From: Clavaria fumosa
Lineage: Eukaryota > Basidiomycota > Agaricomycetes > Agaricales > Clavariaceae
Reading direction: 5' to 3'
Length of the DNA stretch: 64,000 nt
Assembly (NCBI GenBank): GCA_951802425.1
Contig: OX637799.1
Span: 3,224,001 to 3,288,000, forward strand
A model generated the notes under the pieces. That model searched no databases. It saw nothing but the letters and a program-made list of their open reading frames with translations, and had not been told where the DNA came from. Position numbers and translations under genes: made by a program. Position 1 is the first letter of the stretch. Each line of letters starts with the position of its first letter. Shown here one piece after another: positions 1-64,000 of the stretch.

Positions 1-2735
1 GACATTGACTGGAAGAAGGCCCCCCACAGTGTTCTCCTCCCCTCGAGCCCCTGCACCCCCAAAAATGAGTACCCTCACATCTGCGAGTATTTTGGACACC
101 CATTTTCCCAACTCTGGCCCTACCCCTGATTGGCCCAGCCGCTACCCTTCAGTTTTTAGTGAAGCGGAGTGGGATGAACTTCCCTGCTCCTGACCAGACT
201 TCAATATTAAGATTGAGTTCAAAAAGGACCCTGAGCACCTCTCTTCCAAGCTATACTCACTGACATGGGAGGAGATGGTGGAGATGAACTGTTGGGTGGA
301 TGAGCAGCTTGCTTCTGGATGAATCCAGCCCTCAAAATCCCCAAATGCCAGCCCCTTCTTCTTCAAACATGAGAAGGACAAGCTGTGGCTGATTATCGAC
401 TACTTGAGGCTGAATGCACACCTGATCAAGGACAAGTACCCCCTCCCCCGCATCTGAGACAGTGGATGTGCTTAAGGGAGCATTGATCTACTCTAAGATT
501 GATGTGAAGGGAGGTTTCCCATCCATGCAGGTCTGGCCAGAGCACCAGCACTGCTGCACCTTCTTGACACCTCGTGGACTCTTTGAACCAGCTGTCATGT
601 GGTTTGGACTGCAGAATGCACTGGCCACCTTCCAACGTTTCATGAACCATGTGCTGAGGGAGGAGATTGTGGGAGGGCATGTCTGAGCATATGTGGATGA
701 TGTCATTGTGTTTGCAGAGGATTTGGAAACACACCAGTATTGGATGGATCAGGTCTTGAGGAAGTTTGGAGAGAATGGGTTGTGTCTCAAACTCAGTAAA
801 TGCAAGTTTGAGAAGAGTGAGATCATCTTCCTGGGGATGAAGATCTCTCACAACTGACTAGAGCATGATCTGGCCAAGGGTGTGGCAGTCTGAGATTGGC
901 CACATCCTAGGAATGTGAAGATGTCCAGAAGTTCAATGGGATGTTAAACTACCTCTGCTGGCACATCCCCAATCTTTCTGCTCAGGCAAAGCCACTCTTC
1001 TGGCTGACTGGGAAGGTTCCATGGAAATGGGAGGAGGAGGAGGAAGTGGCCTTCCAAGATCTCCACCTGGCACTCATATCAGCCCTGGTCTTGGCTTTGC
1101 CACAAGACAAAGGGAGATGGAAGGTAGAGACAGATGTGAGTAACTTGGTGACTGGTGGAGTCCTTTCACAGCAGCAGATGGATGGGACCTGGAGAGTTGT
1201 GGACTACATCTCCAAGGCCCTCACTGCAGCTGAGAAGAACTACAATGTGTATGACAAAGAGTTCTTGGCTGTGATTTGGGCACTTTGCAAGTGGCAGGCA
1301 TACCTCATTGGAGCTGATGAGATGATTGAGATCTGGATGGACCATGCAAACCTTCAGTACTTCTGGAAGCCTCAGAAGTTGAAGCTGAGGCAGGTCTGTT
1401 GGGTTGGGGAGCTCCAGTGTTTCGACTTTGAGATAAAGTATTGCACTGGCAAGTTGAATACAAAGGCAGACACTCTCCTGGAGACTGGACTATGGAGAGA
1501 TGGTGGAGGAGGATGCACTGGTGCAGGTTTTCCTGGAAACAGAAGTCTGTGTGTAATTCACATTGGAAATGGAGATGCTACTCCAGAAAATAGCATGGTA
1601 CACATACAGAAGCCAGAGGAGCTTGATGATGAGTGGATGTGAGATCGTGCTGGACTCTGGCAAAAAGGGATAGTCACTTGGGTCCCCCTAGGAGCTCATG
1701 AGGCTGTCCTCAAATTTGAGCATGACCTCCCTGCTGCTGGACACCCTGGGCCCTGGAAGTTGAGAGTGGCACTAGTGAAGGCTTATTGGTGGCCAGATAT
1801 GGCGAAGGATGCAGATCGGTATGCTCAGGGGTGTGAGACATGCCAGCAGACCAAGCCTGACCATACCAAGCATGTGGCCCCACTCCACCCACACCCTGTT
1901 CCTGATGGTCCCTGGTTGGTGATCTCATGGGACATAGTTGGTCCCCTTGCCCTCTCCCGAGGATATAATGCCATCCTTGTCATTGTCGACAAGTTCATGA
2001 AATGGACACTGCTTGAAGCAATTGGGCTTGACCTCATGGGACTTGGAGCAGTGCACCTCCTCTGGGATCGAGTGTTTCATGACCATGGAGTCCCTCACAA
2101 GGTTGTGAGTGACTGAGGCTCCCAGTTCATGTCCCACTTCATGAAGGGGTTCTACTCCATGATTTGGGTAAAGGCAAATCCAAGTACAGCCTTTCATCTG
2201 CAGACTGATGGACAGACAGAACAGGCAAACCAGGAGATGGAGATCTATCTCCAGGCTTACATGGACCATCTCCAGGATGACTGGGCTGAATGGTTGTCCA
2301 CTGTGGAGTTTGCTCTTAACAATCATGAGCACTCAGCGATGGGACAGATGCCTTTCTTCCTTGATTACAGCTGACACCCTTGGAATGGGGGACTCTGTCC
2401 ACCTTCAGAGGTAAACCCAGTGGCAGATGAGTGGATGGCTAAGCTCACTGAGTCCCAAAGAGCAGCCAAGGAGGCAATGGAGAAAGCAGTGGCAGCAATG
2501 AAGAAGAGCTATGATAAGGGGAAGCACCCAAGTCAGGAGTACTCTGAGGGAGATCTGGTCTGGCTGGACACTAGGAACTTAAAGATGGACCAGCCCTTTA
2601 AAAAGCTCAACAACAAGTGAGCAGGCCCCTTTGCAGTTGAGGAGAAGGTGGGACCTGCTGGGTATCACCTCAAGCTCCCTCAGGCCTGGCACATCCATCA
2701 AGTCTTCAATGAACTGTTGTTGACACCTACCATCC
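1..2735 (+). pseudogene. A0: decayed chromovirus pol (protease tail to integrase/GPY region)
   Basis: This is the remnant of a Ty3/gypsy polyprotein entering from the left edge. Compared with the intact relative A1 (18448-22101), it starts just after the aspartic protease and runs through reverse transcriptase (YVDDVIVF near 690-715), RNase H, integrase (zinc-binding Cys pair near 1838-1850, then the DDE core) and the post-integrase GPF/Y stretch, breaking off at 2735 before the chromodomain. Many Arg codons have become TGA (for example near 190, 319 and 856), which is CGA to TGA decay. There is also a 2-bp deletion near 457, where A1 reads GACACAGTG. The reading continues at 23773 after removal of element A2, so this is the left half of an insertion target. 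No function remains. The identification is secure; the exact domain borders are approximate. Confidence 0.93.
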
Positions 2736-3026
2736 TATCAGACTGGGTCTCACACAACTTAAGGGTAAGGTCATGACAACAATACTAAGATAAGGGGAAA
2801 AGAGTACAAAAAAGGAAATGACAAAATACTTATAGCAAGAGCTTCGGCACTTGCCAGTGTTCCCATGCTCAAACCCTTGGATCATGTGACGCGCCAAGGC
2901 ACAGGTCAGGTGACTTTGGTGATTACATAATCCGACCCCAGCCACAGGTCATGTGACCTTCCAACAACCTTCTCTAGTTTCTCCACAACTCCTCTTCTTG
3001 GATGGCTTAGGTAAGCGATCCTAACA
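2736..3026 (-). repeat. A2 3' LTR
   Basis: Read on the minus strand it begins TGTTAGGATCGC and ends CCCAGTCTGATA, the same borders as the A1 LTRs, and is 291 bp long. The ending TGATA rather than the usual CA is supported by the target duplications of five family A ends in this window. CpG sites retained in A1 are mostly TpG or CpA here. Confidence 0.93.
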
Positions 3027-3037
3027 TCACCCCCCTC

Positions 3038-6000
3038 TTAAGGCTGGGCATCTCGACCTGCCAACTTCACTTTCTCAGGGTACTGCTGGAAGAAGTTGTG
3101 GAGCAGCATTGCCACATTGGTGAGGTTCTGCCAAGGCTCCCAGGTATTCTCCTCTACAGGGTATCCCAACCACTTCACCAGGTACTTCACCCCATGTCCC
3201 ACCTTCTTGACATCAAGGATAGCTTCAACATCATACTCCAGGTAGTCATCCTCGATTGTGACAGGGGGCGGCAGTGGAGGATTCTGGGAGGTGAAGAAAG
3301 GGGGAATATAGGGAGTGAGCAACAACTTGTTGAAGACAGGGTGGATGCGCCAGGCTGGGGGGAGCTTGAGTCGATACCCACCTGGCCCAACCTTCCCCAT
3401 AATGGCAAAGGGGCCTGCTCACTTATGGTCGAGCTTCTTGGAGGGCCAGTCCATCTTCAGGTTCCGGGTATCCAGCCAGACCAAGTCTCCATCAGCATAC
3501 TTATGACTCAGGCACTTCCCGGCATTGTAGCTCTTTTTCATCACTGCCACCGCTGTCTCCATAGCCTCTGTGGCCGCTCTTCAGGATTCCATGAGCTTGG
3601 CCATCCACTCATCTGCTGCCAGGTTTACTTCCGTGGGAGGCCAGATTCCACCATTCCAAGGGTGTTGGCCATACTTGAGGAAGAAAGGTGTCTGTCCCGT
3701 TGCTGAGTGCTCACAATTGTTAAGAGCAAACTTTGCAGTGGACAACCATTTGGCCCAGTCATCCTGGAGATGGTCCACATAAGCCCAGAGATAGATCTCC
3801 ATCTCCTGGTTTGCCTGTTCTGTCTGTCCATCGGTCTGCAGATGAAAGGCTGTACTTGGATTTGCCTTTACCCAAATCATGGAGTAGAACTCCTTCATGA
3901 AGCGGGACACAAACTGGGAGCCTCAGTCACTCACAACCTTGTGAGGGACTCCATGGTCATGAAACACTTGATCCCAGAGGAGGCGCACTGCTCCAAGTCC
4001 TGTGAAGTCAAGCCCAATTGCTTCAAGCAGCATCCATTTTGTAAACTTATCGACAATGACCAGGATGGCATTATGTCCTTGGGAGAGGGGGAGGGGACCA
4101 ACTATGTCCCATGAGATCACTGACCAGGAACCACTGGGAACAGGGTGGGGGTGGAGTGGCTTGGTACAGTCAGGCTTCGTCTGCTGGCAAGTCTCACACC
4201 CCTGAGCATACCAATCTGCATCTTTCACCATGTCTGGCCACCAATAACCCTTCACTAGTGCCGCTCTCAACTTCCGGGGCCCAGGGTGTCCAGCAGCAGG
4301 GAGGTCATGCTCGAATTTGAGGACAGCCTCATGAGCTCCCAGGGGGACCCAAGTAAGTATCCCCTTTCGCCAGAGTCCAGCATGATCTCGTGTCCACTTG
4401 TTGTCAAGCTCCTCGGGTTTCTGCAAGTGTGCTGTGCTATTCTTCTGGAGTAGTGTCTCCATTTCTGACATGAATGACATGTGGACTTCCGTTTCTGGGA
4501 AAACCTGCACTGGTGCATCCTCCTCCACCATCTCTCCATAGTCTGGTCTCCAGGAGAGTGCATCTGCCTTCGTATTCAACTTGCCAGTGTGATACTTTAT
4601 CTCAAAGTTGAAGCACTGGAGCTCTCCAACCCAATGGACCTGCCTTGGTTTCAACTTCTGGGGCTTCCGGAAGTACTGGAGGTTCGCATGGTCTGTCCAG
4701 ATCTCAATCATCTCATCCACTCCAATGAGGTACACCTGCCACTTGCAAAGTGCCCAAATCACAGCTAAGAAGTCCTTGTCATACACATTGTAGTTCTTCT
4801 CAGCTGCAGTGAGGGCCTTGGAGATATAGTCAACAACTCTCCAGGTTCCATCCATCTGCTGCTGCGAGAGCACTCCACCAGTTGCCAGGTTACTCGCATC
4901 TGTCTCTATCTTCCATCTCCCTTTGTCCTGAGGCAGAGCCAAGACTGGGGCTGATACTAGTGCCAGGTGAGGATCTTGGAAGGCTGCTTCCTCCCCCTCC
5001 TCCCATCTCCACAGAACCTTCCCTGTCAACTGGAAGAGTGGCTTTGCCCAGGCAGAAAGGTTCGGGATGTGCTGACAGAGGTAGTTCAGCATCCCGTTGA
5101 ATCTTTGTACCTCTTTCACATTCCTTGGTCTGGGCCAGTTACGGATTGCTGCGCCTTTAGCTGGGTCATGCTCCAGATGGTTGTGGGAGATCTCACTCTT
5201 CTCAAACTTGCACTTGCTGAGTCTGAGACACAGCCCATTCTCCCCAAACTTCCTCAAGACCCAATCCATCCAATACTGGTGTGTAGCCAAATCCTCTGCA
5301 AACACTATAACATTGTCAACATAGGCTTGGACATGGCCTCCTGCAATCTCTTCCCTCAACACATGGTTCATGAAGTGCTGGAAGGTCGCAGGTGCATTCT
5401 GCAGCCCAAACCACATAACTGCTGGTTCGAAGAGTCCATGAGGCATTAGGAAAGCACAGTGGTGCTGATGTTCTGGCCAGACCTGCATCAATGGAAAACC
5501 TCCCTTCACATCAATCTTGGAATAGATGGTCACCCCCTTTAACACATCCACGGTGTCTCAGATGAGGGGGAGGGGGTACTTGTGTTTGATTAGATGCAAG
5601 TTCAGCCTAGAGTAGTCGATAATCGGCTGCAGCTTGTCCTTCTCACATTTGAAGAAGAAGGGGCTTGCATACAGGGACTTCAAAGGTCGGATTCGTCCAG
5701 AGGCCAGCTGCTCATCCACCCAGCAATTCATCTCCACCATCTCTTCTCATGTTAGAGAGTATAGCTTAGAGGAGAGGTGTCCAGGGTCCATTTTAAACTT
5801 GATTTTAATATCAAAGTCTGGGCAGGAGTGGGGAAGCTCATCCCACTTTGCTTCACTAAAAACCAAAGGGTAGTGGCTGGGCCAATCAGGGGTAGGGGCC
5901 AGAGTTGGGAAAATGAGTGTCCAGAATATTCATGGATGCAAGGGTACTCATCTTCAGGGGTGTGGCGGCTCACAGGGATGGGGAACACTGTGGGGGGCAG

Positions 6001-6887
6001 TGGGTAAGGCTTAGCTCTGCCTTCTGCCAGTCAATGTCCAGGTTATGTCACTTGAGCCAGTCATGCCCAAGGATGACCTTGTGGGACTGGGACTTTCCCA
6101 GCAGAAAGTGGACCTGCTCTCGGTGGTCACCAACCCTCACCAGCAACTCTATCCCATACCGGACCGTTCCATCTCTGTTCTGTGTCCCATCCACATTATA
6201 CATGGTGATTGGGTTCAGCAGGGGAGATGGCTCCAGTCCCACTCCTTTTGCCCACTCCATGTCCATGAAGCAGTTGGTGCACCCTGAGTCAACAAGGGCC
6301 TTCATCATGGCCAACTTGCCAGTGCTGAGAGCCTCCAAGTGCACCTGGATGGCTAGCTCTCATGGCACACGTTTCCCCACTTCTGGCTGCACCACAGTTA
6401 GGTGCTCTGCTGGTCTCACTTCCTCCTTCACCTCAGCCCCAATTTGGGTATGTCTCCACTGCAAGATAGTATATTGGGGTATACTTGCAGTGGGCACAGG
6501 GACAGAAAGGGGGCTGGCACAGTTCTTCTCCCCAGTGGGAGTCCTCCTCTCTCTCTCATACAGCTCTATGCAGGCTCGGAGCCATGCAATCTCTTTCTCA
6601 TATTCCTCTGCCATTTTGGGGGCACATGGTACTGCACAGGTTTGGGCCCTTGGGACCTGCAGATGCATATTGGGCAGGGGGCAGAATTGGACAGCATGGC
6701 CAGTCTGGTGGCATTGGAAACAACATCTCTCATCAGCAGGGGCCCATCCTCGGGCCATGGCCACATCCAGAGGTCATGGAAAGGTCATGCCAGGTCACGG
6801 TAGGGTCGCCGTGGGTCTTGCAGAGGTTGTGAAAGGTCATGCAGGGGTCGCGAAAGGTCGTGCAGAGGTCACAGTGGGTTGTGGTAT
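3038..6887 (-). pseudogene. A2 gag C-terminus and pol (chromovirus), decayed
   Basis: Reading down from 6887 on the minus strand come the proline/threonine-rich gag tail, the zinc knuckle (CFQCHQTGHAVQFC, near 6690), the protease (VDSGCTNCF near 6290), reverse transcriptase, RNase H, integrase and a chromodomain (YLVKWLGYPVEENTWEP near 3150), ending at a TAA at 3040-3038. Long open stretches survive, notably 5551-3923 (542 codons), separated by TGA or frame breaks near 6360, 5750, 5555, 3915 and 3405. A short deletion in RT also removes part of the EIIFLGMKI segment near 5210. It is the downstream part of A2; its gag N-terminal part is at 22404-22957. Confidence 0.92.
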
Positions 6888-6956
6888 TGTTAGGATCGCT
6901 TATGTAAGCCATCCCAAAGTGCAGTTGTGGAGAAACTGGGGAGGGTTGTTGGAAGG

Positions 6957-7032
6957 TCACATGACCTGTGGCTGGGTCGGATTATGTAATCATGTAAGAT
7001 CACATGACCTGGGGCCTGGGCGCATCACGTGA
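6957..7032 (+). promoter_or_regulatory. Three TCACRTGA E-box palindromes in the U3 of A1
   Basis: TCACATGA at 6957-6964, TCACATGA at 7000-7007 and TCACGTGA at 7025-7032. The same three-box arrangement is kept in the LTRs of A3 and A4 (TCATGTGA in one A3 position), although the rest of those LTRs differs a lot. The motif matches the RTCACRTG core bound by Cbf1-type bHLH proteins in yeast. That a bHLH factor drives this element is inference. Confidence 0.6.
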
Positions 7033-7079
7033 TCCGAGGGTCCGAGCGTGGGAAAGTCGGCAAGTGCCGAAGCGTTCGC

Positions 7080-7134
7080 TATAAGTACTTTCGCTTTTCC
7101 TTTTTTGTACTCTTTTCCCCTTATCTTAGTATTG
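7080..7134 (+). promoter_or_regulatory. A1 TATA box and self-primer at predicted transcript start
   Basis: TATAAGT lies at 7080-7086. A 12-mer, ATCTTAGTATTG, lies at 7123-7134. In Tf1/sushi elements the first bases of the RNA fold back on a site next to the 5' LTR and prime reverse transcription. The 12-mer here is the reverse complement of the bases directly after the LTR (7179-7190; 11 Watson-Crick pairs plus one G.T), which places the likely RNA 5' end at about 7123. Confidence 0.7.
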
Positions 7135-7178
7135 TCGTCATGACCTTACGCTTAAGTTGTGTGAGACCCAGTCTGATA

Positions 7179-7190
7179 TAATACTAAGAT
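7179..7190 (+). other. A1 primer-binding site (self-priming type)
   Basis: TAATACTAAGAT follows the LTR without a gap. It does not start with TGG, so it is not an ordinary tRNA primer site. It is complementary to the LTR 12-mer at 7123-7134. The A3 copy has C in place of G at one position and the matching change in its LTR, so pairing is preserved. Confidence 0.75.
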
Positions 7191-7752
7191 CCGCCTGTCC
7201 GCCCTAGCCCCGTGTCCTAACCCAGCTAGCCTGGACCCTTAATTTCAAACTGTGACACGTTGTCACAGCTCAGCCCCTATCATCCTCTTCTCCTTTACCC
7301 TGCCCACGGTGTGTAACAGAACCGCGCGAAATTTTTACTGTGTGTAGATACACATGACCAGACCAGGAGGAAGTCAACTGTGACCCTCCCCAAGTGATAC
7401 CGAGTGCCCAAGGCCCAGAACTTTGTTTTACAGCTACGTACCAGTGAATCGTGTAGTGTACAGGGCAAGGAAAGGCCCCTACATAGTCTTTCTGTAGTTT
7501 CCTGGTCCAGTGGACAGGGCCCTTGCTCTGTGACCATTGTCAGAAGGGCGCACGGGCAACTCATTAGGAGTTGTGGAGCGACCACCTGGGACACCATTTG
7601 GGCCCCACGTTAACAAAAGTTTCATAGAATAAGAGTTCTATAGGTACATAAGTACACAGAAGAGCAGCCTAAGAGGACAGGACTGTTAAGAGATCGAAGA
7701 AATCCTGAGTGCCCAAGGCCTGGAACTTTATTTACAGCATCCAGGGCCTGTG
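7191..7752 (+). other. A1 untranslated leader before gag
   Basis: About 560 bp without a supported ORF, homologous to the leaders of A2 (minus strand, about 22958-23476) and A3 (28965-29553). Compared with them, A1 carries a replaced segment at about 7347-7440. That segment contains a second copy of the GAGTGCCCAAGGCC... block that otherwise ends the leader at about 7708-7738; both copies end in a pyrimidine-rich TTTTACAG or TTTACAG that resembles a 3' splice site. Confidence 0.6.
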
Positions 7753-8547
7753 ATGGCAGACCATGTTGCCCTGCCTGTAGCCCAACCTATGAGGCTTGAC
7801 CTATCTGTTGCCCCCTTTGATGGGCAGAAAAGGAACTTCCGTATGTTCCTCCGATCCCTTCGCCTCCTGTTTATGGCGAACCCGACTGTCTATGCTGTGG
7901 ACCTGGTGAAGGTCCTTCTTGCTCTGAGCAAAATTACTGGAGAAGGATTCGCTGCAGAGTGGGCGAATATGAAGGCAGAAGAGATCCTGGGTAGTGGCGA
8001 GGCCGGAACCTGGGCAGAGTTTGTGGAGGAGATGAAGCACGCATTCGATGACCCGAATGACCGTGCGACTGCCCTTGCCAATATTGCAGGGCTGAAACAG
8101 GGTGCCATGACAGCACCAGAGTTCTTCGCGAAATTCGAGACGCTGTTCCAACGGGCGAAGTTGAGTGCAGAGAAGGACTCAGGAATCCTAGTCCATTGGC
8201 TGGAGTTGAACCTGAGTAGGAGGTTGGTGGAGAGAATCTATGGTGTCTCCCCGATGCCAGAGACATATGGAGAATGGAAGGTGCTGGCTGAGAGGCTTGA
8301 TGCCCAGCAAAGGCGACTGGATGGGATACTCACGGAACGGACACCGCGACCCACTGTGACCCCAGTGCGACCCATCATGACCCTACCGCGACCTGCCGTG
8401 ACCGTTTCGCGACCTCTTGTGACCCCTCTGCTGTGTACTCCAGATGTGGCCATGGCCCGAGGATGGGCCCCTGCTGATGAGAGATGTTGTTTCCGATGCC
8501 ACCAGACTGGCCATGCTGTCCGTTTCTGCCCCCTGCCTGATACACGT
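7753..8547 (+). CDS. A1 gag portion of gag-pol polyprotein (frame continues at 18448)
   Basis: This encodes the capsid/nucleocapsid part of the A1 polyprotein. The start chosen is the ATG at 7753; an in-frame GTG precedes it. Residues 1-215 form a retrotransposon Gag region rich in Trp and Leu (for example FVEEMKHAFDDPNDRA). A Pro/Thr/Arg linker with repeated PRP/VTP motifs follows, then a CX2CX4HX4C zinc knuckle at residues 246-259 that should bind the element's RNA. The frame is cut at codon CGT (8545-8547) by element B. After B it resumes at 18448 in the same phase, so gag and pol form a single ORF as in Tf1-like elements. No stop or frameshift is seen in this half. Confidence 0.93.
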
Positions 8548-9465
8548 TGTAAGGACCATATGCGATCTAAACATGGAAACATGACAGATACCGACTATCC
8601 GGATGTTTTGCGATCCAAAGAAATTACGTGCGATACGAACCGATAACGATCCGACACCGTCCGATAACGACCGATAGTATCCGATACATGTCCGATGTCG
8701 GACACTTCGGTCTTCAATCCCCCGTGACGATCACAGCCCACCGCTCTCACACACCGCCCACGCCTCTCTATTTCACCTCTCCAGCACGGTCAGCGCTCGA
8801 CATACACACTATTCCATTCCCATTCCTTTATTTCATATACCATGCTGTAAATTTCATATTATGATCCCTTTCAACCATTCAATCGTTTAAACGTTTCAAA
8901 CCCTTTGCAGTACCTTGTCCATTGTTCTTAGTACCCCTTTGCTGTACCAGCCCCACTTTCCTTCAGTTTATGAGCGGTCCGGACATTTGCTAGTTATCGG
9001 ACATTTCATTCCTCCGAGCTACTCATTTCCCTTGTGATATAACTCCTTCATGTAACCCTTCACGCGACATGGCGCTGTTCCATGTGTTTTCCGGACATTT
9101 CCGTACATTCCAATTTGCTGTACTTACAGAACTGTACTTAAGTACACTCCGGACCTCTCTGAAAGACAGCTTTCTGAACCCCTTCTCTCTGTTAGAAACC
9201 TCACCTAAGCTCACCCGTCGTCGCAACCTTCGATCCGCTGGCCTCCGTCGTTGCCGGCCCTTCGTCTTATCGCACCATCCTTATCGGATTTTATCGGACA
9301 CATAGCAGAATATCCCGGACACCGTATATTTCTATTTCTCACACATTTTGAATTCATACTCCACATCCTCAAGGGTGTTTGGTGAATCTCTAACGCCTTA
9401 CAGGAACCCCTGAAGGACTTGACTGTAATCAAGCAGTTGCAGCAAGAACCGTAATACCCACTACA
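8548..9465 (+). repeat. B 5' LTR (918 bp)
   Basis: Starts TGTAAGGACC and ends CCCACTACA, with TG...CA borders confirmed by the ACGT duplication and the 3' copy. At 8628-8700 it holds a cluster of CCGATA and related CCGAT motifs on the plus strand, a possible U3 regulatory array. Confidence 0.95.
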
Positions 9466-9469
9466 ATTC

Positions 9470-9487
9470 TGGAGCCCACCGCGAGGG
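9470..9487 (+). other. B primer-binding site (tRNA-type)
   Basis: Four bases after the LTR comes TGGAGCCCACCGCGAGGG. TGG is complementary to the CCA end of a tRNA. The complement reads as a 7-nt acceptor strand plus T-stem, and the match could extend to about 20 nt into the T-loop. I cannot say which tRNA. B therefore primes differently from elements A and C. Confidence 0.6.
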
Positions 9488-9854
9488 GTTCAACAAGACG
9501 TCTTCACTACCACCCTCAAGGATTCCCAGAGGCTCATCCGCTCCTCAGCCTCGACGCTCCGAACGCCTGAGAAGTCGAAACCCGAATCCGATCACAGAAC
9601 CACCGCCCTCCGAACCCCCCGGAGAAGTAATTGAAACTTCCCACCTTCTTCCATCGGACATTCCCAGTATCTCATCCATTGTCTACTCCCACACGAGTTT
9701 CACCACTCCGGATCCCTCACTACCACAGACCTTCGAACAACCACACTCACCGCTTACACCACTTCCCCTTGAACCAGACATCCTTCATTTCCCGCCCGAA
9801 ACACCTCAGAATTCACCAGACGAAGTTCACTCACCGCCCCACGCACCAATACAA

Positions 9855-11852
9855 ATGGCCAACCAACCGAGATATCCGCTCCGTGGCGCCCACGGGGCCC
9901 CTGCCTTTGACGGAGTACCGACACACCTCAACCGGTACTTCGAGGACATCGACATCGTGCTCACCGGCGTCAACCCGGACGTTCCAGAACCCGATTTAAT
10001 TCGGTACGCCAAGCACTATCTCGACACCGATACGTGTCTCCTCTGGGAGACTCTTTCACCTGACCCGGACCCGGTATGGACGTGGGATACCTTCAAAGCG
10101 GCCGTCCGACGACTTTATCCAGGATCTGATGGAGGTCGCTTATTTTCCGTCGCCGACCTGGACCGTTTCATATCGGACTCGGCCCAAAAGGGAGTTTACA
10201 CGCGCGCAGAACACGGAGAATACTATCGGGACTTTCTCCGGATCACCTCGCACTTGATCACATCACAGCGTATGTCCACAAATGACAGGAACCGACTTTA
10301 CATCCTCGGATTTGGGGATCATACAAGGCGTCGGATCGAAAGCCGACTCGCTATCATACTACCAAACCACCATCCGGAGGATCCTTACCCCATGAATGAA
10401 GTACATGGTGCAGCTGAATTTCTTCTCTCCTCGACGTCCCCCCACTCTGCGACAACCGATCAACTTTCCGGACCCGTCCGTCTCGCATCTTCAGCCCCCG
10501 GGAGAGAAACGAAACCGGTAGTCAAGAAGGAAGAATTTGATATGTTCGCAGCATGGGCAACATTCGCTTCCACAATGGCTCGCCTGGAATCGATTTTGAC
10601 AGCCCAATCTCTCGAACCGGCAAGACACTCCGCTCCCCGGACAACGAACTCTCCCGCAGGCCGGACGTGTAATTTCTGTTCGGAAATAGGTCATTTTGTT
10701 AGTGCCTGTCCGAAGGCCCTCGAATACATTAAGTCCGGCAAATGTATACGGAACACAGAAGGCAGGATTTGTCTCCCCTCCGGACGATATTTGCCAGGCA
10801 CTATCTCAGGGAACAACCTATCCGAGCGCTTCGACAAGTACTACGCTACATACCAATCCCAGAACACGCAACCGGCGACAACCGCGGTATTTGAAGCACA
10901 GCCGATCGGACAATCCGCTCACCCCCCGGACATGGAAGATGATTCGGACGAGGAAGATGACGAAAATACCGTGTTGGAAAACATGGTCCGCACCTTTGCA
11001 AACGATGTCGCGAAGAAAGTAGACAAGGGCAAAAGGAAAGCACCCACACCCAGGAATACCGATCCTCAGCCATCTAGGTTACCGCCCCCACCCGCCGTTG
11101 TTATTACGCCGCCTCAGGTCACTCGTCCATCAAAGCCAGAGAAAATCGAACGACCCGACGTCCAGTACCATTACCAAGCTCCGATCGAAAATCCGGTAAC
11201 CGTTCAACAAGTATTCGATCGCGCACTCGACATGCCAGTCCGCGTCACACCTCGCGAACTACTCGCCATTTCCGGAGACATCCGCAAAAAGATGAAGGAT
11301 GTGGTTACCGCTCGTCGCGTTCCGGTCACCGCGTCCGTCGTACAGGATACGCTCTATACAAACATTACGGTCCCGGACACCTCCGATCTTGTTGTCGCCG
11401 TCGACGCTGCTCCGCTCCGCATCGTAGAAGGGATATTGGACAACCGGATCGCCGCGGAGTGCCTGCTCGACCAAGGCAGCTCAATCGTGGCAATGCGAAG
11501 AGACGTTTGGGAGAAACTCGGCAACCCACTACACTCCGAGAACGTTATTCACATGGAATCCTCTCATGGCACCATCGCTCCGACCCTCGGACTCATCAAG
11601 AATTTCCCCCTACAGATCGGTCCGTGCACATTCCATGTTCAAATGCAAGTAGCAGACACGTTGCCCTGCGAGGTTCTTGTCGGACGACCGTTTTTCATGT
11701 TAACCGGTTCCCAAACGATTGACCATCCCCACGGGGCCCAGGACCTTATTCTCAACGATCCAAACACCGGAGAAAGAATCATAGTGCCAACGAAGGAGCG
11801 AATCCCGATCCGCAAATCCTTGAAGAACAAGAAACCGCATCCGGATTTTTGA
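9855..11852 (+). CDS. B ORF1: Gag-protease
   Basis: 665 residues, starting at the ATG at 9855. The N-terminal half is a Gag-like region (WTWDTFKAAVRRLYPG near residues 75-90). A CX2CX4HX4C zinc knuckle occupies residues 272-285 (CNFCSEIGHFVSAC). An acidic/basic linker follows (about 350-400). The C-terminal third is a retropepsin-like aspartic protease: LLDQGSS near residue 537 is the catalytic loop, with Gln where most have Ser/Thr before Gly, and EVLVGRPFF is near 615. It ends at a TGA (11850-11852) that lies inside a run of T. The pol frame overlaps it in -1, so Gag-Pol is probably made by frameshifting. It should form the particle core in the cytoplasm. Confidence 0.92.
   Translation: MANQPRYPLRGAHGAPAFDGVPTHLNRYFEDIDIVLTGVNPDVPEPDLIRYAKHYLDTDTCLLWETLSPDPDPVWTWDTFKAAVRRLYPGSDGGRLFSVADLDRFISDSAQKGVYTRAEHGEYYRDFLRITSHLITSQRMSTNDRNRLYILGFGDHTRRRIESRLAIILPNHHPEDPYPMNEVHGAAEFLLSSTSPHSATTDQLSGPVRLASSAPGRETKPVVKKEEFDMFAAWATFASTMARLESILTAQSLEPARHSAPRTTNSPAGRTCNFCSEIGHFVSACPKALEYIKSGKCIRNTEGRICLPSGRYLPGTISGNNLSERFDKYYATYQSQNTQPATTAVFEAQPIGQSAHPPDMEDDSDEEDDENTVLENMVRTFANDVAKKVDKGKRKAPTPRNTDPQPSRLPPPPAVVITPPQVTRPSKPEKIERPDVQYHYQAPIENPVTVQQVFDRALDMPVRVTPRELLAISGDIRKKMKDVVTARRVPVTASVVQDTLYTNITVPDTSDLVVAVDAAPLRIVEGILDNRIAAECLLDQGSSIVAMRRDVWEKLGNPLHSENVIHMESSHGTIAPTLGLIKNFPLQIGPCTFHVQMQVADTLPCEVLVGRPFFMLTGSQTIDHPHGAQDLILNDPNTGERIIVPTKERIPIRKSLKNKKPHPDF
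11846..11852 (+). promoter_or_regulatory. Candidate -1 frameshift site at the B ORF1 stop
   Basis: In the ORF1 frame the end reads GAT TTT TGA. Slipping back one base on TTTTT re-pairs TTT with TTT and turns the stop into TTG, entering the open pol frame. No ATG is available at the start of pol. The fit to the usual XXXYYYZ pattern is only partial (T TTT TGA), so efficiency is unknown. Confidence 0.5.
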
Positions 11853-14800
11853 GAGCTGGAGCCTCGAATGTCCGCAAACCAACGGACTTACCTCCGATCA
11901 ATGCGGACACGGAAGCTATACCCAGATACGAGACTCCAGCCATTTTTCCTACTTCCGTTCACGTTCCCTTATCGTTTTCCCTTATAAACCCAGTCTCTCT
12001 CGACCCCTTCCCCTGTATCAGTATCTCGGACGTTTCTCTCGATTCCGCTGATTCCCCAGTCGCTATCGGACGTGAACCGTCGCGTCCAAATGTTGCAACC
12101 CCCTTGTACAACAAAACCCCCGAAATAAACTCCCTGTCTACGGACGCCGTTCTTCCAGTTTACTTGGGAAAGAAATATAAGAAAGTCGCGAATCGCATCA
12201 ATCCGATCAAAGCGACAGTACCCAAAGAATTCCGGATTGTCCGACGCCGACACCCGGACCCCCTAGCCGATATGCCAACTCTTCCGACCCATCCCCCCGA
12301 TTTCACCCCCGGTCTTCGATACACTCAAAACCGGAAAGACACGCACAACGCCAACCCCACCGGATTCTTATGGCCGGAGGAAGAAAAACTCGTTCACCAT
12401 CTTATTAAAGCCCAGGAAGACGCCTTCGCTTGGAAAGAGACCGAAAAAGGACGATTCGACGCAAAATACTTCGATCCGATTATTATCCCGACAGTCGAAC
12501 ATATCCCTTGGATCTTCAAAAATATACCGATTCCCCCCGGTATTTACGACGAAGTTCTCAAAGTAATCCGGGAAAAGATCGCAGCCGGCGTTTATGAAGA
12601 ATCCAACTCTTCTTATCGGTCCCAGTGGTTTTGCGTGTTAAAGAAAGACGGAAAGTCTCTCCGACTCGTGCACAACCTCCAGCCGCTTAACAAAATCACT
12701 ATCGGCGATTCCGCGGTCCCCCCGATAATGGAGGTTTTTGCGGAATCATTCGCCGGACGCGGATGTTACGGATCACTCGACCTTTTCGTCTCCTTCGATC
12801 AGCGGTCTCTGGACGAACGAAGCCGAGACCTCACCACGTTTCAAACCCCTCTCGGAGCAAAACGGCTCACCTGCGTCCCCATGGGATACACCAACGCGAC
12901 GCAGATTATGCATGGAGACGTCACGCATGTTCTACAAGATGAAATTCCGCACGTAACCATCCCATTCGTAGATGATGTAGCGATCAAGGGCCCGGAAACC
13001 CGATACGAGCTTCCGGACGGCACCTACGAGACGATCCCTGAGAATCCGCAAATACGACGATTTGTTTGGGAGCATTTAAATAACGTCAACCGGGTGCTCC
13101 AACGAATCAAGAAAGTCGGAGGAACCTTTAACGGCAAGAAAACGACAATTTGCGTTCCCGAAGCAGTCGTTACCGGACATACGTGCACATACGAAGGACG
13201 AGTTCCGGATGCCTCCAACGTTCAGCGTATCCGGGACTGGCCTCCTTGCAAAACCCTGACCGATGTCCGATCATTTTTAGGGGTTTGCGGACTACTCCGG
13301 ATATTCATTAAAAACTACGCCGTACTTGCCCGACCTCTTGTCAGTCTAACTCGCAAGGACGTGCCATTCAGATTCGAAAAAGAAGAACAAAACTCGATGG
13401 ACCGACTCAAACACGCGATTCTGAACTCATCCGCCATCCGACCAATCGACTACCGCTCCGGACAACCCGTAATCCTCGCCGTCGACTCATCAAATATCGC
13501 TGTTGGTTTCGCACTCTTCCAAATTGGAGAAGATGGAATACGATATCCCTCCCGCTTTGGCTCCATTACCTGGAACGAACGCGAGGCCCGATACTCACAA
13601 GCAAAAATCGAATTATACGGACTCTTCCGCGCACTTCGGTCGTACCGGATTTACCTTATAGGCCTTCCGAAATTTACTGTCGAAATGGACGCGAAGTTCA
13701 TTAAGGGTATGCTAAACAATCCGGACATTCAACCCAACGCTGCCATGAATCGATGGATTGCCGGTATACTACTCTTCGATTTCGATCTTGTTCATATTCC
13801 CGCAGATAAGCACACCGGAGCCGACGGACTATCACGCCGACGTGCCGCAGATGGTGAAGAAGATACCGAGTCTGAAGATCACGAAGAATGGATCGATCGG
13901 AGCTACGTATTCGCCATGGAACACATGAATCGAGCACCGGACGCTTCCTACACATCCGAGACACGACTCGCCGGCATCACCCATACTCGCTTCAAAGTTT
14001 ACACAGGATCGACGCTACTCAATTCGACGGTACCACCCGAGGAATCACCGACCCCGAACGAATCTTCCGCCGTCCTTATACCCCGATCCGATGCAGCAAA
14101 CAAAAGAGAAGAACAGATTCGCAAAATTGAATCTTTCCTTCGAAACCCGATCCGTCCCTCCGGCATTGACGCAAACCAGTTCCGACGACTGGTCCGCTCC
14201 GCATCCGAGTTCTTCATCCTAGATGACAAATTATGGCGTCGCCGACCTAACGGATACCACCAAGTAGTACCTCCGGACCACAAACGTCTCGCAATTATCA
14301 CAGAGGCACACGATTCACTCGGCCACAAAGGCGTTTACGTTATCCGGACACGTATTCTAAATCGGTTCTGGTGGCCGGTGCTGGATCAAGACGTAAAATG
14401 GTTTGTCAAAACTTGTCACCAATGCCAAACTCGGCAAATCCGGAAGATCTTCATTCCACCGACGGTCGCTACACCGGCCGGTCTTTTCCGTCGAGCGCAC
14501 ATTGATACTATGTTCCTACCAAGAGCCCGCGGTTTCCGACTTCTCGTCCACGCCCGATGCTCGTTATCCGCATATCCGGAAGCAAGACCGCTACGAAACG
14601 AGACCGCCCGACTTCTCGGAACCTTCATATTCGAAGATATACTATGCCGATGGGGAGCAGTAGAAGAGATTATCACGGATAACGGAGCCCCATTTATCAA
14701 AGCCCTCGATTTCCTTAAGAAACGGTACGGAATCCATCACATCCGTATATCCGGATACAACTCCCACGCTAACGGCGTCATCGAACGTGCCCATCGATCG

Positions 14801-15586
14801 GTCCGTGAGTCGTTAATCAAAGCAGCAGATGGAGACGAATCGAAATGGCCGGACGTTTTACCCTCAGTCATTTGGGCAGAACGAACCACGATCCAACGGT
14901 CCACCGGCCACTCCCCATTTTACATCGCACATGGCGTCGAACCGCTTTTCCCCTTCGACATATCCGAAGCAACATATTTAATTCCGACCGCCGACGCCCC
15001 GATGACCACTCCGGAACTGATAGCCCTTCGTGCCCGCCAACTGCAAAAACGAGAAGAAGATCTAGCAACAATCGCCGATAAAGTGCTCGCTGCCCGCAAA
15101 CAATCCGTCAAGCAGTTCATCGACGCACACCGGAAGTCTATTATCGACTACGACTTCCAACCCGGATCGTTGGTATTGATCCGCAATTCGGCCGTTGAAA
15201 TGGAATTAAATCGAAAAACAAAACCGCGATTCTTCGGACCGATGATCGTCGTTCGCCGAACACAATATGGCGCCTATATTCTCTCGGAACTCGACGGCGC
15301 CGTTTCCAAAATCCACTACGCAGCTTTCCGCATCATTCCCTACTATCCGAGGTCGCAAACATCGATTCCGGTCACTTCTATCATCGACCAAATGACGGAG
15401 ATAAACGAGGACATCTCTCCCTATCAAATACACGAGGCGTCACCCAACTCTATCGACAGAGAAGATGAGCAAAACCAAGCGGCTGACCTATCCGATGAAT
15501 CCGATAATGAAACCACCGACGACGACACTGCAGAAACTCGTCCGCAACGCTCCGGAGCAACCCGGAACCCTCGGCCTCGCCATTAA
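11849..15586 (+). CDS. B ORF2: Pol (reverse transcriptase, RNase H, integrase)
   Basis: About 1245 codons in -1 frame relative to ORF1; the frame opens upstream of 11849 and has no own ATG there. Reverse transcriptase spans about residues 240-420: YGSLDLF near 310 and FVDD at 373-376, with Phe and Val replacing the more usual Tyr and Leu/Met. RNase H spans about 545-660 (AVDSSN and an E/D pattern). Integrase has a zinc finger with H821 and the Cys pair at 856 and 859, and a DDE core at D886, D944 and E979 (34 residues between the last two). The C-terminus is acidic (ESDNETTDDD) and lacks a chromodomain. It copies RNA to DNA and inserts it. No stop interrupts it. Confidence 0.94.
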   Translation: MRAGASNVRKPTDLPPINADTEAIPRYETPAIFPTSVHVPLSFSLINPVSLDPFPCISISDVSLDSADSPVAIGREPSRPNVATPLYNKTPEINSLSTDAVLPVYLGKKYKKVANRINPIKATVPKEFRIVRRRHPDPLADMPTLPTHPPDFTPGLRYTQNRKDTHNANPTGFLWPEEEKLVHHLIKAQEDAFAWKETEKGRFDAKYFDPIIIPTVEHIPWIFKNIPIPPGIYDEVLKVIREKIAAGVYEESNSSYRSQWFCVLKKDGKSLRLVHNLQPLNKITIGDSAVPPIMEVFAESFAGRGCYGSLDLFVSFDQRSLDERSRDLTTFQTPLGAKRLTCVPMGYTNATQIMHGDVTHVLQDEIPHVTIPFVDDVAIKGPETRYELPDGTYETIPENPQIRRFVWEHLNNVNRVLQRIKKVGGTFNGKKTTICVPEAVVTGHTCTYEGRVPDASNVQRIRDWPPCKTLTDVRSFLGVCGLLRIFIKNYAVLARPLVSLTRKDVPFRFEKEEQNSMDRLKHAILNSSAIRPIDYRSGQPVILAVDSSNIAVGFALFQIGEDGIRYPSRFGSITWNEREARYSQAKIELYGLFRALRSYRIYLIGLPKFTVEMDAKFIKGMLNNPDIQPNAAMNRWIAGILLFDFDLVHIPADKHTGADGLSRRRAADGEEDTESEDHEEWIDRSYVFAMEHMNRAPDASYTSETRLAGITHTRFKVYTGSTLLNSTVPPEESPTPNESSAVLIPRSDAANKREEQIRKIESFLRNPIRPSGIDANQFRRLVRSASEFFILDDKLWRRRPNGYHQVVPPDHKRLAIITEAHDSLGHKGVYVIRTRILNRFWWPVLDQDVKWFVKTCHQCQTRQIRKIFIPPTVATPAGLFRRAHIDTMFLPRARGFRLLVHARCSLSAYPEARPLRNETARLLGTFIFEDILCRWGAVEEIITDNGAPFIKALDFLKKRYGIHHIRISGYNSHANGVIERAHRSVRESLIKAADGDESKWPDVLPSVIWAERTTIQRSTGHSPFYIAHGVEPLFPFDISEATYLIPTADAPMTTPELIALRARQLQKREEDLATIADKVLAARKQSVKQFIDAHRKSIIDYDFQPGSLVLIRNSAVEMELNRKTKPRFFGPMIVVRRTQYGAYILSELDGAVSKIHYAAFRIIPYYPRSQTSIPVTSIIDQMTEINEDISPYQIHEASPNSIDREDEQNQAADLSDESDNETTDDDTAETRPQRSGATRNPRPRH

Positions 15587-15643
15587 GTATTTTTTCTCCA
15601 TCATATCCTTCATTTTTCTATACTTCACATTGATTCACACCTT

Positions 15644-15676
<33 letters not shown>
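15644..15676 (+). terminator. A-tract between convergent pol and antisense gene in B
   Basis: An uninterrupted run of about 31-33 A lies 60 bp after the pol stop, and a second A-rich stretch lies at 15777-15812 just before the antisense stop at 15818. On the antisense strand these are T-rich. They separate two convergent genes and may hold the 3' ends of both transcripts; this role is inferred from position. Confidence 0.45.
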
Positions 15677-15677
<1 letters not shown>

Positions 15678-15817
15678 GAAATTTCGGACAAGTCCAAACT
15701 TTATACCCGACGTTCTTTCAACCATTTTCTCACATTCTCACATTCCTCACTTATCCCACACGACATACCATACCAAATAGAAAAAGAAAAACATATATAA
15801 AAACAAAAACAAAATAT

Positions 15818-17368
15818 TTACTTAGAGGACGACTCGCCAAGGAGGAGCATCCGGAGCAGCTCCGCTCCGGCCTTCACCTGGTCCGCCCCCCTCTCCATCA
15901 TCTCCAGCGCCCTATCGAGCGCCTCCCTCCCGGACACCCCTCGCGCCACCTCCCGCTCCTTACCCTTCCGACTTGGTCCCGCCTCCGCCTTCTTCTTCTT
16001 TGCCGGCGGCTCCTCCACCAGCTCCACACTGGTATCCTCCTCAATCTCGTCCTCCTCCTCCGGCGTCGTCTCCTCGCGAACCGGTACCCGCGTCGCACCT
16101 CGCCTCGGCCTCTTACTTCCGCTCGCTCCTGCCGCCTTCGGACCTGTTCCGATACGTTAGCAAATGCGGACCCGATACCTTCTCGACATACCTTCCGTTC
16201 CGGACACCGCCGCTCTCTCTGTTTTCGCTCCTGAAACACACCTATCACTTGTCTCATCATGAAAAATAAAAAGAATACCACTTACCTCGCACAGCCGACA
16301 GACTGCACGATACCTTATACGTCCGGCACCACCGGCACGCTATCCCCTCCACTCCGTAGCACGCCCGCCACTTCCGGGTGCACTCCTTGCACCCCGGAAC
16401 GTGCTCCTAATCATTATATCAGACGTCGAAAAAGCCTCACATATCTTAATTAACCACTCACCTTATCTCCAGGCTGCCGCGCAGCCCGGGACTCTATGTC
16501 GCTCTTCGCCCCACCTCTCCTCCCTCGCCCTCGCTCCGCTGCCTTCCGCCTCGCGATCTCCACCCACACCGGAGTCGCCATCATCCGCGCACCGTCCCGG
16601 TGCACGAACATCGGCTCCTCCACCGACTGCTCGCCTCCCCCGGCCACCGCACTCACCGCCGCCGCCTCGATAACACCGACGGGCGTCACCCCGTCGGTTC
16701 CCCACACGGTCCGATGACCGTCCGGATCCTCCCCTGCCGCCACCTCGTCCACACGCAGCTCTCCGGCGTCCGGTGATATCGTCGTCGTTGTTACCGCCGC
16801 TGCACCGGACTCCGCCGCTCCCGTCGTCGTCGTTGTTGCCGCCGCCGCCGCCTCGCCCTCGTCGTCGCTGTCACTTACGACAATTAAGCGCGCCCGGGCA
16901 AGGCGCGCCCTCTTCTCGGCAGCCCTCGCCGCCTCCGCCCGCCTCTCCTCCGCCTCCGCCTCTGCTGCGGCCCGCTCAGTAGCCGCCCTCTCCTCGCTCG
17001 TGCGCTGTTTCGCGGCCTCGACCTCCTCCCGCCTTCTCGTCCGCTCAGCGGACCACTCGTCCCCGCGGAGCTTCCGCCACTTCTTGAGCCTTCGCGCGAC
17101 CCGGACGAGTCCCTCGTCCACCTCCACGTCGTCGTCGATCGCTGCCACATATCCGGCAAGAAAATCGTCCTAAAAACGTTGTCAGTACGATACAAAAAAG
17201 TACGAAAGATTCTCGTTCACGCACCGCGTCACCCGCATACGTCCCCACCCACTCCGCGCACTCTCCATCCTGCCCCCGATCCGGCAACTCCTCGCCCGGC
17301 GCCATGGCCTGCGCCTCGGTCATCGCCTGGACTGCGTTTCGAAAGATTGAAGAATCGAAGTTTTCCAT
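15818..17368 (-). CDS. Antisense five-exon gene in B: Zn2Cys6 coiled-coil protein of 445 residues
   Basis: Exons on the minus strand: 17368-17225, 17169-16462, 16406-16286, 16230-16192 and 16143-15818. The four introns are 55, 55, 55 and 48 bp, all GT...AG, and they keep one frame of 446 codons including TAG. Residues 49-140 are acidic then Arg/Glu/Ala-rich, probably a coiled coil. LIVVSDSDDEG at 143-153 has the form of a SUMO-interacting motif. Cysteines 290, 293, 300, 308, 311 and 318 fit CX2CX6CX7CX2CX6C, the fungal zinc-cluster pattern. Basic stretches (SKRPRRG; PAKKKKAEAGPSRKGKERE) suggest nuclear import, and a short helical tail ends the protein. It lies between pol and the 3' LTR, in reverse. 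A nuclear DNA-binding or regulatory role is inferred; I do not recognise a named family. Confidence 0.85.
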
Positions 17369-17525
17369 TGTCGGAGAGTTGACGTGTTGCTGTCGCTGGA
17401 GAAAACACAAGGGTGTGTTTGGACCTATGTGCACCCACACGACGCGTACTTCACGATCAACAAACCGTTATTTGGCCTTGTTTGGTTGCAACCGAGGGCG
17501 GTTGCATTTTCAGCCCCCGGGAGAA
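17369..17525 (-). promoter_or_regulatory. Upstream region of the antisense gene, next to the 3' LTR
   Basis: Only 157 bp separate the antisense ATG from the 3' LTR, so antisense transcription probably starts here or within the LTR. The last bases before the LTR (GCCCCCGGGAGAA) contain the likely, unusually short, plus-strand polypurine primer. I see no clear TATA box on the minus strand. Confidence 0.35.
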
Positions 17526-18443
17526 TGTAAGGACCATATGCGATCTAAACACGGAAACATGACAGATACCGACTATCCGGATGTTTTGCGATCCAAAGAA
17601 ATTACGTGCGATACGAACCGATAACGATCCGACACCGTCCGATAACGACCGATAGTATCCGATACATGTCCGATGTCGGACACTTCGGTCTTCAATCCCC
17701 CGTGACGATCACAGCCCACCACTCTCACACACCGCCCACGCCTCTCTATTTCACCTCTCCAGCACGGTCAGCGCTCGACATACACACTATTCCATTCCCA
17801 TTCCTTTATTTCATATACCATGCTGTAAATTTCATATTATGATCCCTTTCAACCATTCAATCGTTTAAACGTTTCAAACCCTTTGCAGTACCTTGTCCAT
17901 TGTTCTTAGTACCCCTTTGCTGTACCAGCCCCACTTTCCTTCAGTTTATGAGCGGTCCGGACATTTGCTAGTTATCGGACATTTCATTCCTCCGAGCTAC
18001 TCATTTCCCTTGTGATATAACTCCTTCATGTAACCCTTCACGCGACATGGCGCTGTTCCATGTGTTTTCCGGACATTTCCGTACATTCCAATTTGCTGTA
18101 CTTACAGAACTGTACTTAAGTACACTCCGGACCTCTCTGAAAGACAGCTTTCTGAACCCCTTCTCTCTGTTAGAAACCTCACCTAAGCTCACCCGTCGTC
18201 GCAACCTTCGATCCGCTGGCCTCCGTCGTTGCCGGCCCTTCGTCTTATCGCACCATCCTTATCGGATTTTATCGGACACATAGCAGAATATCCCGGACAC
18301 CGTATATTTCTATTTCTCACACATTTTGAATTCATACTCCACATCCTCAAGGGTGTTTGGTGAATCTCTAACGCCTTACAGGAACCCCTGAAGGACTTGA
18401 CTGTAATCAAGCAGTTGCAGCAAGAACCGTAATACCCACTACA
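17526..18443 (+). repeat. B 3' LTR (918 bp)
   Basis: Same length and borders as the 5' LTR, with two visible substitutions, both transitions at CpG positions. Followed by the ACGT duplication at 18444-18447 and then by A1 pol. Confidence 0.95.
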
Positions 18444-18447
18444 ACGT

Positions 18448-21400
18448 CTGCAGGTCCCAAGGGCCCAAACCCAGGCAGCACCATGTGCCCCCCAAATGGC
18501 GGAGGGATATGAGAAAGAGATTGCACGGCTCCGAGCCTGCATAGAGCTGTGTGAGAGAGAGAGGAGGACTCCCACTGGGGAGAAGAAGTGTGCCAGCCCC
18601 CTTTCCGTCCCTGTGCCTGCTGCAAGTATACCCCGATATACTATCTTGCAGCAGAGACATACCCGAATTGGGGCTGAGGTGAAGGAGGAAGTGAGACTGG
18701 CAGAGCACCTAACCAGAGTGCGGCCAGAAGTGCGGAAACATGTGCCACGAGAGCTAGCCATCCAGGTGCACTTGGAGGCTTTCAGCACTGGCAAAGGGAC
18801 CACAATGAAGGCCCTTGTCGACTCAGGGTGCACCAACTGCTTCATGGATTTGGAGTGGGCGAAAGGAGTGGGACTGGAGCCATCTCTCCTGCTGAACCCA
18901 ATCACCATGTATAATGTGGATGGGACACAGAACAGGAATGGAAAGGTCCGGTATGGGATAGAGGTGCTGGTGAGAGTTGGTGACCACCAGGAGCGGATCC
19001 ACTTTCTGCTGGGAAAGACCCAGTCCCACAAGGTCATCCTTGGGCATGACTGGCTCAAGCGGCATAACCCGGATATCGACTGGCAGAAGGCAGAGCTGAG
19101 CCTTACCCGCTGCCCCCCACAGTGTTCCCCATCCCCTCAAGCCTCTGCACCCCTGAAAACGAGTACCCTCGCATCCACGAGTATTCTGGACACCCGTTTT
19201 CCCAACTCTGGCCCTACCCCCGATTGGCCCAGCCGCTACCCTTTGGTGTTTAGTGAAGCAAAGTGGGATGAACTTCCCCGCTCCCGACCAGACTTCGATA
19301 TTAAGATCGAGTTCAAAAAGGACCCTGAGCACCTCTCCTCCAAGCTGTATTCTTTGACACGGCAGGAGATGGTGGAGATGAACTGTTGGGTGGATGAGCA
19401 GCTTGCTTCTGGACGAATCCGGCCCTCAAAATCCCCGTATGCCAGCCCCTTCTTCTTCAAACATGAGAAGGACAAACTGCGGCCAATCATCGACTACTCG
19501 AGGCTGAATGCACACCTGATCAAGGACAAGTACCCCCTCCCCCGCATCCGAGACACAGTGGATGTGCTTAAAGGAGCGTCGATCTACTCTAAGATTGATG
19601 CAAAGGGAGGTTTCCCATCTATGCAGGTCTGGCCCGAGCACCAGCACCGCTGCGCCTTCCTGACACCCCGTGGACTCTTCGAACCAGCTGTCATGTGGTT
19701 TGGACTGCAGAATGCCCCTGCTACCTTCCAATGCTTCATGAATCATGTGTTGAGGGAGGAGATTGCAGGAGGACATGTGAGGGCCTATGTGGATGATGTC
19801 ATTGTGTTTGCAGAGGACTTGGCTACACACCGGTACTGGATGGATCGGGTCTTGAGGAAGTTTGGAGAGAATGGGTTGTGTCTCAAACTCAGTAAATGCG
19901 AGTTTGAGAAGAGTGAGATCATCTTCCTGGGGATGAAGATCTCCCACAACAGACTAGAGCATGATCCGGCCAAGGGTGCGGCAGTCCGAGATTGGCCACG
20001 TCCTAAGAATGTGAAGGATGTCCAGAGGTTCAATGGGATGCTGAACTACCTCCGCCGGCACATCCCGAATCTTTCTGCCCGGGCAAAGCCACTCTTCCGG
20101 CTGACTGGGAATGTTCCATGGAAATGGGAGGAGGAGGAGGAAGCAGCCTTCCGAGATCTCCGCCAGGCACTTGTATCAGCCCCGGTCTTGGCTCTGCCTC
20201 AGGACAAAGGGAGATGGAAGGTAGAGACAGATGCAAGCAACCTGGCAACTGGTGGAGTGCTCTCGCAGCAGCAGACGGATGGAACCTGGAGAGTTGTTGA
20301 CTATATCTCCAAGGCCCTCACTGCAGCTGAGAAGAACTACGATGTGTACGACAAGGAGTTCTTGGCTGTGATTCGGGCACTTCGCGAGTGGCGAGCATAC
20401 CTCATTGGAGCAGAGGAGACGATCGAGATCTGGACGGACCATGCAAACCTCCAGTACTTCCGGAAGCCCCAGAAGTTGAAGCCAAGGCAGGTTCGTTGGG
20501 TGGGAGAGCTCCAGTGCTTTGACTTTGAGATAAAGTATCGCACTGGCAAGTCGAATACAAAGGCAGATGCACTCTCCTGGAGACCGGACTATGGAGAGAT
20601 GGTGGAGGAGGATGCACCGGTGCAGGTTTTCCCGGAAACGGAAGTCCGTGTGTCATTCACATCGGAAATGGAGACGCTACTCCAGAAAAATAGCGCGGTA
20701 CACATACAGAAGCCGGAGGAGCTTGATGATGAGTGGACACGAGATCGTGCTGGACTCTGGCGAAAGGGGATAGTCACTTGGGTCCCCCTAGGAGCTCGTG
20801 AGGCCGTTCTCGAGTTTGAGCATGACCTCCCTGCTGCTGGACACCCTGGGCCTCGGAAGTTGAGAACAACACTAGTGAAGGGTTATTGGTGGCCAGACAT
20901 GGTAAAAGATGCGGATCAGTATGCCCAGGGGTGTGAGACATGCCAGCGGACGAAGCCTGACCGTACCAAGCGTGCTGCCCCACTGCACCCCCATCTGGTG
21001 CCCGATGGTCCCTGGTCGGTGATCTCATGGGACATAGTCGGTCCCCTCCCCCTCTCCCGTGGACATAATGCCATCCTTGTTATTGTCGACAAATTCACAA
21101 AACGGACACTGCTCGAAGCGATCGGGCTCGACCTCACAGGACTTGGAGCGGCGCGTCTCCTCCGGGATCGAGTGTTTCGTGACCATGGAGTCCCTCACAA
21201 GGTTGTGAGTGACCGGGGGTCCCAGTTCGTGTCCCGCTTCATGAAGGAGTTCTACTCCATGATCCGGGTAAAGGCAAATCCAAGTACTGCCTTTCATCCG
21301 CAGACTGATGGACAGACGGAACGGGCGAACCAGGAGATGGAGATCTATCTCCGGGCTTACGTGGACCATCTCCAGGATGACTGGGCTGAATGGTTGTCCA

Positions 21401-22101
21401 CTGCAGAGTTTGCTCTTAATAATCGTGAGCACTCAGCGACAGGACAGACACCTTTCTTCCTCGATTATGGACGACACCCATGGAATGGGGGGCTCCGGCC
21501 ACCTTCTGAGGTGAACCCGGCAGCGGATGAGTGGATGGCTAAGCTCACGGAGTCCCGAAGAGCAGCCAAGGAGGCAATGGAGAAAGCGGTGGCAGCGATG
21601 AAGAAGAGCTACGATAAGGGGAAACGCCCAAGTCGGGAGTACTCTGAGGGAGATCTGGTCTGGCTGGATACTAGAAACTTGAAGATGGACCGGCCCTGTA
21701 AAAAGCTTGACAACAAGAGAGCAGGCCCCTTTGCAGTTGAGGAGAAGGTGGGACCTGCTGGGTATCGCCTCAAGCTCCCTCGGGCCTGGCGCATCCATCG
21801 GGTCTTCAATGAGTTGCTGTTGACACCATACCACCCCCCTTCCTTCCCTTCTCAGAACCTGCCTCCCCCTCCGCCCCCTACGATTGATGATGACCACCTG
21901 GAGTATGATGTGGAGGCGATCCTTGATGTTAAGAAGGTGGGGCGTGGAGTGAGATACCTGGTGAAGTGGTTGGGATACCCTGTAGAGGAGAACACTTGGG
22001 AGCCACGACAGAACCTCACCAATGTGGCACTGCTTCTCCGGGACTTCTTCCTTGCTCACCCCAACAAGGCCAAGCTAGCTGGTCGGGACACCCAGCCTTA
22101 A
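18448..22101 (+). CDS. A1 pol portion of gag-pol: protease, RT, RNase H, integrase, chromodomain
   Basis: This continues the gag frame from 8547 (codon CTG at 18448 is residue 266) and ends at TAA 22099-22101, giving residues 266-1482. The protease loop is DSGCTN at 390-395. Reverse transcriptase has DAKGGF upstream and YVDD at 712-715. RNase H begins with TDASN near D860. Integrase has a zinc-binding segment (H1057, C1094, C1097) and catalytic D1127, D1187 and E1223, the D-X59-D-X35-E spacing of retroviral integrases. A GPF/Y module (RAGPFAVEEKVGPAGY) follows. The chromodomain (about 1417-1465, YLVKWLGYPVEENTWEP) is expected to guide insertion to particular chromatin marks. There are no stops or frameshifts. 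It is nearly identical in layout to A0, A2, A3 and A4, which are all decayed. Confidence 0.95.
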   Translation: MQVPRAQTQAAPCAPQMAEGYEKEIARLRACIELCERERRTPTGEKKCASPLSVPVPAASIPRYTILQQRHTRIGAEVKEEVRLAEHLTRVRPEVRKHVPRELAIQVHLEAFSTGKGTTMKALVDSGCTNCFMDLEWAKGVGLEPSLLLNPITMYNVDGTQNRNGKVRYGIEVLVRVGDHQERIHFLLGKTQSHKVILGHDWLKRHNPDIDWQKAELSLTRCPPQCSPSPQASAPLKTSTLASTSILDTRFPNSGPTPDWPSRYPLVFSEAKWDELPRSRPDFDIKIEFKKDPEHLSSKLYSLTRQEMVEMNCWVDEQLASGRIRPSKSPYASPFFFKHEKDKLRPIIDYSRLNAHLIKDKYPLPRIRDTVDVLKGASIYSKIDAKGGFPSMQVWPEHQHRCAFLTPRGLFEPAVMWFGLQNAPATFQCFMNHVLREEIAGGHVRAYVDDVIVFAEDLATHRYWMDRVLRKFGENGLCLKLSKCEFEKSEIIFLGMKISHNRLEHDPAKGAAVRDWPRPKNVKDVQRFNGMLNYLRRHIPNLSARAKPLFRLTGNVPWKWEEEEEAAFRDLRQALVSAPVLALPQDKGRWKVETDASNLATGGVLSQQQTDGTWRVVDYISKALTAAEKNYDVYDKEFLAVIRALREWRAYLIGAEETIEIWTDHANLQYFRKPQKLKPRQVRWVGELQCFDFEIKYRTGKSNTKADALSWRPDYGEMVEEDAPVQVFPETEVRVSFTSEMETLLQKNSAVHIQKPEELDDEWTRDRAGLWRKGIVTWVPLGAREAVLEFEHDLPAAGHPGPRKLRTTLVKGYWWPDMVKDADQYAQGCETCQRTKPDRTKRAAPLHPHLVPDGPWSVISWDIVGPLPLSRGHNAILVIVDKFTKRTLLEAIGLDLTGLGAARLLRDRVFRDHGVPHKVVSDRGSQFVSRFMKEFYSMIRVKANPSTAFHPQTDGQTERANQEMEIYLRAYVDHLQDDWAEWLSTAEFALNNREHSATGQTPFFLDYGRHPWNGGLRPPSEVNPAADEWMAKLTESRRAAKEAMEKAVAAMKKSYDKGKRPSREYSEGDLVWLDTRNLKMDRPCKKLDNKRAGPFAVEEKVGPAGYRLKLPRAWRIHRVFNELLLTPYHPPSFPSQNLPPPPPPTIDDDHLEYDVEAILDVKKVGRGVRYLVKWLGYPVEENTWEPRQNLTNVALLLRDFFLAHPNKAKLAGRDTQP

Positions 22102-22112
22102 GAGGGGGGTGA
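22102..22112 (+). other. A1 polypurine tract
   Basis: GAGGGGGGTGA lies directly between the pol stop and the 3' LTR. The same purine run precedes the 3' LTRs of A0, A3 and A4, and A2 on the minus strand. It should prime plus-strand synthesis. Confidence 0.75.
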
Positions 22113-22403
22113 TGTTAGGATCGCTTATGTAAGCCATCCCAAAGTGCAGTTGTGGAGAAACTGGGGAGGGTTGTTGGAAGGTCACATGACCTGTGGCTGG
22201 GTCGGATTATGTAATCACGTAAGATCACATGACCTGGGGCCTGGGCGCATCACGTGATCCGAGGGTCCGAGCGTGGGAAAGTCGGCAAGTGCCGAAGCGT
22301 TCGCTATAAGTACTTTCGCTTTTCCTTTTTTGTACTCTTTTCCCCTTATCTTAGTATTGTCGTCATGACCTTACGCTTAAGTTGTGTGAGACCCAGTCTG
22401 ATA
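22113..22403 (+). repeat. A1 3' LTR (291 bp)
   Basis: Identical to the 5' LTR except one CpG/TpG site. It ends at GATA 22403 and is followed by GGTAT, then by A2 gag in reverse orientation. Confidence 0.95.
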
Positions 22404-22957
22404 GGTATCCATTCCATCAATATCCCATCCAGTCATCTTTGCTGGGCATCAAGTCTTTCTGCCAGCATCCTCCATTCTCCATAAGTCTCTAGCATTGGGG
22501 AGACACCATAGATTCTCTCCACCAACCTCCTACTGAGGTTCAACTCCAGCCAATGGACTAGGACTCCTGAGTCCTTCTCTGCACTCAACTCTGCCCATCA
22601 GAACAGCATCTCAAATTTTGTGAAGAACTCCAGTGCCATCATGGCACCCTGTTTCAACCCAGCAATATCTGCAAGGGCAGTTGCACGGTTGTTCAGGTCA
22701 TCGAATGCTCACTTCATCTCCTCCACAAACTCTGCCTAGGTTCTGGCCTCGCCACTACCCAGGATCTCTTCCGCCTTCATATTCACCCATTCTGCAGTGA
22801 ATCCATCTCCAACAATTTTGCTCAGAGCAAAGAGGACCTTCACCAGGTCCACAGCATAGGTAGTTGGGTTCGCCATAAACAGGAGGTGAAGGGATCAGAG
22901 GAATGTACAGAAGTTCCTTTTCTGCCCATCAAAGGAGGCAACAGCTAGGTCCAGCAT
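22404..22957 (-). pseudogene. A2 gag, N-terminal and middle part, decayed
   Basis: Reading down from 22957, the sequence matches A1 gag from about its residue 15 (LDLAVASFDGQKRNF) to the end of the capsid region (LAERLDAQQR), then stops at the A1 insertion; it resumes at 6887. In-frame stops appear where A1 has Arg or Gln codons. The usual start (ATGGCAGACCATG...) is missing and replaced by a short unrelated join at about 22957-22970, so gag could not start normally. Confidence 0.88.
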
Positions 22958-23476
22958 TCTATAGCACTGTAAAATAAAGTTTCAGGCCTTGGGCACTCAG
23001 GATTTCTTTGATCTCTTAGCAGTCCTGTCCTCTCAGGCTGCTCTTCTAAGTACTTATGTACCTATAGAACTTGTATTCTATGAAACTATTGCTAGTGTGG
23101 GGCCCAAATGGTGTCCCAGGTGGTTGCTCCACAACTCCTAATGAGTTGCCTGTGTGCCCTTCTGACAATGGTTACAGAGCAAGGGCCCTGTCCACTGGAC
23201 CAGGAAACTACTAGAAAGACTATGTAGAGGGCCTTTCCTTGCCCTGTACACTACACAATTCACTGGGAGGAGTATGGTGGCTGTGCTCCAGTTTGGGTCA
23301 CATGTATCTATACACAGTAAACATTTCGTGCAGTTCTGTTGCACACTGCAGGCAGGGTAAAGAGATAGAGGATGATAGGGGCTGAGCTATGACAACATGT
23401 CACAGTTTGAAATTAAGGGTCCAGGCTAGCCAGGTTAGGACACGGGGCTAGGGTGGACAGGTGGATCTTAGTATTA
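22958..23476 (-). other. A2 untranslated leader and self-priming site
   Basis: The minus-strand leader is homologous to A3 28965-29480. Directly after the LTR (at 23476, reading down) comes TAATACTAAGAT, complementary to ATCTTAGTATTG inside the A2 LTR, the same arrangement as in A1. No ORF is supported. Confidence 0.7.
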
Positions 23477-23767
23477 TATCAGACTGGGTCTCACACAACT
23501 TAAGGGTAAGGTCATGACAACAATACTAAGATAAGGGGAAAAGAGTACAAAAAAGGAAATGACAAAGTACTTATAGTGAGAGCTTCAGCACTTGCCGGTG
23601 TTCCCATGCTCAGACCCTCGGACCATGTGACATGCCAAGGTGCAGGTCAGGTGACTTTGGTGATTACATAATCCAACCCCAGCCACAGGTCATGTGACCT
23701 TCCAACAACCTTCTCTAGTTTCTCCACAACTCCTCTTCTTGGATGGCTTAGGTAAGCGATCCTAACA
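23477..23767 (-). repeat. A2 5' LTR (291 bp)
   Basis: Minus-strand copy running TGTTAGGATCGC to TCTGATA, with the CATCC duplication at 23768-23772. It is CpG-depleted relative to A1. Confidence 0.92.
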
Positions 23768-23772
23768 CATCC

Positions 23773-24483
23773 ACCCTCTTTCCCCTCTCAGAATCCTCCA
23801 CCACCTCCTCCAGTGACGATTGAGGATGACCACTTGGAGTATGATGTTGAGGCAATCCTCGATGTCAAGAAGGTTGGGCATGGGGTGAGATACTTAGTGA
23901 AGTGGCTGGGGTACCCTGCTGAGGAGAACACTTGGGAGCCTTGCTGGAACCTCACTAATGTCACATAGTGAATTGCACGGGTATTGGTACCCGCATGGGT
24001 TTTCTTCACGGGTACAGGTAGGTGCGGGTATGGGTAATGGATTCTGGACCCTTCATAGGGGTACACGGGTAGCCAGTCAGCGTGGATCCTATTGTTGCAT
24101 GTCCAGATTTGGCTGTCAGCTCAGTCAACTTGGGCATTGATTTGCATTGGCATGTGGAGTAAGTTAGGTCTAGTGAAGGACAATGATGTTATGGGTGTCA
24201 CAGTACTGGCTGAAGTTGAAGGAGATGAGGAGGAGATGGCAGATGGGTGGGACACCATTGTATTTGTGCATAGCGTAGTTAGAAGTACAAACCCGTACCC
24301 ATACCCAGCAGTTTAGTGGACCCATACCCATGGGTAAGGGTACTGTCAGGTGTGGGTAGGGGTACAGTCAAATTTACCTGTGGGTTACCCGTGCCATTCA
24401 CTAATGTCACACAGGCACTCAAGGACTTTTTCCAGCAACACCCTGACAAAGCAGAGTTGGCAGGTCAAGATGCCCAGCCTTAA
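23773..24483 (+). pseudogene. A0 pol C-terminus with chromodomain, interrupted by a MITE
   Basis: This continues A0 pol from 2735. A proline-rich linker (PPPPPPVTIEDDHLEY) is followed by a chromodomain (YLVKWLGYPAEENTWEPCW). The frame is cut at 23965 by MITE copy 1 and resumes at 24404 to reach KAELAGQDAQP and TAA at 24481-24483. It shows the original protein was split by at least two later insertions. Confidence 0.9.
23966..24403 (+). mobile_element. hAT-like MITE, copy 1
   Basis: 438 bp with inverted ends starting TAGTGAATTGCACGGGTA (right end, reversed: TAGTGAATGGCACGGGTA) and an exact 8-bp target duplication ATGTCACA (23958-23965, 24404-24411). Both ends contain many GGGTA/TACCC motifs. 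There is no coding capacity. The 8-bp duplication and TAGTG-type end fit hAT non-autonomous elements; an autonomous partner is not in the window. Confidence 0.85.
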
Positions 24484-24493
24484 GAGGGGGTGA

Positions 24494-24782
24494 TGTTAGG
24501 ATTGCTTATGTAAGCCATCCCAAAGAGGAGTTGTGGAGAAACTGGGGAGGGTTGTTGGAAGGTCACATGACCTGTGGCTGGGGTCAAATTACATAATCAT
24601 AAGATCACATGACCTGGGGCCTGGGTGCATCATGTGATCCAAGGGTCTGAGTGTGGGAACACTGGCAAGTGCTGAAGCATTCACTATAAGTACTTTGCCT
24701 TTTCCTTTTTGGACTCTTTTCCCCTTATCTTAGTATTGTCATCATGACCTTACCCTTAAGTTGTGTGAGACCCAGTCTGATA
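24494..24782 (+). repeat. A0 3' LTR
   Basis: 289 bp, TGTTAGGATTGC to CAGTCTGATA, preceded by the AGAGGGGGTGA purine tract. The A0 5' LTR lies outside the window, so its target duplication cannot be checked. Confidence 0.9.
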
Positions 24783-25400
24783 AAACAGCAGCAAACAACT
24801 CACACGCCATCATCAGCAAACCTCAGATTGTCTTGACTTACCTTGACCAACTTTGAAAGACATTTCATCTTGTGGTCAAGGGACTAAGTAGACTAAAGTA
24901 GTCAAGAGATAATAGGGTGGTCAAGACCAATAAGAAAATAACAACATGATTAGCTTTAGTGAGACATATTGTTTCTATATCTTACATTTATGTCCATCAA
25001 TCAGAATGTTTGTCTACCTCATTCTCACTTTTATGACCTCTCCATGGTGTTTGATGTTTCCCTTGTGAGAAGAAACATTCCCAGATTTTATTTTGAACAG
25101 ATATTCAAAGGCAGAATTTCAGTTTCAGCCTCAATGAATCTATATTTCACCAGCATTGCTAATATTTAAATATTGAGGCTGAAATACTGTAAATTCTTGG
25201 TCATGGATGATCTGTTCAAATTAATCTCGGGATTTTTTTTCCAAGCCTCAATGTGCCTTTGCCTGTAAGTTAGAAGCATTCTTGTGGGGTGGCCATTGCT
25301 GATGTAAGTGTCACGTGGTGGATGCAACTGATCATGTGGGTCATGTTGAAATTTTCAACTTCGAACTTTGCATTTTGCTACACTCTCCTTTCCCACCCTC
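24783..25400. other. AT-rich spacer with an imperfect inverted repeat
   Basis: No gene is seen. A short foldback is visible between about 25095-25137 and 25176-25222 (TTTCAGCCTCAAT against ATTGAGGCTGAAA, with partial pairing outward to GAACAGAT/ATCTGTTC), perhaps a small MITE remnant. Confidence 0.4.
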
Positions 25401-25439
25401 ATTGATCTTGCCCTCCTCCCCACCCTTCTCTCTCTCCTC

Positions 25440-26244
25440 TCCCTCTGACAATGGCACCACTGTGACAACCCCAGGTGGCAATGACAGTGACAATGATGGC
25501 AAACACAGCCCCCCACAGATGGCAACCACTACAACAACAACGAGGACCACAACGATGATGGCAACCATGACAACAATGATGAGAACCATGACCAAGACAT
25601 TGGTGGTGACAACACGGTAGCAGCAGCAGTGCAGCTACCAGACAAAGACCAGGTGGTGACTGAGCAGCGGCTAGATGGCAGCCGACCAGGTGGCGACTAG
25701 ACCGCAGCCAACCAGGCAGCTGCAACAACCAGGTGTGGCGGCAGTGGCAGCGGCATCAACCAGGTGGCAGTGGCGGTGGCAACAACCAGGCGGCAGCAGT
25801 GGTGGCAATAACCAGGTAGCGGAAGCGGCAACGACCAGGTGGCAGTGGCGGCATCAACCAGGCAGTGGCGGCAGCATCAACCAGGTGGCAGTGGCAGCAG
25901 TGGTGGCAATGACCAGGCAGTGGCAGCAGCATTGACCAGGCAGCGGCGGCGGCATTGACCAGGTGGTGGCAGTGGCATTGACCAGGCGGTGGTGGTGGCA
26001 TTGACCAGGCAGTGGCAGCGGCGGCAGTGGCATCGACCAGGCAGTGGCAGCAGTGGCAACAACCAGGTGGCGGCAGCAGTGGCAACAACCAGGTGGCGGC
26101 AGCAGTGGCAATGACCAGGTGGTGGTGGCAGTGGAAATGACCAGGTAGCAGCGGCAGTGGCAATGACCAGGCAGCGGCAGCCAGGCAGCATTGACCAGGC
26201 AGTGGCAGCGGCATTGACCAGGCGGTGACATTGACCAGTCACAT
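25440..26244. repeat. Trinucleotide-rich sequence passing into a CAGTGGCA/ACCAGG minisatellite
   Basis: From 25440 the sequence is rich in ACAACRA and ATGATGGCAAC repeats. From about 25690 it becomes a degenerate tandem array with units of roughly 24-30 bp built on GGCAGTGGCAATGACCAGGT. Open frames through it on both strands (VAVAA..NQVA or CLVIATAA-type peptides) are by-products of the repeat, so I do not call them genes. Confidence 0.75.
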
Positions 26245-26446
26245 CAGGAAAAACCTCCCAAACTAATTTAACTAATTTAACTTATTGGGAGAGTCCCCAT
26301 CTTATTAGTAATAATTAGGTCTAATAAGTTCTAATAATTAATGAATTAGTAACTATTATTGACTATTAGACCTAATAAGTGATAATTAGCACTAATAAGA
26401 TGGGGACTCTCCCAATAGGTTTAATTAGCTTGGGAGGTTTTTCCTG
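26245..26446. mobile_element. Palindromic MITE, copy 1 (202 bp)
   Basis: Almost the whole length is an inverted repeat. CAGGAAAAACCTCCCAA at the left meets TTGGGAGGTTTTTCCTG at the right, and GGGAGAGTCCCCATCTTATT recurs in reverse near the right end. It is AT-rich inside, with no ORF. Only a 2-bp AT repeat flanks it, so the superfamily is not determined. Confidence 0.75.
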
Positions 26447-26703
26447 ATGCAGCAGCAGTGGCAGCAGTGGCATCAACCAGGCAGTGGCAGCGGCAGCAGT
26501 GGCAACAGGTGGCAGCAGCAGTGGCAACGACCAGGTGGTGGCAGCAGTGGCAATGACCAGGTGACAGTGGCAGTGGCAATGACCAGGTGGCGGCGGCAGT
26601 GGCAATGACCAGGCAGCCAGGCAGCATTGACCAGGCAGTGGCGGCAGCATTGACCAGGCAGTGGCAGCGGCATTGACCAGGCGGTGGCATTGACCAGTCA
26701 CAT

Positions 26704-26905
26704 CAGGAAAAACCTCCCAAACTAATTTAACTAATTTAACTTATTGGGAGAGTCCCCATCTTATTAGTAATAATTAGGTCTAATAAGTTCTAATAATTAA
26801 TGAATTAGTAACTATTATTGACTATTAGACCTAATAAGTGATAATTAGCACTAATAAGATGGGGACTCTCCCAATAGGTTTAATTAGCTTGGGAGGTTTT
26901 TCCTG
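26704..26905. mobile_element. Palindromic MITE, copy 2, in a 459-bp duplicated block
   Basis: The same 202 bp as copy 1. The flanking minisatellite is also the same on both sides, with offset exactly 459 bp, so the copy arose by tandem duplication of MITE plus minisatellite rather than by a second insertion. Confidence 0.75.
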
Positions 26906-27098
26906 ATGCAGCAGCAGTGGCAGCAGTGGCATCAACCAGGCAGTGGCAGCGGCAGCAGTGGCAACAGGTGGCAGCAGCAGTGGCAACGACCAGGTGGTGG
27001 CAGCAGTTGCAATGACCAGGTGGCAGTGGCAGTGGCAATGACCAGGTGGCAGCGGCAGTGGCAATGACCAGGTGGCAGTGGCAGTGGCAATGACCAGG

Positions 27099-28501
27099 TG
27101 TTAGGGCCTGTCCCGTCTCGTAAGTAATGCTGAAGGTTGACTTGTTGGTGACCAGTTCTGAAAACTCGCTAAGACCAATCAACTGTTGAGCACAGTCGAT
27201 AATGCTTGGTCCCGGAAAGTCACAAGGACGTCGAAGAAGATGTGAGAATGAAGAAAGACAAGTAGAGAGGAGGGAGATGTTGCTAAGAAGGTCACAAAGT
27301 TGGTAGACAAAGTATAGAGAGGGAAAAGGATGAGTTGAGAGAAATAGGTAATGCTGAGAAGGTCGCGAAGTCGACCAACGAAGTGTGAAGGAAGAAATAG
27401 ACAAGGAGGGAGAAATAGACAATGCTGAGAGAGTCACGGGTAGTCGCAATGATGTCGAGAGGTGTATTGGTGAAGGCAATGACTTTGCCAACTGACGAGA
27501 GAACCTGTGGGGTTTGAAGGAATCAGTATCAAGACGAATAGGAGAGAATACTTAAGCGTGCGAGTTTATACGAGTGCGGAGGACGAGTTAGAATAGAGTA
27601 GAAGTGTCTTGACGATCTTGAGGTCACCAAGAGAGACAAGACCTATCAATCACGATGGTTCCAAGCTCAAAGGGCATTGTGGCCTCAAGCTTAAACCAAA
27701 GTGCATCAATATCAAGTCTAGAGTACTGTAAGTACATGCAAGACTTTATATACATATGTACAGAGAGTATAATGGAAAAGGAAAAGTACAGAGGTTGCCA
27801 AGTGACAGAACTATAGTAGTACAGGGTATGGTCAGTCATAAAGTGACTATGGACATGTTCTACTAAGGTCGCGAGGGGTAAGGGAAACATAAGTAAGGTC
27901 GCGAACCTGACCAGTCATGGGTCACAACTTAGTTAAATAATCATATGGGTAACTATAACTACAAAGAGGTGCTTTGGTCATAAGTATCATAGTTATAGAT
28001 GACTGGATTAGAAGAAAGGAAGCATAATTTGAAGTAGTGCTCAACTGGCCACTGGCGGTGTGTTTCATTGTTAAGGTCATGAGGTCCAAGAGTGGTCATG
28101 TGAGTGGTGGTGGTGACGCAGGTGATGCTAGTGATGCAGGTGACCTTGGGTGGGAAGTCATGTGGGTAACGCTGGTAACATGGGTAACGCTAGTGGCACC
28201 AGTGGTGCTGTGTGGCAAGTCACATGCCGGCTGAGGAAGATTGCATAACTGCATGTCACGCATTGATTTGGCAGGTTCGGGTTGTAGACACGTGTAGGGT
28301 GAGGTGGCGGGGGGTGACGCGAGTATAGTATTGTGGTTGCGAGTGTCGTATGAAGGCAATGGAAGTCCGGGAGGGCTCTGGAAGAAGGAGGCGGGTTTCG
28401 GAAGTGCGTAGGATGGTCCGCGAGGTGGTGAGGGGGTGTCGGGAGGTCTGTGGGCGGTGATAGAGTCGAATTGGATTGGTAAAAATGGATGGGTCCTGAC
28501 A
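27099..28501 (-). mobile_element. Solo LTR, family D, copy 1
   Basis: 1403 bp. On the minus strand it runs TGTCAGGACCC... to ...GGCCCTAACA, with 5-bp duplication CCAGG (27094-27098, 28502-28506) inside the minisatellite. It matches the plus-strand copy at 30723-32110. No internal gag-pol is present, so it is a solo LTR left by recombination. No ORF is supported. Confidence 0.88.
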
Positions 28502-28644
28502 CCAGGCAGCGGTGGCACCATTGACCAGGCAGTGGCAGCAGCAACAAGTAGGTCCCATTTCTTGTACAAGGTAATCAAGGTGATGGGACCACCAAAAGTA
28601 GCATAAAAGTTCTCAACAAGGCAACAAGTCCTCAACAAGTCAAT
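28502..28644. repeat. End of the minisatellite and short spacer
   Basis: CCAGGCAGCGGTGGCACC continues the array interrupted by the solo LTR. After about 28555 the sequence is unique up to the A3 target duplication TCAAT at 28640-28644. Confidence 0.6.
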
Positions 28645-28952
28645 TGTCAGGATCGCTTACATAAGCAGGCAAGAGAAGCCAGCAAAGGATCACGAAAGAG
28701 TTGCAGGAAGATCATGGTAAGTCATGTGACCGGCACAGCAGACAGATTAGGTAATCATACATCACATGACCCAGGCCTCTGGCACATCACATGATGCAAG
28801 GGGTCTGAGCATGGGAATGCTGGCAACTCCTGAAGTGCTCACTATATACTGTATACTATGACCTTTTCTTTCTTGTACCCTTTTCCCCTTATGTTAGTAT
28901 TGTCATCATTGACCTTACATTAAGTTGTGTGAGTGTGAGTCTGAGTCTGATA
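28645..28952 (+). repeat. A3 5' LTR
   Basis: 308 bp ending GAGTCTGATA. It contains three TCAYRTGA boxes, a TATACTGTATA-like box near 28845 and the primer 12-mer ATGTTAGTATTG near 28891. Confidence 0.92.
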
Positions 28953-28964
28953 CAATACTAACAT
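28953..28964 (+). other. A3 primer-binding site with compensatory change
   Basis: CAATACTAACAT directly follows the LTR and is a perfect 12-nt complement of ATGTTAGTATTG in this LTR. In A1 the same positions read TAATACTAAGAT and ATCTTAGTATTG: one G-C pair is swapped to C-G, keeping the pairing. Confidence 0.78.
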
Positions 28965-29553
28965 CCCACCCATCCACCCTAGCCCCATGTCCTAATCTGG
29001 CTAGCCTGGACCCCTATCTCAAACTGTCACACTCTGTCACAGCTTATCCCCCCCATCCTCTATCTCTTTACCCTGCCTGTGGTGTGCAACAGAACTGCGC
29101 AAAATTTTTACTGTGTATAGATACACATGACCCAAACTGGAGCACAGCCTCTGTACTCCTCCCAGTGAATTGTGTAGTGTACAGGGCAAGGAAAGGCCCT
29201 CTACATAGTCTTTCTAGTAGTTTCCTGGTCCAGTGGACAGGGCCCTTGCTCTGTGACCATTGTCAGAAGGGTGCACAGGCAACTCATTAGGAGTTGTGGA
29301 GCAACCACCTGGGACACCATTTGGGCCCCACGCTAGCAATTGTTTCATAGAATAAGAGTTCTATAGGTACATAATTACATAGAAAAGCAGCCTGAGAGGA
29401 CAGGACTGCTAAGAGATCGAAGAAATGCTGAGTGCCCAAGGCCCAGAACCTTATTTACAGTGCCTGAGACTGAGACTGGGTTGAGCCCCACTCCCCCCCA
29501 ATTCCCCTGTTACTGACGTCCCCGAAACCCCATTACCACCACCAGGGCCTGTG

Positions 29554-30472
29554 ATGGCTGACCATGTCACCCCACCTGTAGCCCAAGCCATGAGGCTGGA
29601 CCTGTCTGTTGCCCCCTTTGATGGGCAGAAAAGAAACTTCTGTACATTCCTCTGGTCACTACACCTCCTGTTCATGGTGAACCTGACTATCTATGCCATG
29701 GACCTGGCAAAGGTCCTCTTTGCTCTAAGCAAAATAACTGGAGAAGGATTTGCCACAGAATGGGCGAATATGAAAGCTGAGGAGATCCTGGGGAATGGCG
29801 AAGCTGCAACCTGGAAAGAATTAGTGCAAGAGATGAGGAGGGCCTTTGACAACCTGAATGACCACACAACTGCACTTGCTGATATCACTAGGCTGAAACA
29901 GGGCCTTATGACTGCACCCACATTTTTTGCAAAATTTGAGACACTGTTCTGGAGAGTGGAGTTGGATGAAGTGAGGGATTCAGACATCTTGGTCCACTGG
30001 CTGGAGCTGAACCTCAGCAGGAGATTGGTGGGGAGGATCTATGGTGTCTCTCCAATGCCAGAAGACTACAGAGAGTGGAAGGCACTTGCTGAGAGGCTGG
30101 ATGCCCAGCAGTGATGGTTCGATGGCATTATTGCCCAGCAGAACTCTGCATGCCCTACCCTGCTGACCCCTCCCCCTCCAAACCCACTTTGCCCTGGCCC
30201 CTCACCCCTACTTGGTCCAGCCATTGGCTTGCACCCCTGCCCCTCCCATCATGCCATGCCCTGCTGTGGCTGGTGATGCCATGATGGTGGATTGCACCCA
30301 TGCCCCTGGAGTAGTACACACCTGTTTCCAATGTGGTCAAGCCAGCCACATGGTGAGAGAGTGCCTGCTCCCAGACACACACCTGCAGATCTGGAGGCCA
30401 CAGCTCCATGCTGTGGAAAGCCAGGCATGGAAAGCCAAAGACTATGAGAATGAGATTGCACTGCTCCAAGAC
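29554..30472 (+). pseudogene. A3 gag, decayed
   Basis: ATG at 29554 opens a Gag region closely matching A1 (DGQKRNFCTFLW, then ITGEGFATEWANMKAEEI). A TGA stops it at 30112-30114, where A1 has an Arg codon in AQQRR. The frame then shifts, and a zinc knuckle (CFQCGQASHMVREC) is found in another frame near 30322-30366. The part ends at MITE copy 2; after it the sequence resumes with QVQLLERERKAP. Confidence 0.88.
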
Positions 30473-32298
30473 TAGTGAATTGCATGGGTATTGGTACCTG
30501 CACGGGTTTTCTTCATGGGTATGGGTAGGTGCAGGTACGGGTAACGGATTCTGGACCCTTCCAAAACCCGTACCCTTCATAGGGGTACATGGGTAGCCAG
30601 TCAAGCATGGATCGTATTGTCGCATGTCCAGATTTGGCTGTCAGCTCAGTCAACTTGGGCAGTGATTTGCATTGGTATGTGGAGTAAGTTAGGTCTAGTG
30701 AAGGACAATGATGTTATGGGTGTGTCATGACCCATTCATTTCTCCCTTGCCCAAACTGACTTTACCAGCACCTACGAGCCTCCCGACATCCCTCTACAAC
30801 CTCGCGAGCTCCTCTACACACTTCCGGAACCCGCCATCCCCTTCTGGAAGCCTCCCCGACCTCTCCCGCATTCACACGACACTCGCGACTATCATACTAT
30901 ACTCGCGTCACCTCCCGCCACCTTACCCTATGTGTGTCTACCACCTGAACCTGCCAAATCGAGGTGCAACATGCAGTTATGCAATCTTCCTCAGCCGGCA
31001 CGTGACTTGCCGTGCAGCACCACCAACGCCACTAGCGTTACACGCATTACCAGCGTTATCCACGTGACTTCCCGCCCAAGTGTCACCTGCGTCACTACCA
31101 CCATCCACGTGACCGCACGCATGGACCTCGTGACCTTAATGATGAAACACACCGCCGATGGCCAGTTGAGCACTACTTCAAATTATGCTTCCTTTCTTCT
31201 CCCCAGTCATCTATAACTATGATAATTATGACCAAAGCATCTCTTCGTAGCTATAGTTACCCATATGATTATTTAACTAAGTCATGACCCATGACCGGTC
31301 AGGTTCACGACCTTACTTATGTTTCCCTTACCCCTCGCGACCTTAGTAGAACATGTTCATAGTCACTTTATGACTGACCATACCCCGTACTACTATAGTT
31401 CTGTCACTTGGTGACCTCTGTACTTTTCCTTTTCTGTTATACTCTCTGTATGTACATATATAAAGTCTCGCATGTACTTACGGTACTCCAGACTTGATAT
31501 TGATGCACTTTGATTTAAGCTTGAGGCCACAACGCCCTTTGAGCTTGGAACCATCACGATTGATAGGTCTTGTCTCTCTTGGTGACCTCAAGATTATCAA
31601 GACACTTCTACTTTATTCTAACTCATCCTCCGTGCTCATATAAACTTGCGCGCTTAAGTATTCCCTCCTATTCATCTTGATACTGATTCTTTCAAACCTC
31701 ACAGGTTCTCTCGTCAGTTGGCAAAGTCGTTGCCTTCACCGATACGCCTCTCGACATCATCACGACCACCTGCGACTCTCTCAACATCGTCTATTTCTCC
31801 CTCCTCATCTATTTCTTCTTTCATGCTTTGTCAGTCGACTCCGCGACCTTCTCAGCGCTACCTATTTCTCTTAACTCATCCTTTTCCTTCTCCATACTTC
31901 ATCTACCAACTTTGCGACCTTCTCAGTGACGTCTCCCTCCTCTCTACTTGTTTCTCTTCATTCTCATATCTTCTTAGACATCCTTGTGACCTTCTGGGAC
32001 CGAGCATTATTGACTGTGCTCAACAGTTGATTGGTCTTAGTGGGTTTCCAGAACTGGTCACCAACAAGTCAACCTTCGGTATTACTTACAAGACGGGACA
32101 GGCCCTAACAGGGTGTCACAGTACTGGCTGAAGTTGAAGGAGATGAGGAGGAGATGGCAGATGGGTGGGACACCATTGTATTTGTGCATAGCATAGTTAG
32201 AAGTACAAACCCATACCCGTACCCATGGGTAAGGGTACTGTCAGGTGCGGGTATGGGTACAGTCAAATTTACCCGTGGGTTACCTGTGCCATTCACTA
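30473..32298 (+). mobile_element. hAT-like MITE, copy 2, split by a solo LTR
   Basis: Ends TAGTGAATTGCATGGGTA and (reversed) TAGTGAATGGCACAGGTA, with exact 8-bp duplication TCCAAGAC (30465-30472, 32299-32306). Without the solo LTR (30723-32110) and its GGGTG repeat it is about 433 bp and matches copy 1. It carries an extra AAAACCCGTACCC segment near 30563. Confidence 0.88.
30723..32110 (+). mobile_element. Solo LTR, family D, copy 2
   Basis: 1388 bp, TGTCATGACCC to GGCCCTAACA, with 5-bp duplication GGGTG (30718-30722, 32111-32115). A TATATAAAG box near 31457 is a likely promoter element. GCGACCTTCTCAG-type blocks recur at about 31840-31960. There is no gag-pol and no supported ORF. It is less CpG-depleted than copy 1. 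Confidence 0.88.
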
Positions 32299-32306
32299 TC
32301 CAAGAC

Positions 32307-35041
32307 CAGGTGCAGTTGCTTGAGAGAGAGAGGAAGGCTCCTGTTGAGGAGCAGGATTTGGGAGATGAGGCCCAGTAAGTCCAAACTGGAGCCTCAGGAG
32401 TAGATATCCCAGCCCCCCTCCCATCCCTGTATCTGCAGCTAGTATCTCAAAATACACTATCTTGCAGTGGAGACACACCTGGATTGGGGCTGAGATGAAG
32501 GACAAAGTGGAAACGGAAACTGCTAAGAGTGAAATACCAAAAAGGGAAATGGGGACTAGCAGGAAAGTGGAGCTGACGAAGTGCCTTGCAGAGGTGCTGA
32601 AGGACACCCTATCACATATGCCCCAGAGCTCTCCATCCGGGTGCACCTGGAAGCTCTCAGCACTGGCAAATGGGTAACTACCAAAGCCCTTGTCGACTCA
32701 GGCTGCATCAACTGCTTTATGGACTTGGAGTGGGCAAAAAAAGTGGGACTGGAACCATCTCTCTTGCTGAACACAATCACCATGTATAACATGGATGGAA
32801 CACAGAACAGGAATGGTAAAATCTGGTATGGGATGGACTTGCTTGTCATAGTTGGTGACCACCAGGGGAAGACCCAGTCCCACATGGTGATCCTTGGGCA
32901 TGACTGGTTAAAGCAACATAACCTGGAGATTGACTGGGTGAAAGCTGAAGTGAAGCTTACTCACTGCCCCAGCACCTGCACCTCTTCCCCTCACTGCCAC
33001 CTGACCCCAGCACGAGCCCCTGCACCCCCAAAAACAAGTACCCTGGCCTCCGCCAGTATTCCAGACACCTGTTTTCCCAACACTGGCCCCACTCCCAATT
33101 GGCCCAGCCTCTACCCCTTGGTCTTTAGCGAAGCAAAGTGGGATGAGCTCCCCCGCTCCCACCCTGACTTTGATATTAAAATCGAGTTCAAGACTGATCC
33201 TGGGCACCTCTCCACTAAGCTATACTCACTAATGTGAGAAGAGATGGTGGAGATGAACTGATGGGTGGATGAGCAGTTGGCATCTGGACATATCCAACCT
33301 TTGAAATCCCCATATGCAAGCCCCTTCTTCTTCAAATGTTAGAAGGACAAGCTGTGACCAACTATCGACTACTCAAGGCTTAATGCACACCTGATTAAAG
33401 ACAAGTACCCTCTCCCATGCATCCAAGACATGGTGGATGTGCTTAAGGGAGCATCTATCTACTCCAAGATAAATGCAAAGGGAGGCTTCCCCTCAATGCA
33501 GGTTTGGCCAGAGCACCAGCACTGCTGTGCCTTCCTAATGCACTGTGGACTCTTTGAACCACAGTCATGTGGTTTGGGCTGCACAATGCACCCACAACCT
33601 TCCAGTGCTTCATGAATCACATGCTAAGGGAGGAGATTGCAGGAGGACATGTCTGGGCCTATGTTGATGATGTGATAGTATTTGTGGAGGACTTGGCCAC
33701 TCACCAGTACTGGATGAGTCAGGTCTTGGAGAAGTTTGGAAAGAATGGGTTGTGCCTCAGACTCAGTAAATGTGAGTTTGAGAAAAATGAGATCATCTTC
33801 CTTGGGATGAAGATCTCTCACAACTGTTTGGAACACAACCTGGCAAAGGGTGAAGCAGTGTGGAACTGGCCATGGCCCAAGAATGTGAAGGATGTGCAGA
33901 AGTTTAATGGGATGTTGAACTACCTCCATCGCCACATTCCAAACCTCTCAGCCTGAGCTAAGCCACTATTCTGGCTTACTGGAAAAGTTCCATGGAAATG
34001 GGAAGAGGAAGAGGAAGCAGCCTTCCAAGACCTTTGTCTAGCACTCATCTCAGCCCCCATGTTGGCTCCATGTTGGCTCTGCCACAGGACGAAGGGAGAG
34101 GGAAGGTAGAGACAGATGCAAGTAACTTGGCAACTGGTGGAGTGCTTTCACAGCAGCAGATGAATGGGACCTGGAGAGTTGTGGATTATATCTCCAAGGC
34201 CCTCACTGTGGCTGAGAAGAACTATGATGTGTACGACAAAGAGTTCTTGGCTGTGATTCGAGCACTTTGTGAGTGGTGGGCATACCTCATCAGAGCAGAA
34301 GAGATGATTGAGATCTGGATGGACCATGTGAACCTTCAGTGCTTCTGGAAGCCCCAGAAGCTGAAGCCGAGGCAGGTCCATTGGGTTGGAGAGCTCCAGT
34401 GCTTTGACTTTGAGATTAAGTACAGTACCACACTGGGAAGTCAAACACGAAAGCTGATGTGCTCTCACAGAGGCCAGACTATGGAGAGACAGTGGAGGAG
34501 GATGCACCAGTACAGGTCTTCCTGGAGGCTGAGATCTGGACATCATTCACATTGGAGATGGAGACACTACTCCAGACGAACAGCACAGTACATGTGCAGA
34601 AGCCAGAGGAGCTTGACAATGAGTGGACGAGAGATTGGATGGGACTCTGGCAGAAGGTGGAAATCACATTGGTGCCCCCAGAGGCACGTGAGGCAGTGCT
34701 CACCTTTGAGCATGACCTCCCCATCGCTGGGCACCCTGGTCCATGGAAGCTGAGGGTGGCACTGTTGAGGTCCTACTGGTGGGTGGGCATGGTGAAGGAT
34801 TCCAATCAGTATGCAGGTGGATGTGAGATGTGCCAATGAGTAAAGCCTGACCATACCAGGCATGCTGCCCCACTCCATCTGCACCCTGTCCCTGAGAGCC
34901 CCTGGGCAGTTATCTCTTGGGACATTGTTGGGCCTTTCCCCCTCTCACATGGTCACAATGCAATCCTTGTCATTGTCGACAAGTTCACGAAGCAAACTCT
35001 CATCAAGGAGATTGGCCTTGACCTCACAGGACTTGGTGCTG
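32307..35041 (+). pseudogene. A3 pol: protease to integrase, decayed
   Basis: After MITE 2 the polyprotein continues with the gag-protease linker, the protease (VDSGCINCF near 32692), reverse transcriptase (YVDDVIVF near 33660), RNase H (TDASN near 34110) and the integrase zinc finger and first catalytic Asp (SWDIVGP near 34915). TGA or TAG stops and small indels break it at about 32374, 33236, 33260, 33340, 33955, 34430 and 34838. It is interrupted at 35041 by A4 and resumes at 39850. Confidence 0.9.
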
Positions 35042-35253
35042 TGTCAGGACCGCTTACATAAGCACCAGAGAAGTGAGAGGGAGGGTTGCGAAAGAGATGC
35101 GGGAAGATCGTGGGAAAGTCACATGACCCGGATGGGTGGTGGATTATGTAATGTGAAAGTCACATGACCCAGGCCTGAGCGCATCACGTGACTCACGGGG
35201 TCCGAGCGTGTGAACACCGGCAACTCCCGGGGTTCCCACTATATATACTACAT
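35042..35253 (+). repeat. A4 5' LTR, truncated
   Basis: Begins TGTCAGGACCGCTTAC and matches the 3' LTR up to the TATATATACTACAT box, then switches to gag (CCCTTCGCCTCCTGTTTATGG). The R-U5 part, primer site, leader and first ~35 gag codons are missing. A 3-4 bp overlap (ATC) at the join suggests microhomology deletion. Confidence 0.85.
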
Positions 35254-38200
35254 CCCTTCGCCTCCTGTTTATGGCGAACCCAACTACCTATGCTGTGGAC
35301 CTGGTGAAGGTCCTCTTTGCTCTGAGCAAAATTGTTGGAGATGGATTCGCTGCAGAATGGGCGAATATGAAGGCAGAAGAGATCCTGGGTAGTGGCGAGG
35401 CTGGAACCTGGGCAGAGTTTGTGGAGGAGATGAAGCGAGTGTTCGATGACCCAAACAACTGTGCGACTGCCCTTGCCAATATTGCAGGGTTGAAACAGGG
35501 TGCCACGACAGCACCAGAGTTCTTTGTGAGATTCGAGATGCTGTTCCAACAGGCAGAGTTGAGTGCAGAGAAGGACTCAGGAATCCTGGTCCATTGGCTG
35601 GAGTTGAACCTGAGTAGGAGGTTGGTGGAGAGGATCTATGATGTCTCCCTGATGCCAGAGACTTATGGAGAATGGAGAGAGCTGGCAGAGAGACTTGATG
35701 CCCAGCAAAGGCGACTGGATGGGATACTTGCAGAACAGACACCGTGACCCATTGCAACCCCCGTGCAACCTTTCGCGACCTCTGCACGACCCACCACGAC
35801 CTCTCCGCGACCTGCCACAACCCTCTCGCACCCTCTGAATGTGGCCATGGGCCGTGGATGTGCCCCTGCTGATGAGAGACGTTGTTTCCAATGCCACCAG
35901 ACTGGCCATGCTGTCCATTTCTGCCCTCTGCCCAATATGCATCTGCAGGTCCCAAGGGCCCAAACCCATGCAGTGCCAGGTACCCCCCGAACAACAGAGG
36001 ATTACCAGAGAGAGATTGCATTGCTCCAAACAAAACTGGAGCCACTTGAGAGAGAAAGGAGGACTCTGGCTGGAGAGAAGAGTTGTTCCAGCCCCCATTC
36101 TGTCCCTGTTCCCACAGCAAGTATACTGAAGTATACTATCTTGCAGCGGAGACATACCCAAATTGGGGCTGAGGTGAAAGAGGAAGTGAGACTGGCAGAG
36201 CACCTAACCAAGGTACAGCCAGAGGTGGAGAAATGTGTGCCATGAGAGCTAGCCATCCAGGTGCACTTGGAGGCCCTCAGCACTGGCAAGTGGGCTACAA
36301 CGAAGGCTCTTGTCAACTCAGGATGCACCAACTGTTTCATGGACTTGGAGTGGGCAAAAGGAGTGGGCCTGGAGCCATCTCCCTTGCTGAACCTGATCAC
36401 AATGTACAATGTGGATGGGTCACAGAACAGAGAGGGTAAAATCCGGTTTGGAATTGAGCTGCTGGTGAAGGTGGGCAACCATTGTGAATGGGTCCATTTC
36501 CTGCTGGGAAAGATCCAATCCCACAAGGCCATCCTTGGGCATGACTGGCTCAAGCAACATAACCCTGACATTGACTGGAAGAAGGCAGAGCTGAGCCTTA
36601 CCCATTGCCTCACACAGTGCTCTCCATCCCCACAAGCCCCTGCACCCCTGAAAACGAGTACCCTCGCATCTGCAAGTATGGACACCTGTTTTCCCAACTC
36701 TGGCCCCACCCCTGATTGGCCCAGCCACTACCCTTTGGTTTTTAGTGAAGCAAAGTGGAATGAACTTCCCCGCTCCTGACCAGACTTTGATATTAAGATC
36801 AAGTTCAAAAAGGACCCTGAACACCTCTCTTCCAAGCTATACTCACTGACAAGGGCAGAGATGGTGGAGATGAACCATTGGGTGGACAAGCAGCTTGCTT
36901 CTGGACGAATCCAGCCCTCGAAATCCCTGTATGCCAGCCCCTTCTTCTTCAAACATGAGAAGGATGAGCTGCAGCTGATTATCGACTACTTGATGCTGAA
37001 TGCACACCTGGTCAAGGACAAGTACCCCCTTCCCTGCATCCGAGACACAGTGGATGTGCTTAAAGGAGCATCGATCTACTCTAAGATTGATGCGAAGGGA
37101 GGTTTCCTGTCTATGCAGGTCTGGCCCAAGCACCAGCACCACTGCACCTTCCTGACACCCCGTGGACTCTTCAAACCAGCTGTCATGTGGTTTGGACTGC
37201 AGAATGCACCTGCCACCTTCCAGCGCTTCATGAATCATGTGTTGAGGGAGGAGATTGCAGGAGGACATGTCTGGGCTTATGTGGATGATGTGATTGTGTT
37301 TGCAGAGGATTTGGCAACACACCGGTATTGGATGGATCGGGTCTTGAGGAAGTTTGGAGAGAATGGGTTATGTCTCAAACTCAGTAAATGTGAGTTTGAG
37401 AAGAGTGAGATCATCTTCCTGGGGATGAAGATCTCTCACAACCGGCTAGAGCATGACCCAGCCAAGGGTGCAGCAGTCCGAGATTGACCATGTCCTAGAA
37501 ATGTGAAGGATGTCCAGTGGTTCAATGGGATGTTGAACTATGTTCCATGGAAATGGGAGGAGGAGGAGGAAGCAGCCTTCCGAGATCTCTGCCAGGCACT
37601 CGTATCAGCCCCGGTCTTGGCTCTGCCTCAGGACAAAAGGAGATGGAAGGTAGAAACAGACATGAGCAACTTGGTGACTGGAGGAGTTCTCTTGCAGCAG
37701 CAGGTCAATGGGACTTGGAGAGTTGTAGACTATATCTCCAAGGCCCTCACTGCAGCTGAGAAGAATTATGACATGTATGACAAGGAGTTCCTGGCTGTAA
37801 TCCGGGCACTACATGAGTGGCAGGCTTACCTGATTGGGGTGGAAGAGACCATCGAAATCTGGACAGACCATGCTAACCTCCAGTACTTCCGGAAGCCCCA
37901 GAAGTTGAAACTGAGGCAGGTCCGGTGGGTTGGGGAGCTCCAGTGCTTTGACTTTGAAATAAAGTACTGCACTGGAAAGTCAAACACAAAGGCAGATGCG
38001 CTCTCATGGAGGCCAGACTATGGAGAGATGGTGGAGGAGGATGTGCTGATACAAGTCTTCCCAGAAGTGGAGACTTGTGTGTCATTCACATCAGAGATGG
38101 AGATGCTACTCCAGAAAAATAGCGCAGTACATGTGCAGAAGCCAGGAGAGCTGGATGATGAGTGGACAAGAGATCGGATGGGACTCTGGCAGAAGGCCAA

Positions 38201-39530
38201 AATCACCTGGGTACCCCCAGAGGCATGTGAGGCAGTGCTCACCTTTGAGCATGACCTTCCCATTGTGGGGCACCCAGGGCCACAGAAGCTGAGAGCAGCA
38301 CTGCTGAGGTCCTACTGGTGGGTGGGGATGGTGAAGGATTCGAATCGGTATGCAGGAGGGTGTCAGATGTGCCAGAAGGTGAAGCCCAACCGCACTAGGC
38401 GCGCCGCTCCACTCCACCCTCACCCTGTGCCCGAAGGGCCTTGGGCAGTGATCTCTTGGGACATTGTGGGCCCTTCCCCCCTCTCCTGTGGGCACAATGC
38501 AATCCTGGTCATTGTGGACAAGTTCACAAAGTGGACCCTCATCGAGGCTATCAGTCTTGACCTCACTGGACTTGGTGCCACTCATATCCTCTGAGACTGG
38601 GTCTTCCGTGACCATGGAGTTCTGCAGAAAGTTGTGAGTGACTGGGGCACCCAGTTTGTGTCTAGGTTCATGAAGGAGTTTTATGGGATGATTGGGGTTA
38701 AGGCAAACCCAAGTACAGCCTTCCACCCCCAGACAGATGGACAGATGGAACGGGTCAACCAGGAGGTTGAGGTGTACCTCCAGGCCTATGTGGACCACCT
38801 ACAGGATGACTGGGCAGAATGGCTGTCTACTGCTGAGTTTGCGCTCAATAACCAAGAACATTCAGCCACTGGATTCATGCCCTTCTACCTAGAGTATGGC
38901 TGGCACCCATGGAACGGTGGAATTTGGCCACCCTCAGAAGTGAACCCTGCAGCTGATGAGTGGATGGCCAAGCTCACAGAGTCTCGAAGAGCAGCCAGGG
39001 AAGCGATGGGGAAAGCGGCAGATGCAATGAAGGCCAGCTATGATAAGGGAAAGCAGCCAAGTCGGGAATACTCAAAGGGAGACTTAGTCTGGTTGGACAC
39101 ACAGAACTTAAAAATGGACTGACCCTCCAAAAAACATGACAACAAGCGAGCAGGGCCCTTTGCTGTTGAAGAGAAGGTTGGACCAGCTGCCTACCAGCTC
39201 AAGCTCCCCCAAGTGTGGCAGATACACCGGGTGTTCAATGAGGTGTTGCTCACTCCATATGTCGCTCCCTCTTTCCCTTCTCAGAGCCTACCTCTGCCCC
39301 CCCCTCCCATGATTGACGATGACCACTTGGAGTATGATGTTGAGGCCATCCTTGATGTCAAAAAGGTGGGATGTGGGGTGAAGTACTTGGTGAAATGGTT
39401 GGGGTATCCTGTGGAGGAGAACACTTGGGAACCTTGCCAGAACCTCACCAATGTGACTCTGCTGCTCTGGGACTTCTTCCAGCAACACCCCAACAAAGCA
39501 AGATTGGCTGGTTGAGATGCCCAGCCTTAA
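35254..39530 (+). pseudogene. A4 gag-pol, decayed
   Basis: Starts inside gag (RLLFMANPTTYAVDL) and runs through the zinc knuckle (CFQCHQTGHAVHFC near 35886), protease (NSGCTNCF, where the catalytic Asp codon is now AAC, near 36313), RT (YVDDVIVF near 37280), RNase H, integrase and chromodomain (YLVKWLGYPVEENTWEP near 39390) to TAA 39528-39530. Stops: TGA near 35745, 36243, 36778, 37487, 38592 and 39119. An in-frame 63-bp deletion removes about 21 residues between MLNY and VPWKWEE near 37540. Confidence 0.9.
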
Positions 39531-39541
39531 GAGGGGGGTGA

Positions 39542-39844
39542 TGTCAGGACTGCTTACATAAGCATCAGAGAAGCAAGAGGGAGGGTTGCAAAAGAGATGT
39601 GGGAAGATCACGGGAAAGTCACATGACCCAGATGGGTGGTGGATTATGTAATGTAAAAGTCACATGACCCAGGCCTGAGTGCATCATGTGACTCACGGGG
39701 TCCAAGCGTGGGAACACTGGCAACTCCCGGAGTTCCCGCTATATATACTACATCTTTTTCCTACTTGTACCCTTTTTCCCTTATGTTAGTATCATCATCA
39801 TTGACCTTACATTAAGCTGTGTGATTGTGAGACCCAGTCTGATA
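39542..39844 (+). repeat. A4 3' LTR
   Basis: 303 bp, TGTCAGGACTGC to CCAGTCTGATA, preceded by the GAGGGGGGTGA purine tract. Confidence 0.92.
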
Positions 39845-39849
39845 TGCTG

Positions 39850-40799
39850 CTTGGATCCTTCAAGACCAGGTCTTCTGCGACCATGGAGTCCCACAGAAAG
39901 TTGTGAGTGACTGAGGAACCCAATTCATGTCCAGATTCATGAGGGAGTTCTATGGGATGATTGGGGTTAAGGCGAACCCGAGTACAGCCTTCCACCCACA
40001 AACAGATAAACAGATGGAACGGGTCAACCAGGAGGTTGAAGTGTATCTCTGGGCCTATGTTGACCATCTGCAGGATGATTGGGCAGAGTGGCTGTCTACA
40101 TTGGAGTCTGCACTCAATAACCATGAGCACTCAGCCACTGGATTCATGCCTTTCTATCTGGAGTATGGCCAGCACCCTTGAAATGGCAGTATCCAGCCAC
40201 CTTCTGAGGTGAACCCTGCAGCAGACAAATGGATGGCCAAGCTCACAGAATCCTGAAGAGCAGCCAGGGAAGCAATGGGGAAGGCAGCAGATGCAATGAA
40301 GGCCAGCTACAATAAGGGAAAGTGCCCGAGTCGTGAATACTCAAAGGGGGACTTAGTCTGGCTGGACACTCAGAACCTGAAAATAGATTGACCCTCCAAG
40401 AAGCTTGACAACAAGTGGGCTGGACCCTTCACCATTGAAGAAAAAGTTGGACCAGCAGCATACCAGCTCAAGCTCCCTCGAGCATGGCACATTCACCAGG
40501 TTTTCAATGAGCTGCTACTCACTCCATATGTTGCCCCCTCTTTCCCTTCCCAGAACTTGCCTCCACCCCCACCCCCCATGATTGATGATGACCACTTGGA
40601 GTATGATGTGGAGGCAGTTCTTGATGTCAAGAAGGTTGGACAGGGAGTGAAGTATTTGGTGAAGTGGTTGGGATACCCAGTGGAGGAGAACACTTGGGAA
40701 CCTTGTTGCAACCTCACTAACATTACGCTGTTGCTCTGAGACTTCTTCCAGCAACACCCTGACAAGGCAAAGTTGGCAGGTTGAGACGCCCAACCTTAA
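39850..40799 (+). pseudogene. A3 pol C-terminus: integrase core end, GPF/Y, chromodomain
   Basis: Resumes after the A4 duplication with the second half of the integrase core (VVSD*GTQF near 39902, where the TGA replaces Arg; then the catalytic Glu in MERVNQ). A GPFTIEEKVGPAAYQ module and a chromodomain (YLVKWLGYPVEENTWEP near 40650) follow, to TAA 40797-40799. Further TGA codons are at about 40180, 40255, 40390, 40738 and 40783. Confidence 0.9.
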
Positions 40800-40810
40800 G
40801 AGGGGGGTGA

Positions 40811-41114
40811 TGTCAGGATTGCTTACATAAGCAGGCAAGAGAAGCCAGCAAAGGATCAGGAAAGAGTTGCGGGAAGATCATGGGTAAGTCACATGACCAG
40901 CACAGCAGACAGATTAGGTAATCATATGTCACGTGACCCTGGCCTCTGGCGCATCACGTGATGCAAGGGGTCCAAGCGTGGGAATGCTGGCAACTCCCGA
41001 AGTGCTTGCTATATATACTACAACCTTTTCTTAATTGTACCCTTTTCCCCTTATGTTAGTATCATCATCATTGACCTTAAGTTAAGTTGTGTGAGCATGA
41101 GACTGAGTCTGATA
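40811..41114 (+). repeat. A3 3' LTR
   Basis: 304 bp ending GAGTCTGATA, followed by TCAAT, which matches the 5' flank. Confidence 0.92.
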
Positions 41115-41119
41115 TCAAT

Positions 41120-42400
41120 CCACAAGACACTTGTACAAGTACTGATGCTATGGGGGCTATAGCCAAGACTACTGTAGCTACAGGCCAGACTACAGTAGCT
41201 ACAGCCAAGGTACAGTGGACTGTGGTAGTTTGGCTGTCACTACCATATGCTATGTTGTCCTATAGATCAAGCAGCATACTGTGCTTAGTCAGGTACTCGG
41301 TCACACCCTGTAGTCGGTCAACCTTGAATTACATGTCTGGCATGGCCTTGCTGCCCTCATTTATGGCCAGATTTGATTGACAATAGACATACCTAAAATA
41401 TGAATACCATACAAGCTATAGTGACTACTATTAACATTGCACATCATTGCCATTTTTGTCAGTCAAGACCAATTTGTGCAAAACAAGGGTAGAGCAACTT
41501 GCCAGGCATTGATTGCACATTTTGATCAAACAACATCCCATAATTTGTGTTCACACATAACTACAGATGTACTAGAGATGATTTAACTCCAAAATAAAGC
41601 TGAGAAGTGGTTGTATCATGTAGAATATCAAGTATGACCGACTTCCTGGTTAGGGCCAAAAATGGACACTCAGTGATTAATTTCACTCCTATAAAATATA
41701 TGACCTATAAAGTACTATTAACACTACATACATACCTTCTCAAGAGGCATGCCCATCACCCTGAAATGATATTTTATTCGTAACTTTGAAGTGGCAAGAG
41801 AACAACACCCAAATATTTAGTGTGACCGAGTACTAGGTCATGCATAGTAATCTATGGAGTCTACATATATTTGAGCTAGCTACAGCCCTACCACAACTAT
41901 GTTGTCTACATTGGCCAATGTTGCATATCCTTTTTTTGCTGATGTAGTCATGCTACAGTGATATCTTACTGTACTATGAATGTGCTTACACATGTGGCAA
42001 TCATTACTACTGATATGTAGTCCATTAGTTAGACAATATATACACATATATTGCAATAATGCTACAATAACTATAATACATATATAAGAGGATGGACTTC
42101 ATCACTCTTGAATACTTCAATACCACACAGATCAACATTCAATCCCCAATTCTACTTGATATTATGTCTTTTTCTTCACTTAACCTTGTGTCTATATTAA
42201 CTAGTCTGTTCTTCCTTCACTTTCTTTTTGGCACACACCTGAAACTGACTTATACTCATATTACAGTAGCTCGGGAGCATACATTCTCTATCAACTCGCG
42301 TCATATGAGAGGTACCCATACTTATCACCTATACCGCATTCACATTCCTTCTTAGTTCAACCGTGTTTGCTCAATAAGAGTGTTTGCTCAATAGAAAGCT
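41120..42400. other. AT-rich intergenic sequence
   Basis: No gene recognised. At 41150-41230 the motif TACTGTAGCTACAG/CTACAGTAGCTACAG recurs with local inverted symmetry. A TATATAAG near 42080 precedes a short open frame at 42092-42355 that resembles nothing I know. Confidence 0.4.
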
Positions 42401-42479
42401 TCCAATATCTATCGACTCGCGTTCTGAGAGCTGCCGCCACATCCTTTTCTGACTAAAGCCCCTAAACGAACTCGTCCTC

Positions 42480-42830
42480 GAGACGTCTCGCGTCGAGCAT
42501 GCTCAATCGCCGTCCAAGGGCTCGACGACTGGGCTACACATATATCCCATGCAGCCAATCCATCGTCCGCGCAGCCAAAGCCACTGCGTGTGTTTGCAAC
42601 AACAAAAAGTCCAAGCAAGAGTTGAAGGAAGAACTGGCCGCCGTCTGCGCCGAGACCAGTGGGCCGGACGTCGGGCTGGACTAGCTGCAAGGGCTGTGGT
42701 GCACCGCACCCAGGCAAAACGCATGTTGGTGAACTAGCTGAATGCTCTGCGGCTATAACCGCGACATACTGCCAGTGGCAGCAGCAGCGGCGGGTTGGGC
42801 CAACGATAGCGGGATTGCCAATGACGAGTG
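42480..42830 (+). repeat. Block related to 47080-47280
   Basis: Shares an ordered series of short matches with 47080-47280: a CCTCG..ATG/GTC..CGCGTCGAGCA start, GACGACTGG/GACAACTGG, GTTTGCAA, then GAACTGGCCGCCGTCTGCGCCGAGAC against GAGCTGGCCGCCACCTGCGCCGAGAC, and GGCCAACGATAGCG. Same orientation, about 4.6 kb apart. Confidence 0.5.
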
Positions 42831-44574
42831 GAAATGGGTGAATCGGCTTTCCGTTTTTTCGCCTCCACTCGCCCCCGCAGCACGACATAAGATCGGGGAG
42901 TGGATATTTGTCATTTCTAAAATCCCCAGCGTATGCGACGTCAAGATGGACAGCGCGGACAATGCATGTGTGACCCCCTCTGGTCGGCATTCATTTTGTT
43001 TTGCATCTTCGCTCTGATGAACCCGGATTTATGTCATCCAGGTGGCGGCAAGTCGTTGACACATCAGCTCCATCGGCTTTTCATTCCACGGATGGGGAAT
43101 GGTGCTGTCGATTCGAACTCGGACACGTGATGAGGCGCTACATCTCAATGTAGTCCCCCTGACGTGCCCATCCAGGCTGTCCAACAAGGGAACGGAGAAG
43201 TAGCCATGTATCCTATCACTGAAGAGGCCAGCTCCACTGGATGGCTTGTGAGTTGGGGATGTCGGGTGAAATGAGGCATCGGACTGACAATGGTAGGAGC
43301 AATGGCAGGTAGCCCGCACAGTTTTTATGTTTCGTCAAAGTTACTAGAATTGGCAAGGGTACATGGGCAAATCCCAGCGGAAATTCCCCTAGACGGAAGA
43401 AACAGGGTGTGAGTTTATCCGTAACGCGAATGTGGGGACGATCACGCACTTTCTGTGGCACACGTTCAAGCTGCCCATAGAGCATAGTGAGACCGCTGAT
43501 ATGATCTCAAGCGTCTACTTTCGATTGTGTGCGCCGGATCAATTCCCCAATGGGGATGAAGAACATAAGGGGTTGGGGAGGATAAAGAGGATTGGCAACG
43601 CGTCTTGCCAATGGTGCAACAAAAAGCAGCCCGGAGGAGAAAATATGTGGCTGGCATGGGAAACCACAGGAATGATCGAATTTCGTCGAGGCTGAATGTG
43701 GCGATGTAGAACATGGTGGGGAAGTACAACAGAGCGGCGTTAAAATATGGGTTTGGGGGGTTGGCCTGTCCATGAGCATGCGTTGAACCAATTGAAGCGA
43801 AAGGGTGCCTACACGCCAGGCCATATGCTGGTCAATACAAAGAGAGGGATATTGTGTAAGGCCTCAGGTGGTGTAGACAGGGAAGAGATAGAAGAAGCAG
43901 TGTCGAGGGATACGTAGGTGGTGGGGACGAAGACAACACAGCAAGTAGCTGTCAGATCCAAACCCGTCGTCGAAAAAAAACATGACCCGCGAGGGGATAT
44001 CGGACGAACAACATACGATGAGCGACGCAGGCGTTCCATCATCGCATTTCTGCATCGTGACGATGCCATTGACCAACAATGCCCCAAAGAGGGCGGCGAC
44101 GGTGGGGTCGTGAAGGGGGGTGAAAAAGACGAGCAGGGTTGAAGCTTGTGTTCGATGAAGGACCCCAAAGTGATGAGTTGCAAGATGAGGATGTACAGTG
44201 ATGATTTCCTAGAGCCCTGCGACGGAAGGAATGAGAGGGAAACTGGGTGATAAGGCGGGGAGAAGTCGGATTGGGCTGGTTGGTGACAAATACCGATCCT
44301 CGTAATGCGTGTGCCTAAGTACGCTCATACGCCAGACCGACCTTGGTGGTAAACCGTAAAACTAGTAGAGACTGAGAAGTAACACCAGAATACATTTCTT
44401 TCGATTCAAACAACATATTTGTACACTTTCTAAAAGACATAAGAAAACGCTCGCATCTATTGGCTTCAAGTAGCCACAGGGAGTCATCTGGGAATAGTAA
44501 AAGTGAGGAAGAAAATGAGTAAAAGGTGTGCATTTCTCCGAACCTTCATAAGTTCATTGGTTCCTGCAGTAGTA

Positions 44575-44680
44575 GTTGCCGTCCCGCTTTTTCTTGTCCG
44601 CCTTTTCGTTGTCGTTGTCCGCATTTTCGTTGTCCGCCTTTTCGTTGTCGTTGTCGTTGTCGTTGTCCACCATCGGGGGT
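44575..44680. repeat. TTTTCGTTGTCGTTGTCCGCC low-complexity repeat
   Basis: A degenerate tandem of CTTTTCGTTGTCGTTGTCCGC units, ending in a pure (GTTGTC)n run. It produces an artificial Val/Phe-rich peptide on the plus strand and a Gln/Arg/Lys-rich one on the minus strand. Confidence 0.7.
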
Positions 44681-44775
44681 ACCTGCAGGGGTGGTTCGAC
44701 ATATGTGCCCATCTTTCGCATCATGTCCGTATGAGAAATCGAAAAATCGTTCCCGAACGACTGGCACGAAATGCG

Positions 44776-44996
44776 TTTACCAAAAATGGATATCAGTTTG
44801 TATTAGGTAAGACCGTTGAAAAATGACGCACTTCCACGTATACGTCTTCTTCTTCTTTAGCAGTGTTTTCTTCACTGTCGTTTTCAATTTGGTACATGTA
44901 GGGCACCTCCGCCCTTGCCGCCCTTATGGTGTTGTCCTTTCCAAAAATGGATGTCAGATGTATTAGGTAAGACCGTTGAAAAACGACACACAGTAT
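44776..44996 (+). repeat. Direct repeat pair, about 55 bp each
   Basis: CCAAAAATGGATATCAG...TATTAGGTAAGACCGTTGAAAAATGAC at 44778-44826 recurs at 44941-44989 with a few changes. AGGTAAGACC resembles a 5' splice site in both copies, so a duplicated exon/intron border is possible but unproven. Confidence 0.5.
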
Positions 44997-46594
44997 TTTG
45001 TTTAGGCATTTTATTATCTTTGTTGCGGCCTCTGTGTGGTTGGGCTGTCTCTTTATATATACTAATTCGGTGCGGTTACTCTCGGTAAGTAAATTGCCGA
45101 TTTGGATGCAGCGGAATGCCACAAACTGCAAGAGAAAGGAGTTGTATGTTTCCTCGAAACCTCACCACCGTGTGTCCAGTGGCGAATGCGAATCATCCGA
45201 GTATCGGTATATGCTGCATGCTCCTCAGTTTCAAACTAGTTCCTCACTCGGGTGAATTGTCGTATTCACGGCCACTCCGGTTTTCGTAGAGAAACTCGGA
45301 GAGTTTCTTCAAACAAACTTCATCCCCATTGTGCCCTTCAGGACCAGCATATCCGCTTCAGGAGGTACAGACTCAGTTTCTTTCCTCCCATGAACCTGTC
45401 GCAGCAATGCATTTGGGTGCAAAGACGAACACATATCTGATATGGGTTGTTTATGACCTCTCGCCTCTCGTATGTAGCCGCTGTGCTCCTCGGGAGTCTG
45501 CGATCCGCTTGTCTGACGCTCTGGCGAAGTCTAGGCTCCGGAAGCTCGTGTCTGTGCACGAAACACGAAACATTCGGAGCGTCCATTCGTGTTTGAAGTC
45601 ACTCAGCATCGCCAACGGCACTGCGTTTTTGGCCGCGACGGCGGCGCTGGCGCTGCACGATGCCGTACACCTGCTCCTTCCCTGTGTCCCGAGCATCATC
45701 ACCTCTATTTTACAGCAGCGGACAATCCCCTCGACATGCAAAATGGGGAGGCGCATCACTGCGGAAATTTCCCCGCCATGGCTGTCAACAATGCGATGGA
45801 GAAGACTAGGCTCACTGCACCACATTGGCAAGATTCTGTTCACGCAGTCCACAAAGCTGCTCAACCCGCGATTGCATGCCCCTGAATGAATGTCCATGCC
45901 AAAGGAATCAATATCGCCACTGCTCCGTATGTCAGCGAACTGGGCTACCTAGCCCTGTTACGATGCATATTCAGACCGTTGAGGCGCACCATCAGTCTGT
46001 CAGGTAAGAATTTATTTGTTGACATGTCGCCCACCTGTTCTTACACCCTTGTTCTCGTTCTCTTTCTCTCCCCCTTCAGCTCATCAGTGTTGGTCTCTGC
46101 CCGTACTACGATAGATTCACTGGAAGTGTTATCTATGCTCATGGCGTCATACAGTGTCAGGTGCCCGACTTGCGAACTACTATTACGCCGGTTTGAGACA
46201 ATCAGCTAGAGGATATGGATGGCCATGCGCAAGACGCTTGTGTCAACAAGCACGACAGACCGACTAGCGGATCCAGAAGATAACCACGAGCGTGTGCGGG
46301 TGTGTCAAGTGCTGGAAGACCTTTGCGCGTGTCGAGGAGCGCACGCGTGCTCTACTGTATTGCAGGGGCTGCGGACGCTACAGACTCTTACTAGCCTGAG
46401 TATGTAGCACAGCGAAAGAAAAGCTGTTTTGAAACATCACCGCAACAAATTCAATGGCAGCGGACTGCCGTAAATCGGACCAACTGAACCGACACCATCG
46501 GACTTGGTAGCAAGAGGAAGGCATCCACTCCTTCCGCTCAACGTTAGACTGAGCTCAGGATTATCCGTGATCAGAGGGAACCCCCGCTACCACC

Positions 46595-46775
46595 ACCCCT
46601 GCAACACCGGGGATTGACCCTTGCCACCTTGGGGATTGACGTTGATTGACTCTTGCCACACCGAGGATTGACCGAGGATTGACCCTTGCCACCTCGGGGA
46701 TTGACTCTTGCCACAGCGGGGATTGACTCTTGCCACCTCGGGGATTGACTCTTGCCACACCGGGGATTGGACTTT
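46595..46775. repeat. GGGGATTGACTCTTGCCACCTC minisatellite
   Basis: About seven imperfect copies of a 25-27 bp unit alternating between CACC/CCTCGG and CACACCGG ends. The ORFs crossing it are repeat by-products. Confidence 0.8.
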
Positions 46776-47079
46776 GGAGTTTGGACAATTGACTGGCAGC
46801 CGAGCGACACCGAAGGACTGGCAAGAAGCGCAATATCTTCCGCCGCCGACCCCTTCATGGAAAGCTTACTGGACACAAATGTCCAGTAGGAGGTGATAAT
46901 CAAATTCTGGAGTGAATTATCAGATGATGGCTCTGTCGGGCGCCCATCTTTCACTTATCGCAACTGCCTCCTCCGTGTCCCGCGCTCAGTAGGGGAATGG
47001 CCCCAACCGTTTTCTGGCCGTGGCAAAAGGTCAAATCGACGGCCGCCGCATCCTTGTCTGATTCAAAAGTCGCAGATGG

Positions 47080-47280
47080 AACCCGTCCTCGCGATGATGT
47101 CCCGCGTCGAGCACCCCAAATCGTGGTCCGGGGACTCGACAACTGGAAGCCGCCGCCGCTCTCTCACGTTTGCAAGAAAAGAGCTGGCCGCCACCTGCGC
47201 CGAGACGGGTGAAACCGGACGTCAGGCCAACGATAGCGAGATCCGTCAACGACGCCGACGACAACCTGGAGTGGTCCAAT
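47080..47280 (+). repeat. Block related to 42480-42830
   Basis: Shorter version of the block at 42480-42830, with the same order of matching segments including the AGCTGGCCGCC..CTGCGCCGAGAC core at 47180-47205. Confidence 0.5.
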
Positions 47281-48230
47281 CTCATCTGCTCAGATGACAC
47301 AAGCATTTGGGATTAACATGTTTTGGGGTTTCATCTTTCATGCGGTTGCATGTTGTGCTGCAGCTTGAAAGGAGCAAGTCATTCATGTGCATGGTGTAAC
47401 AAAGCTGGTAAACACCCGGGAGATTAGGTCAGGTAACATAAGCAAAGAGCGTGAAGATCTTCACAAGCTGGGGCTAGGTGCTTTCGGTGCGACACTTGCC
47501 AGCGGGCATTTAGTGCTAAACGCTGAACACTCCGGGCGACAAAGATCTATTTCTCCGTTTTGTGGCCCTGAAGTCCTCTGCTGGTACGGTTTTTTAGGTA
47601 GTCACTGCCGGTTCAGGGGGTTTGACCTCGCGTGTGATCATGTCTAGCTCTGCTGGCGACAGCTGGAACAACTTGGCTTTCTGCCGCACGAGCCACCTTC
47701 TGAGCTGTCCCAACGGGCACGACGCCATATGAGTGCCAAAGATTGTGCATGAATGTGCATGAATGGCCACATACTGGCATGTAGACATGCTCGTGGTCAC
47801 CATAGTCGTGCAAGAACATCATATACATCATGATAGCTACGTAATATAGATTAGACAAAGCTGTAGATTTTCTAGGTGAGATGTAGCTTCTGTTACGTAC
47901 AGGGTACAGTCACCCATTTCCCTACACTGGCGACGCGATATAACCAGGCTGGGCGAGGATCGACCCAATCAGTTCCTTGGCCGGGATTTAAGTTGAGATC
48001 ATTGAGCTTCGACGGTGGAGAGTCGTATTGTGTGCGCCGAGCCTTTAATTCGCGGAACGTCGCAAATGGGCGCGACGACGAGGAGCGACAGGGCGATCGA
48101 GCGAGGAATCGCGCGAGCATAGTTTATGGGCTGGGTCAACCAGAAATTTGATGCACGTGACGCAGGCCTTTTATTGTTGAAGCAATTTTTATACCACAGT
48201 TGTACCGTACATGTACGTGTAGATGAATTT

Positions 48231-48597
48231 AGGTTATAAGTGTTGTGGTGGGCGAGGAGGTAAGTAGTGTGCGTGTGTAAGGTATGCTTGAATGTGGGTC
48301 AAGTGACTCCGCTGGGTACGACGCGGGTCTAGTCCAGGGAGGTCTGGAGGAGCCAGGGGCTCGAGGAGTTTGCCAGTCGCAATGAACGCTCCGGAAATGC
48401 ATAAAAGTTTTGCAATTGCAAGTCCCTTGGTGCCGCTTAGTAGAATCGGGGGCAGCGTATGGTTGATATCATGTCGATGTTCGTCATTGGTTCGGCAATC
48501 TCGGTATCTCGTTGGTGGCATGTTGGGAATCGTGTCGCCGCATGAGCGCTTGCAGTTTTCAACACGATGATTGAGGCATTCCTACAGCATTTTCTTG
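48231..48597. other. 3' flank of the pyridoxamine-phosphate oxidase gene
   Basis: No supported gene. On the minus strand this follows the oxidase stop directly and would hold its 3' UTR; open frames here have no recognisable content. Confidence 0.4.
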
Positions 48598-49466
48598 TTA
48601 AGGGGCTAGTCTTTCTATCTTCCAGCTGGGCGACGCCTCGTCTGGGGTATCTGTTCGCAGGTAACGAACCCGGTCGTGCAACCGTGAGGGTTTGCCACAC
48701 CAGAACTCGATCTCACTACAATGGAAGAAAGCAGAGCCATCAGCCAATACCCAGGATACAGGTAAATTAACACACACCTTGGCACCACTCTCCAACCACC
48801 CCAGAAATCGGGTAACGGTACATCCGCAGCCTCGTGAGATCCGAACCGCTTTTCCATCTCCTTTAACCGTGTATGTAACTCGCCTTCCTCAACCACGGCG
48901 CTTTGTCTGCTTGCCCAAGCGCCGAGCCTACTCCCAAGCGGGCGGCTCGCAAAGTACTCCTCGCTCTGCTCCCGGCTGACCTTCTCCACCGTGCCCACCA
49001 CGCGCACGGAGCGATGAACCTCTCTCCAGTAAAACACCAGGGCGGCATGCGCGTTTTCCGCCATCTCCTGCGACTTGCGTGAGCCGTAGTTGGTGTAGAA
49101 GACGAACCCGCGCTGGTCGAGCTCCTTGAACAGCACCACCCGCGCGGACGGCACCCCGCGCCGCGTCGCTGTGGCTAGAACCACCGCCTCCGGCTCTTGC
49201 ACTTTCTTGCCCTCGACGGCCTCCGCGAACCACGCCCGAAACTGCTCGAACGGCAATGGCACAACCGTGCGTGGTGACAGAGTGTCTGGCGTATGGTACT
49301 GGTAGTGCTCGGTGACTTTGAGCTTCTCAGGTGTCATCTTGATTGGCGGCGTTTGCTGCTGTGCGAAGGGGTTGACTGCTAAACTTCGTGTGTAAACGAG
49401 GTACTGCGCTGCCGAAGCCGCGCAATATCTGGGTACTGGGTAAAATAACCTTGAGGAAGCATTCAC
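48598..49466 (-). CDS. PDX3: Pyridoxamine/pyridoxine 5'-phosphate oxidase (one intron)
   Basis: Makes pyridoxal 5'-phosphate from pyridoxine or pyridoxamine phosphate with FMN and oxygen, the last step of vitamin B6 salvage. Exon 1 is 49466-48778 and exon 2 is 48715-48598; the 62-bp intron has GT...AG ends and splits a Ser codon (VVP-S-EIEFW). The product is 268 residues. Family features: [20 protein letters not shown], the FMN-binding [12 protein letters not shown] stretch, [21 protein letters not shown], and C-terminal RLHDR with WKIERLAP. In the usual WQG motif the Gln is Cys here ([11 protein letters not shown]). The first 43 residues up to an alternative ATG at 49337 may be a mitochondrial leader or untranslated. 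The gene seems intact. Confidence 0.93.
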
Positions 49467-49796
49467 TACTTCAAGTAATTGACATCAACTCAATCTCATG
49501 TGGCAAATACTGCCAATCAAATAATACAAGCAAACCTGACACAGTGTTCATGACCAACTTATTACGGTGTAGAAAATTATAATAAAGGATGCCAAATTTT
49601 TTTTAAACTTGTAGGCATCGAAAATGGTTTCACATTGTAAAAAATATTGAATTTATTTATAAAGGATTATTTCAGATATCCAAGGCAAGAAAGGTTGGTT
49701 AGAAAGGGTTATAATATTTTAATTTTTTCATCTAATTTTTTGAGTGGTATTATTATACATAATTTTTTTGAATATGATGATTTGAATTTGCCTCAG
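49467..49796. other. AT-rich spacer upstream of the oxidase gene
   Basis: No gene seen. Long A/T runs (for example near 49590 and 49740) lie between the oxidase start and the broken gene on its other side. The oxidase promoter must lie here, but no clear box can be singled out. Confidence 0.45.
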
Positions 49797-50231
49797 TCAT
49801 GAATGGCAAATTTGAGTCCTGGCTCGACGGTATGCAGATAAGAAGTCTATTGTGCCTCTCTCAGCCTTTGAGAGCTCTTCTGCACGGGCATTGATTTTTT
49901 CCTTCTCATGCTGCTCAACAACACTCTGGAAGGTCCACCTTTTGCGTTTCCAAATATTGAGGCCTGGCCTTTGACCTGGCTCAGAATCAGAACCATTATC
50001 CATTCCTGCCCCAACCCTGCGATGGTTATGCAGCCAGTTGCAAATTTTCTGCAAAAGGAAAGCATCAAATCATAAGTGAATCAGATGTGTGAAGTTCTGC
50101 TTTACCTGGTTTAAGCCATCAGGGGGATGTTCCTGCATAGCTTCAGCCAGGTCTCAGATTTGTCTCTTGATCTCCTTGACAATACTAGCACGTTCCTTGG
50201 TGTCTGCCTTCCCATATGCTTCCAGGCTGCC
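49797..50231 (-). pseudogene. Broken host-type gene fragment, cut by element C
   Basis: Two exons on the minus strand, 50231-50106 and 50048-49797, are joined by a 57-bp GT...AG intron in the same frame, giving a C-terminal piece of about 125 residues that ends at a TGA/TAA-type stop at 49797. It contains KRKRWTFQSVVEQHEKEKI and FLSAYRRARTQ, a pattern I associate loosely with uncharacterised agaricomycete proteins. One in-frame TGA lies where an Arg codon is likely (RQI*DLAEAM). The 5' part is missing because the LTR of element C begins at 50232. Confidence 0.6.
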
Positions 50232-50956
50232 TGTTACGACCCCATCCGCTTGCATAAGCACTATCCCCGCCCCGGACTCCGAGCTCCGTACCAACTCTGA
50301 TCCGCTCCACCGTAACTCCATGCGCTCCGCTCCGCACCTTCATCGGACTTTACTCCGCCGACCTTCAGACCATTCGGACTTCGTTCTAGAACCTTCTCCC
50401 TCCATCCCCTCATTCTGTTTACTATTGAGAGGATACCCTTGACCCATGGGAGTCGCTTTTGTTGTTGTTTCTTTGTTCCATGAAAATTACACAGGCACAT
50501 GTGGTGAAACTCTCCTAGTAATTTGATATGTACATTGTTTCACATTACTCCTATACTCTGTCCTTGCAGTATAAGTTTCCACCTGTATCTCCCTGCTCCT
50601 CAGTTCGAATATTAACATCTCTTGATCCTAAAAACATCTCTGAGCCTTCGTCCTCATCGTCCTCGACGTTCTCCACGTCATCCGACCAACTCCGACCAAC
50701 TCCAACGGACTCCGATCAACTTTGGAGTTTTGACTTGTGTTCTGATCCTCCCTTAGGTATTGTTCTTGTTTGATAAATAGGGACACGTATATATGCGGTG
50801 GCACAACACATATGTTGAGGCCGCAGTCCCATAAGTCTCTCTTCCTCTTGTTTACTTCTCTGTTTCTCCAATATCGGACTCTGACCGGACTCCGATAGAA
50901 TATCTCCGCTCCACTCCACTAACCCCTTCGCCGCTAACCTTGTTAGGACCGTGACA
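50232..50956 (+). repeat. C 5' LTR (about 725 bp, borders partly inferred)
   Basis: Starts TGTTACGACCCC and is taken to end at GTGACA because an 11-mer primer site follows 2 bp later. TATAAG lies at 50570-50575. The 3' copy is outside the window, so the ends are not confirmed by comparison. Confidence 0.65.
50602..50612 (+). promoter_or_regulatory. C self-primer at predicted transcript start
   Basis: AGTTCGAATAT, 32 bp downstream of TATAAG, is the exact reverse complement of the site at 50959-50969 beside the LTR. Eleven nucleotides is the self-priming length known for Tf1. Confidence 0.65.
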
Positions 50957-50958
50957 GT

Positions 50959-50969
50959 ATATTCGAACT
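50959..50969 (+). other. C primer-binding site (self-priming type)
   Basis: ATATTCGAACT, 2 bp after the LTR. It lacks a TGG start for a tRNA and matches the LTR 11-mer exactly. Confidence 0.65.
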
Positions 50970-50996
50970 TCAAACCTCATATATACAAACTTAACA

Positions 50997-52172
50997 ATGC
51001 CTACTACACGTTCCGGTGCTCGACCTCCACCTCCTGTTGCCGACGACGTCGACATTCCAGAACCGGCTGACAATACTCCGACTCTGAGCGTGTCCGGACC
51101 TCCGGACCACGACGAAGAGTCAGATCCCGCGGTCACTGACGATGACAACGAGCTAAATGAACCTCCGACACCTCGAGCAGAGTGCGAACCAACTCCGGCA
51201 CGCCTTCTTCAGCAAATTATCAACGCCAACAAGCGCCCGGATACGGTAAAACCACGCGACCCTGACACATTTGATGGCTCGGATGCTAAGAAGTTGAAAA
51301 GCTTCTTGGTCCAATGCCAGTTAAACTTCCTTGATCGCCCAAGAGCGTTCAAGTCCGATTCTCATAAGGTACGCTATGTCCTTTCCTTTCTCCGAGGCTT
51401 TGCCTTGGAATGGTTCGAACCAATGATCCTGGATGGTGAAGACCATCCGGTTCTTTCGAACTATAAGATGTTCGTTGCTCAACTTACAGAGAACTTTGGT
51501 CCTTACGACGTGATCCGCGAGGCGGAGTTCGAACTCGAACGCCTCCGGATGTGCGAGGACCAGAAGTTGACAAAATATACCATTTCGTTCAACAGATTCG
51601 TGTCCATTGTCCATTGGGACGAGTACGCGTTGCAGCAGCAGTTCTACAAAGGACTTGCTAGCCGCATCAAAGACGAACTGGCCCACGTTAACCATGCGGA
51701 CACGCTCCGCAGACTCCGCGAGCAAGCCAGTGCGATTGATGGCCGTTATTGGGCTCGTCAGCAGGAGATCTCTCAGGACTCCGTTAAAGCTCCGATGCCT
51801 AACAACACCATAAAAAAGGAGACTTCGGATATTCCCAAGTCCCCGAGCACTTCCGGTGCTAATACCAAGTCCGAGAAACCCTCGGATAAGCGTCCGGTGA
51901 ACTCCGGTTCGACTTCTGGGAACTCCGTTCCAAAGGTCACTGAGGGCTCCGCTAACTCCAGTAGCTCCAGTGACACAAAGAAGGCCCATCTGGGTCAGGA
52001 TGGAAAACTGACTCCAGAGGAACGCCAACAGCGTTTCGATAATAATCTGTGCCTCTTCTGTGGAATAGCGGGCCACAAAGCCAACGAGTGTCATAAGCGG
52101 ACCTCATGGGCCAGTGCCAGCGCTGCACGAATCACCTCCAAGGGAGATGACTCCGTGCCAAAAAAAGATTGA
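50997..52172 (+). CDS. C gag
   Basis: 391 residues from ATG 50997 to TGA 52170-52172. An acidic, Pro/Asp-rich N-terminus is followed by a retrotransposon Gag domain (about 85-250; [37 protein letters not shown]). A Ser/Thr/Lys-rich linker leads to a CX2CX4HX4C zinc knuckle at 352-365 ([14 protein letters not shown]). It packages the element RNA into particles. The frame is intact although pol is not. It ends just after a run of A that offers -1 slippage into pol. Confidence 0.93.
52160..52166 (+). promoter_or_regulatory. Slippery heptamer A AAA AAA at the C gag-pol overlap
   Basis: In the gag frame CCA AAA AAA GAT TGA; slipping -1 gives AAA AAA AGA TTG AGC and enters pol, which lacks its own ATG. 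A AAA AAA fits the X XXY YYZ rule. Confidence 0.6.
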
Positions 52173-54182
52173 GCAGCCCAGAGAGCATAGTACGACTCTC
52201 TGGCTGCTCCGACTCTGATCGTACTGAACCGATACTCGATACCCTTTCCTTTCATCGTTCTCTTTCCCTTCTTGCCTCCTCTCCTTCTATTTCGTCTCTG
52301 TTCAAAGCTATGATAGACTCTGGCGCTGAACTTTGTTTCATTGACGCCAAATTTGCTTCTCGCTTCCGTCTTCTGAAAACTCCGGTGACCCCTCAGGAGG
52401 TTGTTTTTATTAACGGGACCACCTCCGTATCCGTTACCGAAGCGGTCTGGTTATCCATTTGGCTCTCCGCCATGGATCCGACCGATGTCTTGTGTGTAGT
52501 TACCGATCTTGATCCCTCTAGTGATGTGATCTTGGGAATGAATTGGCTGTTCCAAAACAACCCGCTGGTTGACTGGATTACTGGCCAGATAAAGCCCAGA
52601 CCATCTACGAAAGAGGAGAAAACTCCGAAATCTGATCCGGAGGGTGCACCAGCCAACACTCTCCACTCTGTCCCTCTGTCCACCTCTGTCCCTCTGTCTG
52701 TCTCTGCTCCGTGTGCTCCGGTTCAAATGTCGTCTGCAGCGACTCCGAACCAGACCCGGACTCCGTCTCCATCTCTGCCTCTGTCTCCGTCTTTGACCCA
52801 GCCTCTGACCTTTCTGTCTACTCCGTCTCTCCAGGAGACACCCAAAGTTTCTTTTGTGAATGCTGCCGCATTCGTCACGGCTTGTGGACTTCGTGGGTCC
52901 CAAGTCTTTGGCATGACATTGTTGAGTGAGTCCGCGCGCGCGGCCTCCGCTTTGTTCAACGTCCCCAACACCACCCCCCAGGACCTCCTCTCCATTCCGG
53001 AGGAGTACAGGGACTTCCCAGATGTCTTCAGTAAAAAGAAGGCAGATACCCTTGCTCCGCATCGACCTTATGATTTAAAGATCAACCTGCTGGATGGCCA
53101 ATCCCCTCCGCCAGGTGCGGTCTACTCTCTGTTGCAGTCCGAACTCAGCGAACTCCGCGAGTTTTTGGACGAGCACCTCCGCATCGGATTTATCCATCCA
53201 AGCCGTTCTCCGCACAGAGCACCTGTGCTCTTTGTCCGGAAGAAGAACGGAATGCTCCGATTATGCGTTGATTTCCGTGGTCTCAATAAATTGACCAAAA
53301 AAGACCGTTATCCGCTCCCGCTGACTAAAGATCTTCTCGACGTTCCAGGAAAAGCCTGAATCTATACAAAACTTGACCTCTGACACGCGTATCACCTGGT
53401 CTGTATCACTGAGGGTGACGAATGGAAGACCGCATTCCACACCCGATACGGATCCTTTGAATGGTGTGTGATGCCTTTCGGGCTCACAAACGCACCCGCC
53501 ACATTCCAGCACTTTATGAACGACATATTCTCCGACCTTCTCGACACCTTCATGGTCGTCTACCTCGACGACATCCTAATTTACTCCGAGGATCCGAAAC
53601 AACACGTTGAGCACGTCCGAGAGGTACTCTGAAGGCTCTGGGAGCATGGTCTCTTCCTGAACCTGGCTAAGTGTGAATTTCACACTGAAACCGTGGAGTA
53701 TCTCGGATTTGTTTTTTCTCCGTCCGGACTTTCTATGGACACAGCTAAAGTGAAAACTATACAGGATTGGCCGACTCCGCAGAAGGTCAAGGATGTCCAG
53801 TCCTTCCTCGGGTTCGCCAATTTCTACCGCCGCTTCGTCCATGGCTATTCTGAGATCGTCGCTCCGATGAACCGCTTGACGCATAAAAACATCGAGTGGC
53901 ATTGGTCCGACGATTGCCAGTCTGCGTTTGACTATCTAAAAACCGCGTTCTCCACGGCTCCGATCCTCTCGCACTTCATACCTGGAGCTCCGCTGATAGT
54001 CGAAACGGACGCCTCGGACTACGCTGTCGCCGCGATACTTTCTACGGTCGCCTCCGACGGTGAAGTCCACCCTATCGCTTTTCATTCCCGCACCCTAGGC
54101 GTCTCCGAACTGAACTATGACACCCACAATAAGGAACTTCTCGCTATATTTGAGGTGTTTACCGCTTGGAGGCACTATCTCG
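52169..54182 (+). pseudogene. C pol part 1: protease, reverse transcriptase, start of RNase H
   Basis: -1 frame relative to gag. Protease loop DSGAELCF near codon 50. A long Ser/Pro/Thr linker follows. RT starts near [16 protein letters not shown], with [10 protein letters not shown] near 53561 and a full fingers-palm layout ([15 protein letters not shown]). The frame is closed by TGA at 53357 (KA*IYTKLDL), near 53381 (L*HAYHLV) and near 53629 (VL*RLWEHGLF), each where Arg is expected. RNase H begins with ETDASDYAV and is cut after WRHYL by the foldback element; the next codons ([19 protein letters not shown]) are at 61108 onwards. Confidence 0.92.
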
Positions 54183-54399
54183 CAGTCAATGCTCTCATAT
54201 TCATGCATCAAGATATTCTAATTAGAACAATATGACTAGTGCATTTGTATTGTAAATTACCATTTGCAAATATATTCTAATTAGAATTGATTGAGGCTGT
54301 GCTCTGGGCTAAGGCAGTAATGCATCAGATACTGTAATTACCAATCAATTGTATGATGCATTGGCTTATAAACTCAATATGGAGCAGTGCATCCATGAA

Positions 54400-56507
54400 A
54401 TCATGCATTATGAATTGTAATTACAAATCAGATGGGTGCATCAGCAATTGTAATTACAAATCAGATGGGTGCATCAGCAATTGTAATTACAAATCAGATG
54501 GGTGCATCAGCAATTCTAATCACAAATCAGACTCATGCATCAGTAATTGTAGTTATAATCAATTGTGTCATGCATTATCAATTCTAATTACAAATCAGAC
54601 TCATGCATGAGCAACTGTAATTGTTAATCAATTGTGTCATGCATCAGCTTATATGGAGCATTGCATGCAGCCTATCATGCATAATCAATTCTAATTACAA
54701 ATCAGACTCATGCATGAGCAATTCTAATTGTTAATCAATTGTGTCATGCATCAGCTTATATGGAGCATTGCATGCAGCCTATCATGCATAATCAATTCTA
54801 ATTACAAATCAGACTCATGCATGAGCAATTCTAATTGTTAATCAATTGTGTCATGCATCAGCTTATATGGAGCATTGCATGCAGGCTGTCATGCATTATC
54901 AATTGTAATTACAAATCAGATTGATGCATCAGTAATTGTAATTATTGATCAATTGTGTCATGCATTATGAATTGTGATTACAAATCAGACTCATGCATCA
55001 GTAATTGTAATTATTAATCAATTGTGTCATGCATTATCAATTCTAATTACAAATCAGACTCATGCATGAGCAATTGTAATTGTTAATCAATTGTGTCATG
55101 CATCAGCTTGTATGGAGCATTGCATGCAGGCTATCATGCATTATCAATTGTAATTACAAATCAGACTCATGCATCAGTAATGGTAATTATTAATCAATTG
55201 TGTCATGCATCAGCTTATATGGAGCATTGCATGCAGCCTATCATGCATTATCAATTGTAATTACAAATCAGACTCATGCATGAGTAATTGTAATTATTAA
55301 TCAATTGTGTCATGCATCAGCTTATATGGAGCATTGCATGCAGGCTGTCATGCATTATCAATTGTAATTACAAATCAGATTGATGCATCAGTAATTGTAA
55401 TTATTAATCAATTGTGTCATGCATTATCAATTCTAATTACAAACCAGACTCATGCATGAGCAATTGTAATTGTTAATCAATTGTGTCATGCATCAGCTTG
55501 TATGGAGCATTGCATGCAGGCTATCATGCATTATCAATTGTAATTACAAATCAGACTCATGCATGAGCAATTGTAATTGTTAATCAATTGTGTCATGCAT
55601 CAGCTTGTATGGAGCATTGCATGCAGCCTATCATGCATTATCAATTCTAATTACAAATCAGACTCATGCATCAGTAATTGTACTTATTGATCAATTGTGT
55701 CATGCATTATCAATTGTGATTACAAATCAGACTCATGCATGAGCAATTGTAATTGTTAATCAATTGTGTCATGCATCAGCTTATATGGAGCATTGCATGC
55801 AGGCTGTCATGCATTATCAATTGTAATTACAAATCAGATTGATGCATCAGTAATTGTAATTACAAATCAGATTGATGCATCAGTAATTGTAATTATTGAT
55901 CAATTGTGTCATGCATTATGAATTGTAATTACCAATCAGACTCATGCATTATGAATTGTAATTACCAATCAGACTCATGCATCAGTAATTGTAATTATTA
56001 ATCAATTGTGTCATGCATTATCAATTCTAATTACAAATCAGACTCATGCATGAGCAATTGTAATTGTTAATCAATTGTGTCATGCATCAGCTTGTATGGA
56101 GCATTGCATATCATGCATTATCAATTGTAATCAATTGTGCCATGCATCAGCTTATATGGAGCATTGCATGCAGGCTATCATGCATTATCAATTCTAATTA
56201 CAAATTAGATTGATGCATGAGCAATTGTAATTGTTAATCAACTGTGTCATGCATCAGCCTATATGGAGCATTGCATGCAAGCTATCATGCATTATGAATT
56301 GTAATTACAAATCAGACTCATGCATCAGTAACTGTAATTATTAATCAATTGTGTCATGCATCAGCTTATATGGAGCATTGCATCCAGGTAAACATGTATC
56401 ATGCACTGCAATTACAAATCAATTGTATCATGCATCAGCTTATCTGGAGCATTGCATCCATGTAATCATACATTATGAATTGTAATTACAAATCAACTTG
56501 GTGCATC
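54400..56507 (+). repeat. Left-arm 107-bp ATGCAT satellite
   Basis: Tandem and mixed units with a 107-bp period (measured between 54710 and 54817). Motifs: CATGCATGAGCAATT, TTAATCAATTGTGTCATGC, AGCTTATATGGAGCATTGC and ATTACAAATCAGACTCATGC. Each unit has several ATGCAT or TGCATGCA palindromes. Some units lack the TATGGAGCATTG part. The sequence is AT-rich and has almost no CpG. Confidence 0.88.
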
Positions 56508-57126
56508 ATCAAAAGCAAAAATTCAATGTTGAGCAGCCCTGTGCCTGGTCCCTCAAGATATGATAAAATATATATCAGAAAATCGGCAAAAATCAGGAGA
56601 TTCTGAATCTGAACATGACATGTTTGTATCTGCTCTCATTCAGAGTCAATTTGCAAAATACACAAAATATATTTGTTTTTCCTCAATTCTGCAGTACTCT
56701 GGCTTGAAAATGGATAGCTAGAGGATTCACACACAACCTGTGGACATATGGAAAGGGTGTGGATTAGTTTAACAACCCTTCCACCATCTCTGTCACCTCC
56801 CTGGAATCCATTACCAGGAATTAGAGTGTTATTGCCCTGGGAGCCTGGCTATTTGTTAGATTGCAAAATCCAGCCATCAGACTAGACCATATGACATGTA
56901 ATACAACCTCACAAAATCCCATAATATTTGGTGCAGATCTACAGATTCCCCATGTCTATTTTCCCAAAATTCTCAAAATCTCTCCCCATATAGCCCCCTT
57001 TGTCAAATTACATATTCCTATTAACAAGTAGCTGACAATGTATACATAAAGACATGTTCAAAGTTTGGTGAAGTTAGGCCAAGTTCTCAAGAAGATAGCT
57101 CTGAATAAGTCTTTTGGAAGACAGTC
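56508..57126 (+). repeat. Left inner arm of the foldback element, 619 bp unique
   Basis: Non-satellite sequence that is the reverse complement of 57184-57802 with no length difference. Paired coordinates sum to 114310 throughout the parts I checked. No ORF is found. Confidence 0.85.
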
Positions 57127-57183
57127 AAGGTCTTGCCTATCCTTGCCTTCATCTTTGCCTTCATCATCTTTGCCTTCATGTTA
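57127..57183. other. Central spacer of the palindrome
   Basis: 57 bp with three copies of a TTGCCTTCAT(C) word. It forms the loop of a potential hairpin with about 3-kb arms. Confidence 0.8.
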
Positions 57184-57802
57184 GACTGTCTTCCAAAAGA
57201 CTTATTCAGAGCTATCTTCTTGAGAACTTGGCCTAACTTCACCAAACTTTGAACATGTCTTTATGTATACATTGTCAGCTACTTGTTAATAGGAATATGT
57301 AATTTGACAAAGGGGGCTATATGGGGAGAGATTTTGAGAATTTTGGGAAAATAGACATGGGGAATCTGTAGATCTGCACCAAATATTATGGGATTTTGTG
57401 AGGTTGTATTACATGTCATATGGTCTAGTCTGATGGCTGGATTTTGCAATCTAACAAATAGCCAGGCTCCCAGGGCAATAACACTCTAATTCCTGGTAAT
57501 GGATTCCAGGGAGGTGACAGAGATGGTGGAAGGGTTGTTAAACTAATCCACACCCTTTCCATATGTCCACAGGTTGTGTGTGAATCCTCTAGCTATCCAT
57601 TTTCAAGCCAGAGTACTGCAGAATTGAGGAAAAACAAATATATTTTGTGTATTTTGCAAATTGACTCTGAATGAGAGCAGATACAAACATGTCATGTTCA
57701 GATTCAGAATCTCCTGATTTTTGCCGATTTTCTGATATATATTTTATCATATCTTGAGGGACCAGGCACAGGGCTGCTCAACATTGAATTTTTGCTTTTG
57801 AT
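57184..57802 (-). repeat. Right inner arm of the foldback element, 619 bp unique
   Basis: Mirror of 56508-57126. The apparent identity argues for a recent origin of the palindrome or for ongoing gene conversion. Confidence 0.85.
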
Positions 57803-60800
57803 GATGCACCAAGTTGATTTGTAATTACAATTCATAATGTATGATTACATGGATGCAATGCTCCAGATAAGCTGATGCATGATACAATTGATTTGTAATT
57901 GCAGTGCATGATACATGTTTACCTGGATGCAATGCTCCATATAAGCTGATGCATGACACAATTGATTAATAATTACAGTTACTGATGCATGAGTCTGATT
58001 TGTAATTACAATTCATGATGCATGATAGCCTGCATGCAATGCTCCATATAAGCTGATGCATGACACAATTGATTAACAATTAGAATTGCTCATGCATGAG
58101 TCTGATTTGTAATTAGAATTGACAATGCATGATAGGCTGCATGCAATGCTCCATATAAGCTGATGCATGAGTCTGATTTGTAATTACAATTGATAATGCA
58201 TGATAGCCTGCATGCAATGCTCCATACAAGCTGATGCATGACACAATTGATTAACAATTACAATTGCTCATGCATGAGTCTGATTTGTAATTAGAATTGA
58301 TAATGCATGACACAATTGATTAATAATTACAATTACTGATGCATGAGTCTGATTGGTAATTACAATTCATAATGCATGATAGCTTGCATGCAATGCTCCA
58401 TATAGGCTGATGCATGACACAGTTGATTAACAATTACAATTGCTCATGCATCAATCTAATTTGTAATTAGAATTGATAATGCATGATAGCCTGCATGCAA
58501 TGCTCCATATAAGCTGATGCATGACACAATTGATTAACAATTAGAATTGCTCATGCATGAGTCTGATTTGTAATTAGAATTGACAATGCATGATAGGCTG
58601 CATGCAATGCTCCATATAAGCTGATGCATGACACAATTGATTAATAATTACCATTACTGATGCATGAGTCTGATTTGTAATTACAATTGATAATGCATGA
58701 TAGCCTGCATGCAATGCTCCATATAGGCTGATGCATGACACAATTGATTAACAATTACAATTGCTCATGCATCAATCTGATTTGTAATTAGAATTGATAA
58801 TGCATGATAGCCTGCATGCAATGCTCCATATAAACTGATGCATGACACAATTTATTAATAATTACCATTACTGATGCATGAGTCTGATTTGTAATTAGAA
58901 TTGATAATGCATGATAGCCTGCATGCAATGCTCCATATAAGCTGATGCATGACACAATTGATTAACAATTACAATTGCTCATGCATGAGTCTGGTTTGTA
59001 ATTAGAATTGATAATGCATGACACAATTGATTAATAATTACAATTACTGATGCATCAATCTGATTTGTAATTATGATTGATAATGCATGACAGCCTGCAT
59101 GCAATGCTCCATATAAGCTGATGCATGACACAATTGATTAATAATTACAATTACTCATGCATGAGTCTGATTTGTAATTACAATTGATAATGCATGATAG
59201 CCTGCATGCAATGCTCCATATAAGCTGATGCATGACACAATTGATTAACAATTACAATTGCTCATGCATGAGTCTGGTTTGTAATTAGAATTGATAATGC
59301 ATGACACAATTGATTAATAATTACAATTACTGATGCATCAATCTGATTTGTAATTATGATTGATAATGCATGACAGCCTGCATGCAATGCTCCATATAAG
59401 CTGATGCATGACACAATTGATTAATAATTACAATTACTCATGCATGAGTCTGATTTGTAATTACAATTGATAATGCATGATAGCCTGCATGCAATGCTCC
59501 ATATAAGCTGATGCATAACACAATTGATTAATAATTACAATTACTGATGCATGAGTCTGATTTGTTATTACAATTGATAATGCATGAAAGAATTGATTAA
59601 TAATTACAATTACTGATGCATGAGTCTGATTTGTAATTACAATTCATAATTCATGATAGCCTGCATGCAATGCTCCATATAAGCTGATGCATGACACCAT
59701 TGATTGATAATTACAATTACTGATGCATTAATCTGATTTGTAATTACAATTGATAATGCATGATAGCCTTCATGCAATGCTCCATATAAGCTGATGCATG
59801 ACACAATTGATTAATAATTACAATTACTCATGCATGAGTCTGATTTGTAATTACAATTGATAATGCATGATAGCCTGCATGCAATGCTCCATATAAGCTG
59901 ATGCATGACACAATTGATTAACAATTACAATTGCTCATGCATGAGTCTGGTTTGTAATTAGAATTGATAATGCATGACACAATTGATTAATAATTACAAT
60001 TACTGATGCATCAATCTGATTTGTAATTATGATTGATAATGCATGACAGCCTGCATGCAATGCTCCATATAAGCTGATGCATGACACAATTGATTAATAA
60101 TTACAATTACTCATGCATGAGTCTGATTTGTAATTACAATTGATAATGCATGATAGCCTGCATGCAATGCTCCATATAAGCTGATGCATAACACAATTGA
60201 TTAATAATTACAATTACTGATGCATGAGTCTGATTTGTTATTACAATTGATAATGCATGAAAGAATTGATTAATAATTACAATTACTGATGCATGAGTCT
60301 GATTTGTAATTACAATTCATAATTCATGATAGCCTGCATGCAATGCTCCATATAAGCTGATGCATGACACCATTGATTGATAATTACAATTACTGATGCA
60401 TTAATCTGATTTGTAATTACAATTGATAATGCATGATAGCCTTCATGCAATGCTCCATATAAGCTGATGCATGACACAATTGATTAATAATTACAATTAC
60501 TGATGCATGAGTCTGATTTGTAATTAGAATTGATAATGCATGATAGCCTGCATGCAATGCTCCATATAAGCTGATGCATGACACAATTGATTAATAACTA
60601 CAATTACTTATGCATGAGTGTGATTTGTTATTACAATTGATAATGCATGGCACAATTGATTACTAATTACAATTACTGATGCATGAGTCTGATTTGTGAC
60701 TAGAATTGCTGATGCACCAATCTGATTTGTGACTAGAATTGCTGATGCACCAATCTGATTTGTAATTAGAATTGCTGATGCACAAATCTGATTTGTAATT

Positions 60801-60950
60801 ACAATTGCTGATGCACCAATCTGATTTGTAATTACATTTGGTGATGCACCAATCTGATTTGTAATTACAATTCATAATGCATGATTTCATGGATGCACTG
60901 CTCCATATTGAGTTTGTAAGCCAATGCATCATACAATTGATTGGTAATTA
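57803..60950 (-). repeat. Right-arm ATGCAT satellite with a 673-bp higher-order duplication
   Basis: Same satellite in reverse orientation, about 1 kb longer than the left arm. Marker variants recur at 673 bp: GTCTGGTTTG at 59272 and 59945; TTTGTTATTACAATTG at 59561 and 60234. The first marker also recurs at 283 bp (58989 to 59272). At 60680-60860 a shorter local unit of about 37-40 bp (GCTGATGCACCAATCTG) is amplified; the left arm has a similar patch at 54405-54520. Confidence 0.82.
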
Positions 60951-61102
60951 CAGTATCTGATGCATTACTACCTTAGCCTAGAGCACAGCCTCAATCAATT
61001 CTAATTAGAATATATTTGCAAATGGTAATTTACAATACAAATGCACTAGTCATATTGTTCTAATTAGAATATCTCCATGCATGGATATGCCAGCATCTGG
61101 TG

Positions 61103-62917
61103 TATCTCGAAGGTTCTGAAATTCCGGTCGACGTTGTTACCGACCACAAGAACCTAGAGTACTTCTCCACGGTCCGCCTGCTCACCCGGCATCAAGCCAG
61201 GTGGTTGGAGTTCCTTTCCCAGTTCAATTTCATGATCTGATTCCGCCCCGGGCGCCTCGGAATGAAACCCAATGCGTTGACTAGACGTTGGGACGTCTAT
61301 CCCAAAGAGGGGGATAGCGACTATGCCCGCGTCAATCCGCAAAACCTCTGGCCGATGTTCTCCAGCGAACAATTGATATCGTCTCTCCGAGCTTCGTCGC
61401 TTTACGTACCTGCACTCCGCGCGTCGTTTGTGATTGACGATCATCAACTCTGAGAGGACATCCAGTCTGGACTCTTGCTCGATCCTGTGATCGTCCCGAT
61501 CCTAGAAGACCTCCGCTCGAACTCCGCAGACCCTAAGTGGTCCATGGACGACGACGGACTTCTCCGCGAGCATGGACGGATTTATGTACCGGACGTCAAT
61601 GACCTCCGACTCCACGTTTTATGCGTGAGACATGATCACCCGCTCGCCGGACATTTCGGTCGGACCAAGACTACGGCCTTGGTCTTCAGGGATTATACCT
61701 GGCCGAAACTCCAAGGATTCGTATCGGACTTTTGCAAGTCTTGCACGACTTGTGGTAGGGTGAAAGCCCCTCGGCATAAGCCATATGGAATGCTCAAGCA
61801 GCTACCCATACCCGAGAAACCGTGGAATTCCATTTCGATGGATTTCATCAAGCAACTCCCTGAGAGCTCCGGTTTTACCGCAATATTGGTGGTTGTTGAT
61901 AGGTTTACAAAGCAGGGAATCTTCATCCCGACGACCGACGAAGTGAACTCCGCGGAGTTGGCTCGTCTATTCGTATTCCACGTCTTCTCGAAACATGGAG
62001 TTCCGTCGCATGTCACCTCCGATCGCGGCTCCGAGTTCGTTTCCCGTTTTTTTCGCTCGTTGGGTAAAGTCCTGGACATGACTTTACACTTCACCTCCGG
62101 ATATCATCTGGAGGGCGACAGACAGATGGAGCGGACTAACCAGATGTTGGAACAATACCTCCGTTGTTACTGCAATTACCAGCAGGACAACTGGTCGCAG
62201 CTTCTACCCCTCGCCGAGTTTGCCTACAACAATGCCCCGAGCGCCACCACTGGGGTTTCTCCGTTCTTCGCGAACAAGGGTTATCATCCGAATATCTCGG
62301 TATTTCCCGAACGCGAAGTAACTTCAATCCATGCCCGAGAGCTCACTGTAGACTTGGATCAGCTGCACCAAGAACTCCATAACCAAATCGCCGAAGTGCA
62401 GAGTCGCTATCAGGGTCCGGCGGACAAACGTCGAACTCCGGCACCAGAGTTTAAGGTCGGAAACCGAGTATACGTAAAGGCAAAGTTTTTCCGTACAACC
62501 AGACCCTCCAAAAAACTCTCCGACAAGTTCCTCGGACCTTTCGAAATCATTGGAGAGGCCGGTTCGCACTCCTTCGTACTCTGACTCCCCGAGGCCATGC
62601 GAGCCATCCACCCCGTCTTCCACATTTCCATGCTGGAGCCAGTCACTCCGAATACAATTCCGAATCGTACCATCACCCCGCCTCCTCCGGTAGAGATCGA
62701 TGGAGACTTAGAGCACGAAATCTCCGAAGTGCTCGACTCCAAGATTGACAAACGCCGCACCTGCAAACTCCTATACCTGGTGCGGTGGTCCGGATACGAA
62801 GGAACCGATGAGGAAACATCCTGGCTTCCCGCTACGGAACTTGTCCACGCCTCCGAGGCCATTTCGGATTTCCACCAAGCTTATCCGAACAAGCCCGGAC
62901 CTCTCAATACCCTCTAG
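61103..62917 (+). pseudogene. C pol part 2: RNase H end, integrase, chromodomain
   Basis: Resumes RNase H ([13 protein letters not shown]), then integrase: zinc finger (HDHPLAGHFG with CKSCTTCG near 61737), catalytic core Asp in SMDFIKQL near 61840, Asp in VTSDRGSEF near 62020 and Glu in DRQMERTNQ near 62130. A GPFEIIGEAGSHSF module and a C-terminal chromodomain (KLLYLVRWSGYEGTDEETSW, 62766-62825) end at TAG 62915-62917. TGA codons near 61239, 61451 and 62581 replace Arg. It is otherwise well preserved. Confidence 0.92.
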
Positions 62918-63445
62918 ACCTTTCTCCGTTCACTCCGATACCCCGAAATTTCTCTTATACTTCTATTTATGTACATTTTCCATTCAATCCAATTCCGTCA
63001 CCTTTCTCCGTTCACTCCGATACCCCGAAATCTCTCTTATGCTTCTACTTACGTACATTTTCTGTTCTATACTACTCCATCTCTCGCTTCTCCGTCTTCT
63101 CCAAAACAAATAAAATAAAATAAAATAAAATAAAATCCGTATTTCTGTCTCTCCGTCTCTCCGTCTCTCCATCTCTCTCTCTGTTCCTGTCTCCGAAAAC
63201 TCCGAAAACTCTAAAAAACCTCCTTTCTTCTTATTCCTTTTCTCCGTAAACTCCGAACCTTTGATTTTTTCTCCCAAGTCTGACTCCGAACCTCTCTTCG
63301 TCTTCTCCGTGTTGTCTTACTTTATTTTCCTTTCACTCCGCTTACTTTTCACTCGAGTTCAAAGATAAAAAACAAAAATTTTATAAAAAAGAAAACAAAA
63401 AAGATAAAAGAAACAATCAATACAAGTATATAAAATTTTAATTTT
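62918..63445 (+). repeat. C 3' tail with an 82-bp direct duplication and A-rich spacers
   Basis: 62919-63000 (CCTTTCTCCGTTCACTCCG...) is repeated at 63001-63082 with a few changes. A (TAAAA)n run at 63105-63135 and an A-rich block at 63365-63440 lie between the convergent pol and antisense ORFs, as in element B. Confidence 0.75.
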
Positions 63446-64000
63446 TTAGGTGGAGGGGGGCGAGCCGGGCGACGCCTGCAAAATTCCTTCGGGCTCCTTA
63501 AGCCCGGACTCCGCTCCCACTTCTCCTGCCTCCGCCTCCGCCTCTTCCTCCGCCTCTTTCTCCGACCCCACCTCCTTCGCCTTTCCCTTCTCCTTCTCCT
63601 TCCCCATCACCTCCACCACCATGTCCTCCGCCTCCGCCCTCAGAACCTCTGCCTTCTCCTTCCTCACCTCCTCCGCTGCCTCCGCCTTCTCCGCCACCTC
63701 CATCCTCTTCCCCCACTTCTCCAAAATCCCGCGGAGAATCTTCCGATCCTCCGCCGTGGCCTTCCGCTCTGCTGCGGCCTCCGCCCTCCACTCCTCCATC
63801 ACAAACACCCCCCTCAGGACCACGCTATGCGTGGCCTGCATCAAATTTTTAACCTCCTCCTCCATCCGCCAACCCCGCGGCACCCACATCTCCGCCCTAT
63901 CCTCCTCTGACTCTGCGGACCGCTTGGTCTGCGTCCCCTTCGCCTTTTTCCGCTCCGGCCTCTCCGCCTCTCCTCCTCCGCACTTCTGCTTCGCCCCCGC
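63446..64000 (-). CDS. Antisense ORF in C: basic then coiled-coil protein, partial
   Basis: Open on the minus strand from the window edge (64000) to the stop at 63446, at least 184 residues; an ATG is present at 63889 but the frame is open before it. At the edge it reads AGAKQKCGGGEAERP, then a basic stretch (ERKKAKGTQTKR), acidic residues, a helix containing WRMEEEVKNLMQ, and long Ala/Glu/Lys heptad-rich segments. The Cys preceded by six residues at the edge could be the last Cys of a zinc cluster, as in B's antisense gene. Position (between pol and the expected 3' LTR), direction and domain order match B. Function unknown; it is probably the last exon of a spliced gene. Confidence 0.65.
   Translation of the reverse strand, partial: AGAKQKCGGGEAERPERKKAKGTQTKRSAESEEDRAEMWVPRGWRMEEEVKNLMQATHSVVLRGVFVMEEWRAEAAAERKATAEDRKILRGILEKWGKRMEVAEKAEAAEEVRKEKAEVLRAEAEDMVVEVMGKEKEKGKAKEVGSEKEAEEEAEAEAGEVGAESGLKEPEGILQASPGSPPST

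Follow-up and report, generated by a model that had tools for sequence, protein, structure and literature searches.

A predicted five-exon antisense gene, probably encoding a zinc-cluster protein, and a candidate target array in a Ty3/gypsy-type LTR retrotransposon

Results

The window, that is the whole 64,000-nucleotide stretch of DNA that was analysed, contains a Ty3/gypsy-type LTR retrotransposon at 8548-18443 with gag-pol on the + strand. The element is delimited by two 918-bp LTRs in direct repeat (5' LTR, 8548..9465; 3' LTR, 17526..18443; both + strand), which show 2 mismatches in 918 bp, and by the TSD ACGT at 8544-8547 and 18444-18447. The + strand carries a gag-protease ORF (9429..11852, stop to stop, with the first in-frame ATG at 9855) and, in another frame, a pol ORF of 1287 codons covering RT-RNaseH-integrase (11723..15586). 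In a profile scan of the pol ORF, Integrase_H2C2, RT_RNaseH and RT_RNaseH_2 passed their Pfam cut-offs on the + strand and RVT_1 fell just below its own, while the gag ORF matched aspartyl-protease and CCHC knuckle profiles, both below the Pfam cut-offs. The TG..CA ends of the LTRs, the TSD and the order RT, RNaseH, integrase place the element with Ty3/gypsy. The gag-protease and pol frames differ and overlap by 130 nt (11723-11852), an arrangement that suggests a putative -1 frameshift. A 19-base pattern taken 3' of the 5' LTR, where the tRNA primer was sought, matched 110 places, apparently element copies, and identified no tRNA gene. On both sides the element is flanked by large ORFs of another gypsy-type element (7690-8547 and 18433-22101), one side being gag-like and the other a 1222-codon pol ORF with a C-terminal stretch that appears chromodomain-like by eye; judged from this layout, the window element looks as if nested inside the other.

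The - strand carries an accessory gene between pol and the 3' LTR, antisense to gag-pol and hence in the aORF-3R position, with its ATG at 17368 and its stop at 15818. The predicted spliced frame of 1338 nt, or 445 codons, is divided among five exons: exon 1 (17225..17368), exon 2 (16462..17169, a long predicted helix and then a low-complexity linker), exon 3 (16286..16406, the entire CX2CX6CX7CX2CX6C cluster), exon 4 (16192..16230) and exon 5 (15818..16143, with an acidic stretch noted by eye, a basic PAKKKK signal and a conserved C-terminal stretch). All four introns on this strand are GT..AG, three of 55 bp (intron 1, 17170..17224; intron 2, 16407..16461; intron 3, 16231..16285) and one of 48 bp (intron 4, 16144..16191). 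Three of the introns of the window copy (1, 2 and 4) contain branch-like CT[AG]A[CT] motifs, which read CTGAC in intron 1 and CTAAC in intron 4. The sequence-only reading had claimed a five-exon, 445-residue frame opposite gag-pol with four GT..AG introns of 48-55 bp and a complete cysteine cluster; the gene structure was borne out exactly, and the cluster is present, wholly within exon 3. When splicing is disregarded, the longest open frame within the bounds of the gene is at most 239 codons in any frame. Sense-strand coding at 15818-17368 was considered and rejected, the longest open + strand stretch being 160 codons.

Two short stretches adjoin the gene. Between the pol stop and the antisense stop, about 60 nt past the former, lies an A run (15645..15675, + strand), which has a counterpart, either an A run or AAT/AAAAT repeats, at the same position in 14 of 14 loci shown, and is perhaps a fossil poly(A) joint left by capture of the antisense module. 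At the other end, the gap from the antisense ATG to the 3' LTR (17369..17525, - strand), on the polypurine-tract side of the sense element, is a candidate antisense leader or core promoter; its mean column conservation was 0.93, against 0.88 for the LTR part, over 11 sequences.

A DNA search of the genome (G000; 48.8 Mb in 17 contigs) with the gene, from which 40 candidates were scored, gave at least 43 matches. Among the matches listed, 36 span the whole 1551 bp and 35 of these are 96-100% identical. A close-copy set of 27 full-length loci was assembled, with the window copy included and the truncated L016 dropped, and in 26 of the 27 the spliced frame is open and every splice site is kept; L009, with a 19-bp exon deletion, is the one that differs. 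The only other frame-changing indels fell in intron 1, in five forms that amount to about one site since all sit at one run of T; in addition, one exon deletion of 15 bp and one of 36 bp leave the frame unchanged.

A protein search of the genome gave 174 matches, about 150 of them listed. Ten diverged genes (L010, L026 and L039-L046) were aligned with the close copy L009 and the window gene, and L047-L051, which share 53-66% identity with the window protein in N-terminal matches, were added later. L049 is truncated after intron 1; the 16 complete genes are the window gene, the 11 others of the first alignment and L047, L048, L050 and L051. All 64 introns in these 16 genes are GT..AG and stand at identical alignment positions, although their sequence and length have diverged. 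With four introns at matching positions in 16 of 16 complete genes, the gene structure is beyond chance.

Selection was assessed by comparing the window gene with eight codon-aligned diverged copies, a set that leaves out L009, L041, L045 and L047-L051. The dN/dS values were 0.20-0.29, or 0.26-0.39 without CpG differences, which account for about half of the codon differences, and differences at codon positions 1, 2 and 3 stood at about 50:50:130 in comparisons with L010, L039, L042 and L043. These dN/dS values include neutral decay, since several diverged copies carry stops or have lost the ATG, at least three of the eight compared copies being partly decayed. The young copies carry 25 nonsynonymous, 12 synonymous and 8 intron sites, a ratio of about 0.8 of expectation, which is close to neutral, as expected for recent insertions, and uninformative on constraint. 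A dN/dS near 1 among copies, which the sequence-only reading had itself named as evidence against the gene, was thus approached by the young insertions and not by the diverged copies. For the integrase end of pol, compared with 11 loci, dN/dS was 0.07-0.25, the two lowest values (L047, L051) coming with saturated dS. By these estimates the antisense gene is under purifying selection and somewhat less constrained than pol. A chance ORF was rejected as an account of the gene on the strength of its shared introns, constraint and copy integrity.

The listed matches, when merged, gave 95 gene loci and 86 pol loci. At 72 of the 95 gene loci, pol lies 202-1434 bp downstream on the opposite strand, and none of the 95 has same-strand pol in the 3 kb downstream. 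A tblastn check for pol covered 11 of the 23 gene loci without listed pol downstream and found antisense pol at eight (L033, L041, L044, L046, L047, L048, L050 and L051, the match at L046 being only 36 residues) and a pol fragment at L019 and L049; tblastn found no pol at L016. In total, 80 of the 95 listed gene loci have pol downstream in antisense, and the idea that homologues would sit antisense between pol and a 3' LTR, and not at non-transposon loci only, held. Seen from pol, 14 loci were left without a listed gene, and 10 of these have the zinc exon less than 3 kb downstream in antisense; 82 of the 86 listed pol loci carry the antisense gene or part of it downstream.

A captured host gene persisting elsewhere in the genome was considered and rejected, no host paralogue having been found. 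The exon-3 search, with candidates chosen by a loose first look, returned 140 matches, all with E <= 1.6e-10, and no weaker tier of host paralogues. Ten relatives of the zinc exon (78%) score equally and lie in G000 at C1:186728, C4:137839, C4:4408515, C5:135860, C7:42704, C10:3296156, C11:2608878, C12:153677, C13:1879789 and C14:51021, at least eight of them within about 36-190 kb of a contig end. One example of the ten, L056, is a decayed element with the layout of the window element and two partial LTR copies, and the ten may represent a duplicated, putatively subtelomeric block carrying the decayed element.

Beyond this genome, six relatives (P0002-P0007) were found among 5.8 billion predicted proteins, on contigs of at most 4,756 bases. 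P0002-P0006 are 53-65% identical, and P0007, a more distant relative, is 38% identical over 97% of exon 2. In P0002-P0005 and P0007, PGDK is followed by VS, reading as a GTGAGT-like donor would, and the exon-2 boundary is likely kept in these five.

The cysteine cluster of exon 3 reads CKECTRKWRACYGVEGIACRWCRTYKVSC, with the spacing CX2CX6CX7CX2CX6C, and holds six of the seven cysteines of the whole protein. All six are invariant in 8 of 8 sequences aligned and are kept in L047, L048, L050 and L051. The spacing of GAL4-type Zn2Cys6 clusters is CX2CX6CX5-12CX2CX6-9C, and the exon-3 cluster conforms to it. The Pfam profile Zn_clus (PF00172) scored 11.7 bits, 12.8 bits and no match on three exon-3 peptides, below its cut-off of 21, and zinc_ribbon_6 came out slightly above it at 13.9 bits, below its own cut-off of 27; the profile scan of the whole protein gave no Zn_clus match. 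When the genome was scanned with Zn_clus, 46 places were found, 27 of them above the cut-off; the window's own exon 3 was not among the 46, while ten exon-3 relatives were picked up at 15.9 bits, below the cut-off. The earlier assignment to Zn2Cys6 agrees with the spacing and the six invariant cysteines but not with the Pfam cut-off, and we regard the predicted protein as probably of zinc-cluster type.

No solved structure in the PDB matched exon 3 by sequence, and a single-sequence fold of exon 3 (pLDDT 62) was uninformative. An AF2 model of exon 2 from seven sequences showed a long helix at residues about 67-148 of the protein plus a disordered stretch; mean pLDDT exceeded 90 in the helix alone, along most of its length, and came to 57.9 for the whole, poor model. 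Exon 5 carries a basic PAKKKK/PAKRRK stretch. A SUMO-interacting-type motif, LIVVSDSDDE, to which the sequence-only reading had drawn attention, is not conserved, being missing in L044, L046, L047 and P0004. The profile scan, with E up to 1, gave no match in the protein to the TRP28 domain (PF04195) or to the bZIP family, to which HBZ of HTLV belongs.

Both LTRs contain a tandem array of TRTCGGAY units on the - strand, at 8638..8697 in the 5' LTR (+ strand CCGAY at 8640, 8651, 8661, 8671, 8681 and 8692), near the LTR start (presumed U3), and at 17612..17675 in the 3' LTR, 254-306 bp upstream of the antisense ATG. The window array has six to seven units with a 10-11-bp period, and no other 100-bp bin of the 64-kb window is as dense in RTCGGA as those of the two arrays. 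Such an array was present in 16 of 16 upstream regions examined (close copy L009 left out), about 240-330 bp upstream of the ATG, with 5-10 units, 3-8 exact CGG and 9-11-bp steps, and whole 10-bp units have been gained or lost between copies. In no region did more than 4 of 300 shuffles attain the exact-CGG count, and in 13 of the 16 no shuffle did, the shuffled stretch having been picked after the array had been seen. Over 61 units from nine regions, the information in CGG was 1.2-1.7 bits, a figure biased upward by the selection of chains with two or more CGG matches. Free of this bias are the T, T and A on either side, with 1.2-1.3 bits; the last two positions of the unit gave 0.16-0.20 bits.

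Across the genome, the three-unit pattern TRTCGGN4-5TRTCGGN4-5TRTCGG had 508 matches and its reversed control had 2. Within the first 100 of these matches there are 42 clusters, and 40 of the 42 lie less than 14 kb from an antisense-gene or pol locus, zones that make up about 10% of the contigs. Conservation of the TCGG columns was 0.93 against 0.84 for the spacer and 0.88 for the LTR mean, a modest excess. Part of the LTR signal is compositional, since gag-pol, too, shows an enrichment of TCCG words, of about 2-3-fold, and RTCGGA is dense across the element (4.7 per kb in the whole element against 0.8 outside), and a tandem array can stem from slippage. Words resembling the array units occur elsewhere too: intron 4 of the window gene holds two TATCGG words, intron 4 of L047 holds TGTCGG and TATCGG, and L047 and L048, the most diverged copies, have a second TATCGG array in opposite orientation deeper in the LTR (about 920-950 and 573-600).

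Discussion

Our preferred reading, which is held tentatively and falls just short of being probable, is that a constrained antisense gene of this Ty3/gypsy element gives rise to a spliced, nuclear zinc-cluster protein predicted to bind the CGG array of its own LTR and to regulate LTR transcription. Transcription of the minus strand would start from a promoter that lies within the 3' LTR or adjoins it, and the transcript would be spliced to the five-exon mRNA. In the product, the cysteine cluster would bind zinc, the long helix would mediate dimerisation and PAKKKK/PAKRRK would direct nuclear entry. Binding of this zinc-cluster product to the TRTCGGAY array of the 3' LTR would then lead to autoregulation of the antisense gene, and binding to the near-identical array in the presumed U3 of the 5' LTR would tune gag-pol output. 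The link between protein and array is drawn from the zinc-cluster class, whose members typically bind CGG triplets, and from the co-occurrence of the two. Where the sequence-only reading had proposed a regulator of the element or of host chromatin, a nuclear, DNA-binding, regulatory role is likely, while the host-chromatin part found no support; that reading made no mention of the LTR target array, which is added here.

More tentative still is the wider proposition that this lineage encodes its own sequence-specific transcription factor in a four-intron antisense gene, that the factor reads a helically phased CGG array in the LTR, and that protein and array co-evolve. If true, the control circuit of the LTR would be complete within the element itself, and only the sparing of antisense introns from removal in replication would make it possible. 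Introns antisense to the genomic RNA are not removed from it and survive every round of replication, and those of this gene survive since the gene is antisense to that RNA.

The main rival to LTR regulation is an anti-silencing function like that of VANC, in which binding of the protein to the LTR array would lift or forestall silencing by the host and not tune promoter strength. The VANDAL elements offer a precedent for a transposon protein that binds tandem short motifs in the noncoding DNA of its element (PMC5735166, in the text available), and the anatomy is shared, with a putative element-encoded DNA-binding protein and a noncoding array that changes by 10-bp units. The involvement of CpG in about half of the codon differences would also fit methylation. 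However, VANDALs are unrelated DNA transposons, and no observation made here separates activation from anti-silencing; we consider this account unlikely.

Less likely still is a role as a cofactor of integration or nuclear import, in which the protein would accompany the preintegration complex on its way to chromatin, the LTR array being bound by another factor. The basic signals and the long predicted helix would suit such a role, and a nuclear role is the usual suggestion for antisense proteins such as GENE23 of Grande (PMC7264820, as far as its available text goes). It leaves two things unexplained, however: why a phased CGG array stands upstream of the gene at an almost constant distance and, taken by itself, why the cysteine cluster is conserved.

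The array might instead be bound by a host transcription factor, the antisense protein having some other nuclear role. The genome does have Zn_clus proteins of its own, as the 27 of 46 scan places above the cut-off indicate, and TATCGG holds a GATA core on the other strand. Yet with 40 of 42 array clusters near these elements, the dense array is no general feature of host promoters, and it is CGGA that stays constant in the units, the GATA core being variable (TGTCGG in some units, and CCGGA in units of L045 and L046); we judge this decidedly unlikely. That the antisense RNA itself acts, through dsRNA or siRNA control of copy number with the protein secondary, is very improbable: retrotransposon antisense transcripts can form dsRNA (PMC7264820, available text), but such an agent would call neither for purifying selection on the protein (dN/dS 0.20-0.29) nor for conserved splice sites and a frame still open in 26 of 27 close copies.

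The LTR-regulation reading offers a concrete, testable function hypothesis for an antisense gene: it joins a conserved cysteine cluster of DNA-binding type to a phased CGG array whose place in the LTR hardly shifts. The persistence of several introns in this gene illustrates cleanly, in a natural case, how an antisense gene of a retroelement can keep them; the same structure lets coding potential easily slip past ORF scans.

Antisense genes between pol and the 3' LTR are known from maize Grande (gene23), rice RIRE2, PvRetro13 and Boty (brtn), and a review, in its available text, calls the functions of antisense genes of LTR retrotransposons unknown (PMC7264820). TRP28 of Retand is a further antisense gene of an LTR retrotransposon (PMC11963269, main text). 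In the light of these descriptions, an extra antisense gene in this position is no novelty in itself, and to that extent the earlier framing is not supported (PMC7264820, PMC11963269). What is new here is probably the multi-intron, probably zinc-cluster antisense gene together with the candidate target array that its own LTR contains: a search by title and start of abstract, with subscription papers mostly outside it, found no report of an LTR retrotransposon with a spliced zinc-cluster gene in antisense, and the available texts of PMC7264820, PMC11963269, PMC8365987 and PMC4227169 describe no multi-intron or zinc-cluster antisense gene and no matching LTR array.

Grande gene23, RIRE2 and PvRetro13 resemble the window gene in position, orientation, presence in most copies, conservation and a suspected nuclear regulatory role, and gene23 is transcribed from its own upstream promoter; in contrast, they belong to plants, and the available account describes no zinc cluster, multi-intron structure or LTR array for them (PMC7264820). 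The antisense gene brtn of Boty likewise occupies the stretch from pol to the 3' LTR, in a gypsy-type element of the fungus Botrytis cinerea; it was compared by description only, and the available texts mention no zinc cluster for it (PMC7264820, PMC8365987, PMC4227169). TRP28 differs in its PF04195 domain, absent here, and the main text of PMC11963269 mentions no introns for it. Antisense homing-endonuclease genes in nuclear group I introns also lie on the antisense strand of a mobile element and contain a short spliceosomal intron, which is removed in vivo, but the element is of another kind, the intron is single and the product is a nuclease (PMC9548176, available text). HBZ of HTLV is, like the predicted window protein, an antisense-coded nuclear regulator of a retroelement (PMC11963269, main text), from which the window protein differs in having no bZIP profile match. 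For VANC, binding to tandem motifs was shown in vivo and in vitro, and the motifs evolve with the Arabidopsis VANDAL elements (PMC5735166, available text). By analogy, both systems pair an element-encoded DNA-binding protein with a short target motif in tandem in the element's own noncoding DNA, whereas VANDAL is a DNA transposon, of another class, and binding in the present element is a prediction.
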